From positions 1-64,000 of the forward strand of contig JAJTCO010000037.1 of NCBI GenBank assembly GCA_021323265.1: a stretch of 64,000 nt of DNA, given 5' to 3'. Below, one piece after another: positions 1-64,000 of the stretch. The notes under the pieces were generated by a model. It did no database searches and was not told the origin of the DNA. It was given only the letters and a program-made list of their open reading frames with translations. The position numbers and the translations under genes are program-made. Numbering within the stretch: the stretch's first letter is position 1; each line of letters starts with the position of its first letter. The stretch comes from Pseudoduganella sp. GTDB lineage: Bacteria > Pseudomonadota > Gammaproteobacteria > Burkholderiales > Burkholderiaceae_D.

Positions 1-6
1 GCTCAT
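1..6 (-). CDS. Start of a leftward gene, cut by the window edge
   Basis: An ATG on the minus strand (positions 6-4) follows an AGGAG ribosome site with a 5-base gap, and the second codon is serine. Only two codons are inside the window, so the product cannot be read. The promoter just upstream carries a hut-type dyad in its spacer and hutC lies about 6 kb away. I therefore infer a histidine-utilisation gene, but this is context only. Confidence 0.4.
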
Positions 7-36
7 GTCTTCTCCTCAGGATGGGTGCATGTTTAC

Positions 37-65
37 AGAATAAGTTGTATAGACAACCCAGTCAA
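37..65 (-). promoter_or_regulatory. Promoter with HutC-type operator in the spacer
   Basis: On the minus strand, TTGACT (65-60) and TATTCT (42-37) are 17 bases apart, a good sigma-70 layout. Within the spacer, positions 44-57 read GTTGTATAGACAAC, an imperfect 14-base palindrome close to the CTTGTATGTACAAG-type sites known for HutC repressors. A repressor bound there would block RNA polymerase. The site faces the gene that starts at position 6. Confidence 0.55.
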
Positions 66-70
66 TAAAA

Positions 71-149
71 ATTCGGGGTCAGCTCTGACAATCGGACAAA
101 AGTTGCGCGCAGCGCAACTTTTGTCCGATTGACAGAGCTGACCCCGAAT
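71..149. repeat. Inverted repeat, family A copy 1
   Basis: A near-perfect palindrome of 79 bases. Each arm begins ATTCGGGGTCAGCTCTG and runs through TCGGACAAAAGTTGCGC, and the arms differ at one base. The same arm sequence recurs at 11977-12053 and at the ends of 46695-46882. It sits between the leftward promoter and the 3' end of the amidohydrolase gene. It resembles REP/REPIN elements; no transposase gene is in the window. Confidence 0.85.
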
Positions 150-170
150 CTGGTTCCCGAATCTGGTTCC

Positions 171-1826
171 TTACTTGCGGAAGACTTGCTGGCCGCCGAC
201 CCATGTTTCCAGCACGGTGATCTTGCCGATTTCTTCCGGGGCCACCTGGAACAGGTCGCGGTCGGTGACGATGAAGTCGGCCCATTTGCCCTCTTCCAGC
301 GAGCCGAGTGCGTGCTCCTGGTGCGCGGCCCAGGCGGCGTCCAGCGTGAAGCAGCGCAAGGCTTCGGCGCGCGTCATGGCCTGCTCCTTGTACCAGCCGC
401 CTTGCGGTACGTTTTGCATGTCCTGGCGCGTGACGGCGGCGTGGATTCCTTGCAGCGGGTTGGGCGATTCGATCGGGAAGTCCGAGCCGCAGGCGATGCG
501 CGCGCCTTGCTTCAGGAACGTTTGCCAGGCGTAGGCGCCCTTGATGCGCTGCGGACCGACGCGCTGTTCGGCCATGTTCTGGTCGGACGTGGCGTGGGTC
601 GGCTGCATCGACGGCACGATGGCCAGCTGCTGGAAGCGCGGGATGTCGGACAGCTGCACCACCTGCGCGTGCTCGATGCGGTGGCGCCGCGGCGGCAGCG
701 GGTACTGCTTGCCCAGCTTTTCAAAACTGTCCAGGATCTGCTTGTTGCCCGCATCGCCAATGGCGTGCACGTTGACCTGATAGCCGGCCTGCATGGCTTT
801 TTCCATCTTGGCGCCGATGGCGGCGTCGCTGTTGAACAGCAGGCCGCGCGTGTGCGGCGCGTCGCTGTAGGGATGGATCAGGGCGGCGCCGCGGCTGCCC
901 AGCGCGCCGTCCGAGTACAGCTTGACCGAGGCCAGCGCGTAACGGTCGCCGGCATAGGACTTCAGCGGGCCGCTTTTCGACAGCTGGTCGAAGTCGGCGC
1001 CCACGTCGCCGATCATGGCGTAGACGCGGGTCGACAGCTTGCCCTGGTCGGCGTATTGGCGCAGCAGGCGGTCGGCGCCGACGTCGACGCCGGCATCGTG
1101 CACGCTGGTCAGGCCGACGCTGGACAGGATGCCCAGTGCGCCGTCCAGCATGGCGCGCGCTTCCGCCTCGGTCGGCTTGGGCAGGATCTTGTAGACGTAA
1201 TCCATCGCGGTGTCGACCAGGATGCCGGTCGCATTGCCGTTGGCGTCACGCTCGATCTTGCCACCCTCCGGGTCCTTGGTGTCGCGGGTGATGCCGGCCG
1301 CCTCCAGCGCCTTGCTGTTGACCCACATGGCATGGCCGTCGATGCGCTCCATGGCGGCCGGGCGGTCGCTCACCACCGCGTCGAGTTCGGCCACGGTGGG
1401 GAAGCGCCCCAGCTTCCAGATTTCCTGGTTCCAGCCCTTGCCGATCACCCACTTGCGTTGCGGGTTGGCGGCCGCGAACTTGGCGATGGACGCCTGCGCC
1501 GCCTGCAGCGAGGCCGGCGAATACAGGTCGGCGCTGGTGGCCACTTCGCCCAGACCGAACACGTGGCCATGCGCATCGATCAGGCCTGGCAGCACCGTCT
1601 TGCCCCGCACATCGACCCGCTTGAAGCCCTTGGCCTTGGCGCCCACTGCGCGCGCACTGCCCACGGCCAGCAACTTGCCTTGGTCGTCGAAGGCCAGCGC
1701 CTGGAAACGGACCAGCTGTCCCTTGCCGTTCAGCGTATAGCCGTTGGCGTTCTCGATCATGGTGCCGGCATGAGCGGCAGAACAGGCCAGCGCGGCGGCG
1801 GCCAGCAAGGTGCGGCGGAAGTGCAT
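171..1826 (-). CDS. Exported amidohydrolase (YtcJ-like)
   Basis: A 551-residue metal-dependent amidohydrolase. The chosen ATG at 1826 has an AGGA site upstream and begins a signal peptide (residues 1-20, ending SAAHA). An N-terminal beta segment leads into the HxH metal motif DAHGHVFG (His86, His88). Later family signatures are VHAIGDAGN, RIEHAQ and the metal Asp in CGSDFPIE, followed by EEGKWADFIVTDRD near the end. Length fits the YtcJ/amidohydrolase-3 group, whose members hydrolyse amides or carbamates of varied substrates; the substrate cannot be told here. It is divergent from the BlaI/M56 pair, and the dyad at 1888-1925 lies between them, so both sides could share control. Confidence 0.88.
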   Translation of the reverse strand: MHFRRTLLAAAALACSAAHAGTMIENANGYTLNGKGQLVRFQALAFDDQGKLLAVGSARAVGAKAKGFKRVDVRGKTVLPGLIDAHGHVFGLGEVATSADLYSPASLQAAQASIAKFAAANPQRKWVIGKGWNQEIWKLGRFPTVAELDAVVSDRPAAMERIDGHAMWVNSKALEAAGITRDTKDPEGGKIERDANGNATGILVDTAMDYVYKILPKPTEAEARAMLDGALGILSSVGLTSVHDAGVDVGADRLLRQYADQGKLSTRVYAMIGDVGADFDQLSKSGPLKSYAGDRYALASVKLYSDGALGSRGAALIHPYSDAPHTRGLLFNSDAAIGAKMEKAMQAGYQVNVHAIGDAGNKQILDSFEKLGKQYPLPPRRHRIEHAQVVQLSDIPRFQQLAIVPSMQPTHATSDQNMAEQRVGPQRIKGAYAWQTFLKQGARIACGSDFPIESPNPLQGIHAAVTRQDMQNVPQGGWYKEQAMTRAEALRCFTLDAAWAAHQEHALGSLEEGKWADFIVTDRDLFQVAPEEIGKITVLETWVGGQQVFRK

Positions 1827-1887
1827 GGGTGCAGTCCTTTCGAATTTGAAAGCAAGAATTTGCAGAGTGTACCCTTGACTCGGTCGA

Positions 1888-1925
1888 TTACACATGTAAT
1901 CATCGATTATCGATTACATGTGTAA
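1888..1925. promoter_or_regulatory. BlaI-type dyad operator
   Basis: TTACACATGTAA (1888-1899) and its exact reverse complement TTACATGTGTAA (1914-1925) frame a 14-base centre that itself contains ATCGAT twice. Both arms carry the TACA/TGTA half-sites typical of BlaI/MecI/CopY operators. The right arm ends 6 bases before the blaI start, so a bound repressor would cover the region just upstream of the start codon and could also act on the divergent amidohydrolase promoter. Confidence 0.75.
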
Positions 1926-1931
1926 ATAGTC

Positions 1932-2303
1932 ATGCCTATCCAGATCAGTGAAGCCGAGGCGCAGGTGATGCAAGTGCTGTGGGAACGCCAGCCGCTGGCG
2001 GCGGAAGAAGTCTGCGCCGCCCTGGCCGGCCAGGGCTGGCAGGACGCCACCATCAAGACCTTGTTGAACCGTCTGCTGAACAAGGGCGCCATCAGCGCGC
2101 AGAAGGATGGGCGGCGCTACCTGTACGCGCCGCTGCTGGCGCGCGACGCGTGGCTGGCCACGGAAAGCCAGGGTTTCCTGGACCGCATGTTCAACGGCCG
2201 GCTGGCGCCCCTGGTGGCGCACTTCAGCCAGCACAAGGCGCTGAGCCAGGCCGACATTGCGGAACTGAAAAAGCTGGTCAAGGACCTGGAACATGGCAAG
2301 TGA
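1932..2303 (+). CDS. BlaI/MecI/CopY-family repressor
   Basis: A 123-residue winged-helix repressor. The N-terminus ISEAEAQVMQVLW and the recognition stretch TIKTLLNRLLNKGAI followed by the wing KDGRRYLYAP are diagnostic for the Penicillinase_R family. The C-terminal half is the dimerisation helix region where partner proteases cleave BlaI. No good ribosome site precedes the ATG, because the operator arm ends 6 bases upstream, so a leaderless or short-leader message is possible. It overlaps the M56 peptidase gene by 11 bases, which implies translational coupling. It probably represses its own operon; no beta-lactamase gene is nearby. Confidence 0.92.
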   Translation: MPIQISEAEAQVMQVLWERQPLAAEEVCAALAGQGWQDATIKTLLNRLLNKGAISAQKDGRRYLYAPLLARDAWLATESQGFLDRMFNGRLAPLVAHFSQHKALSQADIAELKKLVKDLEHGK

Positions 2304-3459
2304 GTGGCTGCTGCGCTTTCTGCTGGCCAGCGCGGCGTCCAGCGCGCTGGTGTTGCTGCTGCGCCAGCCGCTGCGCCGCCTGGGCGGAGCGGGCTGCGCT
2401 TACCTGCTGTGGGCCTGCGTGCCGGCCAGTATGCTGGCCTCCCTGGCGCCGCGTGACAGCGTCATCGGCCAGGCCATCGCCGAGGTCACCGTGCCGGCGT
2501 CCGCTGCTGCCGCGCTGGCGGGCGCATTCGGGGCGGCCAGCGGGACCGCCGCCGGCTGGCGGACGGCCGGCTGGGATGGCGCATTGGCGGTCGCCTGGCT
2601 TGCCGGCGCGCTTGCCATGCTCACCTGGATGAGCTGGCGCCAGTGGGCCTTCCAGCGCACCCTGCGGCGCGAACGCTGGCGGGGCGGTCCCCTGCTGCTG
2701 GGCGCCTGGCATGCGCGGCTGGTCCTGCCGGATGACTTCCGCCAGCGCTACGACAAGGCCGAACGGCGCCTGGTGCTGGCCCACGAACGCGTGCACGCCG
2801 AGCGCGGCGACCTGGTGGCCAACGCCGCCTGCACGCTGCTGCAATGCCTGGCCTGGTGCAATCCATTGATCCATATTGCTGCGGCGCGCTTCCGGCTCGA
2901 CCAGGAGCTGTCCTGCGACGAAGCAGTCCTGCGCCGGCACGGGCAGGCCGGCACCTACGCCAATGCCATGCTGAAAACCCAGCTTGCGGCGCAGGGGCTC
3001 CCCCTGGCTTGCCAATGGCAGGCCGTCCATCCCTTAAAGGAAAGAATCATGCACTTGAAATCGTCCGTATCGCCGGCGCGCCGCCTGGGCGGCAAACTGG
3101 CTGCCATCCTGCTGCTGTCTGCCTCCAGCCTCGGTGCATTGTCGGCGCAGGCCGACACGCCGGCCGCCAAGACCTACAAGATCCACTTCACGATGGACAA
3201 CGCCGCGCCGCGCATCCTGTTGCAGGCTGGCGAAACGGGCACCGTTACGTCCGGCACAGGCGCCGACGCGTGGAGCACGCGCGTGGTAGCCGCCCCCGAC
3301 GGCAAGGACGTACAGCTGAAGATCCACGTGCGCCACGGGGACAAGGAAGTCGACCACTTCACCCTGATCCTGCCGGAAGGCGGGCATGGCAAGTTTGCCG
3401 TCTCGGACGGACCGGGCAAGGACTTCGAGGTTGCGCTGCACGTGACGGAGCAGAAATAA
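2293..3459 (+). CDS. M56 family membrane metallopeptidase (BlaR1-like)
   Basis: A 388-residue protein with hydrophobic segments near residues 5-24, 33-52 and 95-115, then the zinc protease motif HERVH (His164, Glu165, His168) in LVLAHERVHAERGD. The downstream DQELSCDEAVL stretch gives the third metal ligand region. After another membrane segment (about residues 270-288) a roughly 100-residue periplasmic tail follows. In BlaR1/MecR1 systems this enzyme senses a signal and inactivates BlaI. The tail here is short and is not a penicillin-binding domain, so the signal is unlikely to be a beta-lactam. It overlaps the repressor gene. Confidence 0.88.
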   Translation: MASEWLLRFLLASAASSALVLLLRQPLRRLGGAGCAYLLWACVPASMLASLAPRDSVIGQAIAEVTVPASAAAALAGAFGAASGTAAGWRTAGWDGALAVAWLAGALAMLTWMSWRQWAFQRTLRRERWRGGPLLLGAWHARLVLPDDFRQRYDKAERRLVLAHERVHAERGDLVANAACTLLQCLAWCNPLIHIAAARFRLDQELSCDEAVLRRHGQAGTYANAMLKTQLAAQGLPLACQWQAVHPLKERIMHLKSSVSPARRLGGKLAAILLLSASSLGALSAQADTPAAKTYKIHFTMDNAAPRILLQAGETGTVTSGTGADAWSTRVVAAPDGKDVQLKIHVRHGDKEVDHFTLILPEGGHGKFAVSDGPGKDFEVALHVTEQK

Positions 3460-3529
3460 GGAGCAAGTATCGGAGTGCGGCGCAACGCTGCAACGGGTCC
3501 AATGGGCCTTTTGCTGACGGAGTTCCGCC

Positions 3530-4168
3530 ATGATGACACTGTACGATTACCTGCCCTCCCAGAATGCCTACAAGGTGCGCCTGCTGCTATCGCACCTTGG
3601 CCTGGCTTACCGCACCCAATTGGTCAGCATCTTCGAAGGCGAAGGCCAGCGCGAGGACTTCCTGGCCATCAACCCGGGCGGCGCGGTGCCGGCGCTGCGC
3701 CTTGACGATGGACGCGTGCTGGCCGAATCGAACGCCATCCTCACCTACCTCGCCACAGGAACGCGCTACCTGCCTGCCGATGCCTTTGCGGCGGCCAAGG
3801 TGCAGCAGTGGATGTCGTTCGAGCAGGACCATGTGCTGAACATCGCGGCGCTGCGCCATTGGACCATGACGGGCAAGCTGGCGCGCCGGCCGGCCGCCTT
3901 GGTCGATGCGCGCCGCGCTGGCGGCATGCGGGCGCTGCGCATCCTGGAGCGCGAACTGGCGTCGCGCCCCTTCATCGCCGGGGACGCCTATACCATCGCG
4001 GACATGTCGCTCTTCGCCTACACCCATCGGGCCGACGAGGCGGGCCTGCCCTTGCAGGAATTCCCGCAGGTAGGCGCGTGGCTCGAACGCGTGCGCGCGC
4101 AGGCCGGCTTCCTCGACCAGCACTACCCGTACGCCATCGATCCGCATTCCACGGCCGAGCTGCCCTGA
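3530..4168 (+). CDS. Glutathione S-transferase family protein
   Basis: A 212-residue GST. The N-terminal thioredoxin-like domain (about residues 1-78) starts LYDYLPSQNAYKVRLLL, with a serine-rich active-site loop, and contains the glutathione-binding cis-proline stretch AVPALRLDDGRVLAESNAI. The C-terminal helical domain has the N-capping motif FIAGDAYTIADMSLFAY. Two adjacent ATGs (3530, 3533) can start it. Such bacterial GSTs conjugate or reduce glutathione adducts in the cytosol; the substrate is unknown. It is convergent with the oxygenase gene that ends at 4194. Confidence 0.9.
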   Translation: MMTLYDYLPSQNAYKVRLLLSHLGLAYRTQLVSIFEGEGQREDFLAINPGGAVPALRLDDGRVLAESNAILTYLATGTRYLPADAFAAAKVQQWMSFEQDHVLNIAALRHWTMTGKLARRPAALVDARRAGGMRALRILERELASRPFIAGDAYTIADMSLFAYTHRADEAGLPLQEFPQVGAWLERVRAQAGFLDQHYPYAIDPHSTAELP

Positions 4169-4193
4169 GGGGACGGGGGAGCCGTCCCCCGTT

Positions 4194-4943
4194 TCACTCG
4201 GCGTCGTGGAAGATGATGCCGAGGGTATGGCGCTGGCCGGCGCGCAGCCGGCTCACGCCGTGGCGCATGTTGACGCGGTAGGTGCCGCGGGTGCCGGCCA
4301 CGGGGCGATGGAAAACCGGGAAGATGACGCAGTCGCCCTGCTGCAGCGGCACCACTTCCACGCGCGACTGCATGCGCGGCCGCTGCTCGGTCAGCACGAA
4401 CTCGCCGCCCTCGAAGTCCAGCCCGGGCTGCGACAGCAGGAACGCGGCCTGCAGCGGGAAGACATGCTCGCCGTACAGGTCCTGGTGCAGGCAGTTGTAA
4501 TCGCCCTCCCCATACTGCAGCAGCAGCGGCGTCGGGCGCGTCTGGCCGGCCGCGTGGCAGCGCGCGATGAAGTCGGCGTGGCGCGGCGGGAAGCGCGGCT
4601 CCACGCCCATGGTGGCGTACCAGCGGTTGGCGATACCGGCCAGGGGGCCGTACATGGCGCCACGCAACGCTGCCACCAGGTCCGGCAAGGGATAGCGGAA
4701 ATACTGGTACTCGCCCTTGCCGAAACCGTGGCGCTGCATGATGACGCGGCTGCGGTACAAATCCTGGCGGGCATACGCGCTCGCCAACTGCGCGCACTCC
4801 TGCGCCGTCAGCACGCCGCGCACCAGCGCGCAGCCATGGTGGTCCAGGTCGGCCGCGATGCGCGCCCAGTCAAAGGCGTCCCAGCGGGTGGATGGGGAAG
4901 CTGGCGTGGCGGCGGGCGGCGCGTCGAACAGGTCGCGCGTCAT
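4194..4943 (-). CDS. 2OG-Fe(II) oxygenase
   Basis: A 249-residue non-haem iron dioxygenase. The facial triad is visible as HQD (His153, Asp155) and a distal His228 in NMRHGVSRLR, with the following arginine able to bind 2-oxoglutarate. The core motif EGGEFVLTEQRP is a jelly-roll strand pair. The ATG at 4943 overlaps the ada stop codon in ATGA, so the two are co-translated. That coupling suggests a part in the adaptive response to alkylation, analogous to AlkB, but the sequence is not a standard AlkB. Alternatives are protein or small-molecule hydroxylation. Confidence 0.85.
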   Translation of the reverse strand: MTRDLFDAPPAATPASPSTRWDAFDWARIAADLDHHGCALVRGVLTAQECAQLASAYARQDLYRSRVIMQRHGFGKGEYQYFRYPLPDLVAALRGAMYGPLAGIANRWYATMGVEPRFPPRHADFIARCHAAGQTRPTPLLLQYGEGDYNCLHQDLYGEHVFPLQAAFLLSQPGLDFEGGEFVLTEQRPRMQSRVEVVPLQQGDCVIFPVFHRPVAGTRGTYRVNMRHGVSRLRAGQRHTLGIIFHDAE

Positions 4944-6022
4944 GCCGCCGCTTCCGCGTCGTCGTGCGCAGCCACGGCAGCCTCGCGCTCGAGCAGGGCG
5001 GCCTTGCGCTCGACGCCCCAGCGGTAGCCCGACAGCGCACCGTCGTTGCGCACCACGCGGTGGCAAGGAATGGCCACCGCAATCGCGTTGGCCGCGCAGG
5101 CGCCTGCCACGGCGCGCGCGCCATTCGGTGCGCCCACGCGCTCGGCCAGTTCGGCATAGCTGACGGTGGCGCCGGCCGGGATCTCGCGCAAGGCTTGCCA
5201 CACGCGTTGCTGGAACGCGGTGCCGCGCACGTCGAGCGGCAGGTCCAGTCCGAGCTGCGGCGCCTCGACGAAGGCAATCACGCGCGCCACCACCTGCTCG
5301 TAGGCCGCCTCCGCGCCCAGCAATTCGGCCTGCGGGAAGCGGTCCTGCAGGTCGTGCAGCAGGGCCTGCGGATCGTCGCCCAGCAGGATGCAGCAAATGC
5401 CGCGCTCCGTGCTGGCCACCAGGATCGCGCCCAGCGAGCACTGGGCCAGGGCAAAGCGGATCAGCGCCCCGCGCCCGCCCGCGCGCCAGGCCGACGGCGT
5501 CATGCCCAGCGCGCCCGGGGTGGCGGCATAAAAGCGGCCGCTGGAATTGAAGCCGGCGGCGTAGATCGCCTCGGTCACGGTGGCTTCGCCTGCCAGGCCT
5601 TCCTGCATGCGCCGCGCGCGCGCGGCCGCGGCGTAGGCCTTGGGCGTGAGGCCGGTCCGGGCCTTGAACACGCGGTGGAAATGGAAGCGGCTCATGCCGG
5701 CCGCCCCCGCCAGCGCGTCCAGGTCCGGCGCCACCTCGGCCGCGTCGATCAAACGGCACACCTCGGCCACCATGGCGGCGTGGCGCTCGGCCAGCGGCGG
5801 CTGGTCCGGCTTGCAGCGCTTGCAGGGACGAAAGCCGGCCGCCTCGGCCTCGGCCATCGTGGCATGGAAGGCGACATTGGCGCGCAGGGCCGGCCGCGCG
5901 CCGCAGGAAGGCCGGCAGAACACGCCGGTCGTGCGCACGGAATAATAGAACTGGCCGTCGGCCGCGCCATCGCGCGCCTGGACGGCAGCCCAGCGTTCGT
6001 TGTCGGTCAGATAATGGTTCAT
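4940..6022 (-). CDS. ada: Ada: methyl-sensing activator and O6-methylguanine transferase
   Basis: A full-length 360-residue Ada. The N-terminal zinc domain has Cys36, Cys40, Cys67 and Cys70 (FCRPSC and CKRC); the first accepts methyl groups from phosphotriesters and turns on the activator. An AraC-type helix-turn-helix follows (about residues 85-180, with MSRFHFHRVFK). The C-terminal suicide methyltransferase has the active-site motif IPCHRV (Cys near residue 320). It is the first gene of a two-gene unit with the 2OG oxygenase. The ATG at 6022 is preceded by a GGAG site. Confidence 0.96.
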   Translation of the reverse strand: MNHYLTDNERWAAVQARDGAADGQFYYSVRTTGVFCRPSCGARPALRANVAFHATMAEAEAAGFRPCKRCKPDQPPLAERHAAMVAEVCRLIDAAEVAPDLDALAGAAGMSRFHFHRVFKARTGLTPKAYAAAARARRMQEGLAGEATVTEAIYAAGFNSSGRFYAATPGALGMTPSAWRAGGRGALIRFALAQCSLGAILVASTERGICCILLGDDPQALLHDLQDRFPQAELLGAEAAYEQVVARVIAFVEAPQLGLDLPLDVRGTAFQQRVWQALREIPAGATVSYAELAERVGAPNGARAVAGACAANAIAVAIPCHRVVRNDGALSGYRWGVERKAALLEREAAVAAHDDAEAAA

Positions 6023-6085
6023 GGTGGCTCCTTCATTAGTATGCCACCATGCTAGGCGCCCCGCCCGGCGCCCGCACTCCGCCGC

Positions 6086-6113
6086 TTGCTATTGAATTGC
6101 CCGGTGCTACAAT
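6086..6113 (+). promoter_or_regulatory. Promoter of hutC
   Basis: TTGCTA (6086-6091) and TACAAT (6108-6113) are 16 bases apart. Transcription would begin near 6120, downstream of the ATG at 6049 that opens the longest frame. The protein must therefore start later, which supports the TTG at 6154. Confidence 0.6.
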
Positions 6114-6153
6114 CGCCACACCTATTGCATGGGGCACAAGCCCGGAGCCCGGT

Positions 6154-6870
6154 TTGGACGAACAACAACACGACACCCCTATCTTTCAGCGCATCAAGGA
6201 TTACCTGCTGGCGCAGATTGCCGCCGGCGCCTGGAAGGAAGGCGACGTCATCCCTTCCGAGCAAGCCCTGGTCAAGCAGTTCGGCGTCTCGCGCATGACC
6301 GTCAACCGCGCCGTGCGCGAACTGACGGCCGAAGCCGTGCTGACGCGGCGCCAGGGTGCCGGCACCTATGTCGCGCCGCAGAAATTCCAGGCCACCCTGC
6401 TGGAAATCAAGAGCATTGCCGACGAGGTGCGCGCACGCGGCCACGCCCACCGCAGCGCGCTGCAGCTGCTCGAGCGCGCCAAGGCCAACGACCTGCTGGC
6501 CAAGTCCTTCGACCTGCCGCCCGGCCACGAGCTGTTCCATTCGGTCATCGTGCACTATGAGAACGGCGTGCCGATCCAGGTGGAGGACCGCTGGGTCAAC
6601 CCGGTCTGCGCGCCGGACTACATGGCGCAGGACTTCACGCACACCACGCCCAACGAATACCTGGTGCGCGCCGCCCCCTTGCAGGCGGCCACGTACAGCA
6701 TCGAAGCGCTGCCGGCGCCGCGCGAAGTGGCGGAAATGCTGGCCATGGATGCGCGCCAGCCCTGCCTGGTGCTCAAGCGCCAGACCCAGTCCGCCGGCCG
6801 CATTGCCTCCCTGGCAACCATGTGGCACCCCGGCCATCGCTACCAATTTGGCGGCAGCGTCCCAGCCTGA
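6154..6870 (+). CDS. hutC: HutC, histidine utilisation repressor (GntR family)
   Basis: A 238-residue GntR/HutC regulator. The N-terminal winged helix (about residues 8-75) reads [16 protein letters not shown] then [20 protein letters not shown], and the C-terminal UTRA ligand domain includes [20 protein letters not shown]. HutC binds urocanate and releases hut promoters. I place the start at a TTG with GGAG 6 bases upstream, because the only clear promoter lies between it and the earlier ATG at 6049. The rest of the hut genes are not in the window; the leftward gene at position 6 has a matching operator. Confidence 0.88.
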
Positions 6871-6878
6871 GCAATGCT

Positions 6879-6887
6879 ATAGTGGAC
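6879..6887 (+). promoter_or_regulatory. Possible -10 element for the hybrid kinase
   Basis: The stretch GCTATAGTG just after the hutC stop contains TATAGT, five of six matches to the -10 consensus. No convincing -35 was seen inside the hutC end. If real, transcription begins near 6893, which favours the TTG start at 6927 over upstream codons. Confidence 0.3.
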
Positions 6888-6926
6888 CGCACATGCCAGC
6901 CGGCCCGCTGGCCAGAAAGGGATGCC

Positions 6927-11568
<4,642 letters not shown>

Positions 11569-11576
<8 letters not shown>

Positions 11577-11973
11577 TCCCCCTACCACCCCCTTGCGCAT
11601 CCTGCTGGTCGACGACGACCCCTTCATGCTGAGCCTGCTGGCCGACATGCTGGAAGACCTGGGCCAGCTCAACGTGCGCAGCGAAAGCGACGCCCGGCAA
11701 GCCCTGCTGGCGCTGCCCCAGTTCCGGCCCGACCTGCTCGTGTGCGACCTGTCGATGCCGGACCTGGACGGCATCGAATTTCTGCGCAAGGCCGCCGACA
11801 GCCATTTCGGCGGCGCCGTGGTGCTGCTGTCGGGCATGGACGCCAGCGTGCGCCAGGCCGCCGACACCCTGGCGCGCGCCCACGGCCTGGCCCTGCTGGG
11901 CACGTTGGCCAAGCCCGCCGCCCCGGCCGCGCTGGCCGAACTGCTGACCCAGGCCGCCGCGCGCCGCCCCTGA
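11569..11973 (+). CDS. Single-domain response regulator
   Basis: A 134-residue receiver domain with the acidic pocket VDDD, the phospho-acceptor in [13 protein letters not shown], and the late lysine in LAKPAAP. No output domain follows. The ATG lies inside the last codons of the kinase gene (8-base overlap), so the pair is translationally coupled. It is the obvious partner or shuttle for the kinase's Hpt domain. A family A inverted repeat starts 3 bases after the stop codon. Confidence 0.85.
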
Positions 11974-11976
11974 GAA

Positions 11977-12053
11977 TTCGGGGTCAGCTCTGTCATTCGG
12001 ACAAAGGTTGCGCTTCGCGCAACTTTTGTCCGAATGACAGAGCTGACCCCGAA
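11977..12053. repeat. Inverted repeat, family A copy 2
   Basis: A 77-base palindrome with arms of about 37 bases differing at one position and a 3-base TTC centre. The arms match the copy at 71-149 and the ends of the element at 46695-46882. It directly follows the response regulator stop codon, where it could fold as a transcription-attenuating or mRNA-stabilising hairpin. Confidence 0.88.
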
Positions 12054-12194
12054 CTAAAAAATCGGTTATTATTTGGGCCATTCCCGCCCTGATTCCCTGT
12101 TACCTTCCCAGTATTGAATTAGCGCAGTTCGTCGCCAGATGGGCGATAACGGCAAGGGGTTTTCCCGGGCGAACTAATCAATTAAGGAAAAATA

Positions 12195-12437
12195 ATGAGC
12201 GACTTGATCAAACACATTACCGACGCCTCCTTCGACAGCGACGTGCTGAAGGCCGACCGCCCAGTGCTGGTCGACTTCTGGGCCGAGTGGTGCGGTCCTT
12301 GCAAGAGCATCGCCCCGATCCTGGAAGAAGTGGCCAAGGAATACGACGGCAAGCTGACCATCGCCAAGATGGACGTGGACAGCAACCAGGCCGTGCCGCT
12401 GATTGGCAGGGAAAGCGCCCAAAGACCTTTCCCTTAA
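12195..12437 (+). pseudogene. trxA: Thioredoxin, truncated at the 3' end
   Basis: The first 68 residues are a normal thioredoxin 1, with the redox motif WCGPC (Trp32, Cys33, Cys36) after VLVDFWAE. Homology stops after NQAVP; 12 unrelated residues and a stop follow. About 40 residues are lost, including the IPT cis-proline loop that faces the active site, the last two strands and the final helix, so the product should not fold as a thioredoxin. The junction is near 12398. AAGGA precedes the ATG. The gene stands in its usual place before rho. A real deletion or an assembly gap would look the same. Confidence 0.85.
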
Positions 12438-12498
12438 CTTAGATCCACGTAGTTCCCTCCCCTACCCTTACTTCCCGTCACGGGACACTCAAACAGCT

Positions 12499-13761
12499 AT
12501 GCACCTTTCTGAACTTAAGGCTATGCACGTTTCAGCTCTGCTGGAAATGGCCATCAGCCTCGATATTGACAATGCGGCCCGCCTGCGCAAGCAGGAACTG
12601 ATGTTCGCGATCCTGAAAAAGCGCGCCAAGGCCGGCGAACAGATTTTCGGCGACGGCGCCCTGGAAGTGCTGCCGGACGGCTTCGGCTTCCTGCGCTCGC
12701 CCGACGCCTCCTACATGGCGTCCACCGACGACATTTACATTTCCCCGTCGCAGATCCGCCGCTTCAACCTGCACACCGGCGACTCGATCGAGGGCGAAGT
12801 GCGCACCCCGAAGGACGGCGAACGTTATTTCGCCCTGGTGAAGGTGGACAAGGTCAACGGCGAATCGCCGGAGGCGTCCAAGCACCGCATCCTGTTTGAG
12901 AACCTGACCCCGCTGCACCCGACCGTGCCGCTGCGCCTCGAGCGCGACATGGCCGGCACCGAGAACATCACCGGCCGCATCATCGACCTGGTGGCGCCGA
13001 TCGGCAAGGGCCAGCGCGGCCTGCTGGTGGCCTCGCCGAAGTCCGGCAAGTCGGTGATGCTGCAGCATATCGCGCACGCCATCACCACCAACCACCCGGA
13101 CGTGACCCTGATCGTGCTACTGATCGACGAACGTCCGGAAGAAGTGACCGAGATGCAGCGCTCCGTGCGCGGCGAAGTGGTGGCGTCGACCTTCGACGAA
13201 CCGGCCACGCGCCACGTGCAGGTGGCCGAGATGGTGCTGGAAAAAGCCAAGCGCCTGGTCGAGATGAAGAAAGACGTGGTGATCCTGCTGGACTCGATCA
13301 CCCGCCTGGCGCGCGCCTACAACACCGTGATCCCGGCCTCCGGCAAGGTGCTGACCGGTGGTGTGGACGCCAACGCCCTGCAGCGTCCGAAGCGCTTCTT
13401 CGGCGCCGCGCGTAACGTGGAAGAAGGCGGTTCGCTGACCATCGTCGCCACCGCCCTGATCGAAACCGGTTCGCGCATGGACGACGTGATCTACGAGGAA
13501 TTCAAGGGCACCGGCAACATGGAAGTGCACCTGGAGCGCCGCCTGGCCGAAAAGCGCGTCTATCCGTCGATCAACCTGAACAAGTCCGGCACCCGCCGCG
13601 AAGAGCTGCTGATCAAGCCGGACCAGCTGCAGAAGATCTGGATCCTGCGCAAGCTGCTGTACTCGATGGACGAGATCGAAGCGATGGAGTTCATCCTCGA
13701 CAAGATGCGCGCCACCAAGAACAACGGCGAGTTCTTCGAGATGATGCGCCGCGGCGGCTAA
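12499..13761 (+). CDS. rho: Transcription termination factor Rho
   Basis: A complete 420-residue Rho. The N-terminal helical cap ([18 protein letters not shown]) is followed by the RNA-binding cold-shock fold with DGFGFLR (residues 60-66). Next come the ATPase with Walker A SPKSGKS near residue 180, the Walker B region [16 protein letters not shown], and the Q/R loops around [21 protein letters not shown]. Rho is a hexameric RNA helicase that ends untranslated transcripts. The ATG at 12499 is the family start. Its neighbours trxA and rpmE are both damaged while rho itself shows no defect. Confidence 0.98.
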
Positions 13762-13768
13762 AAAAAAC

Positions 13769-13837
13769 GGGGACGTACCCCATTGATTGTCAGCCACCGC
13801 CAAAGTGGGGACGTCCCGAGAAATGGGGTACGTCCCC
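13769..13837. repeat. Inverted repeat, family B copy 1, terminator-like
   Basis: GGGGACGTACCCCAT (13769-13783) pairs exactly with ATGGGGTACGTCCCC (13823-13837), with a 39-base loop that holds a third partial copy GGGACGTCCC. A run of A precedes and a run of T follows, so it can act as a terminator in both directions. It begins right after the rho stop codon. Confidence 0.8.
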
Positions 13838-13846
13838 ATTTTTTTT

Positions 13847-13855
13847 TGCTATAAT
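13847..13855 (+). promoter_or_regulatory. Extended -10 promoter before rpmE
   Basis: TGCTATAAT (TATAAT at 13850-13855) is a perfect -10 with the TGn extension. The -35 position falls inside the family B repeat arm and does not match TTGACA. Either the extended -10 suffices or the repeat replaced the old -35. Confidence 0.6.
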
Positions 13856-13954
13856 CGCGAGTTCATTTAAACCCTGGCAAGTGAGTGGCAATCGGGTCGA
13901 GAGGCTGTAGGGACCGACGAAGTGCTGTTTGGCTACCAATATTGAGAGAAAAGC

Positions 13955-14121
13955 ATGAAAGCTGATACCCATCCAGATTACCGCGAAGTCCTGTTCCACG
14001 ACGTGTCCTGCACCCATTCTTCACCGGCCAGCACAAGATCGTCGACACCGCCGGTCGCGTGGAAAAGTTCCGCCAGAAGTTCGGCAAGGTCGGTTCCAAG
14101 ACTTCCGTTGCCAACGCCTAA
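13955..14121 (+). pseudogene. rpmE: Ribosomal protein L31, internal deletion with frameshift
   Basis: The ATG opens [19 protein letters not shown], the L31 N-terminus. After TGC at 14009-14011 the sequence jumps directly to the L31 C-terminal half, read in another frame: [19 protein letters not shown] through [11 protein letters not shown] and the stop at 14119-14121. About 30-35 codons of the middle, normally FKFVTRST and following, are missing, and the number lost is not a multiple of three. The gene should not make L31. The usual rho-rpmE order and a terminator at 14138 are retained. A second L31 gene elsewhere, or an assembly error, would resolve the viability problem. Confidence 0.85.
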
Positions 14122-14137
14122 TCCGCGTCGCATCGAA

Positions 14138-14168
14138 AAAAAAGGCAGCTGCGGCTGCCTTTTTTATT
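14138..14168 (+). terminator. Rho-independent terminator after rpmE
   Basis: The stem AAGGCAGC / GCTGCCTT with a short TGC-centred loop is preceded by A residues and followed by a T run to 14165. It lies 16 bases after the rpmE stop. Confidence 0.85.
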
Positions 14169-14212
14169 ATTTGCCCGTCATACTCCTGCTTTCCAAAGAA
14201 TAACGCCGACCG

Positions 14213-15925
14213 ATGAAGCCAGTCCGTCTTCCCGCCGCCGCCACCCGCACCCTGCCGCGCTGGGCGATTTTCGCCCTGGGCCTGCTGTACATCCTGCCCG
14301 GCCTGATCGGGCGCGAACCGTGGAAGAACGACGATGCGGCCAGCTTTGGCGTGATGTGGACCATGGCGCACGGCAGCTGGCAGGACTGGCTGTGGCCCAA
14401 CATCGCCGGCCTGTCCGTCACCGAGGAGGGCCCGCTGGCCTTCTGGCTGGGCGCCCTCGGCATCAAGCTGTTCGGCTGGGCCATCGGCGACGTGCTGGGC
14501 GCGCGCGTGGCCACGCTGGGCATCTTCCTGCTGGGCGTGAGCGCCCTGTGGTACGCCACCTTCAACCTGGGCCGCCGGCCGGAAGCCCAGCCGCTGCGCC
14601 TGGCCTTCGGCGGCCAGCCCGAACCCGACGATTTCGGCCGCACCCTGGCCGACGCCGCCGTGCTGATCTACCTCGGCTGCCTGGGCTTGCTGGTGCACAG
14701 CCATGAAACCACGGCCGAGCCCCTGCAGGTATCGCTGCTGGCGCTCACGCTCTACCGCAGCGTGCGCTACATGGAACTGCCGTCGCTGCGCAACGCCGCC
14801 CTGGCCGGCCTGGGCCTGGGCCTGCTGACCCTGACGCGCGGCTGGGTGGTGCCGGCCGCCCTGCTGCTGGCCCTGTTCGCCTGCACCCGCTTCCTGGCCA
14901 TGCCGGCCGCACGCTCCCTGCGCGACCTGGGCCTGGCCCTGCTGCTGGCCGCCGCCGTCACGGCGCTGTGGGCCGTGCCCGTGCTGCTGGCGCGCCCCTA
15001 CGGCCAGGAACCGCTGGCGGCCTGGCTGGCCTGGAACGCAGGCCAGCTTGCCGTCGGCAGCTTCGACGGCCTGCGCACCTTCTTCCGCGTCGGCGTCTGG
15101 TTCTTCTGGCCGGCCTGGCCCTTCGCCGCCTGGGCCGTGTGGGCCTGGCGCCGCCAGAGCAACCTGCTGCACATCGTGGTGCCGACCACCTTCGTCAGCG
15201 CCGCCACCCTGCTCGTGCTGCTGAATCCGGCACCGGAACAGGGCCACCTGCTGATGCTGCTGCCGCCGCTGGCCATCATGGCCGCCTTCGGCCTGCTCAC
15301 CATGCAACGCAGCGCCATCAACGCCATCGACTGGTTCAGCGTGATGGTGCTGACCCTGTGCGCCGCCGTGCTGTGGATCTTCTATTACGCGCAGCTGAGC
15401 GGCTGGCCGGCCAAGCCGGCGCACAACGTGCTCAAGCTCATTCCCGGCTTCACGCCGGAAGTGCGCTGGCTGGCCCTGCTGGTCGGCGTGTGCGCCACGG
15501 CCGGCTGGTTCGTCCTGGTGCACTGGCGCATCGCGCGCCGCCCGGCCGTGCTGTGGCGCGCCGTGGTGCTCTCGTCCGGCGGCCTGATCCTGATCTGGAT
15601 CTTGCTGATGACGCTGTTCCTGCCCAACGTCAACTACAGCAAGAGCTATGCTGCCGTGGCGCGCCAGGCTGCCGCCGCCCTGCCGCCCGGTACCGATTGC
15701 GTGCAGGCCAACGTCACGCCGGCCCAGCGCGCCTCCTTCGCCTACTTCGGCGGCCTGCCGTTTGCCGGCGTGGCCGGCGGCCAGTGCCGGGTCATGTTGT
15801 TGCAAGATAGCATCAAGTCGCGCGCCCAACAGCAACAGCCCGGCCCCGAGTGGCGCCTGCTATGGGAGGGGCGCCGCGCCTCCGACCGCAGCGAACGATT
15901 CCGCCTGTTCCAGCGCGCGCCCTGA
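14213..15925 (+). CDS. ArnT/PMT-like membrane glycosyltransferase
   Basis: A 570-residue polytopic protein. After one membrane helix, a periplasmic loop holds REPWKNDDAASFGVMWTMA, the acidic DD/DE-type motif of GT39/ArnT-family (GT-C fold) enzymes, followed by about ten more hydrophobic helices and a C-terminal periplasmic region from about residue 470. These enzymes move a sugar from a polyprenyl phosphate carrier to protein or lipid in the periplasm. The acceptor cannot be told. It starts 45 bases after the rpmE terminator and appears to be transcribed alone. Confidence 0.82.
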   Translation: MKPVRLPAAATRTLPRWAIFALGLLYILPGLIGREPWKNDDAASFGVMWTMAHGSWQDWLWPNIAGLSVTEEGPLAFWLGALGIKLFGWAIGDVLGARVATLGIFLLGVSALWYATFNLGRRPEAQPLRLAFGGQPEPDDFGRTLADAAVLIYLGCLGLLVHSHETTAEPLQVSLLALTLYRSVRYMELPSLRNAALAGLGLGLLTLTRGWVVPAALLLALFACTRFLAMPAARSLRDLGLALLLAAAVTALWAVPVLLARPYGQEPLAAWLAWNAGQLAVGSFDGLRTFFRVGVWFFWPAWPFAAWAVWAWRRQSNLLHIVVPTTFVSAATLLVLLNPAPEQGHLLMLLPPLAIMAAFGLLTMQRSAINAIDWFSVMVLTLCAAVLWIFYYAQLSGWPAKPAHNVLKLIPGFTPEVRWLALLVGVCATAGWFVLVHWRIARRPAVLWRAVVLSSGGLILIWILLMTLFLPNVNYSKSYAAVARQAAAALPPGTDCVQANVTPAQRASFAYFGGLPFAGVAGGQCRVMLLQDSIKSRAQQQQPGPEWRLLWEGRRASDRSERFRLFQRAP

Positions 15926-15982
15926 TTGTCCCCGCGCCTTCCTTGCTGCTATCCTGTCAGGGACAACGGCGATGAGGGCGGC

Positions 15983-16720
15983 ATGGCAAGAGCGGTTACA
16001 TTTCTGGCAATGTTGCTGCTGGCGGCTGCCCAGGCGTCGGCAGCCCCGGCCCTCGTCATCACTGCCGAGCACTCGCCGCCGGCCAGCATGAAGGTCGATG
16101 GCAAGGTGGTGGGACGCGAGGGCGAAAAGATCCGCGAAATGCTGGCCCGCGCCGGCTATGCCTACAGCATCGACGTGCTGCCCTGGAAGCGCGCCTACAC
16201 CATGGCCCTGCGCGATCCCTACACCTGCGTGTATTCCACTTCGCGCACCCCCGAGCGCGAGAACCTGTTCAAATGGGTCGGCCCCACCGACGAGGCGGAA
16301 TGGGTGCTCATGGGCCGCGCCGGCCGCAAGTACGACGTGCACACGCTGGACGACGCGCGCGCGCTGCGCATCGGCACCTACCACGGCGATGCGCGCGACG
16401 AATTCCTGCGCGCGCGCGGCTTCGACGTGGACGGCGCCCCGGACAATGCCGCCAACCCGAAAAAGCTCATGCTCGGGCGCATCGACCTGTGGGCGGTGGG
16501 GGTGCGCAACAATGACTTGAGCGCGCTGTCGCGCTTTGCCGCCACCGAACAGATCGTGCCGGTGCTGGTGTTCCACCGGGTCAAGGTTTACCTGGCCTGC
16601 AACCCGTCCGTGCCGGACGCGATGGTCGAGCGCATGAATGCCGCCCTGGGCGCCATGCGCAAGGATGGCACGTTTGCCAGGTTGGAAAAGAAATACGAAC
16701 TGTGGCAAGGCCGTCAATAA
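15983..16720 (+). CDS. Periplasmic solute-binding protein (PBPb type)
   Basis: A 245-residue protein with a signal peptide (residues 1-19, ASAAPAL) and the bilobed amino-acid-binding fold. Recognisable elements are the opening ITAEHSPPASM, the stretch EKIREMLARAGYAYSIDVLPWKRAY cut here to its family features, and the late GTFARLEKKYELW. No ABC permease or ATPase is adjacent, so it may be an orphan binding protein of the DUF/TctC-independent PBPb group. GAGGGCGGC before the ATG serves as the ribosome site. The ligand is unknown. Confidence 0.82.
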   Translation: MARAVTFLAMLLLAAAQASAAPALVITAEHSPPASMKVDGKVVGREGEKIREMLARAGYAYSIDVLPWKRAYTMALRDPYTCVYSTSRTPERENLFKWVGPTDEAEWVLMGRAGRKYDVHTLDDARALRIGTYHGDARDEFLRARGFDVDGAPDNAANPKKLMLGRIDLWAVGVRNNDLSALSRFAATEQIVPVLVFHRVKVYLACNPSVPDAMVERMNAALGAMRKDGTFARLEKKYELWQGRQ

Positions 16721-16902
16721 CTTGCCATCCGTTACTGTTGCGCAACTAAAGTTTTTTTGCCGCATAGCTGACACAAGCCTGGAATACCCCGCTATAGTCC
16801 CCATATGAGGAACGTTGCCGTGCGGCATCTTCCAACTCTGGGGCCAGCCGAGGCATTCTGCCACCGGCCGTAGGCCCACCCGAAACCTCGCGTTCCAGGC
16901 CT

Positions 16903-18816
16903 ATGTTCAATATCTACAAGCTCCAACTCGCTCTCAAGAATCCATTGGTGCGCATCACCCTGGTGATGCTGGCCACGGCCGCCCTCGCCTTCGCGCTGCT
17001 GCGCGGCGACGTGGCGCAGGATGCCGCGCCCGTCGTGCGGTCCCAGAACATCGGCGAAATCACGGCCCTGGTGGCGCAGCGCGACAAGCTGGAATACCTG
17101 CTGATCGCGCGCCCCCTGGCCGATTCGCCGCGCTACATCTACAAGTTCAAGCATGCCGCCACCCTGCACGTGGTGGTGGTGCCCAGCACCTCGCACCAGA
17201 GCCTGGAGCGCGAAGTCCTGCTGCGCAATAACATCCCGTACGCCATTGCCAAGGACGACTACCTGGCCGCGCACAAGGGCGTGCTGCTGGACGACGGCGG
17301 CCAGTGGGCCTCCGTGCAAGCGTTCCTGAAGCGCCACGCCTTCGACATCTTTGTCGTGGGCCTGGTGCTGTTCGTGCTCAAGTGGGGCATCCCGGGCATG
17401 GGCCCGAACGCGTCCGTGATCACGCCGGACAAGCTGAAAGGGTCGATGGACGACCTGATCGGCATGGAAGACATCAAGCAGGAAGTGCTGCACCTGGAAG
17501 ACATGATCCGCAACCGCGAAGTCTACAAGCAGCACAATATCGACAAGCCGTTCAACGTGATGCTGACGGGCCCGGCCGGCACCGGCAAGACCAAGCTGGC
17601 CGGCTACCTGGCCAAGCGCCTGAACTATCCGCTGATCCAGGCTTCCGGCTCGGCCCTGGAATCGGGCTACGTGGGCGGTGGCTCCAAGGCCCTGAACGCG
17701 CTGTACAAGAAGGCTTGCGCCCGCGGCAACTGCATCATCTTCCTGGACGAGGCGCAGGCCCTGTTCATGCCGCGCGGCCGCGGCGAAAAGAAGTGGGAAG
17801 ACGACACCGCCAACACCCTGCTCGGCCTGCTGGACGGCGTGAAGAGCGAACAGGGCCAGGGCGTGATCTGGATCGTCGCTTCCAACTTCGACGACGCCTC
17901 GACCCAGATGGACGAAGCCATGCTGCGCCGCTTCAGCGTGAAGATCAATTTCCGCCTGCCCAACAAGCCGGAGCGGCGCGCCCTGCTCGACTCCTTCCTC
18001 AAGCGCAAGCAGGAAGGCTTGGTGGACTGGCAGGACATGGACCTGGACCAGGTGGCCGACATCACCGCCAACCTCAGCCCTGCCCTGCTGGAAACCGTGG
18101 TCGACCGCGCTTCCATGATCTCGATCCAGGAAAAATGCGTGATCAACACCGACCTGATGTTCCGCGCCTTCGAGCGCGCCACCATCGGCCTGACCGACCG
18201 CGCCACCACGGCGGAAAAGACGCGCCAGCGCGAGCGCATCGCCTTGCATGAGCTGGGCCACTTCTTCATGCAGATCGACCCCTACCTGCGCGCCGGCCTG
18301 CCGCTGGCGCAGGTGAAGGAGAAGTCGCACCTGCTGAAGATTTCCACCGAGGCGGTGTCGAAGATGAATGCGCTGGGCTATGTGCTGTCGGCCGGCGACG
18401 ACATGTCGCTGCGTACGCTGGAAGAGATGGAACGCGACGTGATGCAGCTGTACGGCGGCGTGGCGGCGGAAGAATTGTTCTACGGCGCGCGCGGCATTTC
18501 CGTGGGCAGCCAGAACGACATCGAGAAGGCCACCAAGATGCTGAACATGATGGTCAACCGCCTGTCCATGTACTCGCGCTCCAAGCTCGATTACAGCCAG
18601 CTGCGCGGCGACATGGGCGACGAGCACACCCTGGTGCAGGTGGAAGCGAAGGCCGACGAGTTGTACAGCACGACCCTGGCGGCCATGCGCGACTACCGCG
18701 GCGTGATGGAATCGATCAAGGAGGAATTGATGGAGCGCTACGTGCTGTCCAAGGACGCGATTTTCGCCCTGCTGGAAGAACGCCTGGATACGACGCCCCT
18801 GCGCCAGGCCGCCTGA
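16903..18816 (+). CDS. FtsH-like AAA ATPase with M41 protease domain
   Basis: A 637-residue membrane protein. Hydrophobic helices lie near residues 14-35 and 146-162, flanking a periplasmic-type domain. The AAA module has Walker A GPAGTGKT (about 223-230), Walker B IIFLDEAQ (about 278-285) and a reduced second region of homology ending MLRRFSVKINF. The protease has HELGH (His449, Glu450, His453) and the third-ligand region YGGVAAEELFYG. It is shorter and more divergent than FtsH: Walker A has Ala instead of Pro and HELGH replaces HEAGH. I read it as a specialised second membrane protease; its substrate is unknown. A weak promoter (TATAGT at 16793-16798) precedes it. Confidence 0.85.
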   Translation: MFNIYKLQLALKNPLVRITLVMLATAALAFALLRGDVAQDAAPVVRSQNIGEITALVAQRDKLEYLLIARPLADSPRYIYKFKHAATLHVVVVPSTSHQSLEREVLLRNNIPYAIAKDDYLAAHKGVLLDDGGQWASVQAFLKRHAFDIFVVGLVLFVLKWGIPGMGPNASVITPDKLKGSMDDLIGMEDIKQEVLHLEDMIRNREVYKQHNIDKPFNVMLTGPAGTGKTKLAGYLAKRLNYPLIQASGSALESGYVGGGSKALNALYKKACARGNCIIFLDEAQALFMPRGRGEKKWEDDTANTLLGLLDGVKSEQGQGVIWIVASNFDDASTQMDEAMLRRFSVKINFRLPNKPERRALLDSFLKRKQEGLVDWQDMDLDQVADITANLSPALLETVVDRASMISIQEKCVINTDLMFRAFERATIGLTDRATTAEKTRQRERIALHELGHFFMQIDPYLRAGLPLAQVKEKSHLLKISTEAVSKMNALGYVLSAGDDMSLRTLEEMERDVMQLYGGVAAEELFYGARGISVGSQNDIEKATKMLNMMVNRLSMYSRSKLDYSQLRGDMGDEHTLVQVEAKADELYSTTLAAMRDYRGVMESIKEELMERYVLSKDAIFALLEERLDTTPLRQAA

Positions 18817-18868
18817 ACACACAGCGTCGTGGCGCACCGCTTTGGTGCGCCACGGCCGCCTTGTCCGT

Positions 18869-19264
18869 TTAGCGCCGTGCCACCACGCGTACGTTGGTTT
18901 CGGTCATGGCGACCGCCATGGGCAGGCGTTCATAATTGCTGATCACTACATCGTGACCCTGTTCGCGGAATTCCACGCGCGTGCCGGCCGCCGTCACGAA
19001 GACATTGGAGGCGACAGGGAACAGCTGGACCTTGTCCTCCCCGTGCAGGCGCGCCCAGTAGCGGCGCCCCGACTGCGTGAACCGGATATACTTGTCGTTG
19101 CTCAGGGCATAGTTGTGGGCGAAGTCATCGAACTCGCCGCCGTACAGCTTGTAGGTCCCGCCGGGGGCCTTGATCTGGATGGTAGGATCGTCCGGGCCTG
19201 CAGCCAGCGCGCTGCCGCCCATCAACAGTGCAGCCACGGCACTCAACATCATCAGCTTTTTCAT
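18869..19264 (-). CDS. Small exported protein of unknown function
   Basis: A 131-residue protein with a clear signal peptide (MKKLMMLSAVAALLMGG then SALA at the cleavage site). The mature part is about 105 residues of mixed strand character, with TIQIKAPGGTYKLYGGEFDDFAHNY cut short here, and no family I recognise. Of two adjacent ATGs, the second (19264) has GGAG 6 bases away and is preferred. It is convergent with the AAA protease gene. The periplasm is its likely location; I cannot assign a role. Confidence 0.75.
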   Translation of the reverse strand: MKKLMMLSAVAALLMGGSALAAGPDDPTIQIKAPGGTYKLYGGEFDDFAHNYALSNDKYIRFTQSGRRYWARLHGEDKVQLFPVASNVFVTAAGTRVEFREQGHDVVISNYERLPMAVAMTETNVRVVARR

Positions 19265-19746
19265 CATCTTCTCCGATTGGTTTGCCTGGTGCCCCGCCGC
19301 GTCAAATGGTGCGGGGTCAATACAAAGGTAGCAAAACGTTGTCCGGATGTGCAGCGCCAGGCGACAGGCCGCGCGTTCCAGGGAATAGAACGCATGGCGC
19401 GCTGACGAACTGCATGTGCGGTCTGGAGGACTTGCCATCGGATGCGGCAATGCTGCCCGGGGACCGCCTGCCCCGTGGTCGGGGGGCGGTCGGGGCCGGA
19501 ACGGATGGGGTGCATCCGCGCCGGCTATCCAAACCTGGTACCCTGCGCCGCAGCCGGTAGGCCGGGCGCCGTGGGGGGCAGGACGGCTGCGGTTTGTGCA
19601 GCGGGGCCTGCTGCGGCCCTGTGCAGCCGCGGTTGTCTCTTGTCGTCAGTCCATCCTACGCCGGCAGCTTTCCGCTGGAAAGCGGCCGGGCGCGCATATT
19701 TTTCAATTTGCCCACCCCGTCCCATAGCCTAAATATTGCTGCAGGG
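19265..19746. other. Gene-free stretch before tRNA-Leu
   Basis: About 480 bases with no credible coding frame on either strand: the open frames have no ribosome sites and no recognisable protein. It should hold the promoter of the small exported protein at its left end. I see no repeat or RNA gene in it. Confidence 0.6.
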
Positions 19747-19775
19747 TTGCCGCAGGGGGGCAAATCGGTAATAAT
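19747..19775 (+). promoter_or_regulatory. Promoter of tRNA-Leu
   Basis: TTGCCG (19747-19752) and AATAAT (19770-19775) are 17 bases apart, ending 17 bases before the tRNA. Confidence 0.5.
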
Positions 19776-19792
19776 GCACGTCGCGTTAAGTG

Positions 19793-19877
19793 GCCCGAGT
19801 GGTGAAATTGGTAGACGCAGCGGACTCAAAATCCGCCGCCGCAAGGCGTGCCGGTTCGATTCCGGCCTCGGGCACCA
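19793..19877 (+). tRNA. tRNA-Leu (anticodon CAA)
   Basis: An 85-base class II tRNA. The acceptor arms GCCCGAG and CTCGGGC pair, the anticodon stem GCGGA/TCCGC encloses the loop CTCAAAA (anticodon CAA, reads UUG), a long variable arm follows, and GGTTCGATTCC gives the T arm. The 3' ACCA is encoded. No integrase or attachment duplication is seen beside it. Confidence 0.97.
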
Positions 19878-19943
19878 CGCTCAAACTTCCCTAACGCTTG
19901 TCTTCAATATACGCCGCGGCGCCCGCCACGGCCATCGGTAAGC

Positions 19944-22592
19944 CTACCCAGATTCCCGCTGTACCCCACCCATTTTTTGCTGCCAGCGGCTCATGAGCTC
20001 GCAGCGGTTGCTGGCGCCCAGCTTGTCCAGCAGGGCCGAGACGTGGTGTTCCACCGTGCGCGGCGAGCGCACCAGCTGGCGCGCAATGTCGGCATTGCTC
20101 TGCCCGGCCAACAGCAGGTCGAGGATTTGCGCCTCGCGCCGCGTCAGCCCGTCCGGATGGCTGCGCGCCGCCTGGTAGGGACCGCGCCGCGCCTTGGGCA
20201 GCGCCTGGCCCATGCGGCGCGCCAGGGCGCGCGCCCGGGCGGCGGCGCTGCGGGCGCCGATCTGCTCGAACAGGGCCATGGCGCGCAGGGCAGCCGCGCC
20301 GGCGCCGCTGCCCTGTGCCCCGAGCAGGGCCAGGCCGGCCTCGAAGGGCAAGCCCAGCGCCAGCCATTGCGCGCTGGCAGCCGCGCATTGGCCCGCCAGT
20401 TCCGCCGCGATCGGTGGCGGCAGCGCGCTGCACGGCGCCGGCGCCAGGCCGGCCCGGTGCTGCCACAGCGCCACTTCGCCACGGTCCCACAGGTTGACCC
20501 CGGCCACCTCGTGCCGCGCCAGCGCCGCCAGCTGCGCGCGGCAGGCCGCCAAGTCGCCCGCGACCCAGGCCGTTTCGATCAGGCCCAGGCTCGTTTCCAC
20601 GATGCGCTGCGGCTCGCCCGTGGCCAGGGCGCCCTGCAGGGCTTGCTCCAGGTATTGCTGGCCGTCGGGCTTGCCGAGCCGGGCGCGCGTGCGGCCCAGC
20701 ACGCTGAGCGCCGGCAAGCGCATGACCAGCGTCAGGTCGGGCAACTGCAGCACGCCTTGTGCAATCTGTTCCGCTTCCAGCAGCCGGCCCTGGGCCATGC
20801 GCAGCTGCGCCTGCCAGCCGACCAGGTAATGGGTCCAGGCATCGAGGTCATGCTCGCTGTCGAAGGCAATGCCTTGCGTGACCACGTGCTCGGCCAGGGC
20901 AAAGCGCTTGGCCGTCACCGCGCACTCGGTCAGGTTGGTGTAGCAGCGCGCCGCGTGCTCGTGGTAGCCATACTGCAGCGCCAGGCGCAGGCTTTCCTCC
21001 AGCATGACCTGGCCTTCCGGCTCGCCGGCAAACAGGCGCGACGTGCCGATATTGTTCAAGGCATGCACGCGCGTTTCCGTATCGCCCAAGCTGATCGCCA
21101 GCGCCAGCGCGCGTTCACCCCAGGCAATGGCCGCGGCCGGATGGTCCTGCAGCATCTCGTGCTGGGAGCGCAGGCTGTAGGCCATGGCCAGCTCGCGGCT
21201 GTGCGGGAGCTGCTCCAGGGTGGCGATGGCCTGCATGCCGAAGCGGTCGGCCAGCGCCGCCTCGCCACGGTACCAGTGCAGGCGCGACAGCCAGCGCAGG
21301 TTGAAGCCGACCTTGTCTTCGCGCCCCAGCCCGCGCCACAGGGCGATGGCGCGGTGACGCGCCGCGATCACGCTGTCGTCGATGCGCACCAGGCCCGCCT
21401 CGTAGGACCATTCCTCGTACAGTTGCGCGGCCTCCGGCGCCGGCGTGGCATCGGACACGAAGCGCAGCGCCGCCGCCAGGTGCGAGGCCGCCTGCCGGTG
21501 CGCGCCCAGCCGTGCCGCCTCGTGCGCGGCGCGCGGCGCCAGGCGCAGCACGCGCAGCCCGTCGTGCGCCGCCGCGGCGTGGTGCACCAGGCGCGCCAGC
21601 TCGACCGGGCGCTGCGGCGGCGTGCGCGCGCCCAGCACGTCGCACACGCGCGCGTGCAGCTCGCGCAGGCGGGCCGGGGCGAGCTGGCTGGCCACTGCCA
21701 GGCGTGCCAGCTCATGGCGGAACATGAAGTGGCCGTTGCCAGTGGTTACCAGCAGGCCGCGCGCCGTGCAGCTGTCGCAGGCGGCCAGCGCCGGCGGCCC
21801 CAGCACGCCGGCCAGCAGCCAGTCCTCGCACGCCACCGGGCTCACGCTGAGCACTTCCAGCAGGGCGCGCTCGGCAGCGTCCAGGCGCGCCACGCGCGTC
21901 CACACCGCATCGCGCACGGACAGGGGCAGGCTGGCGTCCGCACGGTCGTCGGCAGCGGCCAGCAGTTCGGTGAGGAAGAAAGGATTGCCGGACGTGATGC
22001 GATACAGTTCATCCGCATCACGTCCGGCAGCTGTAGCAAGCCGCGCCACCGCGCGCGGCGACAAGGGCGCCAACGTCACGCGCTGCGTGCTGGCCGCCGG
22101 CAGGTCGCCCACCCAGCGCCAGAACGGGTGGCCGGCCGTCAGTTCGTCGCTGCGCACGCTGGCCAGCAGCAGCACGCGCATGCCGGCCACGCGCCGCGCC
22201 AGGTACTTCAGCAGGTCGAGCGTGGCCTGGTCGGCCCAGTGCACGTCCTCCACCACCAGCACCGTGGTGGCGGGCGCGCCGGCCAGCCAGGCCAGCAGCT
22301 CGGGGAACAGGCGCTCGCTGCCCGCCACGCCGTCGAGCAAGGCGGCCAGGCCGGCGCCGAGGCGGGGCGCCATGTCGCGCAAGGGGCCCAGCGCGCGCGG
22401 TGTGAACAAGTCTTCACAGCCGCCCTGCAGGACTTGATAACCGGGGCCCAGGCCGGCCGTGAATGCCTGCAGCAAACTCGACTTGCCCACGCCCGCCTCG
22501 CCCATCACCAGCACGCTAGCGCCCCGGCCGGCAGCGGCCTGGCGGGCCATTTCCCGCAATCGTTCCAGGGGTACATCACGCTCGATCAGCAT
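19944..22592 (-). CDS. Large MalT-like LuxR-family regulator with ATPase domain
   Basis: An 882-residue STAND-type regulator. The N-terminal NTPase has Walker A GEAGVGKSS (residues 31-39) and Walker B VLVVEDVHWAD. A long helical repeat region (TPR-like, about 330-780) follows. The last 65 residues are a LuxR helix-turn-helix: LTRREAQILDLLLAGQSNAD and SPRTVEHHVSALLDKLGASN. Such proteins bind an inducer and ATP, oligomerise and activate promoters. The ATG at 22592 is chosen because it opens the family-like LIERDVPLERL. It is convergent with the tRNA; no obvious target gene is adjacent except the glycan cluster upstream. Confidence 0.88.
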   Translation of the reverse strand: MLIERDVPLERLREMARQAAAGRGASVLVMGEAGVGKSSLLQAFTAGLGPGYQVLQGGCEDLFTPRALGPLRDMAPRLGAGLAALLDGVAGSERLFPELLAWLAGAPATTVLVVEDVHWADQATLDLLKYLARRVAGMRVLLLASVRSDELTAGHPFWRWVGDLPAASTQRVTLAPLSPRAVARLATAAGRDADELYRITSGNPFFLTELLAAADDRADASLPLSVRDAVWTRVARLDAAERALLEVLSVSPVACEDWLLAGVLGPPALAACDSCTARGLLVTTGNGHFMFRHELARLAVASQLAPARLRELHARVCDVLGARTPPQRPVELARLVHHAAAAHDGLRVLRLAPRAAHEAARLGAHRQAASHLAAALRFVSDATPAPEAAQLYEEWSYEAGLVRIDDSVIAARHRAIALWRGLGREDKVGFNLRWLSRLHWYRGEAALADRFGMQAIATLEQLPHSRELAMAYSLRSQHEMLQDHPAAAIAWGERALALAISLGDTETRVHALNNIGTSRLFAGEPEGQVMLEESLRLALQYGYHEHAARCYTNLTECAVTAKRFALAEHVVTQGIAFDSEHDLDAWTHYLVGWQAQLRMAQGRLLEAEQIAQGVLQLPDLTLVMRLPALSVLGRTRARLGKPDGQQYLEQALQGALATGEPQRIVETSLGLIETAWVAGDLAACRAQLAALARHEVAGVNLWDRGEVALWQHRAGLAPAPCSALPPPIAAELAGQCAAASAQWLALGLPFEAGLALLGAQGSGAGAAALRAMALFEQIGARSAAARARALARRMGQALPKARRGPYQAARSHPDGLTRREAQILDLLLAGQSNADIARQLVRSPRTVEHHVSALLDKLGASNRCELMSRWQQKMGGVQRESG

Positions 22593-22685
22593 GCTCGACT
22601 TTCGGCTACACCTAAACATTTAAGCAGCCGCACTCGCGAATGCAAGGCGTTTGTTCGGGCGCGCCGGCACAGCCGGACGGTACGC

Positions 22686-24590
22686 TCAGCGCGCCGCCCG
22701 CAGGCGCGCGCACGCGTGCAGATAGACCAGATGTCCGGCGCTGGAGACGAGCGCCACTTCGCCGCCCAGCTTGTGGCGCAGGACCACGAAGTCGAGTGCC
22801 GGGTCGGCGCATGCATGGGCCAGGCCGGCCCGCGATGGCGGCGGCAACTGCTCCACCACGCGCGACGTCTCGACCCGGCTGCGCAAGCGCACACTGTCGG
22901 CTACGCCCAGCCGCTCGAGCCGGGCCAGCCGGCGCCGGCCCTCCACGGCCGTGCCGCGGTTGAACACCATGCCCGCCATCTGGGTGTTGGAGGCGTAGTT
23001 GGCACGCTGCAGCAGGAACCAGGAGGCGCTCACGTCGTTCTGCCAGTACACCACCGCGCCCGGCGCAATCAGGGGCAGGAAGGCCTGGCGCACGGCGGCC
23101 TGGGCGGGCGCCGGCAGGCGCAGCGCGGCACTGGCGCGCGCCTGCGCCAGCGCCATGGCCGCGCCGCCGGCCAGCACCGCCAGCGCCAGCGCGCTGGCAG
23201 CCGCCAGCGCGCCGCGCCGCCCGCTGCCACCCACGCGCCAGACCAGCACCAGCAAGCCCACCCCCAGCAGCGCCGCCGCGCCGCGCTTGAGCAGGATGAA
23301 GAGCCACAGCGTGTCGCGCGAGGCAAGCGGGAAATCGTTGCCGAAGATCCCGCTCCAGGCCGGACCGGCGCCCAGCTCCAGCGGCAGCGCGCCGGCCAGC
23401 CCGGCCAGCACGAGCAGCGCCAGGCCGTATTCGCGCCGCGTCAGCTGGCGCGGCTGCGCGCGCTGTCCTTGCCAGCACAGCAGCGCCGCGGCCAGCATGC
23501 CGAGCAGGCCGCCGATGGTGTTGCGTGTCAGGATGGCAACGCAGAAGGCCAGCAGCAGCGCGCGCATCAGGCGTCCTTGCCGCCAGTAGCGCGGCCACAG
23601 GCAGGCCAGCGCCATGGCCGAAGCCAGTTGCACCAGCCACAGCACGCGCCAGGGCTGCGCCTGCATCAGCAGCTGGTTGTGCACCAGGCCCGTGCCGACC
23701 CAGCTGGCGAGCAGGCCCAGCGCGCCCGCCACTGCCACGCAGCCGAAAAAGCGCGCGCGCGGCGCCGGCAGCAGTCGCGCGGCAGCCAGCACCAGGCTGA
23801 AGGCCAGCGCCGTGCGGCTGCCCCACTCGGCCAGGCGCCAGCCGTCCCAGGCGACGGCCGGGGTCATGGCCACCACGTGCGCATACCATTCCGCGTCCAT
23901 CGTGCGCAGCAGGCCGTCAAAGGGCGCGATGCCGAGCCAGGCAGCGCCGCCGGCGGCGCCGATGCCGGATGCCAGCAGCAGCGCGGCAATGACCAGGCGG
24001 CGCCGGCCCTCGGCCAGGTACAGCACGCCGAACAGCGCCACCCCGGCCGTCATGAGCGGGTGCAGCAGCGCGCCCAGCGCCAGGGCCGGCAAGGCCCAGG
24101 CCCAGCGCCGGCGCACGGCGCAGCCCATGGCCAGCATGCCCAGTCCCTCGGCCAGCAGGCGCGGCGTGGGGAAGGCTTCGCCGATATTGAACATCGTGAT
24201 CATGGGGCCGTAGTCGGCCGGCAGCGCGACCAGCAGGGCCAGGCCGACCCAGAACGGCAAGCCGCGCAGGAAGGCGGCCAGCAGGAAGGCGGCCGCGCCG
24301 ACCCACAGCATGCTGCCCACGCCCTGCACCAGCATGGCGGCGGTGTCCAGGCCGCAGGCCGCGATCAAGGCCGCGTACAGGGGGCTAAAGAGCGTGAAGG
24401 CGTCCTGCGAGCCGTACAGGAAAAACAGGTCGCCGGCGAACTGCTGCGGCATCAGGCGGTGCAGCGCCTGCACCGCGTACAGGCGGCTGTCGTGCCACAG
24501 GCCGTCCCAGGGGTGGGTCGGCAACCAGAGCGCCAGCAGCACCAGGGCCGCCGGCACGGCGCGCCTGTCCCAGGACTGGCCGCGCAGCAT
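22686..24590 (-). CDS. Polytopic membrane protein of the glycan cluster
   Basis: A 634-residue protein with about a dozen hydrophobic helices in residues 1-480 and a C-terminal soluble part of about 150 residues. An early loop holds HPWDGLWHDSRLYAVQAL, with acidic residues after the first helix as in GT-C glycosyltransferases or flippase partners, but I do not recognise the family. It starts 2 bases after the gtrA stop, so it is co-transcribed with the glycan genes. A role in transferring or exporting the lipid-linked sugar is an inference from position. Confidence 0.78.
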   Translation of the reverse strand: MLRGQSWDRRAVPAALVLLALWLPTHPWDGLWHDSRLYAVQALHRLMPQQFAGDLFFLYGSQDAFTLFSPLYAALIAACGLDTAAMLVQGVGSMLWVGAAAFLLAAFLRGLPFWVGLALLVALPADYGPMITMFNIGEAFPTPRLLAEGLGMLAMGCAVRRRWAWALPALALGALLHPLMTAGVALFGVLYLAEGRRRLVIAALLLASGIGAAGGAAWLGIAPFDGLLRTMDAEWYAHVVAMTPAVAWDGWRLAEWGSRTALAFSLVLAAARLLPAPRARFFGCVAVAGALGLLASWVGTGLVHNQLLMQAQPWRVLWLVQLASAMALACLWPRYWRQGRLMRALLLAFCVAILTRNTIGGLLGMLAAALLCWQGQRAQPRQLTRREYGLALLVLAGLAGALPLELGAGPAWSGIFGNDFPLASRDTLWLFILLKRGAAALLGVGLLVLVWRVGGSGRRGALAAASALALAVLAGGAAMALAQARASAALRLPAPAQAAVRQAFLPLIAPGAVVYWQNDVSASWFLLQRANYASNTQMAGMVFNRGTAVEGRRRLARLERLGVADSVRLRSRVETSRVVEQLPPPSRAGLAHACADPALDFVVLRHKLGGEVALVSSAGHLVYLHACARLRAAR

Positions 24591-24592
24591 GG

Positions 24593-25024
24593 TCAGGCGC
24601 GGGCGCGGGCGGCCGAGAACAGCAGCATCTTGCGCGCGCCAAAGTTGAAGAACAGGATGCCTGCCGCCGCCACCAGCTTGGCCGCCATGTATGGCGTGCC
24701 GGCCGCCTCCACCAGCAGCGTGATGGCCAGGCCGTTCAGGAGCAGGCCGGCGATGCCGATCATGAAGAAGATGGCAAATTCACGCTCCCACTGCGCAATG
24801 CGGCGGAAGTCGAACACCCAGCGCACCGAGATCAGGTAGTTGACCACCATGCCCAGCAGGTAGGCCAGGCTGGCCGCGACCAGGTAGTGCAGCCCGGCGA
24901 AGTGCGCGAGCAGGAACAGCGCCAGGTAATCGACGCCGAACGCGGCGCCGCCCACGCACACATAGCGGATGAACTGGACCAGGCTGCTCGAAGCGTGCTG
25001 CCTGCCCAGGAGAGTCTTGAGCAT
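24593..25024 (-). CDS. GtrA family membrane protein
   Basis: A 143-residue protein with four transmembrane helices and the GtrA signatures FIRYVCVGGAAFGVDYLAL and LLGMVVNYLISVRWVF. GtrA proteins are thought to flip or bind polyprenyl-phosphate-linked sugars. It sits between the FAD oxidoreductase and the polytopic protein in the leftward glycan cluster. Full length for the family. Confidence 0.9.
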   Translation of the reverse strand: MLKTLLGRQHASSSLVQFIRYVCVGGAAFGVDYLALFLLAHFAGLHYLVAASLAYLLGMVVNYLISVRWVFDFRRIAQWEREFAIFFMIGIAGLLLNGLAITLLVEAAGTPYMAAKLVAAAGILFFNFGARKMLLFSAARARA

Positions 25025-25064
25025 GGGGCTTTCCTCCTATGGCGACCGGGGCGAACGGCGCCGG

Positions 25065-26627
25065 CTATTTCTTCTCTTCGTGGTAGTCGTCGTCGATGTT
25101 GACGTCCCACAGCGGGTCCTTGCTGCCGGTGCCGGCAGCAATCGCCTCCACCGCCAGCTTGGCCGTCAACATCGAATGGTCCTGGTTGTTATAGCGGTGC
25201 ATGCCGTTGCGCCCCACCAGGAACAGGTTGCTGATGGTGTCGGTGTAGCGGCGCACCACGTCGAAGCGGTCGTAGCTGCCGAAGTAGGCTGGATACGCCT
25301 TCGGCACCCGCACCACCGTGCCGTCCAGCACATGGGGCGTGGTCAGCATGCCGATCTTGGCCAGTTCGGCGGCGCCGAAGCGGATCATGGCCGCGTCGTC
25401 CATGCGCCACAGGTCGTCGTCCTCGTTGCAGAAGTATTCCAGGCCCAGCCACATGGTCGACTCGTCCTGGACCAGGTGCGGGCTCCAGTTGTTGAAGATT
25501 TGCAGGCGGCCGATGCGCACGTCCTTTTCCTGGATGTAGATCCAGTTGTCGGGCAGGGCCTGGCCTTCGGTGTTGAGCACGTCGGCCTTGCGCACCAGCA
25601 GGCCCACGGTCAGGAAGTCGCGGTACATCAGGCCGTCGGCCACTTGGCGCACTTCCGGCGGCACCTGGTTCATGCCCTGGATCAGTTCGCGCACCGGCAT
25701 GGTCGAGATCGCGTGGGCGCACTCCTGGCGGAAGGGCGCGCCGCTGACGCGGTCGGTGCCGCTCACGGCCAGCACCTTGCCGGCCGCCGTTTCCACGCCC
25801 GACACGGCCTGGTTGTAGCGGATTTCGCCGCCCCCTTCCGTGACCAGGCGCGCTACTTCCTGCCACATCTGGCCGGGGCCGAATTTCGGGTACAGGAACT
25901 GCTCGATCAGGCTCGTTTCCGTGCCCTTCTGCGCCACCCCGCCGCGGCGCTGGAACAGCTGGCGCACGGCGTGCCACAGGGCCTTGCGGATGTTCAATCC
26001 CTTGATGCGCTGCGCGCCCCAGTCGGCGCTGATCTGGTCGCAGGGAATGCCCCACACCTTGTGCGTGTAGTCCTTGAAGAACGTTTCATACAACTCGCGC
26101 CCGAAGCGGTTGATCATGAAGTCTTCCAGGTTGCGCTCCGGCGTGCGCGGGAACAGCGTGATCCAGCCGTAGGTGGCTGCCACCTTGGTCAGGCGCCATA
26201 GGCCCAGCTTGCTGGCCGTGGCGGCATTCATCTTGATCGGGTAGTCGAAGAAGCGGCGCAGGAAGAAGATGCGCGACAGGCGCGAGCGCACCAGCATGCG
26301 GCGGTCGTCGTCGCTCTCCTGCGCGCCGGCGGCCACCTGCACCGAGGTGGTCTTGTTCTGGTAGGTCAGGTCGAGCGAGGCGTGGGCGGCCGCGTCGATG
26401 GGCAGGATGTCCTGCCACCAGTTCATGACCCAGTCCGACTTGGAAAAGAAGCGGTGGCCGCCCAGGTCCATGCGGTTGCCGTTATGGCAGACGGTGCGGG
26501 AAATGCCGCCCACTTCGTTGCTGGCTTCCAGCACGATGGGGCGGATCTTGGTATGCCGGATCAGTTCCAGTGCCGCCGTCAAGCCTGCGGGACCGGCACC
26601 GATGATGACCGCGTATTGCTGCCCCAT
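25065..26627 (-). CDS. NAD(P)/FAD-dependent oxidoreductase of the glycan cluster
   Basis: A 520-residue flavoprotein. The N-terminal Rossmann motif is [15 protein letters not shown], followed by [12 protein letters not shown] and GGHRFFSK, which place it in the protoporphyrinogen oxidase / UDP-galactopyranose mutase superfamily (COG1232-like). The central [14 protein letters not shown] stretch is shared by homologues found in polysaccharide clusters. It could isomerise or oxidise a nucleotide or lipid-linked sugar; no experiment-based function is known to me. The ATG at 26627 begins directly at the flavin domain. Confidence 0.86.
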
Positions 26628-26778
26628 GTCAACGGTTCCTCTCGAATGGATAGTGAGCGCCGCTGCCCGGCGCCCGAAAATTTTACCGTGGGGCAACTGT
26701 AAACGCTACGACCATCGCGCACAGGTGTGGCGCGGAACCCGCACATTTCGCCAATCCTTAGAGATTTGTCAACGCTTG

Positions 26779-27891
26779 TTATTCCAGTAACTTGCGGTAC
26801 AGGGCGGCGTAGTTCTGCGCCATCCTTTCCGCCGTAAACAGCTCCCAGTAGCGCGCCTCGGCGCGCCGGCCCATGTCGGCCGCCTGCTGCGGGTTGTCCC
26901 ACAAGGTGCGCATGGCCTGCTCGAAGGCGGCCGGGTCGCTGGGCGGCACCACCAGGCCGGTTTCGTTGTCGATGTTGATGTAGGTGGTGCCGGTGCCGAT
27001 CTCGCTGGAGATCATCGGCTTGCCGTACATCGCGCCTTCCAGCAGCGAGATGCCGAAGGCTTCCGAGCGCAGGTGGGAGGGGAAGGCCATGGCGTAGCAC
27101 AGCTGGAGCAGGGCCACCTTGTCCTCCTCGTCCACCGCGCCGACGAACTGCACATGGTGCAGTCCCAGGCGCGCCGCGTGGGCCTTGAGCTCCTGCTCGA
27201 TCGGGCCGGCGCCGACGATCACCACCGGGTAATCGGTGCGCGCCACCGCGTCGAGCAGGATGTGCAGGCCCTTGTAATAGCGCAGCACGCCGACGAACAG
27301 GAAGAAGCGTTCGCCATTGGTGCGCGCGCGCCACTTCTCCAGCACTTCCGGGCGCGGCTCGACGTAGGTGGAGCGGTCCAGGCCGAAGGGGATGGTGCTG
27401 ACCTTGTCGCGGTAGCGGCCCAGCACTTCCGACGAGGCGAAGTAGTTGGGCGAGGTGGCGACGATGGCGTCCGCCCGGTGCAGGAAGCGGCGCTTAAGCG
27501 GCGCGTACACGCGCAGCAGCAGCTTCTGGCGCACGATGTCGGAATGGTAGGTCACCACGCTGGGCTTGTTCACGCGCGCCATGAAATGCGCCAGGTCCAT
27601 GAAGGGCCAGGGGAAGTGATAGTGGATCACGTCCGCTTCGCGCGCCAGGCGCGCCAGCTGGCGAATGGCCGAGAACGAGAACGCGTTGGAGGCGATTTCG
27701 AAGTCCAGCGGAACGCGGTGGACCTTGTGGCCTTCGATTTCAATGATCGCCGGTCCGCCGTTGCGGGTCAGGGTCAGCACTTCGTTGGTCACGCCCAGGC
27801 GCCCGGTGCCCACGCACATCTGGCGGATCACCTGTTCGATGCCGCCCCAGGAATCCGGGTAGTAGGTCTTGCAAAAATGTAGCACGCGCAT
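26779..27891 (-). CDS. Glycosyltransferase family 4
   Basis: A 370-residue GT-B enzyme. The N-terminus RVLHFCKTYYPDSWGGIEQVI is typical of GT4 mannosyl- or rhamnosyltransferases, and the nucleotide-sugar site appears as LFVGVLRYYKGLHILLDA and the EX7E-type stretch EAFGISLLEGAMYGKP. It lies 7 bases after the next glycosyltransferase gene. Given gmd and rmd upstream, GDP-D-rhamnose or GDP-mannose is the probable donor. Confidence 0.92.
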   Translation of the reverse strand: MRVLHFCKTYYPDSWGGIEQVIRQMCVGTGRLGVTNEVLTLTRNGGPAIIEIEGHKVHRVPLDFEIASNAFSFSAIRQLARLAREADVIHYHFPWPFMDLAHFMARVNKPSVVTYHSDIVRQKLLLRVYAPLKRRFLHRADAIVATSPNYFASSEVLGRYRDKVSTIPFGLDRSTYVEPRPEVLEKWRARTNGERFFLFVGVLRYYKGLHILLDAVARTDYPVVIVGAGPIEQELKAHAARLGLHHVQFVGAVDEEDKVALLQLCYAMAFPSHLRSEAFGISLLEGAMYGKPMISSEIGTGTTYINIDNETGLVVPPSDPAAFEQAMRTLWDNPQQAADMGRRAEARYWELFTAERMAQNYAALYRKLLE

Positions 27892-27898
27892 GGTGGAT

Positions 27899-29020
27899 CT
27901 ATTGCTTCAAAATGTTCTTGTACACGGCGGCGGTCTTGCGCGCCGTTTCACGCCAGGTCAGCTGCACGGCGCGCCGCTCGCCGGCGGCGATGCAGCGGGC
28001 GCGCAGCGCGTCGTCGCGCACGATGTCGAGCATGGCGCTGCCGATGGCCGGCACCGACAGCGGGTCCACCGCCAGCGCGGCGCCGGCGCACACTTCCGGC
28101 AGCGCGCTGCCGTTGCCGGCGATGACCGGCACGCGCGAGGCAAACGCCTCCACGATGGGAATGCCGAAGCCTTCGTGCAGCGAGGGAAACACCAGCGCGC
28201 CGGCGCCGGCATACAGGTGGCGCAGTTCGGCCTCGTCCGTGATCTGGTCGAGCCAGCGCACGTTCTCGCCGCGCTCGGCGGCAGCGCGCAACTGGCGCTG
28301 CAGGTCCGCGCTGCGCCAGCCCGGTCTGCCGACCACCACCAGCTTGCGCGCGGCGCGCACCACGGCGGGCAGGCCCAGGTAGGCCTGCAGGATGCGCTCG
28401 ACGTTCTTGCGCGGCTGCAGGGTGCCGACAAACAGGTAGTAACCCTGGCGCAGCCCGTGCCGCGCCAGCGTGGCGTCGCGCGCGGCCGCGGGCGGCGCCT
28501 CCAGCCAGGTCTCGTCCACGCCGTTGTGCACGACGCTGATGCGCCGCTCGTCCACGCCGAAGCACTGCACCAGCTCGGCCACCGCGAAGTGCGACACCGC
28601 GATCACGTGATCGGCCTTGCGCGCGGCCTTGGCCTGCAGCCAGTTCTTCAGTTGCCGCAAGCGCGGGTTGCACCAGTGCGGGTAGGCGATCGGCAGCGCG
28701 TCGTGCAAGGTGGCGACGATCGGCTTGTCCATGCGGATGATGCGGTAGTCGGTGGCGTGGAACAGGTCCACGTCCATGCGCTGCCGCACGAAGCGCGGCG
28801 TGGCCAGGTCGCGCAGCGTGGACAGGGGGAATGCGTGCGGCATGCGCCGTCCCACGCTTAGCGCCCCGGCCGGCCCGAAGGAGTACGGCTGCACCGCCAC
28901 GCCGGCGCCCGGCAAGGCGCCCAGCAGGGCTTTGCTGTAGACCCCGATGCCATCCAGGCGCCCCCCGGTCAGGCCAGGTTCAGTCGTCGTGGAGGACAGG
29001 CCGACGCGCAGCGCGCTCAC
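27899..29020 (-). CDS. Glycosyltransferase family 1/4 (mannosyltransferase-like)
   Basis: A 373-residue GT-B enzyme. Signatures are FHATDYRIIRM, ISVVHNGVDETWL, YYLFVGTLQPRKNVERIL and FPSLHEGFGIPIVEAFA, the last holding the two catalytic-site glutamates. The start is a GTG at 29020 that overlaps the rmd stop in GTGA, so it is translated by coupling. Homologues in common polysaccharide antigen clusters add D-rhamnose from GDP-D-rhamnose; that substrate is inferred from the neighbours. Confidence 0.9.
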   Translation of the reverse strand: MSALRVGLSSTTTEPGLTGGRLDGIGVYSKALLGALPGAGVAVQPYSFGPAGALSVGRRMPHAFPLSTLRDLATPRFVRQRMDVDLFHATDYRIIRMDKPIVATLHDALPIAYPHWCNPRLRQLKNWLQAKAARKADHVIAVSHFAVAELVQCFGVDERRISVVHNGVDETWLEAPPAAARDATLARHGLRQGYYLFVGTLQPRKNVERILQAYLGLPAVVRAARKLVVVGRPGWRSADLQRQLRAAAERGENVRWLDQITDEAELRHLYAGAGALVFPSLHEGFGIPIVEAFASRVPVIAGNGSALPEVCAGAALAVDPLSVPAIGSAMLDIVRDDALRARCIAAGERRAVQLTWRETARKTAAVYKNILKQ

Positions 29021-29958
29021 GCCTCGTACATCCACCGCAAGGTCTGCTCCAGGGGGAGCGGGTCGATGGCGCCCACCACGCCGGCCAGGCGGCGGTTGTC
29101 GCCGGTCAGGCGCACCACTTCGTTGGCGCGCACGAAGGCCGGATTGACGTGAACGTTGATCTGGTAGCCGGCGATGTCCTCCATCATGCGCAGCGCCTCG
29201 CCCAGCGAGTACGCCTTGCCGGAGCTGACGTTGAAGACCTGGCCGGCCGGCGCCGCGGCCAGCAGGTGGCGGTAGCTTGCCGCCACCACGCGCACATCGG
29301 AAAAATCGCGCCAGACGTGCAGGTTGCCCAGTTCGATGTCGCGCGCCCGGCGCCGGAAATGCGCGACGATCTTGGGCAGCAGGAAGTTCTCGGACTGGCC
29401 GACGCCGGTGTAGTTGAAGGGGCGCACCATGATGATGGGCAGCTTGTCCATCCACAGGCGGGCCGCGTACTCCATGGCCAGCTTGGAGACGGCGTAATCG
29501 TTCGCTGGCGAGGGCGGCACGTCCTCGTGCAGCACTTCGAGCTCGGAATTGCCGTAGATGTTCGCGCTCGAGGCCAGCAGCACGGCCGACGGCTTGCGCT
29601 CCAGGGCGGCCAGCGCTTCCAGCAGGTGGCGCGTGGCCACCACGTTGACCTTGTAGATCTGCTCGACGTCGCTGTGCTGCACGAAGGCGATGGCCGCCAG
29701 GTGCACCACCACGTCCGGCTGCACGGCGCGCACGGCGGCGGCGACGGCGGCGCGGTCGGTCAGGTCCACTTCCACGCTGCGGGCGCCGTCAGGCGCCGCG
29801 GCCGCGTGGCCTGGCGCGGCGGTGCCCACCACTTCATAGCCCGCCGCCGCCAGTTCGGCCGCGACGTAGTGGCCGGTGAAGCCGTGCAGGCCGGTCACCA
29901 GTGCGCGCTTGCCCGCGCCTTCGCGCGCCGGCGACAGCAATGCCAGGCTGTGCGCCAT
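29017..29958 (-). CDS. rmd: GDP-6-deoxy-D-mannose reductase (Rmd-like)
   Basis: A 313-residue short-chain dehydrogenase. The NAD(P) motif GLHGFTGHY lies in residues 23-31, and the catalytic YAVSK pair is in NDYAVSKLAMEYAAR. Following gmd by one base, it would reduce GDP-4-keto-6-deoxymannose to GDP-D-rhamnose. The alternative, GDP-fucose synthase, is a 3,5-epimerase as well and has a different length and motifs. The gene ends in a GTGA overlap with the next glycosyltransferase. Confidence 0.85.
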   Translation of the reverse strand: MAHSLALLSPAREGAGKRALVTGLHGFTGHYVAAELAAAGYEVVGTAAPGHAAAAPDGARSVEVDLTDRAAVAAAVRAVQPDVVVHLAAIAFVQHSDVEQIYKVNVVATRHLLEALAALERKPSAVLLASSANIYGNSELEVLHEDVPPSPANDYAVSKLAMEYAARLWMDKLPIIMVRPFNYTGVGQSENFLLPKIVAHFRRRARDIELGNLHVWRDFSDVRVVAASYRHLLAAAPAGQVFNVSSGKAYSLGEALRMMEDIAGYQINVHVNPAFVRANEVVRLTGDNRRLAGVVGAIDPLPLEQTLRWMYEA

Positions 29959-29959
29959 G

Positions 29960-31568
<1,609 letters not shown>

Positions 31569-31580
31569 GGGCGGCCCTCC

Positions 31581-33768
<2,188 letters not shown>

Positions 33769-34090
33769 GCTGTGCTGCCCCTTCTCTTGTGCTGTCCCGA
33801 AAGTGTCCGATTCTAGCAGACGAAAAGAATACGCAAACCTAGGTATTTTCACGAATGCCGAATTTTCATCGGTTATCGCGCCAGGATGCCACCACTCATT
33901 GCTCCATGGAAACGCAATTTTCTTCTACCACACTCTGTCGCCGCGATGACAATGCTGACTTGCGGCACGAAACCATAAAATCTTGTTGCGTCAAACCGCA
34001 AATAGTTGGAATATTTGGAACTAGCAACTTTACTTCTGGCATTTTCCTGCATAGACTGGGCTTACTGGCCCTTTACGGAAGGAATCAACC
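33769..34090. other. Spacer between maeB and the small ORF
   Basis: About 320 bases that are clearly lower in G+C than the surroundings and have no coding frame. On the minus strand TTGCGT and TAGAAT (near 33835 and 33815), with 15 bases between, could form a weak maeB promoter, and AGAAGGGG before 33768 is its ribosome site. The right half is AT-rich and should carry the promoter of the rightward genes. Confidence 0.5.
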
Positions 34091-34261
34091 ATGCGCCACG
34101 CACTCTGGCATTCCTGGTCCCGCATGTCGGGCGTCCTGTTCCCGGCGAGCGTTGCCGCCCTGTTCTTCACGCCGCCAGACTCCAGCTACGTCGTCATGCT
34201 GGCCATGGCCGCACTGGCTTCCGGCGGAACCTGGATCTACCTGCGCGACAAACAGGATTGA
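34091..34261 (+). CDS. Small membrane protein (56 residues)
   Basis: ATG at 34091 follows GGAAGGA with a 7-base gap, a strong ribosome site. The 56-residue product has two hydrophobic stretches, GVLFPASVAALFF and VVMLAMAALASGGTWIYL, ending in a charged RDKQD tail, so it is probably a two-helix inner-membrane protein. It ends 35 bases before thiL and probably shares its transcript. I do not recognise it. Confidence 0.6.
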   Translation: MRHALWHSWSRMSGVLFPASVAALFFTPPDSSYVVMLAMAALASGGTWIYLRDKQD

Positions 34262-34295
34262 GGACGCGGCCGGCAGGCCCCGCTAGAATGGCGGG

Positions 34296-35261
34296 ATGCT
34301 TTCCGAATTCGACCTGATCAAGCACTACTTCGTGCGCCCCGTGCCGGGCCGCGCGACCCTTGGCATCGGCGACGACTGCGCCCTGCTGGCCCCGGCACCG
34401 GGGATGCAGACTGCCATTTCTTCCGACATGCTGGTGGAAGGCCGCCACTTCTTCGCGGGCGAGGATGCCCAGCGCCTGGGCCACAAGAGCCTGGCCGTCA
34501 ACCTGTCCGACCTGGCCGCCATGGGCGCACGCCCGGTGGCCTTCACGCTGGCCCTGGCCCTGCCGGGCGCCGACCGCGCCTGGCTGGAAGGCTTTGCACG
34601 CGGCCTGTTCGCGCTGGCCGACGCGCATGGCTGCGAGCTGATCGGCGGCGACACCACCAAGGGGCCCCTGAACATCTGCATCACCGTGTTGGGCGAAGTG
34701 GCGCCCGGGCGCGCCCTGCGCCGCGACGCCGCCCAGGCCGGCGACGAGGTATGGGTGTCGGGCACGCTGGGCGACGCGCGCCTGGCCCTGGCCGGCTACC
34801 GCGGCGAAGTCGCGCTGGCGCCGGACGCCCAGGCGGCGGCCGGCACGCGCATGCACACGCCGACGCCGCGCGTGGCATTGGGACTGCTGCTGGCCGAGCG
34901 CGGCCTGGCGCGCGCCGCGATCGACGTTTCCGACGGCCTGGTGGGCGACCTGGGCCACATCCTGGAACGCTCGGGCGTGGGCGCCACGCTGGACGCCGAC
35001 GCCCTGCCCGCCGGCCCCGTCCTGGCAGGACAGCCGCGCGCGCTGCGCCGCGCCTTCACGGCCGCCGGCGGCGACGATTACGAACTGTGCTTCACGGCGC
35101 CCGCCGCCGCCCGTGCGGCCATCCTGGAGGCCGCCGCCGCATGCGGCACGCCCGTCACGCGCATCGGCCGCATCGACGCCGCACCGGGCCTGCGCTGGAC
35201 CGACGCGCACGGCGCCCCGCTCGCGCTCGAACTGTCCAGCTTCGACCACTTCACCCAATAG
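34296..35261 (+). CDS. thiL: Thiamine-monophosphate kinase
   Basis: A 321-residue ThiL. Signatures are the N-terminal SEFDLIKHYF, the ATP/Mg loop GIGDDCALL, SSDMLVEGRHF, NLSDLAAMGARP, GGDTTKGP and the late AIDVSDGLVGDLGHI and GGDDYELCF. It phosphorylates thiamine monophosphate to the active diphosphate. Its 3' end overlaps the AraC gene by 11 bases in convergent orientation. In many relatives pgpA and cinA follow; here cinA is 7 kb away and pgpA is not in the window. Confidence 0.96.
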   Translation: MLSEFDLIKHYFVRPVPGRATLGIGDDCALLAPAPGMQTAISSDMLVEGRHFFAGEDAQRLGHKSLAVNLSDLAAMGARPVAFTLALALPGADRAWLEGFARGLFALADAHGCELIGGDTTKGPLNICITVLGEVAPGRALRRDAAQAGDEVWVSGTLGDARLALAGYRGEVALAPDAQAAAGTRMHTPTPRVALGLLLAERGLARAAIDVSDGLVGDLGHILERSGVGATLDADALPAGPVLAGQPRALRRAFTAAGGDDYELCFTAPAAARAAILEAAAACGTPVTRIGRIDAAPGLRWTDAHGAPLALELSSFDHFTQ

Positions 35262-36084
35262 CGCGGCGGTACGCCCCGGGCGGCTTGCCCACCAGGGCGC
35301 TGAATTCGCGGATGAAATGGGCCTGGTCGAAATAGCCCAGGTCCAGGGCCAGTTGCGCCATGTCCGGCGCGGCGCCGGCCTGCAGCTGCGCCACCGCCTC
35401 GTGCAGGCGGTAGCGCTGGATGACCCATTTCGGCCCCACGCCCACGTATTGCTGGAACAGGCGCTGCAAGGCGCGCCGGTTCATGCCCGCCTGCGCGGCC
35501 AGCGCCTCCACCGAGAACAGCCCGGGGTCGGCCGCGACCGCATCGACCAGGGCCGCCGCCAGTTCGGCGTCGCCATCGGCAGGCGGCAAGCGCGCGCGCA
35601 GGAACTCCTCGGCCAGTGCCGCCAGCGCCCCGGGCACCGCGTCGGCCGGCGCGCTGTCGGCGCATGCGCGCACGGCGCGCACCAGGCATGCGCCTTCGGC
35701 GCCGAACAGCGATGCCAGCGCCACGCGCGTGTCCGCGATCTGCGCCACCGGACGCCCGAGGAAGGGGCGGAAGCCGCCCGGCCGGAACTTGATCCCGAAG
35801 GCAAAACCGCGTCCGGCCAGGGCCTTGGTGTAACGCGCGGTATGCACACCATAGACGCCGTCCGCGTCGTGTTCGACCACCAGGTGTACATTGGGGTGCG
35901 GCAGCGTTTCCTGCTGCTGCGGCGGCCGACCGCGCAGGTCCCAGCCGACAAACCAGTAATGCTCGACCAGCGCGGCCAGGGATGCCGCCGGCGCCAGGCG
36001 CGCATGGCGGAATGCCCCGGCAGCGCAGGCCGGCGCCAGGATGCCGCGCGGAGCGGCATCGATTTGTCGCGTTTTTCCAATCAT
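35251..36084 (-). CDS. AraC-family transcriptional regulator
   Basis: A 277-residue regulator. The N-terminal half resembles the DUF6597 sensor domain (LVEHYWFVGWDLRG, LPHPNVHLVVEH). The C-terminal 90 residues carry two helix-turn-helix units with MNRRALQRLFQQYVGVGPKW and LALDLGYFDQAHFIREFSALVGKPP, the AraC signature. Target and ligand are not evident. The DUF3224 gene is divergent from it, starting 59 bases away, and is a candidate target. Confidence 0.9.
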   Translation of the reverse strand: MIGKTRQIDAAPRGILAPACAAGAFRHARLAPAASLAALVEHYWFVGWDLRGRPPQQQETLPHPNVHLVVEHDADGVYGVHTARYTKALAGRGFAFGIKFRPGGFRPFLGRPVAQIADTRVALASLFGAEGACLVRAVRACADSAPADAVPGALAALAEEFLRARLPPADGDAELAAALVDAVAADPGLFSVEALAAQAGMNRRALQRLFQQYVGVGPKWVIQRYRLHEAVAQLQAGAAPDMAQLALDLGYFDQAHFIREFSALVGKPPGAYRRAIG

Positions 36085-36142
36085 GCAGGGAGGGCGCGGG
36101 TGTCCAATATGGGCGGGTCCATCATCTTACAGGAATGGCAAC

Positions 36143-36595
36143 ATGAAACGAATGATTCCCTTAATATGCTTGCTGGCCGCAGGTGCGGCGCACGCAGGAG
36201 GAAAAACCATGCAGATCGAAGGCAGTTTCGACGTCAAACTCACCCCGCAACCCGCGCCGGAAGGCCAGCCCTGGGGCCGGCAAGCCATCGCCAAGACTTT
36301 CCACGGCGCGCTGGCCGGCAGCAGCCGCGGCGAGATGCTCGCCGTGCGCACGGGCGTTGCAGGCTCCGCCGGCTATGTCGCGCTGGAAGAAGTCCAGGCC
36401 ACGCTGGAAGGCCGCCAGGGCAGCTTCTTCCTGCAGCACTTCGGCCTGATGGACAAGGGCACGCCCAGCCTGACGGTGAGCGTGGTGCCCGACTCGGCCA
36501 CCGGCGAGCTGACCGGCCTGCAGGGGACGATGCAGATCGACGTCAGCGGCGGCCAGCACCGCTACAGCTTCAGCTACCGCTTGCCGCCGCGCTGA
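36143..36595 (+). CDS. Exported DUF3224 protein
   Basis: A 150-residue protein with an 18-residue signal peptide (LLAAGAAHA). The mature part matches DUF3224: GSFDVKLTPQP, a TFHGALAGSSRGEML stretch and FSYRLP at the end. It is a small beta-barrel fold of unknown role, sometimes called an allene-oxide-cyclase-like barrel. AGGA lies upstream of the ATG. It is divergent from the AraC regulator, which suggests that regulator controls it. Confidence 0.82.
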   Translation: MKRMIPLICLLAAGAAHAGGKTMQIEGSFDVKLTPQPAPEGQPWGRQAIAKTFHGALAGSSRGEMLAVRTGVAGSAGYVALEEVQATLEGRQGSFFLQHFGLMDKGTPSLTVSVVPDSATGELTGLQGTMQIDVSGGQHRYSFSYRLPPR

Positions 36596-36676
36596 CGCTG
36601 TCATGCGCCTGTCACACCTGGCGCCTATGATGCCGGCAGTCCCTCATTCATTACCAACTCCCGATGAATGATTTCA

Positions 36677-36712
36677 GGGGCCAGGTTGGCGAACCTGGCC
36701 CCTTTTTTTTTT
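36677..36712. terminator. Bidirectional terminator
   Basis: GGGGCCAGGTT and AACCTGGCCCC form an 11-base stem with a GGCG loop, followed by ten T residues. It sits between the convergent DUF3224 gene and the GGDEF/EAL gene. Confidence 0.92.
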
Positions 36713-39304
36713 AGCCGGTCAGGGCGGTATGGTCCTCGCCCGGCTCGCCGGCGCGGCGGCCGCTGCCATGCATCAGCCAGTAATGGTGGAAGGCCAGGCG
36801 GATGTTGTCGCGCAACTGGGTGTCGTCCCACGGCTTGGTGTAGAAGCGGTAGATGGCGCCGCGGTTGATCGAGTCGAGCACCGATTCCACGCCGGTGTAG
36901 CCGGACAGGATGATGCGGATCGTGTCCGGGTACATTTCCTTCACCTTGGCCAGGAATTCCGTGCCGCTCATGATCGGCATGCGCTGGTCGCACACGATCA
37001 CCTGTACCGGGTACAGCGCCAGCAGGTCGAAGCCTTCGGCCGGCGACACGGCAGTCAGGATGCGGTAGCCGTCGCGCCGGAACAGGCGGTGCAGCGAGGA
37101 CAGCACGTTGACGTCGTCGTCCACCAGCAGCAGCGTTTGCGGCGGGTCGGCCGCCACGTTCGGATCGGGCGGCAATGCCTTGCCCGACTCGGCCAGCGCG
37201 CCCATCTCGGCCGCCGCCAGCGGGCGGCTGAAGAAGTAGCCCTGGATTTCGTCGCAACGGTTGCGCCGCAGGTACTCCAGCTGCGGGCGCGTCTCCACCC
37301 CCTCGGCCACCACGCGCAGCTTCAGGCTGTGCGCCATGCTGATGATGGCCAGGGCAATGGCCGCGTCGTTGGGATTGGTGGTGATGTCGCGCACGAAGGC
37401 GATGTCGATCTTCAGCTTGTCGATCGGGAAGCGCTGCAGGTAAGCCAGCGAGGAATAGCCGGTGCCGAAGTCGTCGATCGCCACCTTGATGCCCAGCTCC
37501 TTCAGGACGCTCAGCACGTTGATGGTGCGCTCGGCATTGGACATCAGGGCCGTTTCCGTCAGCTCCAGTTCGAGCAGCTCGGGCGGCACCTTGTGCCGCT
37601 CCAGCGCCTGCTTGACGTCGCTTTCCAGGTCGCCTTCGACGAACTGCCGGCTGGCCACGTTGACCGCCACGTGCACGCCGCCCACCGGCGTGCGCAGCCA
37701 GGCGGCGATCTGGCGGCAGGCCGAGTCGATGATCCAGCTGCCGACGCGCACGATCAGGCCCGTGTCCTCCAGCACGCCGACGAATTCGGCCGGATACACC
37801 AGGCCGTAGCCGGGGCGGTTCCAGCGCAGCAGCGCTTCCGCCCCGCTGATGCGCCCCGTGGTCAGGTTGACCTTGGGCTGGTAATGCAGTTCCAGTTCGT
37901 TGTTGTCCAGCGCGCGGCGCAGCGCCATCTCCAGGTCGAGCCGCGCCAGCACCTGCACGTTCATGCCGGCGGTGAAGAAGCGGTAGCCGTCGCCGCCGGC
38001 TTCCTTGGCGCGCTCCATGGCCGTGTTGGCGTACTTGACCAGGGCTTCCGGGTCGTTGGCGTCGTCCGGGTACATGGCAATGCCGATGGAGGCGGTCAGC
38101 GTGGCCTGGTGGTCGTCCAGCTGGAAGGGGTTGCGCAGGGTCTCGCGCACCTCGTTGGCCACCAGCACGGCGTCCTGCTGGTCGCGCGTCATGGTCAGGA
38201 TCAGGGCGAACTCGTCGCCGCCCAGGCGGCCCACGGTGTCGCGCAGGCGCACGCACTGCACCAGGCGGTTGCTGAACTCGTGCAGCAGGCGGTCGCCCAT
38301 GGCAGCGCCCATCGAATCGTTCACCTTGCGGAAGCGGTCCAGGCCGATGAACAGCACCACGATGCGCCATTCCTTGTCCTGCGCCAGCTCGATCGATTCG
38401 CCCAGGGTCTGGAAGAACAGCGTGCGGTTGGGCAGGCCGGTCAGGGAGTCGTAATGGGCCATGTGGCGCAGCCGCTCTTCCGCCAGGCGCCGCTCGGAGA
38501 TGTCGCGCGCCACGCAGATCAGGGTGCGGTGCGCCGATTCGCCGGCGCTTTGCAGCAGCCAATAGGCCTCCACCGGCACCGCCGCGCCGTCCTGGCGCAG
38601 CAGCTCGGCCTCGGTCAGCTCCGGCGCCCGGTGCGGCGCCGCCGCAGCCTGGCCGGCCCGCTCGGCCTGCTGCGCCAGGTCGTCGTGCCCGCCCAGGCCG
38701 AGCCGCACCGGATCCTGCGCCAGCAGCTGCTCGCGCGTATAGCCCAGCATGCGGCAGGCGCCTTCGTTGACGTCCACCAGCGTCAGCGCGCCGGTGTCGA
38801 TCAGGAAGATGGCGTCGGCGGTGGCGTCCATCGCGCTGCGGAAGCGCTGCAGGTCGGCGGTGCGCGCGCGCACGGTCTGCTCCAGCACTTCGTTGTAGTC
38901 GCGCGCCTGCTTGTGCAGCAGGCGCACTTCCAGCATGTTGTAGATGCGCGTCAGCACCTCCACCGGGTCGAAGGGCTTGCTGATGAAGTCGCGCGCGCCG
39001 GCGTCCAGCGCCGGCAGCTTCTGGTCCGGCTGCGCCGTCACCACCAGCACCGGCAGGTAGCCTTCCGGCTCCAGCGGCTTGAGCGCTTCCATCACGTCAA
39101 AGCCGCTCATGCCGGGCATGTGCAGGTCGAGGATGATCAGGTCGTAGCGGTGCTCTTCATGCCAGGGCGCCACCACGCGCGGGTCGGTGGTGGAGCTCAC
39201 CTGCACGTAGCCGCTGGTCTGGAGCAGGTACTCCAGCAGCTGCACGTTGACGGGCTGGTCGTCCACAATCAGGACGTTGGCGTTCAGGATATCGTCGCGG
39301 CTGA

Positions 39305-39308
<4 letters not shown>
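36711..39308 (-). CDS. REC-PAS-GGDEF-EAL-REC cyclic-di-GMP response regulator
   Basis: An 865-residue protein: receiver (about 10-125, Asp in LIILDLHMPGMSG), PAS (155-275), GGDEF with an intact RLGGDEFAL, EAL with EALLRW and the DFGTGYSSLAYL loop, and a second C-terminal receiver with VIVCDQRMP. It may make or break c-di-GMP under control of two phosphorylations; both enzyme sites look intact. It starts with GTG at 39308 inside the stop of the upstream kinase gene (GTGA), so the kinase, and YfiR before it, form one translation-coupled unit. Confidence 0.93.
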
Positions 39309-41328
<2,020 letters not shown>

Positions 41329-41332
<4 letters not shown>

Positions 41333-41898
41333 CCCGCCACCTGCTGCACGCGGTAAGCGGCCGACAGCATGCGCGCACTGATCTTCAGGCGCGCGGCGGC
41401 GGCAGGCTTGAGGGAGACTTCGAAGCGCAGCCGTTCGTCGGCAATGACGAAGTTGATCATGCTGCCCAGGCCGAGGCTGTCCTCGGCATCGGTCACGGTC
41501 AGTACCGGCTGGCCGCGGCTGGCGGCAAGCAAGTCCTGCGCCAGCGCCTTGTCGTGGCCGGCGATGAACAGCATGTGGATGCCGGCCAGGCTGTCGCCGC
41601 GCCGGATGCGCTTGACATGCAGGGGACGCCCGCCAGCGGTGTGGCCGGCCACCGTGTGTTCCAGCTGCTCGGCCAGCGCGTCGGCGCCGGCCACGCCGAT
41701 CACCACCGGGCTGTCGGGGCGGGCAAAGCTGCCTTCGGGCCACTCGACAAAGCCGGCGAACTTGTACAGGTAGGCGGCCTTGACCTGGCGCTCCAGCGCG
41801 CTGTTGGTCTGGGCGTGGGCGTGCCAGGGCCATAGCGCTGCCAGCAGCACTACCAGCCAGAACCCGGGACATCTGCCTTGGAGAGTCCTCACCACCAT
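41329..41898 (-). CDS. YfiR/DUF4154 periplasmic protein
   Basis: About 189 residues with a signal peptide (WLVVLLAALWPWHAHA). The mature part has the DUF4154 signatures VKAAYLYKFAGFVEWP, GHTAGGRPLHVKRI and SLGLGSMINFVI. In Pseudomonas YfiR represses the diguanylate cyclase YfiN from the periplasm; here it probably signals to the adjoining kinase. GAGG lies 1 base before the ATG at 41898, so a GTG 3 or 6 bases later may be the true start. Confidence 0.85.
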
Positions 41899-42097
41899 GC
41901 CTCGCGAACAGGGGACTTGCGCCATTCTATCGCTGAGCACGAATCCGTGGCGCTTTTCTTGTATGAGCGTACCACGCCAGCCCGTCCTGGCTTGCAAGTT
42001 AGTCGTGATGCCACATTATTGCGCTGCAGCGTGGCCAATGGGCACAGCAGCGCGCTAGAATGGGGTCAACCGCTTTTGTTTGCTAAAGGAGCCACAC

Positions 42098-42580
42098 GTG
42101 AGTACCGATATCAACGAACTGGCCGCCCAGGTGGGTAAGGCCCTGCAGGACAAAGGCTTGCTGTTGGCAACCGCGGAGTCGTGCACCGGAGGCGGCATTT
42201 CGACGGCGATCACGGAAATCGCCGGCTCCACCGGCTGGTTCGATTGCGGCTTCGTCTGCTATTCGAATGCCTCCAAGACCGAGATGCTGGACGTGCCGGC
42301 GGCCATGATGGCGCAATTTGGCTCCGTCAGCGAGGAAGTGGCGGCCGCCATGGCGCAGGGCGCCCTGGGCAGCAGCAACGCCCACGTGACCATCGCCGTG
42401 ACCGGCATCGCCGGCCCCACCGGCGCCGTGCCGGGCAAGCCGGTCGGCACCGTGTGTTTCGGCTGGGCCAGCGCCGACGCCGTCCACACCGAGCGCCTGG
42501 TGTTCGGCGGCGACCGCCACGCGGTACGCCAGCAAACCATCGAACACGCCCTGAAGGGGCTGCTGCGCTTTATTAATTAA
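42098..42580 (+). CDS. CinA-type nicotinamide-nucleotide amidase
   Basis: A 160-residue stand-alone CinA C-terminal domain (PncC type), with ATAESCTGGGISTAIT, CYSNASKTEML and VTGIAGPTGAVPGKPVGTV. It removes the amide from NMN in pyridine nucleotide recycling. The GTG at 42098 is chosen because AAAGGAG lies 7 bases upstream; a TTG at 42080 has no such site. A TAGAAT -10 is near 42053. The 3' end overlaps the helicase gene by 8 bases. Confidence 0.92.
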   Translation: MSTDINELAAQVGKALQDKGLLLATAESCTGGGISTAITEIAGSTGWFDCGFVCYSNASKTEMLDVPAAMMAQFGSVSEEVAAAMAQGALGSSNAHVTIAVTGIAGPTGAVPGKPVGTVCFGWASADAVHTERLVFGGDRHAVRQQTIEHALKGLLRFIN

Positions 42581-44543
42581 GCAGGCGGCTGCGCTGCGCC
42601 GCGTGCGCCGCGCCCGGCTCGAACAGGGTCAGGCCGGCAATGGCGCGGCTGATGGCCACGTACAGGTAGCGCCGCTCCTCGGCGAACTCCTCCGCGTTGC
42701 GCGTGGCGCGCGGGAACTGCCCCTCCTCCATGTACGGCAGCAGCACCTGCTGCCATTCCCGGCCTTTGGCCGATTGCACGGTGGCCAGCGCCAGCGCCTT
42801 GGGCGCGGCGCGCCCGCCCGCCTTGCCGCGCGTGGCCACCTGGCGCCGCCGCAATTCCTCCAGGAAGGCCGGCGCCTTGGCGTCGCCCTGGCGCCGCGCG
42901 AAGTCCAGGAAGGCGCCCAGGGTGCGCAGCACGGAATCGGCGTGGGCGCGGTTGACGAAGGTGCGGCGCGTAGCGGCCGGAAGGTCCAGGCCGTCGCTGG
43001 CCAGCTGCAGCAGCTGCGCCGCGCTGGCGCTCCCGGCCTGCGCCTTCATGTCGGCCAGCACGCCGGCCAGGCGCTGCTTCCAGCGCCGCGTGGCCCCGGT
43101 GTCGTAGGGCTGCTCCACGCACAGCAGGCCGCTGAACATGAATTCCAGCGTCTCCGGATCGCGCACCACGGCGTCCTTCTGCTGCTTGTAGGCGTCGCCC
43201 GAACCGTACAGGGCGTGGCTCGCCTCGTAGTCGCGGCGCTCGCCGGAGACGGCAAAATAGGTCTGCAGGCCGTCGACCATCAGTTCGCAGCTCTCCTTGT
43301 CCGCCTTCAGCGTGCCGTACTCGCCGCTGGCCACGTGCAGCAGGGCACGCAGGGCCATGATTTCCGGGCGCTTCAGGTAGGATGCGAAGCCGTCGCAATG
43401 GTACGGCAGGCCAGCGTCGAGCAGGGCGTTCTCGATTTCCACGCTCTGGTCCACCTCGCGCAGGATGATGGCCAGGTCCGGGCCTTTGGCCAGTTGCCTG
43501 GCGCGCTCCACCACCGCGCGCGCGCAGGCTTGCGGGTCGGCCGGGTCGTACTCCACGTGGCGCACCTCGGAATAGGTATCCGGGTGCGACTCGAAGCCGC
43601 ACTTGGGCAGGGCCCGTTCGAGCAGCTTTTTCAACGAAGCGCCGCAGCGGCGCGACTGCGACAGCGGCAGGCGCTCGGCGCCGGGGAAGGCCAGCTCGAA
43701 GCCGCCGCCGGAAAAGCGCGGGTCGGCGCCGCGCTCGGCGTTGATGACCTGGTGGCGGTCGCCCACCACCACCAGGCGCGCATTGCGCCGGAACATCTGC
43801 AGCAGTTCGAACTCCGCCGCGTTCACGTCGTGCCATTCGTCCACCAGCAGCAGGTCCGCCTGCGGCATGTCGCGCACCGCCTCCGGGAAGCGGCGCAGGA
43901 TCGACACCAGGTCGGTCGCGTAGTCGACCGGCGCCTGCCACAGGATGTGGCCGGCCTGCGGCTGGCGGCGGCGCTCGAACTCATGGAAGATCTCCACGAT
44001 CTCGCGGTCGTCCAGCTCGAACTGGCTGCACAACTCGTCGAAGGTGAAATCGTCGAACACTTCGTCCTCGAAGCGCAGCGTGGCCAGGGTCGCCTTCATT
44101 TGCGCCAGCAGTTGCAGCATCATTTCCACGCGCTGCGTGCTGCGTTCGAAGTCGAAGTCGAACTCGCTGTAGCGTCCTTCGTAGCGCTGCCAGACCGCGT
44201 TGGCCGCGGCCACCAGCATGGGGCGCATCTGCTCCGGGCTGGACCAGCGCTGCGGCAGGTCCAGCCAGTTGCCGTGCTCCGCGATGCGCGTCAGCTGCGA
44301 GCGCGCCAGGGCCTCCACCGTCAACACCTGCACCTTGCGGCCCGGGCATTCCGACGCCAGCTTTTCGTAAAAGCGCAGGCGCGCCCCTTCCGAAAAGCAC
44401 AGGCCCAGCACGATGCCCGGCTCCTGCGCCGCCAGCATGGCCAGCGTGGTAGTCTTGCCAGTCCCGGCACGCGCCTCGATCATCAAGGTCTGGGCGCGGG
44501 ACTGCAGGATCGCTTCCTGCTCGCTGGATGGTGAAACTCGCAT
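42573..44543 (-). CDS. UvrD-like superfamily 1 helicase
   Basis: A 656-residue SF1 helicase. Motif I is ARAGTGKTTTL (residues 24-34), motif II is LLLVDEWHDVN, motif III is VVVGDRHQVI, motif IV-like SQSRRCG follows, and the C-terminal LATVQSAKGREWQQVLLPYM and RRYLYVAISRA give motifs V-VI. Motif II is DEWHD rather than the usual DEAQD. It is smaller than UvrD or Rep and lacks a nuclease domain. It probably unwinds DNA or RNA-DNA during repair. It diverges from the metallophosphoesterase gene. Confidence 0.88.
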   Translation of the reverse strand: MRVSPSSEQEAILQSRAQTLMIEARAGTGKTTTLAMLAAQEPGIVLGLCFSEGARLRFYEKLASECPGRKVQVLTVEALARSQLTRIAEHGNWLDLPQRWSSPEQMRPMLVAAANAVWQRYEGRYSEFDFDFERSTQRVEMMLQLLAQMKATLATLRFEDEVFDDFTFDELCSQFELDDREIVEIFHEFERRRQPQAGHILWQAPVDYATDLVSILRRFPEAVRDMPQADLLLVDEWHDVNAAEFELLQMFRRNARLVVVGDRHQVINAERGADPRFSGGGFELAFPGAERLPLSQSRRCGASLKKLLERALPKCGFESHPDTYSEVRHVEYDPADPQACARAVVERARQLAKGPDLAIILREVDQSVEIENALLDAGLPYHCDGFASYLKRPEIMALRALLHVASGEYGTLKADKESCELMVDGLQTYFAVSGERRDYEASHALYGSGDAYKQQKDAVVRDPETLEFMFSGLLCVEQPYDTGATRRWKQRLAGVLADMKAQAGSASAAQLLQLASDGLDLPAATRRTFVNRAHADSVLRTLGAFLDFARRQGDAKAPAFLEELRRRQVATRGKAGGRAAPKALALATVQSAKGREWQQVLLPYMEEGQFPRATRNAEEFAEERRYLYVAISRAIAGLTLFEPGAAHAAQRSRLLN

Positions 44544-44561
44544 GCCTGTTCCATGGTGCCG

Positions 44562-45461
44562 ATGAAAAAACGCATTCTACCTTGGCTGGCCCTGGCCGGC
44601 CCCGTACTGGCCGCCGCCGCCCCCGCCGCTGGCCGCGCGCTGGTGGTCTACGCAGCCGGCGACATCGCCGATTGCCGCTACAGCCGCGCCGACTACTCGG
44701 GCGCGGCGGAAACCGCCGCCATCATCGCCAAGGGCGACCCGCACGCCCTGGTGCTCTCGCTGGGCGACCATACCTACCCGAACGGCAAGGCGGAAGAGTT
44801 CCGCGACTGCTACGCCCCGACCTGGGGCCGCTTCCGCGAACGCACCCGGCCCGCGCCCGGCAACCACGAGTACGGCAGCGGCAACGCAGACGGCTACTAC
44901 GGCTATTTCGGCGAGCTGGCCGGCCCGCGCGGGCGCGGCTACTACAGCTTCGACCGCGGCGGCTGGCACTTCATTTCCCTGAACAGCCACCTGAACGCCG
45001 CCGAGCACCAGCGCCAGCTGCTGTGGCTCAAAGACGACCTGGCGACCAGCAAGGCGCGCTGCACCCTCGCCTACTGGCACGCACCCATGTATAGTTCTGG
45101 CGGGCACACCCCGACGAAGAAGATGCAGGACGTCTGGCGCGCACTGCACGGCGCCGGCGTCGAGCTGGTGCTGTCCGGCCATGACCACGATTACGAGCGC
45201 CTGGCGCCGATGGATGCCGACGCGCAGCCCGACGCGCGCGGCGTGCGCCAGTTCGTGGTCGGCACCGGCGGCGCCTACCTCACGCCCTACCTCTGGATCC
45301 ATGACCAGAGCGAGGCGCGCATCAACTGGCGCACCGGTGTGCTGAAACTGGTACTGAAAGAGAACGGCTACGAATGGGAGTTCCTGCCGGTCGAACTGAA
45401 AACGGCCCCGGAACACCCGCAGCAGGAAGCCGGCGACAGCGGCGCGGCCAACTGCCACTGA
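44562..45461 (+). CDS. Exported metallophosphoesterase
   Basis: A 299-residue calcineurin-type phosphoesterase with a signal peptide. The metal motifs are in order: AAGDIADC, LSLGDHTY, APGNHEYG, YWHAPMY and SGHDHDYER. It resembles purple-acid-phosphatase-like alkaline phosphatases acting in the periplasm on phosphate esters. The ATG at 44562 opens the KKR-type signal peptide; one at 44553 adds three residues. Its start codon is 18 bases from the divergent helicase start. Confidence 0.92.
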   Translation: MKKRILPWLALAGPVLAAAAPAAGRALVVYAAGDIADCRYSRADYSGAAETAAIIAKGDPHALVLSLGDHTYPNGKAEEFRDCYAPTWGRFRERTRPAPGNHEYGSGNADGYYGYFGELAGPRGRGYYSFDRGGWHFISLNSHLNAAEHQRQLLWLKDDLATSKARCTLAYWHAPMYSSGGHTPTKKMQDVWRALHGAGVELVLSGHDHDYERLAPMDADAQPDARGVRQFVVGTGGAYLTPYLWIHDQSEARINWRTGVLKLVLKENGYEWEFLPVELKTAPEHPQQEAGDSGAANCH

Positions 45462-45475
45462 CAACAGGAGCATCA

Positions 45476-46204
45476 ATGCAAAACACGGTTCACTTCGTCC
45501 TGCAGGGCAAGGGCGGCATCGGCAAGACGTACGTATCGACCATCCTCGCCCAATGGCTGCAGGCCAAGGACGACACCGCGCTGCGCTGCTACGACACCGA
45601 CCAGGAAAACACCACCTTCTCGCGCTACAAGGCGCTGGACGTGAAGCACGTGCCGGTGATGACCGAATCGCGCACCATCGACCCCAAGCGCTTCGACGCG
45701 CTGATGATCGACATCCTGGAACAGGACGGCAACTGCGTGGTCGACAACGGCGCCAACACCTTCTCGCCGCTGATGGCCTACCTGATCGAGAACGACTGCT
45801 TCAACCTGCTCGAGGAATCGGGCCGCAAGGTGTACATCCACACCATCGTCGGCGGCGGCGACACGCTGCACGACACCGCGATGGGCTTCGTCACCACCGC
45901 CAAGTCGACCCAGGTGCCGCTGGTACTGTGGGAGAACGAGCATTTCGGCCTGCTGCAATCGGCCTCCGGCAAGTCCTTCCTCGAATCGCAGACCTACGCC
46001 GAGAACTCGCAGCGCGTACGCGGCCGCATCGTGCTGGGCGCGCGCAACGCCGACACCTTCGGCGCCGACGTCAAGAAGATGAACACCGGGCGCCTGACGA
46101 TCGAGGAAGTCAAGGCCAGCGACAAGTTCAACGTGATGGAAAAGCAGCGCATCAAGGTCGTGTTCCGCGACCTGTTCGAACAACTCGACAAGGTAGACTG
46201 GTAA
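45476..46204 (+). CDS. TraL-like ParA/MinD-family ATPase
   Basis: A 242-residue P-loop protein with a deviant Walker A (GKGGIGKT, residues 11-18) as in ParA/MinD, the aspartate-rich CYDTDQENTTF and the middle stretch GNCVVDNGANTFSPL. It resembles TraL of IncP-type transfer regions. No other conjugation gene is in the window. AGGAG precedes the ATG. It ends in a TAATG overlap with a TraM-like membrane protein, so the two proteins probably act together, the second anchoring the first at the membrane. Confidence 0.8.
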   Translation: MQNTVHFVLQGKGGIGKTYVSTILAQWLQAKDDTALRCYDTDQENTTFSRYKALDVKHVPVMTESRTIDPKRFDALMIDILEQDGNCVVDNGANTFSPLMAYLIENDCFNLLEESGRKVYIHTIVGGGDTLHDTAMGFVTTAKSTQVPLVLWENEHFGLLQSASGKSFLESQTYAENSQRVRGRIVLGARNADTFGADVKKMNTGRLTIEEVKASDKFNVMEKQRIKVVFRDLFEQLDKVDW

Positions 46205-46683
46205 TGGCCCTCGACCCGCACAAGCTGCGCCTGCAGGTATTCGAAAAGACCGGCATCCGGGTCGACGTCGACGACCCGATTTTCGCCCTGGTGGCGCTGA
46301 ACGAAGCGGTACTGGAGGAGACGGTGGAGCGGCACCTGGCGCGCCTTGACGCCGCCTCGGCCGACCTGGCCGAGCAGCTGCGCGCGGGCGCCGGGCTGGC
46401 GCCGGCCGGCGGCGCCCATGTGCCCCCGCCCGCGTCGGGCGGCGTGCGCCCGATCGCCACCTCGCACGCGGCGTTCTCGCCGCGCGAACTGCGCCTGCTG
46501 GCCGCGGCGGCCGCGGTAGCCGTGCTGGCGGCGCTGCTGGTGCTGGCGGGACAGGCCCTGTTCAGCGGACCGGGCGCCAGCGAGCGGGCGGCGCTGGAGC
46601 GGGCCGCGCGGCTGGACAAGGCGTTGCCGCGCCTGGACCCGAAAGTCCGCGCCGCGCTGCAGGCCGAGCTGGACAAGCCGTAA
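46204..46683 (+). CDS. TraM-like single-pass membrane protein
   Basis: A 159-residue protein with a soluble N-terminal part (about 1-95, partly helical, with the DPIFALVALNEAVLEE stretch), one strong transmembrane helix (LLAAAAAVAVLAALLVLAG, about 99-120) and a short charged tail. This layout and its overlap with the TraL-like ATPase match TraM of IncP plasmids. Function on the chromosome is unknown. A family A element begins 11 bases after its stop. Confidence 0.7.
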   Translation: MALDPHKLRLQVFEKTGIRVDVDDPIFALVALNEAVLEETVERHLARLDAASADLAEQLRAGAGLAPAGGAHVPPPASGGVRPIATSHAAFSPRELRLLAAAAAVAVLAALLVLAGQALFSGPGASERAALERAARLDKALPRLDPKVRAALQAELDKP

Positions 46684-46735
46684 TGACTTCAGAATTCGGG
46701 GTCAGCTCTGTCATTCGGACATAAAATCCGGTTCT

Positions 46736-46749
46736 TTGAGCGAGATCAA
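46736..46749. promoter_or_regulatory. FNR/Anr-like site 1
   Basis: TTGAGCGAGATCAA matches the TTGAT-N4-ATCAA consensus at nine of ten positions, inside the family A element and upstream of the arsR operator. Confidence 0.45.
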
Positions 46750-46827
46750 TACGCCATGTCGATTTTTGGGCGTTACCGCCTGCCCCGGACAGGGCAGCAT
46801 TCCAATACACATAATTGCGCCAGGTCG

Positions 46828-46841
46828 TTGAGGCAGGTCAA
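46828..46841. promoter_or_regulatory. FNR/Anr-like site 2
   Basis: TTGAGGCAGGTCAA keeps both TTGA and TCAA half-site cores at the standard spacing, 92 bases from the first site. Confidence 0.4.
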
Positions 46842-46894
46842 CGTTTGGGATTTGCTGTCCGAATGACAGAGCTGACCCCGAACTTATTTGTGCT

Positions 46895-46920
46895 AACATA
46901 TGAACACCTATTCACTTGTT
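46895..46920. promoter_or_regulatory. ArsR/SmtB operator
   Basis: AACATATGAA (46895-46904) and TTCACTTGTT (46911-46920) form the dyad AACAnnTGAA-N6-TTCAnnTGTT, the classic form for metal-sensing SmtB/CzrA repressors. It ends 4 bases before the arsR ATG, so a bound repressor would block both transcription and any leader. Confidence 0.7.
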
Positions 46921-46924
46921 TGCT

Positions 46925-47242
46925 ATGGCCATCTATCCTGACAACGATGCTTCCATCGCGGAGCTGGCAGACCTGTTCCACTTGCTGGGGGACCCGACCC
47001 GGCTGCGCATCGTGCTGGCCTGCCTGGAGCGGCCGATCGCGGTGAGCGACATTGCCGCCTCGCTCCAGCTCAGCTCCTCGCTGGTGAGCCACCACTTGCG
47101 CCTGCTGCGCGGCGCGCGCATCGTCAAGTCCGAACGCCAGGGCAAGCAAGTCTTCTATTCCACCGCCGATGCCCACATCAGCGGTGTCCTGGGCGATATG
47201 CTGGAGCACATCGCCGAACCTGCCAGCGGAAACGACCAATGA
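46925..47242 (+). CDS. ArsR/SmtB-family metal-sensing repressor
   Basis: A 105-residue winged-helix protein: LFHLLGDPTRLRIVLACLE, then the recognition helix region LQLSSSLVSHHLRLLRGA and the wing RQGKQVFYS. The C-terminal helix contains DAHISGVLGDMLEH, with Asp and His at the positions used by the alpha-5 zinc/cobalt site of SmtB/CzrA. It overlaps the CDF transporter in ATGA and has a matching operator at its start, so it should repress this pair until zinc or a similar metal accumulates. Confidence 0.93.
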   Translation: MAIYPDNDASIAELADLFHLLGDPTRLRIVLACLERPIAVSDIAASLQLSSSLVSHHLRLLRGARIVKSERQGKQVFYSTADAHISGVLGDMLEHIAEPASGNDQ

Positions 47243-48222
47243 GCGCCCATCACCACCACGGCCATGGCCACGATCATGGCCACCATCACCACCATCACGG
47301 CGACCCAGGCCACGGCCGCGCGTTCGCCATCGCCATCACGCTCAACGCGCTGTTCGTGGCGATCGAATTCACCTACGGTTTCCTGGCCAACTCCACGGCG
47401 CTGATGGCCGATGCCGGGCACAACCTGTCCGACGTGCTGGGGCTGATGCTGGCCTGGGGCGCGGCCATGCTGGCCAAGCGCGAGCCGTCCGGCCGCTACA
47501 CCTACGGCCTGCGCAGCAGCTCGATCCTGGCCGCGCTGTTCAACGGCATGCTGCTGATGGCCGCTACCGGGGCGATTGCCTGGAACGCGGTCGAGCAGTT
47601 GATGGCGCCACGCCCGGTAGAGGGCCTGACCGTGTCGGTGGTGGCCGGCGTGGGCATCGCCGTCAACGGCATTTCGGCCTGGCTGTTCATGAAGGGCAGC
47701 AAGGATGACCTGAACATCCGGGGCGCCTACCTGCACCTGGCGGCCGACGCGGCCATCTCGCTGGGTGTGCTCGTGGCCGGCCTGCTGGTCATGTACACGG
47801 GCTGGGCCTGGATCGACCCGGCCGTCAGCCTGGTCATCGTGGTGCTGATCATGAAGAGTACCTGGTCGCTGCTGCGCGAGGCGCTGGACATGACGCTGGG
47901 CGCGGTGCCGGGCAATGTGGATGCGGGGGAAGTGGAGAAGTACCTGCTGGCGTGCCCGGGCGTGTCGGGCATGCACGACCTGCATATCTGGTCAATGAGT
48001 ACGACGGATGTGGCGCTCACCTGCCACCTGGTGATGCCGGGCGGCTATCCCGGCGACGTGGCGATCGATGAGATTGCGCGCGGCTTGAAGGAGCAGTTCG
48101 GCATCCACCATACGACCCTGCAAACCGAGCAGGGCACCACGCAGCATGCGTGCAGCCTGCATGGCGGCGACACGCATGACCATGATCACGACCACGGCCA
48201 CCACCATGGCCATGCGCACTAG
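47239..48222 (+). CDS. CDF-family cation efflux transporter
   Basis: A 327-residue cation diffusion facilitator with six membrane helices. The metal site residues are in NSTALMADAGHNLSDVLGL (helix 2) and LHLAADAAISLGVLVAG (helix 5). The N-terminus and C-terminus are histidine-rich metal-binding tails, and a cytosolic ferredoxin-like domain (GVSGMHDLHIWSMS) precedes the latter. It exports zinc, possibly cobalt or cadmium, from the cytosol by proton antiport. Its start is coupled to the ArsR gene. Confidence 0.94.
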   Translation: MSAHHHHGHGHDHGHHHHHHGDPGHGRAFAIAITLNALFVAIEFTYGFLANSTALMADAGHNLSDVLGLMLAWGAAMLAKREPSGRYTYGLRSSSILAALFNGMLLMAATGAIAWNAVEQLMAPRPVEGLTVSVVAGVGIAVNGISAWLFMKGSKDDLNIRGAYLHLAADAAISLGVLVAGLLVMYTGWAWIDPAVSLVIVVLIMKSTWSLLREALDMTLGAVPGNVDAGEVEKYLLACPGVSGMHDLHIWSMSTTDVALTCHLVMPGGYPGDVAIDEIARGLKEQFGIHHTTLQTEQGTTQHACSLHGGDTHDHDHDHGHHHGHAH

Positions 48223-48224
48223 AT

Positions 48225-48737
48225 TTACTTGACGTCCATCAGTTCCACGTCAAAGATCAGCGCGGAGTTCGGCGGGATGCCCGCCACCGAGCGCGGGCCG
48301 TACGCCAGCTCGGCCGGAATGATCAGGGTGCGCTTGCCGCCCACCTTCATGCCGACGATGCCCTGGTCCCAGCCCTTGATGACCTTGCCCGTGCCGATCT
48401 TGAAGTCCAGCGGCTCGCCACGCGGCAGGGAGCTGTCGAACTGGCGGCCGCGCTGGTTCTTGGCCAGCGGACGGTACAGCCAGCCGGTGTAGTGCATATA
48501 GACGGTATTGCCGACATTGGCTTCGGCGCCCTTGCCGACCTTGGTGTCGGTAATGATCAGTTGCTCGGCAGCGGGACCAGGCTGTGCCGAACCTGGCACG
48601 ACCGGTGCTTGCTGGGCTGCTGCTGCGTCGGCCGGGACGGCTTGCTGCGCCGGAGCGGTTTCTTGGGTAGGCTGCTGTGCATGCGCCAGGCTGGCGCCGG
48701 CGCACAGGAGGGCGAACAGGATCGAAGTGCGTTTCAT
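48225..48737 (-). CDS. Exported FKBP-type peptidyl-prolyl isomerase
   Basis: A 170-residue protein with a signal peptide (ending SLAHAQ), a low-complexity A/Q/P linker (about 20-60) and a single FKBP domain. Motifs are VYMHYTGWLY, FDSSLPRGEPLDFKIG, VIKGWDQGIVGMKVGGKR and IPAELAYGPRSV. It speeds proline isomerisation in the periplasm. It is convergent with the CDF gene. Confidence 0.94.
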   Translation of the reverse strand: MKRTSILFALLCAGASLAHAQQPTQETAPAQQAVPADAAAAQQAPVVPGSAQPGPAAEQLIITDTKVGKGAEANVGNTVYMHYTGWLYRPLAKNQRGRQFDSSLPRGEPLDFKIGTGKVIKGWDQGIVGMKVGGKRTLIIPAELAYGPRSVAGIPPNSALIFDVELMDVK

Positions 48738-48772
48738 CGTGTATTCTTTTACAAGGTGTTTAGGCGGCTGCC

Positions 48773-49309
48773 ATGATAGCAAATGAACCCGCACACAAGC
48801 TGTTTTTTGCGCTCTGGCCGGACGATGCGGCCCGGCAAGCGCTGGCGCGCCTGCAAGAACCGGTACGCGGGCGCCTGGTGCCGCCGGAAAAACTGCACCT
48901 GACCATGGCCTTCCTCGGCCGGCAACCGGCCGACGCCCTGCCCGTCCTGCTGGGCATCCTGCACGCCGTGCCGCTGCCGCCGCTGCAGCTGGACATCGAC
49001 TGCTACGGCTACTTCAAGCGCCCCCGCATCGCCTGGGCAGGCATGCGCCAGCCGCCTGCCGCACTGCTGGCGGCGCAGACGACACTGATGCAACAGCTGG
49101 AAGCGGCCGGCTTCAGCGCCGCCACGCATGGCGCCTTCAAGCCGCACATCACGCTGGCGCGCGAAGCGAAGGAAGCGCCCGCCGCATTGGATGGCGCGCC
49201 AGTCACGTGGAAGGTGGCAGGCCTGGCCCTGGTCGAGTCCCGGCCGGACGGCACTTACGCGCCGCTGGCGCTATCGGCCACGGGTGCCGCGGCCGGTTCC
49301 GCGACCTGA
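48773..49309 (+). CDS. thpR: RNA 2',3'-cyclic phosphodiesterase
   Basis: A 178-residue 2H phosphoesterase with the two HxTx motifs [10 protein letters not shown] (near residue 43) and KPHITLARE (near residue 125), and [14 protein letters not shown] at the start. ThpR opens 2',3'-cyclic phosphates on RNA and can ligate tRNA halves in vitro. Its last 55 bases overlap the convergent tcdA gene. Confidence 0.92.
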
Positions 49310-50124
49310 TCGGCCAGCTTACGGAGCAGGTGGCCTGCCGCCACCATGCCGAACGTCGCCGTCACCACCATGGCCGAACCGAAGCCGGCGCAGTTGATGC
49401 CCGTGACGCCGGGCTGCGGCGCACGCTCGTCGCCGTCCACCGTGCACGCTTCGCCCGTCTCCGGGAACTTCAGCGGCTCCATCGAGAACACGGCGTCCAC
49501 GCCCAGCTTGTTCTTCGAATTGGGCGGATAGTTGTACTGGCTGCGCAGGCGGCGGCGCACCTTCTTCAGCAACGGTTCCTGCTCGGTCTTCGACAGGTCG
49601 CGCACCTCGATGCGGGTCGGGTCGGTCTGGCCGCCCGCGCTGCCGATGACGATGAGCGGAATCTGCTTGCTGCGGCAATAGTGGATCAGCGCCGTCTTGG
49701 CCTTGGCCGAATCGATGGCGTCCACCACGTAATCGAAGCCGTGCGCACCGACCATGGCATCGAGGTTGTCCGGCGTGACGAAATCCTCCACCTGCACCAC
49801 TTCGCAGAACGGATTGATCTGGGTGATGCGCTCGGCCAGCGCCGTGATCTTGGCCATGCCGAGGGTGCCGGACAAGGCCTGGATCTGACGGTTGATGTTC
49901 GACTCGGCCACGTTATCGAGGTCGATCAGGGTCAGCTTGCCGATTGCCGAGCGCGCCAGCGCCTCCACAATCCAGGAACCGACACCGCCCACGCCGATCA
50001 CGCAGACATGTGCCCCACGGAAACGGGCCAGGGCTTTTTCGCCGTACAGGCGGGCAATGCCGCCAAAGCGGCGGTCAAAATCGACGTCTTCCAGAACTGG
50101 ATCAACTTTTTGCGGGGAATTCAT
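49255..50124 (-). CDS. tcdA: tRNA threonylcarbamoyladenosine dehydratase
   Basis: A 289-residue E1-like (ThiF-fold) enzyme. [11 protein letters not shown] leads into the nucleotide loop [44 protein letters not shown] and the late [11 protein letters not shown] follow. It uses ATP to cyclise t6A37 to ct6A in tRNAs reading ANN codons. Length and motifs are complete. Confidence 0.93.
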
Positions 50125-50187
50125 CCCGTTATTTTAGCCGAGGCGGGCTACAATGTTTTCTCTTGCCAAGTTCACCCGACCCGCGCC

Positions 50188-51375
50188 ATGAGTAATTCCT
50201 TGATCGATAACGCCCCCGGCTACGACCAACCGATCGCCGTCCTGAAGCACTGCCACGACAAAATCCGCAAGCAACTGCAAACGCTGCAGAACCTGCTGGC
50301 CCACTTGCCGCAGCACGGCGCCGACGCCGCCGCCCAGCAGGCCGCCCAGGCCGTGCAAAAATACTTCAACAAGGCAGCCCACCTGCACCACGCCGACGAG
50401 GAGCAGGACCTGTTCCCCCTGCTGACCGCCGCCGCCCAGGGGGACGACGCCGCCCTGCTGGCCGAGCTGGGACCGCAGATCCTTGCACAACACCAGCAAA
50501 TGGACGGGGACTGGACTATACTTAATTCGCAACTTGATAAGATTGCCAATGGTTCCAGCGCGATCCTGAACGCCGCCGATGTCGAGCGCTTCGTGCAAGC
50601 CTACAGCGCGCACATGGCGTCGGAAGAGGCGCATATTGCGCCCATGGCCAAGCGGATCCTGAGTCCCGCCCAGATGATGATCCTGGGCGAGGCCATGCAG
50701 CAGCGCCGCGGCATTTCGCCGGCGGCAATCGCCGGCGGCATCGCCCTGGCGGATCTGCGCATGGATTATGGCCGCGCCAGCCTGTCGGAAAGCGACACCC
50801 TGGCCGACCCGATTGCGCAGTTTGCCAAATGGTTCAGCGAAGCCATAAAGGCGCAGGTGAATGAGCCCAACGCGATGAGCGTGGCAACGGTCGGCATGGA
50901 TGGCCGCCCTAGTTCGCGCATCGTCCTGATCAAGCAGTATGACGAACGCGGCTTCACCTGGTACACCAACTATCAGAGCCAAAAAGGCCAGCAGCTCGCG
51001 GAAAACCCGCACGCGGCAATCCTGTTCTTCTGGCCCGAGCTCGAGCGCCAGGTGCGGATCGAAGGCCGCGTCGAGAAAACCGCAGCCGAGGAAAGCGACA
51101 AGTATTTCTACAGCCGCCCGGTGAAGAGCCAGCTGGCGGCGATCGCTTCGCAGCAAAGCCGCCCGGTGGCCAGCCGCGAAGAGTTGGAAACGAAGTACGC
51201 CGCCGTGGAGGCGGCCAGCGGCGAGCAGCCGCAACGGCCTGCGCACTGGGGCGGCTACCGCCTGGTGCCGGACCGGGTCGAGTTCTGGCAGGGACGCGCC
51301 TCGCGCTTCCATGACCGGATCGTGTACTCGCTGCAGGCGGACGGCAGCTGGCGCAAGGAGCGCATCCAGCCCTGA
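50188..51375 (+). CDS. pdxH: Hemerythrin-like domain fused to pyridoxamine 5'-phosphate oxidase
   Basis: One 395-residue frame. Residues 1-180 are an HHE hemerythrin-like helical domain ([51 protein letters not shown]), with the His/Glu iron ligands. Residues 186-395 are Pdx[16 protein letters not shown], the FMN-binding [37 protein letters not shown] and the end [25 protein letters not shown]. PdxH makes pyridoxal phosphate. Normally these are separate genes. The join near 50716-50741 holds the 12-mer TCGCCGGCGGCA twice, and pdxH lacks its own start codon. Fusion by a small deletion is likely; the PdxH part could still work, or start at the ATG at 50761. Confidence 0.88.
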
Positions 51376-51403
51376 TCCGCCCTTTACAGGGGAAGGGGCT
51401 GGC

Positions 51404-52618
51404 ATGTTCCTACAAAGCCGCATCAACAGCTGGATCAGCAGTATTGCCCCGCAAATCGCCCTGCCCTTGAGGATAGAGCTGTGGAATGGCCGCAGCTTTG
51501 ATTTCTCCCCCGAGGCGCCGCGCGTGACGATCCGCGTTCCCAGCCCATCCGCGGCGCGCTACCTGCTCTCCCCTTCCCTGGCCAACCTCGGCATGGCCTA
51601 CGTCGAAGGCTTCATCGAAGTCAAAGGCCACGCGGCCGACATGATCAAGGTGGTCAACGCCCTGGCGCGCAGTTCGCTGCGCCAGACCGGCCGCCTGGGC
51701 CGCATCGCGCGCACCTTCCAGCACAGCCGCAAGCACGACGCCGAAGCGATCCGCTACCACTACGACGTTTCCAACGAGTTCTACCGGCAATTCCTCGACC
51801 CGAACATGGTCTACTCCTGCGCCTACTTCGAACACGGCGACGAAGACCTGGCCACCGCGCAGATGAAGAAGATCGACCATATCCTGGCCAAGATCCAGCT
51901 GCGGCCGGGGCAGACGCTGCTCGACATCGGCTGCGGCTGGGGCGCGCTGGCGATCCGCGCCGCGCAGCAGTACGGCGCGCGCTGCGTCGGTATCACGCTG
52001 TCGGAAAACCAGTACCAGCTGGCGCGGGAACGGGTGCGCGCCGCCGGCCTGGAGAACCAGGTGGAAATCCGCCTGCAGGATTACCGCGACGTCGAGGGCA
52101 GCTTCGACCGCATCACCAGCGTCGGCATGTTCGAGCATGTGGGCGTGAACCACCTTGTGGAATACTTCAGCATTATCAACAGGCTACTGGCGGATGACGG
52201 CCTGGTGATGAACCACGGCATCACTTCCACCGACCCCGACAACGGCGAGACACCATACGGCGGTGGCGAGTTCATCGAAAAATATGTCTTTCCGCACGGT
52301 GAGCTGGCCCACATCGGCCAGGTGCTCAAGGCGATGCAGCAAGGCCAGCTTGAAGCGTACGACGTGGAAAACCTGCGCCGCCACTACGCCCGCACCTGCG
52401 CCATCTGGACCGAGAACTTTGAAGCGCACGAAGACAAGGTGCGCGCGCTGGCGGGCGACAAGCGCTTCCGTATCTGGCATGTCTACCTGGCCGGTTGCGC
52501 CTATGCCTTCGAGCATGACTGGATCAGCCTGTATCAGATCGTGTGCGGCAAGGCTGGGCGGTCGCCGAATGACCTGCCTTGGTCACGCAGATACATCTAT
52601 GCCGACCGCGCAAGTTGA
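51404..52618 (+). CDS. cfa: Cyclopropane-fatty-acyl-phospholipid synthase
   Basis: A 404-residue enzyme that adds a methylene from S-adenosylmethionine across lipid double bonds. The SAM motif is LLDIGCGWGALAIRAAQQYG (near residue 167), preceded by HYDVSNEFYRQFLDPNMVYSC shown here only in part, and followed by SVGMFEHVG and the late YLAGCAYAFEHDWISLYQ with the catalytic-site region. Length is usual for the family. AGGGGAAGGGG lies before the ATG. It begins 28 bases after pdxH. Confidence 0.94.
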   Translation: MFLQSRINSWISSIAPQIALPLRIELWNGRSFDFSPEAPRVTIRVPSPSAARYLLSPSLANLGMAYVEGFIEVKGHAADMIKVVNALARSSLRQTGRLGRIARTFQHSRKHDAEAIRYHYDVSNEFYRQFLDPNMVYSCAYFEHGDEDLATAQMKKIDHILAKIQLRPGQTLLDIGCGWGALAIRAAQQYGARCVGITLSENQYQLARERVRAAGLENQVEIRLQDYRDVEGSFDRITSVGMFEHVGVNHLVEYFSIINRLLADDGLVMNHGITSTDPDNGETPYGGGEFIEKYVFPHGELAHIGQVLKAMQQGQLEAYDVENLRRHYARTCAIWTENFEAHEDKVRALAGDKRFRIWHVYLAGCAYAFEHDWISLYQIVCGKAGRSPNDLPWSRRYIYADRAS

Positions 52619-52712
52619 GAGGTCGGAGACGCGGCAGACGCATTGCGTCCCTGACGCGAACGCGCGATGCCTGGGCCAGGGCGCGATTTTCTATAACCGG
52701 GCTGCCGGAATT

Positions 52713-52757
52713 GCCATGGCGGCTCTTTGCTTGATGGTCAAGCCGAGCCGCCATGGC
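52713..52757. terminator. Inverted repeat between convergent genes
   Basis: GCCATGGCGGCTC (52713-52725) and its exact reverse complement (52745-52757) form a 13-base stem with a 19-base loop, between the cfa and metalloprotease 3' ends. No T run follows on either strand, so it may be a weak or Rho-assisted terminator. Confidence 0.5.
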
Positions 52758-52762
52758 TGGCC

Positions 52763-55531
52763 TTAGTTAATGGTGAAGTTAGCGTTCGAGACGTCGAAGA
52801 ACACATTCCCCACCGCCTCGACCTTGATGCGCGCCGCTGTCGTCGAGACCGGCGGCAGCGTCACCGCTTTGCTGCCGTTGTTCGGCGTGCTGGCGGCAAG
52901 CACATGCGGGTAGGTCAGGCCCCCATCGGTCGACAGGCTGATCTTCACGTTGGCGGTGTTCACCGGCGCGGCAGCAGTATTTGCCACATTCCACGTCACC
53001 GTCAGCGGCGCGCCGCCTGCCACCGAGATCGCCGTGTTGGGCGCCGTCACCAGGAACGGGCCGGCACCGGTTGCCAGCACCAGGCTGGTGGCGGCGCTGC
53101 CCACGCCGCCATGGCCGTCACGCGCCGTCAGGCGGAAGTTCAGCGTTGCGGGGCGCGCATTTACGTTTCTCACGCCGGTATAGCTGGCTGTCGGCAGGAA
53201 CTCCGAATAACAGGCGATGTTTGCCGCAGTCGGCGGCGACGCCGGCGCGGGGCAAGCGCCCGTTTCAGCGTTGGTGTTGTTGGCCAGGATCTGCGCCATG
53301 TCCGGGAAGACGCGGGTTGGATCAGTGCTGACGACGTTCTCGCCGGGCGAGCCGTAGATCAGGGCATCGCTGTCGCTGACCACGGCCTGCACGCCGAACT
53401 GCCGGAACAACGGGCCGTTGGCCTTGCTGTTGCTCATGAGCGCCGTGCCGCTGGTGCCTGCGCGGTCGTTCTGCTCCCACATGTAGGTCATCGGGTCGCC
53501 TTCCGCGTTGCTTGCGCTGCCGGTCAGTGCGAAGGGCGTGCGGATGGGGATCGTATAGCTTGGCGTTACGCTGACCACAGGCACGCTGTTGCCGGTCTGC
53601 GTCAAGGCGCCGCGCTTGTTGGTCGGCCCGCCGGCGACGATCTCGTTGACATGCCCGCTGCAGCCGCCGCTGCAGTTCCCCAGCTGTAGCACGCCGGCCA
53701 CCACCCCGGCCAGCGAACCGCCGAAGGTGGCGGTGAAGCCGGCGTCGGTCACGGAGCTGATGGTGACCGTGGCGCCGGCGGGCCAACCGGGAATCGCTTC
53801 GATGGCCGACTTGATGCCCACCGTGCTGTAGTTGCTGCCGCGGACGATCGGCGCCGATACGTTGCCGTTGTAGGACAGCGTGAATTGCTGGCCATTGCTG
53901 GTGAAGCTGCGCAGCGCGCCCATCTGCACCGAGCTAAGGTTCGTTTCGGCGCCGGACGTGTAAGCGGTGATTTCATCGAAGCTGCGCTGCGACCAGTAAG
54001 CGTCGCTGTGCGTCTGCAGGTTGTCGGTGCCGCAGATGCCGGCGTAGGCCATGATCGACGAGCCGCTGCCAGGCTCCACCGACGTGACGGCGTTGCGATT
54101 GCCGCCCGCGCAGCTGCCGACGGTGCCGTTGAAGGTATGGTTGCCTGCAAACTGGTGACCAAGTTCATGGGCGACGTAGTCGACGGCATAGAAGTCGCCT
54201 ACAGGCGTGGGCAATCCGGTGCAGCCTTGCGCCTTGTAGCTGCCGCCCACCACGCCCAGGCTGGCGATGCCGCCGCCGTTCAGGCCCAGCGCGATGTGGC
54301 CCACGTCGAAGTTGCCCGCCCCTGCCAGCAGGCCGATGACCGTGCGGTTGCGCGTCAGCGTGGAGCCGCTGCAACCCGATGCCTGGGTTGGCGTGAAGCA
54401 GGCCGTGGCGCCGCATGGCCCGTTGGCGCCGGTCATCTGCGCGTCGGTGTCCAGGTTCAGCGCGTCGGTATTGTTGATCAACATGAGGCGGATCGACGTT
54501 TCGTCTTCGTAGACCTGGGTGACGCGGTTGATCAGGCCGACCTTGGCTGCCGTCACGTTGGCGCTGCCGCCGAAATAGTTGGCATACGTGGGGTCGGTCA
54601 GCAGCGCCAGGCGGTAGGTGCGCAGCTGGGTGCCGGTGGCGGCGGCGGCGCTTACGTCGTCGGCCACCACGTGGTAGGAACTGGTGGCGGCATTTTCTCC
54701 TTCGGCTGCGGTGACCGAGTAGGCGCCCACCCCGCGCGTCGGGTCGGCGGCGAAGCTTGCCGAGATCACGCCCTCCTTGTCGGCCGTGACCACCATGCTG
54801 TGTACCGGGCCGAAGGTGGAGGCTTCGTTGCTCACGGCGACAGCGACCGATGCGCCCGGGGTGAAGCCGGCGCCCTTGACTTCCACTTCGTCGCCGGCGT
54901 GGACGAAGCTGCGCGTCAGGACCACTTGCGGCGCCTTGATCTCACCTTCCTTGAAAGGGCCGTGGCGGTTCGGCAGGTCGCGCGCGTGGTAGCTGGTGTA
55001 GACGCTGTCGTCGAGATGGTGGACCGGGTCCACATACCAGGCGCCGTCGGGCGAGCGCACCGAGGCACGCAAACCGAGCGGCGAAATATCCATGCGCAGC
55101 GTGGCCGATGGATCGTCGATGCCGCGCCCTGCGAAGGTGCGGATCTCGGGATGCTTGGCTGCCAGTCCCGGCTCCATCACCGGCGAATCGACGACGCGGA
55201 AGCGCTGGTAGCCGCCCTGCGGATGCGGCAGCGAGATGACCAGGTCACTATGCTTGGCGGACTTCGCGCGTTCGTGCGGCGCCTGTGCCAGCAACTGCGC
55301 CATGCCGGCGCGGTCCAGGGTCGCGGCGTGATAGCGGCGCGGCAGCGCGGGGGCGGCGGCCCGCTTGCCGTGCGCGCGCTGGACATCGGCCTCGCCGGCA
55401 TCGCGCCAGTAAGCGCCACTGGACTGCACTGCGACATTGCGCTTGCCATTGTTTTCTGCTGCCAGGGTGTTCACTGCGCCGAGGATCAGCGCGCTCGCGA
55501 GCGCGAGCTTGAGGGGGGTATGCGTAGCCAT
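52763..55531 (-). CDS. Secreted reprolysin-like zinc metalloprotease
   Basis: A 922-residue exported protease. A signal peptide (ending NTLAAENN) precedes a long propeptide with VISLPHPQGGYQRFRVVDSP. The catalytic domain holds HELGHQFAGNH near residue 453, a HExxH zinc site with a third His six residues on, as in M12B/reprolysin-like enzymes. A region of repeated beta domains follows, with Ig-like VTWNVANTAAAPVNTANVKISL-type strands described here by their start, and a C-terminal SNANFTIN. It probably digests proteins outside the cell. The ATG at 55531 has AAGG 7 bases upstream. Confidence 0.88.
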   Translation of the reverse strand: MATHTPLKLALASALILGAVNTLAAENNGKRNVAVQSSGAYWRDAGEADVQRAHGKRAAAPALPRRYHAATLDRAGMAQLLAQAPHERAKSAKHSDLVISLPHPQGGYQRFRVVDSPVMEPGLAAKHPEIRTFAGRGIDDPSATLRMDISPLGLRASVRSPDGAWYVDPVHHLDDSVYTSYHARDLPNRHGPFKEGEIKAPQVVLTRSFVHAGDEVEVKGAGFTPGASVAVAVSNEASTFGPVHSMVVTADKEGVISASFAADPTRGVGAYSVTAAEGENAATSSYHVVADDVSAAAATGTQLRTYRLALLTDPTYANYFGGSANVTAAKVGLINRVTQVYEDETSIRLMLINNTDALNLDTDAQMTGANGPCGATACFTPTQASGCSGSTLTRNRTVIGLLAGAGNFDVGHIALGLNGGGIASLGVVGGSYKAQGCTGLPTPVGDFYAVDYVAHELGHQFAGNHTFNGTVGSCAGGNRNAVTSVEPGSGSSIMAYAGICGTDNLQTHSDAYWSQRSFDEITAYTSGAETNLSSVQMGALRSFTSNGQQFTLSYNGNVSAPIVRGSNYSTVGIKSAIEAIPGWPAGATVTISSVTDAGFTATFGGSLAGVVAGVLQLGNCSGGCSGHVNEIVAGGPTNKRGALTQTGNSVPVVSVTPSYTIPIRTPFALTGSASNAEGDPMTYMWEQNDRAGTSGTALMSNSKANGPLFRQFGVQAVVSDSDALIYGSPGENVVSTDPTRVFPDMAQILANNTNAETGACPAPASPPTAANIACYSEFLPTASYTGVRNVNARPATLNFRLTARDGHGGVGSAATSLVLATGAGPFLVTAPNTAISVAGGAPLTVTWNVANTAAAPVNTANVKISLSTDGGLTYPHVLAASTPNNGSKAVTLPPVSTTAARIKVEAVGNVFFDVSNANFTIN

Positions 55532-55747
55532 TCCGTGCCTTTTCATTTAATAGGTTGTTGAAGGTCGAAACTGTGGAACTACTGCAAGGGAGGAGTATTT
55601 CGGAATTGCTGGGTTACCTCAAGCGGCGTTCGATTGCGACGTCGCCGGGCGGCGACAACTTGCAAGGGCTGTGCTGGATTCGTGATGGCTGCCGCCGAAA
55701 TCTGCCGCCGTGATAGCATGCGCAACTGTCGAACCATAGGAGACCTC

Positions 55748-56170
55748 ATGGCATTCCACTGGACCCAATCTACCGACACGATCGACTGGGAAGAGATGTC
55801 CGAGCTCTATCGCATCGCCCCGCTTGGGAACAAGAGCGGCGACTGGCTCAAGACCACCTACTCCAACAGCATGTTCAAGTGCATCGCATTCGATGGCGGG
55901 AAGATCGTCGCTGCCGGACGTGCAGTGGCCGATGGCGCGGACTGTTCCTATCTCTGCGATATCGTGGTCCATCCCGCGTACCAAGGCACGGGACTCGGAA
56001 AGGAACTCATACAAAGACTGGTGAACCTGTCCAAGGGCCACCGCAAGATCATCCTGTATGCCGTTCCTGGACGCGAACCGTTCTATGAAAAATTCGGCTT
56101 TCGCCGCATGAACACTGCGATGGCCATTTTTGAGGATCCGCAGAAGGCAGCAGCGGATGGATACATATGA
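55748..56170 (+). CDS. GNAT family N-acetyltransferase
   Basis: A 140-residue GNAT. The acetyl-CoA loop is HPAYQGTGLGKELIQRLV and the end FYEKFGFRRMNTAMAIFE is typical. AGGAG lies 6 bases before the ATG. It overlaps the cupin gene in ATGA. The acceptor amine is unknown. Local codon use is less G+C-biased than the neighbours, a possible sign of recent acquisition. Confidence 0.9.
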   Translation: MAFHWTQSTDTIDWEEMSELYRIAPLGNKSGDWLKTTYSNSMFKCIAFDGGKIVAAGRAVADGADCSYLCDIVVHPAYQGTGLGKELIQRLVNLSKGHRKIILYAVPGREPFYEKFGFRRMNTAMAIFEDPQKAAADGYI

Positions 56171-56574
56171 CGGAAGCTATCGGCTCATATCAATCGGTTG
56201 CAACCTACCTCCACCTTGGCGCAGGCGGGACAGCAGTACCTCTCGAAGTCGACGAGGAATTCTGGAGCAAGCTGACAAGCGGCGGCTTCGATCATCTTGG
56301 TCCCGGCAGGCTGTTTTCCGCCTACGACTTCAACGCAGACTGGACCAGCTGGGAGAGGCATCCGGCCGGGGAGGAAGTGGTGGTGCTGCTGTCCGGCGCG
56401 CTGGAGTTCGTGCTGGAACTCGATGACGCCGAGCGGCGCGTGGAACTAAGCCAGCCCGGCCAGTTCCTGCTCGTCCCGCGCGGCGCCTGGCATACCGCCA
56501 ACGTCGCGCAGCAAGCGCGGGCGCTGTTCATCACGCCCGGCGAGGGCACCGAACACCGCCCGCGATCGCGCTGA
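56167..56574 (+). CDS. Cupin-domain protein
   Basis: A 135-residue single-domain cupin. The barrel motifs are WERHPAGEEVVVLLSGALEF and the second motif PGQFLLVPRGAWHTA, where His and Glu can hold a metal. Its translation is coupled to the GNAT gene. Function unknown; ChrR-like or sugar-binding roles are possible. It is convergent with msrA, one base from its stop. Confidence 0.88.
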   Translation: MTEAIGSYQSVATYLHLGAGGTAVPLEVDEEFWSKLTSGGFDHLGPGRLFSAYDFNADWTSWERHPAGEEVVVLLSGALEFVLELDDAERRVELSQPGQFLLVPRGAWHTANVAQQARALFITPGEGTEHRPRSR

Positions 56575-57099
56575 CTATTTGAGCTTTCCGGCGTAGGTCT
56601 TGCGGAACTTGGCCACCTTGGGCGCCACGATGAAGGCGCAGTAGCCCTGCAGCGGGTGCTGGGCAAAGTAATTCTGGTGGTAGTCTTCGGCCTTGAAGAA
56701 CGGCCCCGCCGGCGACAGCTCGGTCACGATGGGGGCATCCCACACGTGGGCCATTTCCGCCATCACCTGGCGCGCGGTGGCTTCCTGCTCGGGCGTCAGG
56801 TAATAGATCACGGAGCGGTATTGGGTGCCGACGTCGTTGCCCTGGCGGTTCAGGGTGGTCGGGTCGTGGATGGTGAAGAAGATTTCCAGCAGGTCGCGGT
56901 AGCTGATTTCGGCCGGGTCGAACTCCAGCCGGACCACTTCGGCATGGCCGGTCTCGCCGGTGCACACCTGCTCATACGTCGGATTGGGTTGCGCGCCGCC
57001 CATGTAACCGGATTCGACCTTGGTCACACCGCGCGCCTCCAGGTACACCGCTTCGGTGCACCAAAAGCATCCACCGCCCAGGATTGCCACTTCAGCCAT
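56575..57099 (-). CDS. msrA: Peptide-methionine (S)-S-oxide reductase
   Basis: A 174-residue MsrA with the active-site motif GGCFWCTEAV (Cys near residue 12), GYMGG, TGHAEVVRLEFDP and YHQNYFA. It repairs the S-form of oxidised methionine using thioredoxin, whose trxA gene in this window is truncated. AGGAGG is 6 bases before the ATG. Confidence 0.96.
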   Translation of the reverse strand: MAEVAILGGGCFWCTEAVYLEARGVTKVESGYMGGAQPNPTYEQVCTGETGHAEVVRLEFDPAEISYRDLLEIFFTIHDPTTLNRQGNDVGTQYRSVIYYLTPEQEATARQVMAEMAHVWDAPIVTELSPAGPFFKAEDYHQNYFAQHPLQGYCAFIVAPKVAKFRKTYAGKLK

Positions 57100-57250
57100 A
57101 TCGCCCTCCTCACGTGCCGGAAGTATTACTGTAGCGCAAATCAGCGGGCACCGCTGAAAAAGTGCCGCCTTAGCGAAAATCCCCGTCGCTTTCGCCAAAG
57201 GTTAGACTACCGATCTTTGGCATAATCTCTTTGAAACAAACAGGTCCCGC

Positions 57251-57757
57251 ATGAATACCAGCTCCCCCCGCGCCACCTCGCGCGAGTTCGACAGCGTGCA
57301 TTTTCGGCAAGCTCTGTCGCAATTTGCCACAGGTGTAACCGTGATTACCACACGGCTCGCTGATGGAAGTTTTCGTGGCTTGACGGCCAGCTCCTTCAAT
57401 TCCGTCTCGCTCGACCCGCCATTGGTGCTGTGGAGCCTGGGCGCCGGCGCAAATAGCCTGCCCATTTTCAGCGGCAATTCGCACTATGTGATCAATGTGC
57501 TGAGCGCGGAACAGGCCCACCTGGCCCGGCTGTTTTCGACCCGGACGGAAGATCCGTTCGGCACGGTCGAATTCGAGCTGTCGCGCACGGGCCAGCCGAT
57601 CCTGAAGGGCTGCACGGCGTGGTTTGAATGCCACAACCGCAGCCGCTATCCGGAGGGCGACCACGTGATTTTCGTGGGCGAAGTGGAACACTGCGAGTTT
57701 GCCGGGCACGCGCCGCTGGTGTTCCATGGCGGACGGTTCCGGGACTTGGTGAAATGA
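57251..57757 (+). CDS. Flavin reductase family protein
   Basis: A 168-residue split-barrel FMN protein with FRQALSQFATGVTVITT, GLTASSFNSVSLDPPLVL and the late HVIFVGEVEHCEF. Such proteins reduce free flavin with NAD(P)H for a partner oxygenase. No oxygenase adjoins; gcdH follows after 36 bases, so they may share a transcript. Confidence 0.9.
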   Translation: MNTSSPRATSREFDSVHFRQALSQFATGVTVITTRLADGSFRGLTASSFNSVSLDPPLVLWSLGAGANSLPIFSGNSHYVINVLSAEQAHLARLFSTRTEDPFGTVEFELSRTGQPILKGCTAWFECHNRSRYPEGDHVIFVGEVEHCEFAGHAPLVFHGGRFRDLVK

Positions 57758-57793
57758 TTGACTTTTTATAAACGAAGAGAGACAGGAAGCACG

Positions 57794-58978
57794 ATGAGCC
57801 ACACCAAAGCCGCATTCCACTGGGACGATCCCCTGCTGTTGAACGACCAGCTGACCGACGAGGAGCGCATGGTGCGCGACGCCGCCGCGGCTTATTGCCA
57901 GGACAAGCTGAAGCCGCGCATCCTGGAAGCTTTCCGCCATGAGCAGATGGATACCTCCATCTTCCGCGAAATGGGCGAACTGGGCCTGCTGGGCCCGACC
58001 ATTCCAGAACAGTACGGCGGTCCGGGCCTGAACTACGTGGCGTACGGCCTGATCGCACGCGAAGTCGAGCGCATCGATTCCGGCTACCGCTCGATGATGT
58101 CGGTGCAGTCCTCCCTGGTGATGGTGCCGATCTTCGAATTCGGCACTGAAGAGCAAAAGCAGAAGTACCTGCCGAAGCTGGCCACCGGCGAATGGATCGG
58201 CTGCTTCGGCCTGACCGAGCCGAACCACGGCTCCGATCCGGGTTCGATGATCACCCGCGCCAAGAAAGTTCCGGGCGGCTACTCGCTGACCGGTTCCAAG
58301 ATGTGGATCACCAATTCGCCCGTGGCCGACGTGTTCGTCGTGTGGGCCAAGGATGACGAAGGCGCGATCCGCGGCTTCGTGCTGGAAAAGGGCTGGAAGG
58401 GCCTGTCCGCACCGGCCATCCACGGCAAGTTCGGCCTGCGCGCATCGATCACCGGCGAAATCGTGATGGACGAAGTGTTCTGCCCGGAAGAGAACGCCTT
58501 CCCGGACGTGCGCGGCCTGAAGGGCCCGTTCACCTGCCTGAACTCGGCCCGCTACGGCATCGCCTGGGGTGCGCTGGGCGCGGCGGAAGACTGCTGGCAC
58601 ACGGCCCGCCAGTACACCCTGGACCGCAAGCAGTTCGGCCGCCCGCTGGCCGCCAACCAGCTGGTGCAGAAGAAGCTGGCCGACATGCAGACCGAAATCA
58701 CGCTGGGCCTGCAAGGCTGCCTGCGCCTGGGCCGCATGAAGGACGAAGGCACGGCCGCTGTCGAGATCACCTCCATCATGAAGCGAAACTCCTGCGGCAA
58801 GTCGCTGGACATCGCCCGCGTGGCGCGCGACATGCTGGGCGGTAACGGTATCTCCGACGAGTTCGGCATCATCCGCCACATGGTGAACCTGGAAGTGGTC
58901 AACACCTACGAAGGCACGCACGACATCCACGCCCTGATCCTGGGCCGCGCGATGACGGGCATCCAGGCCTTCCAGTAA
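57794..58978 (+). CDS. gcdH: Glutaryl-CoA dehydrogenase
   Basis: A 394-residue acyl-CoA dehydrogenase. [15 protein letters not shown] and [13 protein letters not shown] are the FAD-binding strands, [21 protein letters not shown] the helical core, and [16 protein letters not shown] carries the catalytic glutamate. These match GcdH, which oxidises and decarboxylates glutaryl-CoA to crotonyl-CoA in lysine and tryptophan breakdown. Start at 57794; GGAAG upstream. Full length. Confidence 0.95.
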
Positions 58979-59006
58979 AAAAAACGGGGACGTAACACGT
59001 TTTTTA
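58979..59006. repeat. Family B repeat, half copy
   Basis: Directly after the gcdH stop, a run of A and CGGGGACGTA repeat the context found after the rho stop, followed by ACACGTTTTTT, so the right half differs. AAAAAACG and CGTTTTTT can pair. Confidence 0.6.
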
Positions 59007-59012
59007 GCAACG

Positions 59013-59040
59013 AGCCCCGCCGCGAGCGGGGCTTTTTCTT
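59013..59040 (+). terminator. Terminator after gcdH
   Basis: AGCCCCGC (59013-59020) pairs with GCGGGGCT (59026-59033), and TTTTT follows. Confidence 0.88.
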
Positions 59041-59106
59041 GTCCAGCCGGGACATTGCTTCCGTGCTAGCATGCCGGCTGATCCTTCTTCCCGATGGAGT
59101 GACCGC

Positions 59107-59580
59107 ATGCCGCAAGATAGCGTTCCAAGCTTGTATGAATGGCTGGGTGGTAGCACGGCATTGAACACCCTGACCGATCACTTCTACCGGCACGTGAAAA
59201 ACGACGCGCTGCTCGGCGCAGTCTTTGCCCACATGGGCGACCATCATCCGGCCCATGTGGCGGCATTTCTCGGCGAAGTCCTGGGCGGGCCGCCGGCCTA
59301 TTCCGCAAGCCACGGCGGCCATGCGCATATGGTGCGGCAGCACCTGGGGCGCCACCTGTCGCAGGAACAGCGCCGCCGCTGGGTGGCCCTGCTGCTGGAA
59401 ACGGCCGATGAACTGGGCATGCCGGACGATCCGGAGTTCCGTTCCGCGCTGGTGGGCTACCTGGAATGGGGCTCGCGGCTGGCCGTCATCAATTCCCAGC
59501 CCGGGGCAGCGGTCGATCCCGACCAGCCCATGCCCAAGTGGGGCTGGGGCGAGGTGAAAGGCCCTTACACCGGCGGCTGA
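59107..59580 (+). CDS. Truncated haemoglobin (group II-like)
   Basis: A 157-residue globin. LYEWLGGSTALNTLTDHFYRH and FAHMGDHHPAHVAAFLGEVLGGP cover helices B-E, and HAHMVRQHLGRHLS gives the proximal His (F8). The family binds oxygen or NO and helps with redox stress. GGAG precedes the ATG at 59107. It stands alone between a terminator and a palindrome. Confidence 0.9.
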   Translation: MPQDSVPSLYEWLGGSTALNTLTDHFYRHVKNDALLGAVFAHMGDHHPAHVAAFLGEVLGGPPAYSASHGGHAHMVRQHLGRHLSQEQRRRWVALLLETADELGMPDDPEFRSALVGYLEWGSRLAVINSQPGAAVDPDQPMPKWGWGEVKGPYTGG

Positions 59581-59595
59581 CGCGCCTTGTTGACG

Positions 59596-59640
59596 AGCCC
59601 GTGTCCATCTTGGGGTCTGACCCCAAGGTGGACACGGGCT
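59596..59640. repeat. Palindrome, family C
   Basis: A 45-base near-perfect palindrome centred at 59618. The arms begin AGCCCGTGTCCA and meet at TTGGGGTC/GACCCCAA. It lies between the convergent globin and hydrolase genes. REP-like, with the GGGGTC core shared with family A. Confidence 0.85.
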
Positions 59641-59646
59641 GGACAG

Positions 59647-60753
59647 TTACGGGCGTGCGGGCTTTTTCGTGGCCAGGGGGCGCACGTAGGTCAGCAGGCT
59701 GGTCAGCGTTTTGCCGGGCTCTTCCCACGGCATCATGTGCGCGGAGTGTTCGAACCAGACGCTGTGCTTGGAGGGGGCCTTCAGCTGCGCCATCCATTTG
59801 ACGACGGGCTCGGTCGGCGTGGTGTAGTCGTGGCGTCCGAGGAATTGCACGATGGGGATGGGGAATTGCTTGATGCCGGAGAAGTCGACTTCGGTCCATT
59901 CCTGCAGCACGCGTCCCAGCGTCAGCAGGCTGCCTTCGTTGATGGCTTTCCAGTCGGCCTGCTCGTATTCGGGCGACAGGATGGGGCCGGAATAGTAGTA
60001 CTTCGAGTCGCTTCTGTAGGCGCTCAGGCCACCATAGTGCTGCGGCCATTTGCGGGCGGTGATGATGCGCTCGCGCGTGATCGGCTGGTCGCCCGGATAG
60101 GGGGCGATCGCTTCCATCTCTTTCAGCGCTTCAGTGTTGTTGTGCTTGCGGGCTTGTGCCATGCCGAACTCGAAGCTGATGCGCTCGTTCTCGCGCACGC
60201 TGGCGACCTGGCCGATGCCGACGTAGGCGTGGAACAGTTCGGGACGTTTCAGCGCGGCGCGCGTGGCGACAATGGTGCCCCAGCTGTGGCCTACCAGGAT
60301 CAGCTTGTCCTTGCCGTATTTGGCGCGCAGGTGTTCGGCGACCTCGATGGCGTCGTCGACGAAGCGGTCGATGCGGATGGTGCCGGCGACCGCTTCGGCA
60401 TCGCTGGCGCGCAGGGTCTTGCCCACGCCGCGCTGGTCGTAATGCGCGACCGTGAAGTATTCCTCGACGGGGCGCTGCCATTGCCAGGTGGTCGGCATGG
60501 AGGGCGATGCGGGGCCGCCGTGCACGAACAGGAGCATGGGGTTGGCGCGGTCCTGGCCGCGCACGTTAATCCACTGGTCGATGCCGCCAATGCGGGCCTT
60601 GTACGTTTCCTGCACGCCTTGCGGCGCGACGATGCGCGTCAGGTCTTCCACGGCGCCGCGCGCGCGCATGCAGGGGGCGGATTCGGCGCAGGTCTGCGCC
60701 ATCGAGGGGATGCTGGTCGTCAGCGCCAGCAGGGCAAGCCAGATTGGTTTCAT
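59647..60753 (-). CDS. Exported alpha/beta hydrolase (proline iminopeptidase-like)
   Basis: A 368-residue hydrolase with a signal peptide (PSMAQ). The oxyanion HGGPASPS is followed by YDQRGVGKT, the nucleophile elbow GHSWGT, the acid region FLGRHDYTTP and the His in EHSAHMMPW. This order is typical of S33 aminopeptidases. Substrate unknown. It is convergent with the globin gene. Confidence 0.9.
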   Translation of the reverse strand: MKPIWLALLALTTSIPSMAQTCAESAPCMRARGAVEDLTRIVAPQGVQETYKARIGGIDQWINVRGQDRANPMLLFVHGGPASPSMPTTWQWQRPVEEYFTVAHYDQRGVGKTLRASDAEAVAGTIRIDRFVDDAIEVAEHLRAKYGKDKLILVGHSWGTIVATRAALKRPELFHAYVGIGQVASVRENERISFEFGMAQARKHNNTEALKEMEAIAPYPGDQPITRERIITARKWPQHYGGLSAYRSDSKYYYSGPILSPEYEQADWKAINEGSLLTLGRVLQEWTEVDFSGIKQFPIPIVQFLGRHDYTTPTEPVVKWMAQLKAPSKHSVWFEHSAHMMPWEEPGKTLTSLLTYVRPLATKKPARP

Positions 60754-60819
60754 GAGTCTTTGCGGGAAGTTAAGGCGCGACAAAGATACACCGAATCCCG
60801 AACTCGTGTCAGGCGGCCC

Positions 60820-61734
60820 TCAGGGCGCAAGCCAGGGCGGGTCGGCCAGCGCCTGCTTCAAGTATTCGACGAAGCGCCGGGTGCGCAATGGGCGCTGCTG
60901 GGCGTGGGCAGGGATCAGGGCGACGATGTCAGCTTCGGGCAGGGCGTGATCGGGCAGCACCTGGCACAGCGCGCCGCTGCGCAGTTCCGCCGCTACGTCC
61001 CATTCCGAACGCTGCATGATGCCGTGGCCGTCCAGCACCCATTGCTTGATGACGCGGCCGTCGTTGCTGGCCAGGGGCGGTTCGATGCGCAAGGTGCGGA
61101 ACTGGCTGGCGCCGGGCGGCTGCAGTTTCCAGCGGGTGGCATCTTCTTCGTTTTCGCGCAGGGCCAGGCAGGCGTGCCGGGCCAGCTCTTCCAGCGTGCG
61201 CGGGGCGCCGTGCCGCGCCAGGTAGGCCGGGGCCGCGCACAGGTAGCGCCGGTTGCGTGCCAGCACTTGCTGGCGCAGGCTGGAGTCGCGCAGCGCGCCG
61301 ATGTGGATCACCACGTCCCACCCTTCGTGCAGGCGCTGGTTGGGGCGGTCCGATAGTTCGAGTTCCACCGCCATGCCCGGGTGCTGTGCGTGGAAGCGCG
61401 CCGCCAGCGGGGCGACGTGGGCGCTGCCAAAGCCCATGGGCGCCAGCACGCGCAGGCGCCCTGCCAGCTCGTCGCGCTGTTCGTGCAGGGCGATGTGCAG
61501 GGCTTCCATTTCGGCCAGGATCGCTTGCGCGCGTTCGGCCAGCAGCTGTCCTTCTTCCGTCAGCGCCATGCCGCGCCCTTGGCGGTTGACCAGCTTGAGC
61601 TGGAGCTTCTCTTCGATCGCTTGCAGGCGCTGGGTGACCGAAGGCGGTGTCACGTCCAGCAGGCGGGCGGTGGCCGAGAGCGAGGGCTGGCTCGCCAGGG
61701 CGCAGAAGAAGCGCAGGTCGTCGGTGGTGAGCAT
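60820..61734 (-). CDS. LysR-family transcriptional regulator
   Basis: A 304-residue LTTR. The N-terminal helix-turn-helix is LRFFCALASQPSLSATARLL and TPPSVTQRLQAIEEKLQLKL; the rest is the periplasmic-binding-type effector domain. ATG at 61734 opens LTTDDLRF. It is divergent from the S41 peptidase, start to start 73 bases, and may control it. Confidence 0.92.
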   Translation of the reverse strand: MLTTDDLRFFCALASQPSLSATARLLDVTPPSVTQRLQAIEEKLQLKLVNRQGRGMALTEEGQLLAERAQAILAEMEALHIALHEQRDELAGRLRVLAPMGFGSAHVAPLAARFHAQHPGMAVELELSDRPNQRLHEGWDVVIHIGALRDSSLRQQVLARNRRYLCAAPAYLARHGAPRTLEELARHACLALRENEEDATRWKLQPPGASQFRTLRIEPPLASNDGRVIKQWVLDGHGIMQRSEWDVAAELRSGALCQVLPDHALPEADIVALIPAHAQQRPLRTRRFVEYLKQALADPPWLAP

Positions 61735-61806
61735 TAAGTCACGCCTTAATTCATCTATCAAAATATCTTAAGCACAGACTTTATTCCATTCATTACAATC
61801 CAGGCA

Positions 61807-63150
61807 ATGAAAATCCCTTGCCTACTCCTCGTCCTGGGCGCCTTGTGCTGCGCGCCTGTGCATGCCGACACTCCCCGTTTCAGCCCAGAGCAATTGCGGC
61901 AGGACCTGCAATTCCTGCGGCAGGCCATCGAAGCCACGCATCCCGAGCCGGATCTGCGTGCGGGGCGGGCGGCGTACGAAGAGGCGTTCCGCCTGGCGCA
62001 GGCGCGGCTGCGCCAGCCTCTCTCGCGCGATGAGGCGTGGCGCGCGCTGGCGGCCATGAACCCGGCCTTCAACGATGCGCACCTGGCCGTGCTGCTGCCC
62101 GACTGGCGCGCGGAGACGCGCGCGCACCTTGCGGCGGGCGGCAAGCTGTTCCCCTTCGAGGTGAGCATCGACCGGCAGGGCGGCCTGCACCTGGTGGCTG
62201 CGCTGGGCGGCGGCGCCAGTGCGTTGGCAGGCCGTCAGCTCGACAGCATCAACGGCATGCCGGCGGCGCGCATCCTGGCCGAGCTGGGCGCGCTGGTGCA
62301 CGGCGACACGCCGGCCTTCCGCAACAAGGTACTGGAGCGGCGCCTGTGGCTGTATTACTGGAAGACGTATGGGGCGCCGGAGCGCTTCGCGCTGGGCATC
62401 GGCGGCAAGGTGCACGAGGTGCCCGCCGCCACGGCGCTGCCGGCCACGATGGCGGCGGACCAGTCGTTCGAACAGGCCTTCCAGTTCCGCATGCTGCCGG
62501 GCGGCGTGGGCCTGCTGACCGTGAAACAGTTCTCCTGGCCGGACAAGCAGCGCTTCTACGCTTTCACCGAGCGCGCCTTCACGGCACTGCGCGACGCGGG
62601 CGCGCGCACGCTGCTGATCGACGTGCGCGAGAACGGTGGCGGCGACGATGACATGTGGAAGACGGGCATCGTGCGCTACATCGCCGACAAGCCATTCCGC
62701 AACGGTTCGAGCTATGTGAAGAAGGTGATCGAAGGCCGCGCCGCTCCCGGCGAGAAAGTGGGCGATGTGGTGAACGGCTTCGTCGACAGCTGGGAGCAGC
62801 CCGAGCCCGCCCATCCCCTGCACTTCCGCGGCAAGGTCTTCGTACTGGTGGGCGACATGACCTACTCGTCCGCCGTCCTGTTCAGCAACTCGGTGCAGGA
62901 TTTCGGCTTCGCCAGGCTGGTTGGCGCCGGCGGCTATGCCTATGTGCGCCAGACTGGCGGCACGCAGAAACAGCACATCCTGCCCAACACGGGACTGGAA
63001 GTGGCGGTGCCGCGCTTCGTGCTGGACCGCCCTTCCGGCAAGCGCGAACCGGTGCTGCTGCAGCCGGACATCATCCTGGCCGACGATCCCTTCGACCGCG
63101 ATGCGCTGATCAATGCGCTGCTAAAGCATCCCGCGGCAGCAAGCCATTGA
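61807..63150 (+). CDS. Exported S41-family peptidase
   Basis: A 447-residue protein with a signal peptide (CCAPVHA). An N-terminal helical part (to about 130), a PDZ-like portion with GRQLDSINGMPA, and the S41 core with LLIDVRENGGGDDD and the nucleophile region MTYSSAVLFSN follow. It resembles C-terminal-processing or interphotoreceptor-type proteases of the periplasm. It overlaps the following convergent gene by 41 bases. Confidence 0.9.
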   Translation: MKIPCLLLVLGALCCAPVHADTPRFSPEQLRQDLQFLRQAIEATHPEPDLRAGRAAYEEAFRLAQARLRQPLSRDEAWRALAAMNPAFNDAHLAVLLPDWRAETRAHLAAGGKLFPFEVSIDRQGGLHLVAALGGGASALAGRQLDSINGMPAARILAELGALVHGDTPAFRNKVLERRLWLYYWKTYGAPERFALGIGGKVHEVPAATALPATMAADQSFEQAFQFRMLPGGVGLLTVKQFSWPDKQRFYAFTERAFTALRDAGARTLLIDVRENGGGDDDMWKTGIVRYIADKPFRNGSSYVKKVIEGRAAPGEKVGDVVNGFVDSWEQPEPAHPLHFRGKVFVLVGDMTYSSAVLFSNSVQDFGFARLVGAGGYAYVRQTGGTQKQHILPNTGLEVAVPRFVLDRPSGKREPVLLQPDIILADDPFDRDALINALLKHPAAASH

Positions 63151-64000
63151 AGTAGGTGCGCGCCGCCAGCAGGCACGGCGCGCCTGCCATGCGCGCGTGG
63201 TAGCTCTCCATCACCTGCTCCTGCACGCTGCGCTCGGATTTGGCGGCTTCCTGCTGCGCCCTGTGCGCCACTTCGTCCCGGATCAGGCTGAAGGCGCGCC
63301 GCGATTGGCTGAATGCATCCGGCGCGCCCTGCTCTTCCAGGTCAACCAGCGTGGGCGGCGCGCCGCGCTGGCTGAAGTACTCCGCCGCGGCTGTCGTATT
63401 GAAGAAGGGCACCGTCGGGTCCTTGCTGCCGCCGCACAGCAGCAAGGGACTGTGCGGCGTGTAGCTGCGCAGGTCGTTCTTCAGCATCCATTTGCGCAGG
63501 TTGTTGGCGGGCGTGCAATCGCCGTCGTCGCAGGGATGGGCTGCCAGGTCGCGCAGGTAGGCTTCGCGGTAGCTGGTGCGCACCAGGTGCGGGCTGCTGA
63601 AGAAGGCGGAGGCGCCGCTCGCTTGCGGCTGCGAGTCGCGCGCGAACAGGGCGCGCTTGGGCAGCTTGCCCTGCTTGACCAGTTCCTTGGCCTTCAGACG
63701 CGTGGGCAGCAGGGTTTCGATGCCGCTGGCATACTGCCCTTCGTACAGTTCTTCCGGCTTGCTGTAGATGGCGGCGCCGGCGCGCTGGGCGGAGGTGGCG
63801 ATCAGCGGCAGGTAGAACGTGATGCCGGCATTGGGCTGGCCGCCGAACACGGTGTCGGCCAGGCGCGCCATGGCGTAAGGGCCGGACAGGCCGGCGACGG
63901 CGGTGACCTTGAATTCGCCGTCCCGCTCCATGGCGCGCTGGGTCGCCAGCGCCACGAAGCCGCCCTGTGAATAGCCGGTCAGGAACAGCTGCGGCCCGGG
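63110..64000 (-). CDS. Secreted hydrolase/lipase, 5' part beyond the window
   Basis: The frame stays open through the window's right edge, so only the last 296 residues are seen. The first visible ones give LFLTGYSQGG, a serine nucleophile elbow, followed by VTAVAGLSGPYAMARL, and near the end LLLCGGSKDPTVPFFNT (acid residue). This is an alpha/beta hydrolase of the secretory lipase type. A starting codon was not seen. Substrate unknown. Confidence 0.85.
   Translation of the reverse strand, partial: PGPQLFLTGYSQGGFVALATQRAMERDGEFKVTAVAGLSGPYAMARLADTVFGGQPNAGITFYLPLIATSAQRAGAAIYSKPEELYEGQYASGIETLLPTRLKAKELVKQGKLPKRALFARDSQPQASGASAFFSSPHLVRTSYREAYLRDLAAHPCDDGDCTPANNLRKWMLKNDLRSYTPHSPLLLCGGSKDPTVPFFNTTAAAEYFSQRGAPPTLVDLEEQGAPDAFSQSRRAFSLIRDEVAHRAQQEAAKSERSVQEQVMESYHARMAGAPCLLAARTYFNGLLPRDALAAH

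Follow-up and report, generated by a model that had tools for sequence, protein, structure and literature searches.

Within the window, as we call the whole 64,000-nucleotide stretch of the Pseudoduganella sp. draft analyzed here (contig JAJTCO010000037.1), the genes trxA, rho, and rpmE follow one another on the forward strand, and a malic enzyme gene, which we take to be maeB-like, lies on the reverse strand (Table 1). Between the joins in trxA and rpmE, rho is a single open reading frame; its start codon is assumed from the usual Rho N terminus.

Table 1. Positions of the genes, gene pieces, and joins discussed in the text (window positions unless a draft contig is given)
Feature	Position	Strand	Basis
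trxA, 5' piece; remaining gene, stop, and part of the spacer missing (156-bp gap at 12398/12399)	12195..12398	+	Congener alignment; TrxA profile
rho, uninterrupted between the trxA and rpmE joins (start codon 12499 assumed)	12499..13761	+	ORF 12403-13761
rpmE (type B L31), 5' piece, codons 1-19, encoding 19 L31 residues	13955..14011	+	Comparison with G002 and G008
Join in rpmE; 103 bp of the congeners' gene missing, frame altered	14010..14011	+	Congener alignment
rpmE, 3' piece in a different frame; 36 codons of the L31 C terminus ending at 14118, stop at 14119-14121	14011..14121	+	PF01197 match; codon comparison
Malic enzyme gene, 128-bp frame-breaking gap at ~33493-33494	31584..33852	-	Alignment with G002 and G008
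Cytochrome-c-like gene, 101-bp gap	Draft contig C90, ~19107-19120		Comparison with G002 and G008
Gene of 2902 codons in G002, 37-bp gap	Draft contig C131, ~32412-32418		Comparison with G002
Presumed pmbA-like gene, 4-bp gap	Draft contig C131, ~41271		Congener comparison

Structure of the shortened rpmE gene

The rpmE reading from 13955 to 14121 comprises 167 bp, compared with 270 bp in G002 and G008, the two nearest congeners, which were used for base-by-base comparison. Both pieces stand directly behind rho, the position of the L31 gene in these two genomes. The difference is a single clean gap of 103 bp after codon 19, equal to 34 codons plus one base and hence frameshifting, and in the alignments with both congeners the join at about 14010-14011 is ambiguous by 2 bp. 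A first-pass annotation of this DNA had described an L31 gene with an internal deletion and a change of frame, in which the first 19 and last 36 residues are L31, 30 to 35 codons are missing, and the pieces join at 14009-14013; it had also proposed that related trxA-rho-rpmE loci be compared, and that comparison, carried out codon by codon, bears out its description in each of these points.

At the DNA level, the two pieces are 93 to 96% identical to rpmE of G002 and G008, with 96% for the 5' piece and 94% for the 3' piece in the case of G008. The Pfam L31 profile PF01197 is matched here over positions 41 to 65 alone (40.7 bits, above the cut-off of 27 bits), and an 82-amino-acid open reading frame in the shifted frame scores weakly against NF002462 (25.4 bits; family cut-off of 86), so that no full-length match in a single frame and above the family cut-off was found for the short gene with either profile. 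Because both pieces are so similar to the congeners' gene, and because the L31 profile is matched in part here and in full in the congeners, the gap is not a product of chance.

Over the 37 codons of the 3' piece, five synonymous differences and one nonsynonymous difference to G002 were counted, and four and two, respectively, to G008; the 19 codons of the 5' piece show synonymous/nonsynonymous counts of 1/2 to G002 and 0/2 to G008, which are too few to weigh. With synonymous changes predominating in the 3' piece, little decay appears to have followed the break. The decay expected in the remnants of a genuine pseudogene was seen neither in this piece nor in the malic enzyme gene, a picture that a very recent deletion would also present.

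L31 in related genomes

An L31 profile match was found once in each of 74/74 genomes of the genus; in 73 of them it extends over positions 1 to 65, and only in the genome under study is it confined to positions 41 to 65. The first-pass annotation had held that relatives sharing exactly this short form would speak against a defect, and the profile search found the short form in none of the 73 other genus genomes. In a smaller profile set, 40 of 41 genomes gave an L31 match, full-length and single in 24/24 congeners, and the sole miss was a genome from a different family that is 68% complete. Among the best 80 of 555 L31 loci, all 80 match over residues 1-87 or 1-88. The exact 33-base sequence across the rpmE join had no match in a database of genome contigs, from which the organism's own genome and very near genomes may have been left out.

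The L31 protein of G008 is assigned to type B by NF002462 (127.7 bits), which we take to mean the zinc-independent form. The gene studied here thus shares its position behind rho and both of its protein ends with the type B L31 gene of Duganella, Massilia, and Pseudoduganella, but differs from it in that 103 bp of the middle are missing here and the frame is altered.

Gaps in other genes of the window and the draft

The first-pass annotation had also drawn attention to a nearby gap in trxA with an intact rho in between, and the alignments agree: a gap of 156 bp relative to both congeners lies 1.6 kb upstream of the rpmE join. Its length is a multiple of three, yet the stop codon is removed, and the thioredoxin TrxA profile is matched no further than position 66 of 109. 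The missing trxA stretch was not recovered elsewhere in the draft, where the best of the candidates scored (40 of 68) had an E value of 0.19. The malic enzyme region is split into open reading frames 31581-33407 and 33187-33852, with 97 to 98% amino acid identity on either side of the break. A chimera of two strains around rho was considered and left no sign: the trxA and rpmE pieces have 93 to 94% identity to G002 and G008, and the rho stretch has 94 to 95%.

Gaps were surveyed in a sample of 548,753 of the 4,678,854 draft bases, on 20 of 149 contigs; these are free of N, except for contig C110, which is all N, and no runs of N occur at the joins. Genes from 286,864 bases of G002 and 271,406 bases of G008 were compared with this sample, gene-breaking gaps of at least 30 bp were counted, and the same script applied to G002 and G008 in both directions served as the control, in regions that hold a different gene set from that of the draft comparison. 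Compared with G002, 4/189 genes of the draft carry such gaps (rpmE, 103 bp; malic enzyme, 128 bp; the C90 gene, 101 bp; the C131 gene, 37 bp), and compared with G008, 3/176 do (the first three, with the same lengths). None were found in the controls (0/131 for G002 against G008 and 0/133 for G008 against G002). Break rows with a net change below 30 bp were left uncounted (5/9 for the draft against G002, 5/8 against G008, and 9/9 and 5/5 in the controls), and trxA, whose gap extends beyond the stop and was not flagged by the script, lies outside these counts.

Similar breaks are therefore present in unrelated genes of the draft and absent between its relatives, as expected of an artefact, although the events are few and the one-sided Fisher tests give P values of 0.12 (4/189 versus 0/131) and 0.18 (3/176 versus 0/133) when taken singly. 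Without rpmE, which was the reason for looking, the comparison with G002 gives a P value of 0.20. Pooling the controls lowers the value to 0.03 for 4/189, and to 0.01 with trxA added, but both figures overstate the case, because the two controls that were pooled lack independence and such breaks were the reason for choosing the window. Taken alone, the excess of gaps supports an artefact weakly.

The genes hit have no obvious common function. In C90, the part missing from the draft holds a CxxCH motif in G002, which we presume to carry its usual meaning in a cytochrome-c-like gene. This gene is poorly conserved, with 63 to 79% DNA identity in the flanks of the gap, so that a loss confined to very conserved stretches does not describe the set. 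Nor are gaps dense everywhere in the draft: on three other contigs, the pieces compared each gave one continuous alignment to G002, of 18.7, 15.2, and 12.1 kb. One further piece matches G002 in part of the first 4.6 kb, with few matches beyond, and does not match G008. Small indels were observed in two genes of the draft that we name, by assumption, ada-like and pmbA-like. On contig C15, a spacing 93 bases shorter than in G008 was considered as a gene break and set aside as a natural spacer difference, as G008 has a palindromic repeat at that place.

Origin of the gaps

The gaps measure 37, 101, 103, 128, and 156 bp. Microhomology at the three gaps of the window contig amounts to 0 to 2 bp (for the malic enzyme gene, the BLAST ends against G008 overlap by as many as 4 bases), and no deletion driven by repeats is visible. 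Two readings had been offered by the first-pass annotation, that the cell has another L31 copy or that the sequence is wrong at this place; the second is favored by the gaps in unrelated genes, and no copy in support of the first was found in the 83% complete draft. We consider that the short rpmE is most probably a sequence or assembly artefact of an incomplete draft (149 contigs; 83% complete). This explanation is favored because unrelated genes of the draft are cleanly interrupted and the two congeners, in the regions sampled, show no gap this large between them, few as the events are. It is the best fit to several unrelated genes that are cleanly cut and have decayed little, and whose breaks relatives do not share. 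From the gap, the intact single copies of relatives, and the similar gaps elsewhere in the draft, we infer that the loss did not take place in the cell.

In that case, a normal type B rpmE would most likely follow rho in the sequenced cells, as it does in the congeners searched, and the 103 bp may have been lost at contig building, consensus making, or library amplification. The same process could also account for the cuts in trxA, in the malic enzyme gene, and in genes on other contigs, with chimeric reads, gap closing, and polishing over uncovered stretches as candidate steps. A point against an artefact is that a k-mer assembler would not by itself produce joins that lack overlap; since those seen here have none and contain no N, reads that contain the join may exist.

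Spurious pseudogenes derived from assembly have been documented, and the abstract of that work likewise concerns frame breaks in conserved genes that are intact in near genomes and attributes them to assembly (PMC11017572). The breaks named in the abstract are frameshifts and internal stops, whereas the losses seen here are clean gaps of about 100 to 156 bp. Where near-universal genes appear to be lost from this draft, the loss should not be taken as biology without reads, and as clean gaps of 37 to 156 bp occur in at least five of the sampled genes, other findings of truncated genes from the draft need the same check.

It is conceivable, though improbable, that the deletions are real; homology-independent events would then have recently removed rpmE, the trxA end, and a functional malic enzyme from a population that now lives without L31. 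The joins are indeed clean and free of N, single comparisons give the excess of gaps in the draft weak statistical support, and E. coli lacking rpmE survives, although it grows less well and its in vitro translation is about 40% lower (PMC9966373). As the loss of L31 can be survived in E. coli, viability does not decide the matter. Such a history would require recent cuts in five unrelated genes, followed by little decay, and full-length L31 is missing from none of the 73 other congeners. Moreover, 4.68 Mb at 83% completeness imply a full genome of about 5.6 Mb, which is normal for the genus and does not suggest genome reduction. A real loss would make this an unusual organism, one that lacks L31 and has several freshly cut core genes. 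The more specific proposal that a natural population lost its only L31, along with the trxA end and a functional malic enzyme, in a recent burst of small homology-free deletions is improbable.

A truly broken rpmE whose protein is supplied by a second L31 gene in the unassembled part of the genome is very improbable. A copy could go unseen in a draft that is 83.3% complete and divided into 149 contigs; the profile search of this draft nevertheless returned a single L31 match, and the 73 other congeners have one match apiece. When the whole rpmE gene of a congener was used as a DNA query against the draft, nothing above chance was found for the missing middle: of the 37 matches, two are the rpmE pieces themselves, and the other 35, of 15 to 43 bases with E values from 0.013 to 7.05, were taken as chance. 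The search for a second, zinc-independent rpmE that the first-pass annotation had suggested therefore yielded none in the draft, and its premise of a paralogue has to be adjusted, as the intact gene of G008 is itself already of type B.

That the short gene yields a working, shortened L31 through a change of frame during translation is scarcely credible, for although both ends are L31-like and most codon changes in the 3' piece are synonymous, the 34 missing codons make the full protein impossible by frameshifting, the short form occurs in none of the 73 other congeners, and breaks of the same type are found in unrelated genes.

Repeats in the window

Palindromes with the ends GGGGTCAGCTCTG... 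were observed at window positions 11977-12053, 73-148, and 46693-46881, the last consisting of two arms around about 130 bases. The 24-mer GGGGTCAGCTCTGTCATTCGGACA has four copies in the 549-kb draft sample and none in the regions of G002 and G008 that were sampled. A relative of these palindromes lies in a spacer of G008 at a place where the draft has none, and the palindromes of the window look like REP-type repeats. A second palindrome (GGGGACGTACCCC) is located between rho and rpmE, at about 13762-13848, and similar stretches occur elsewhere in several congeners.
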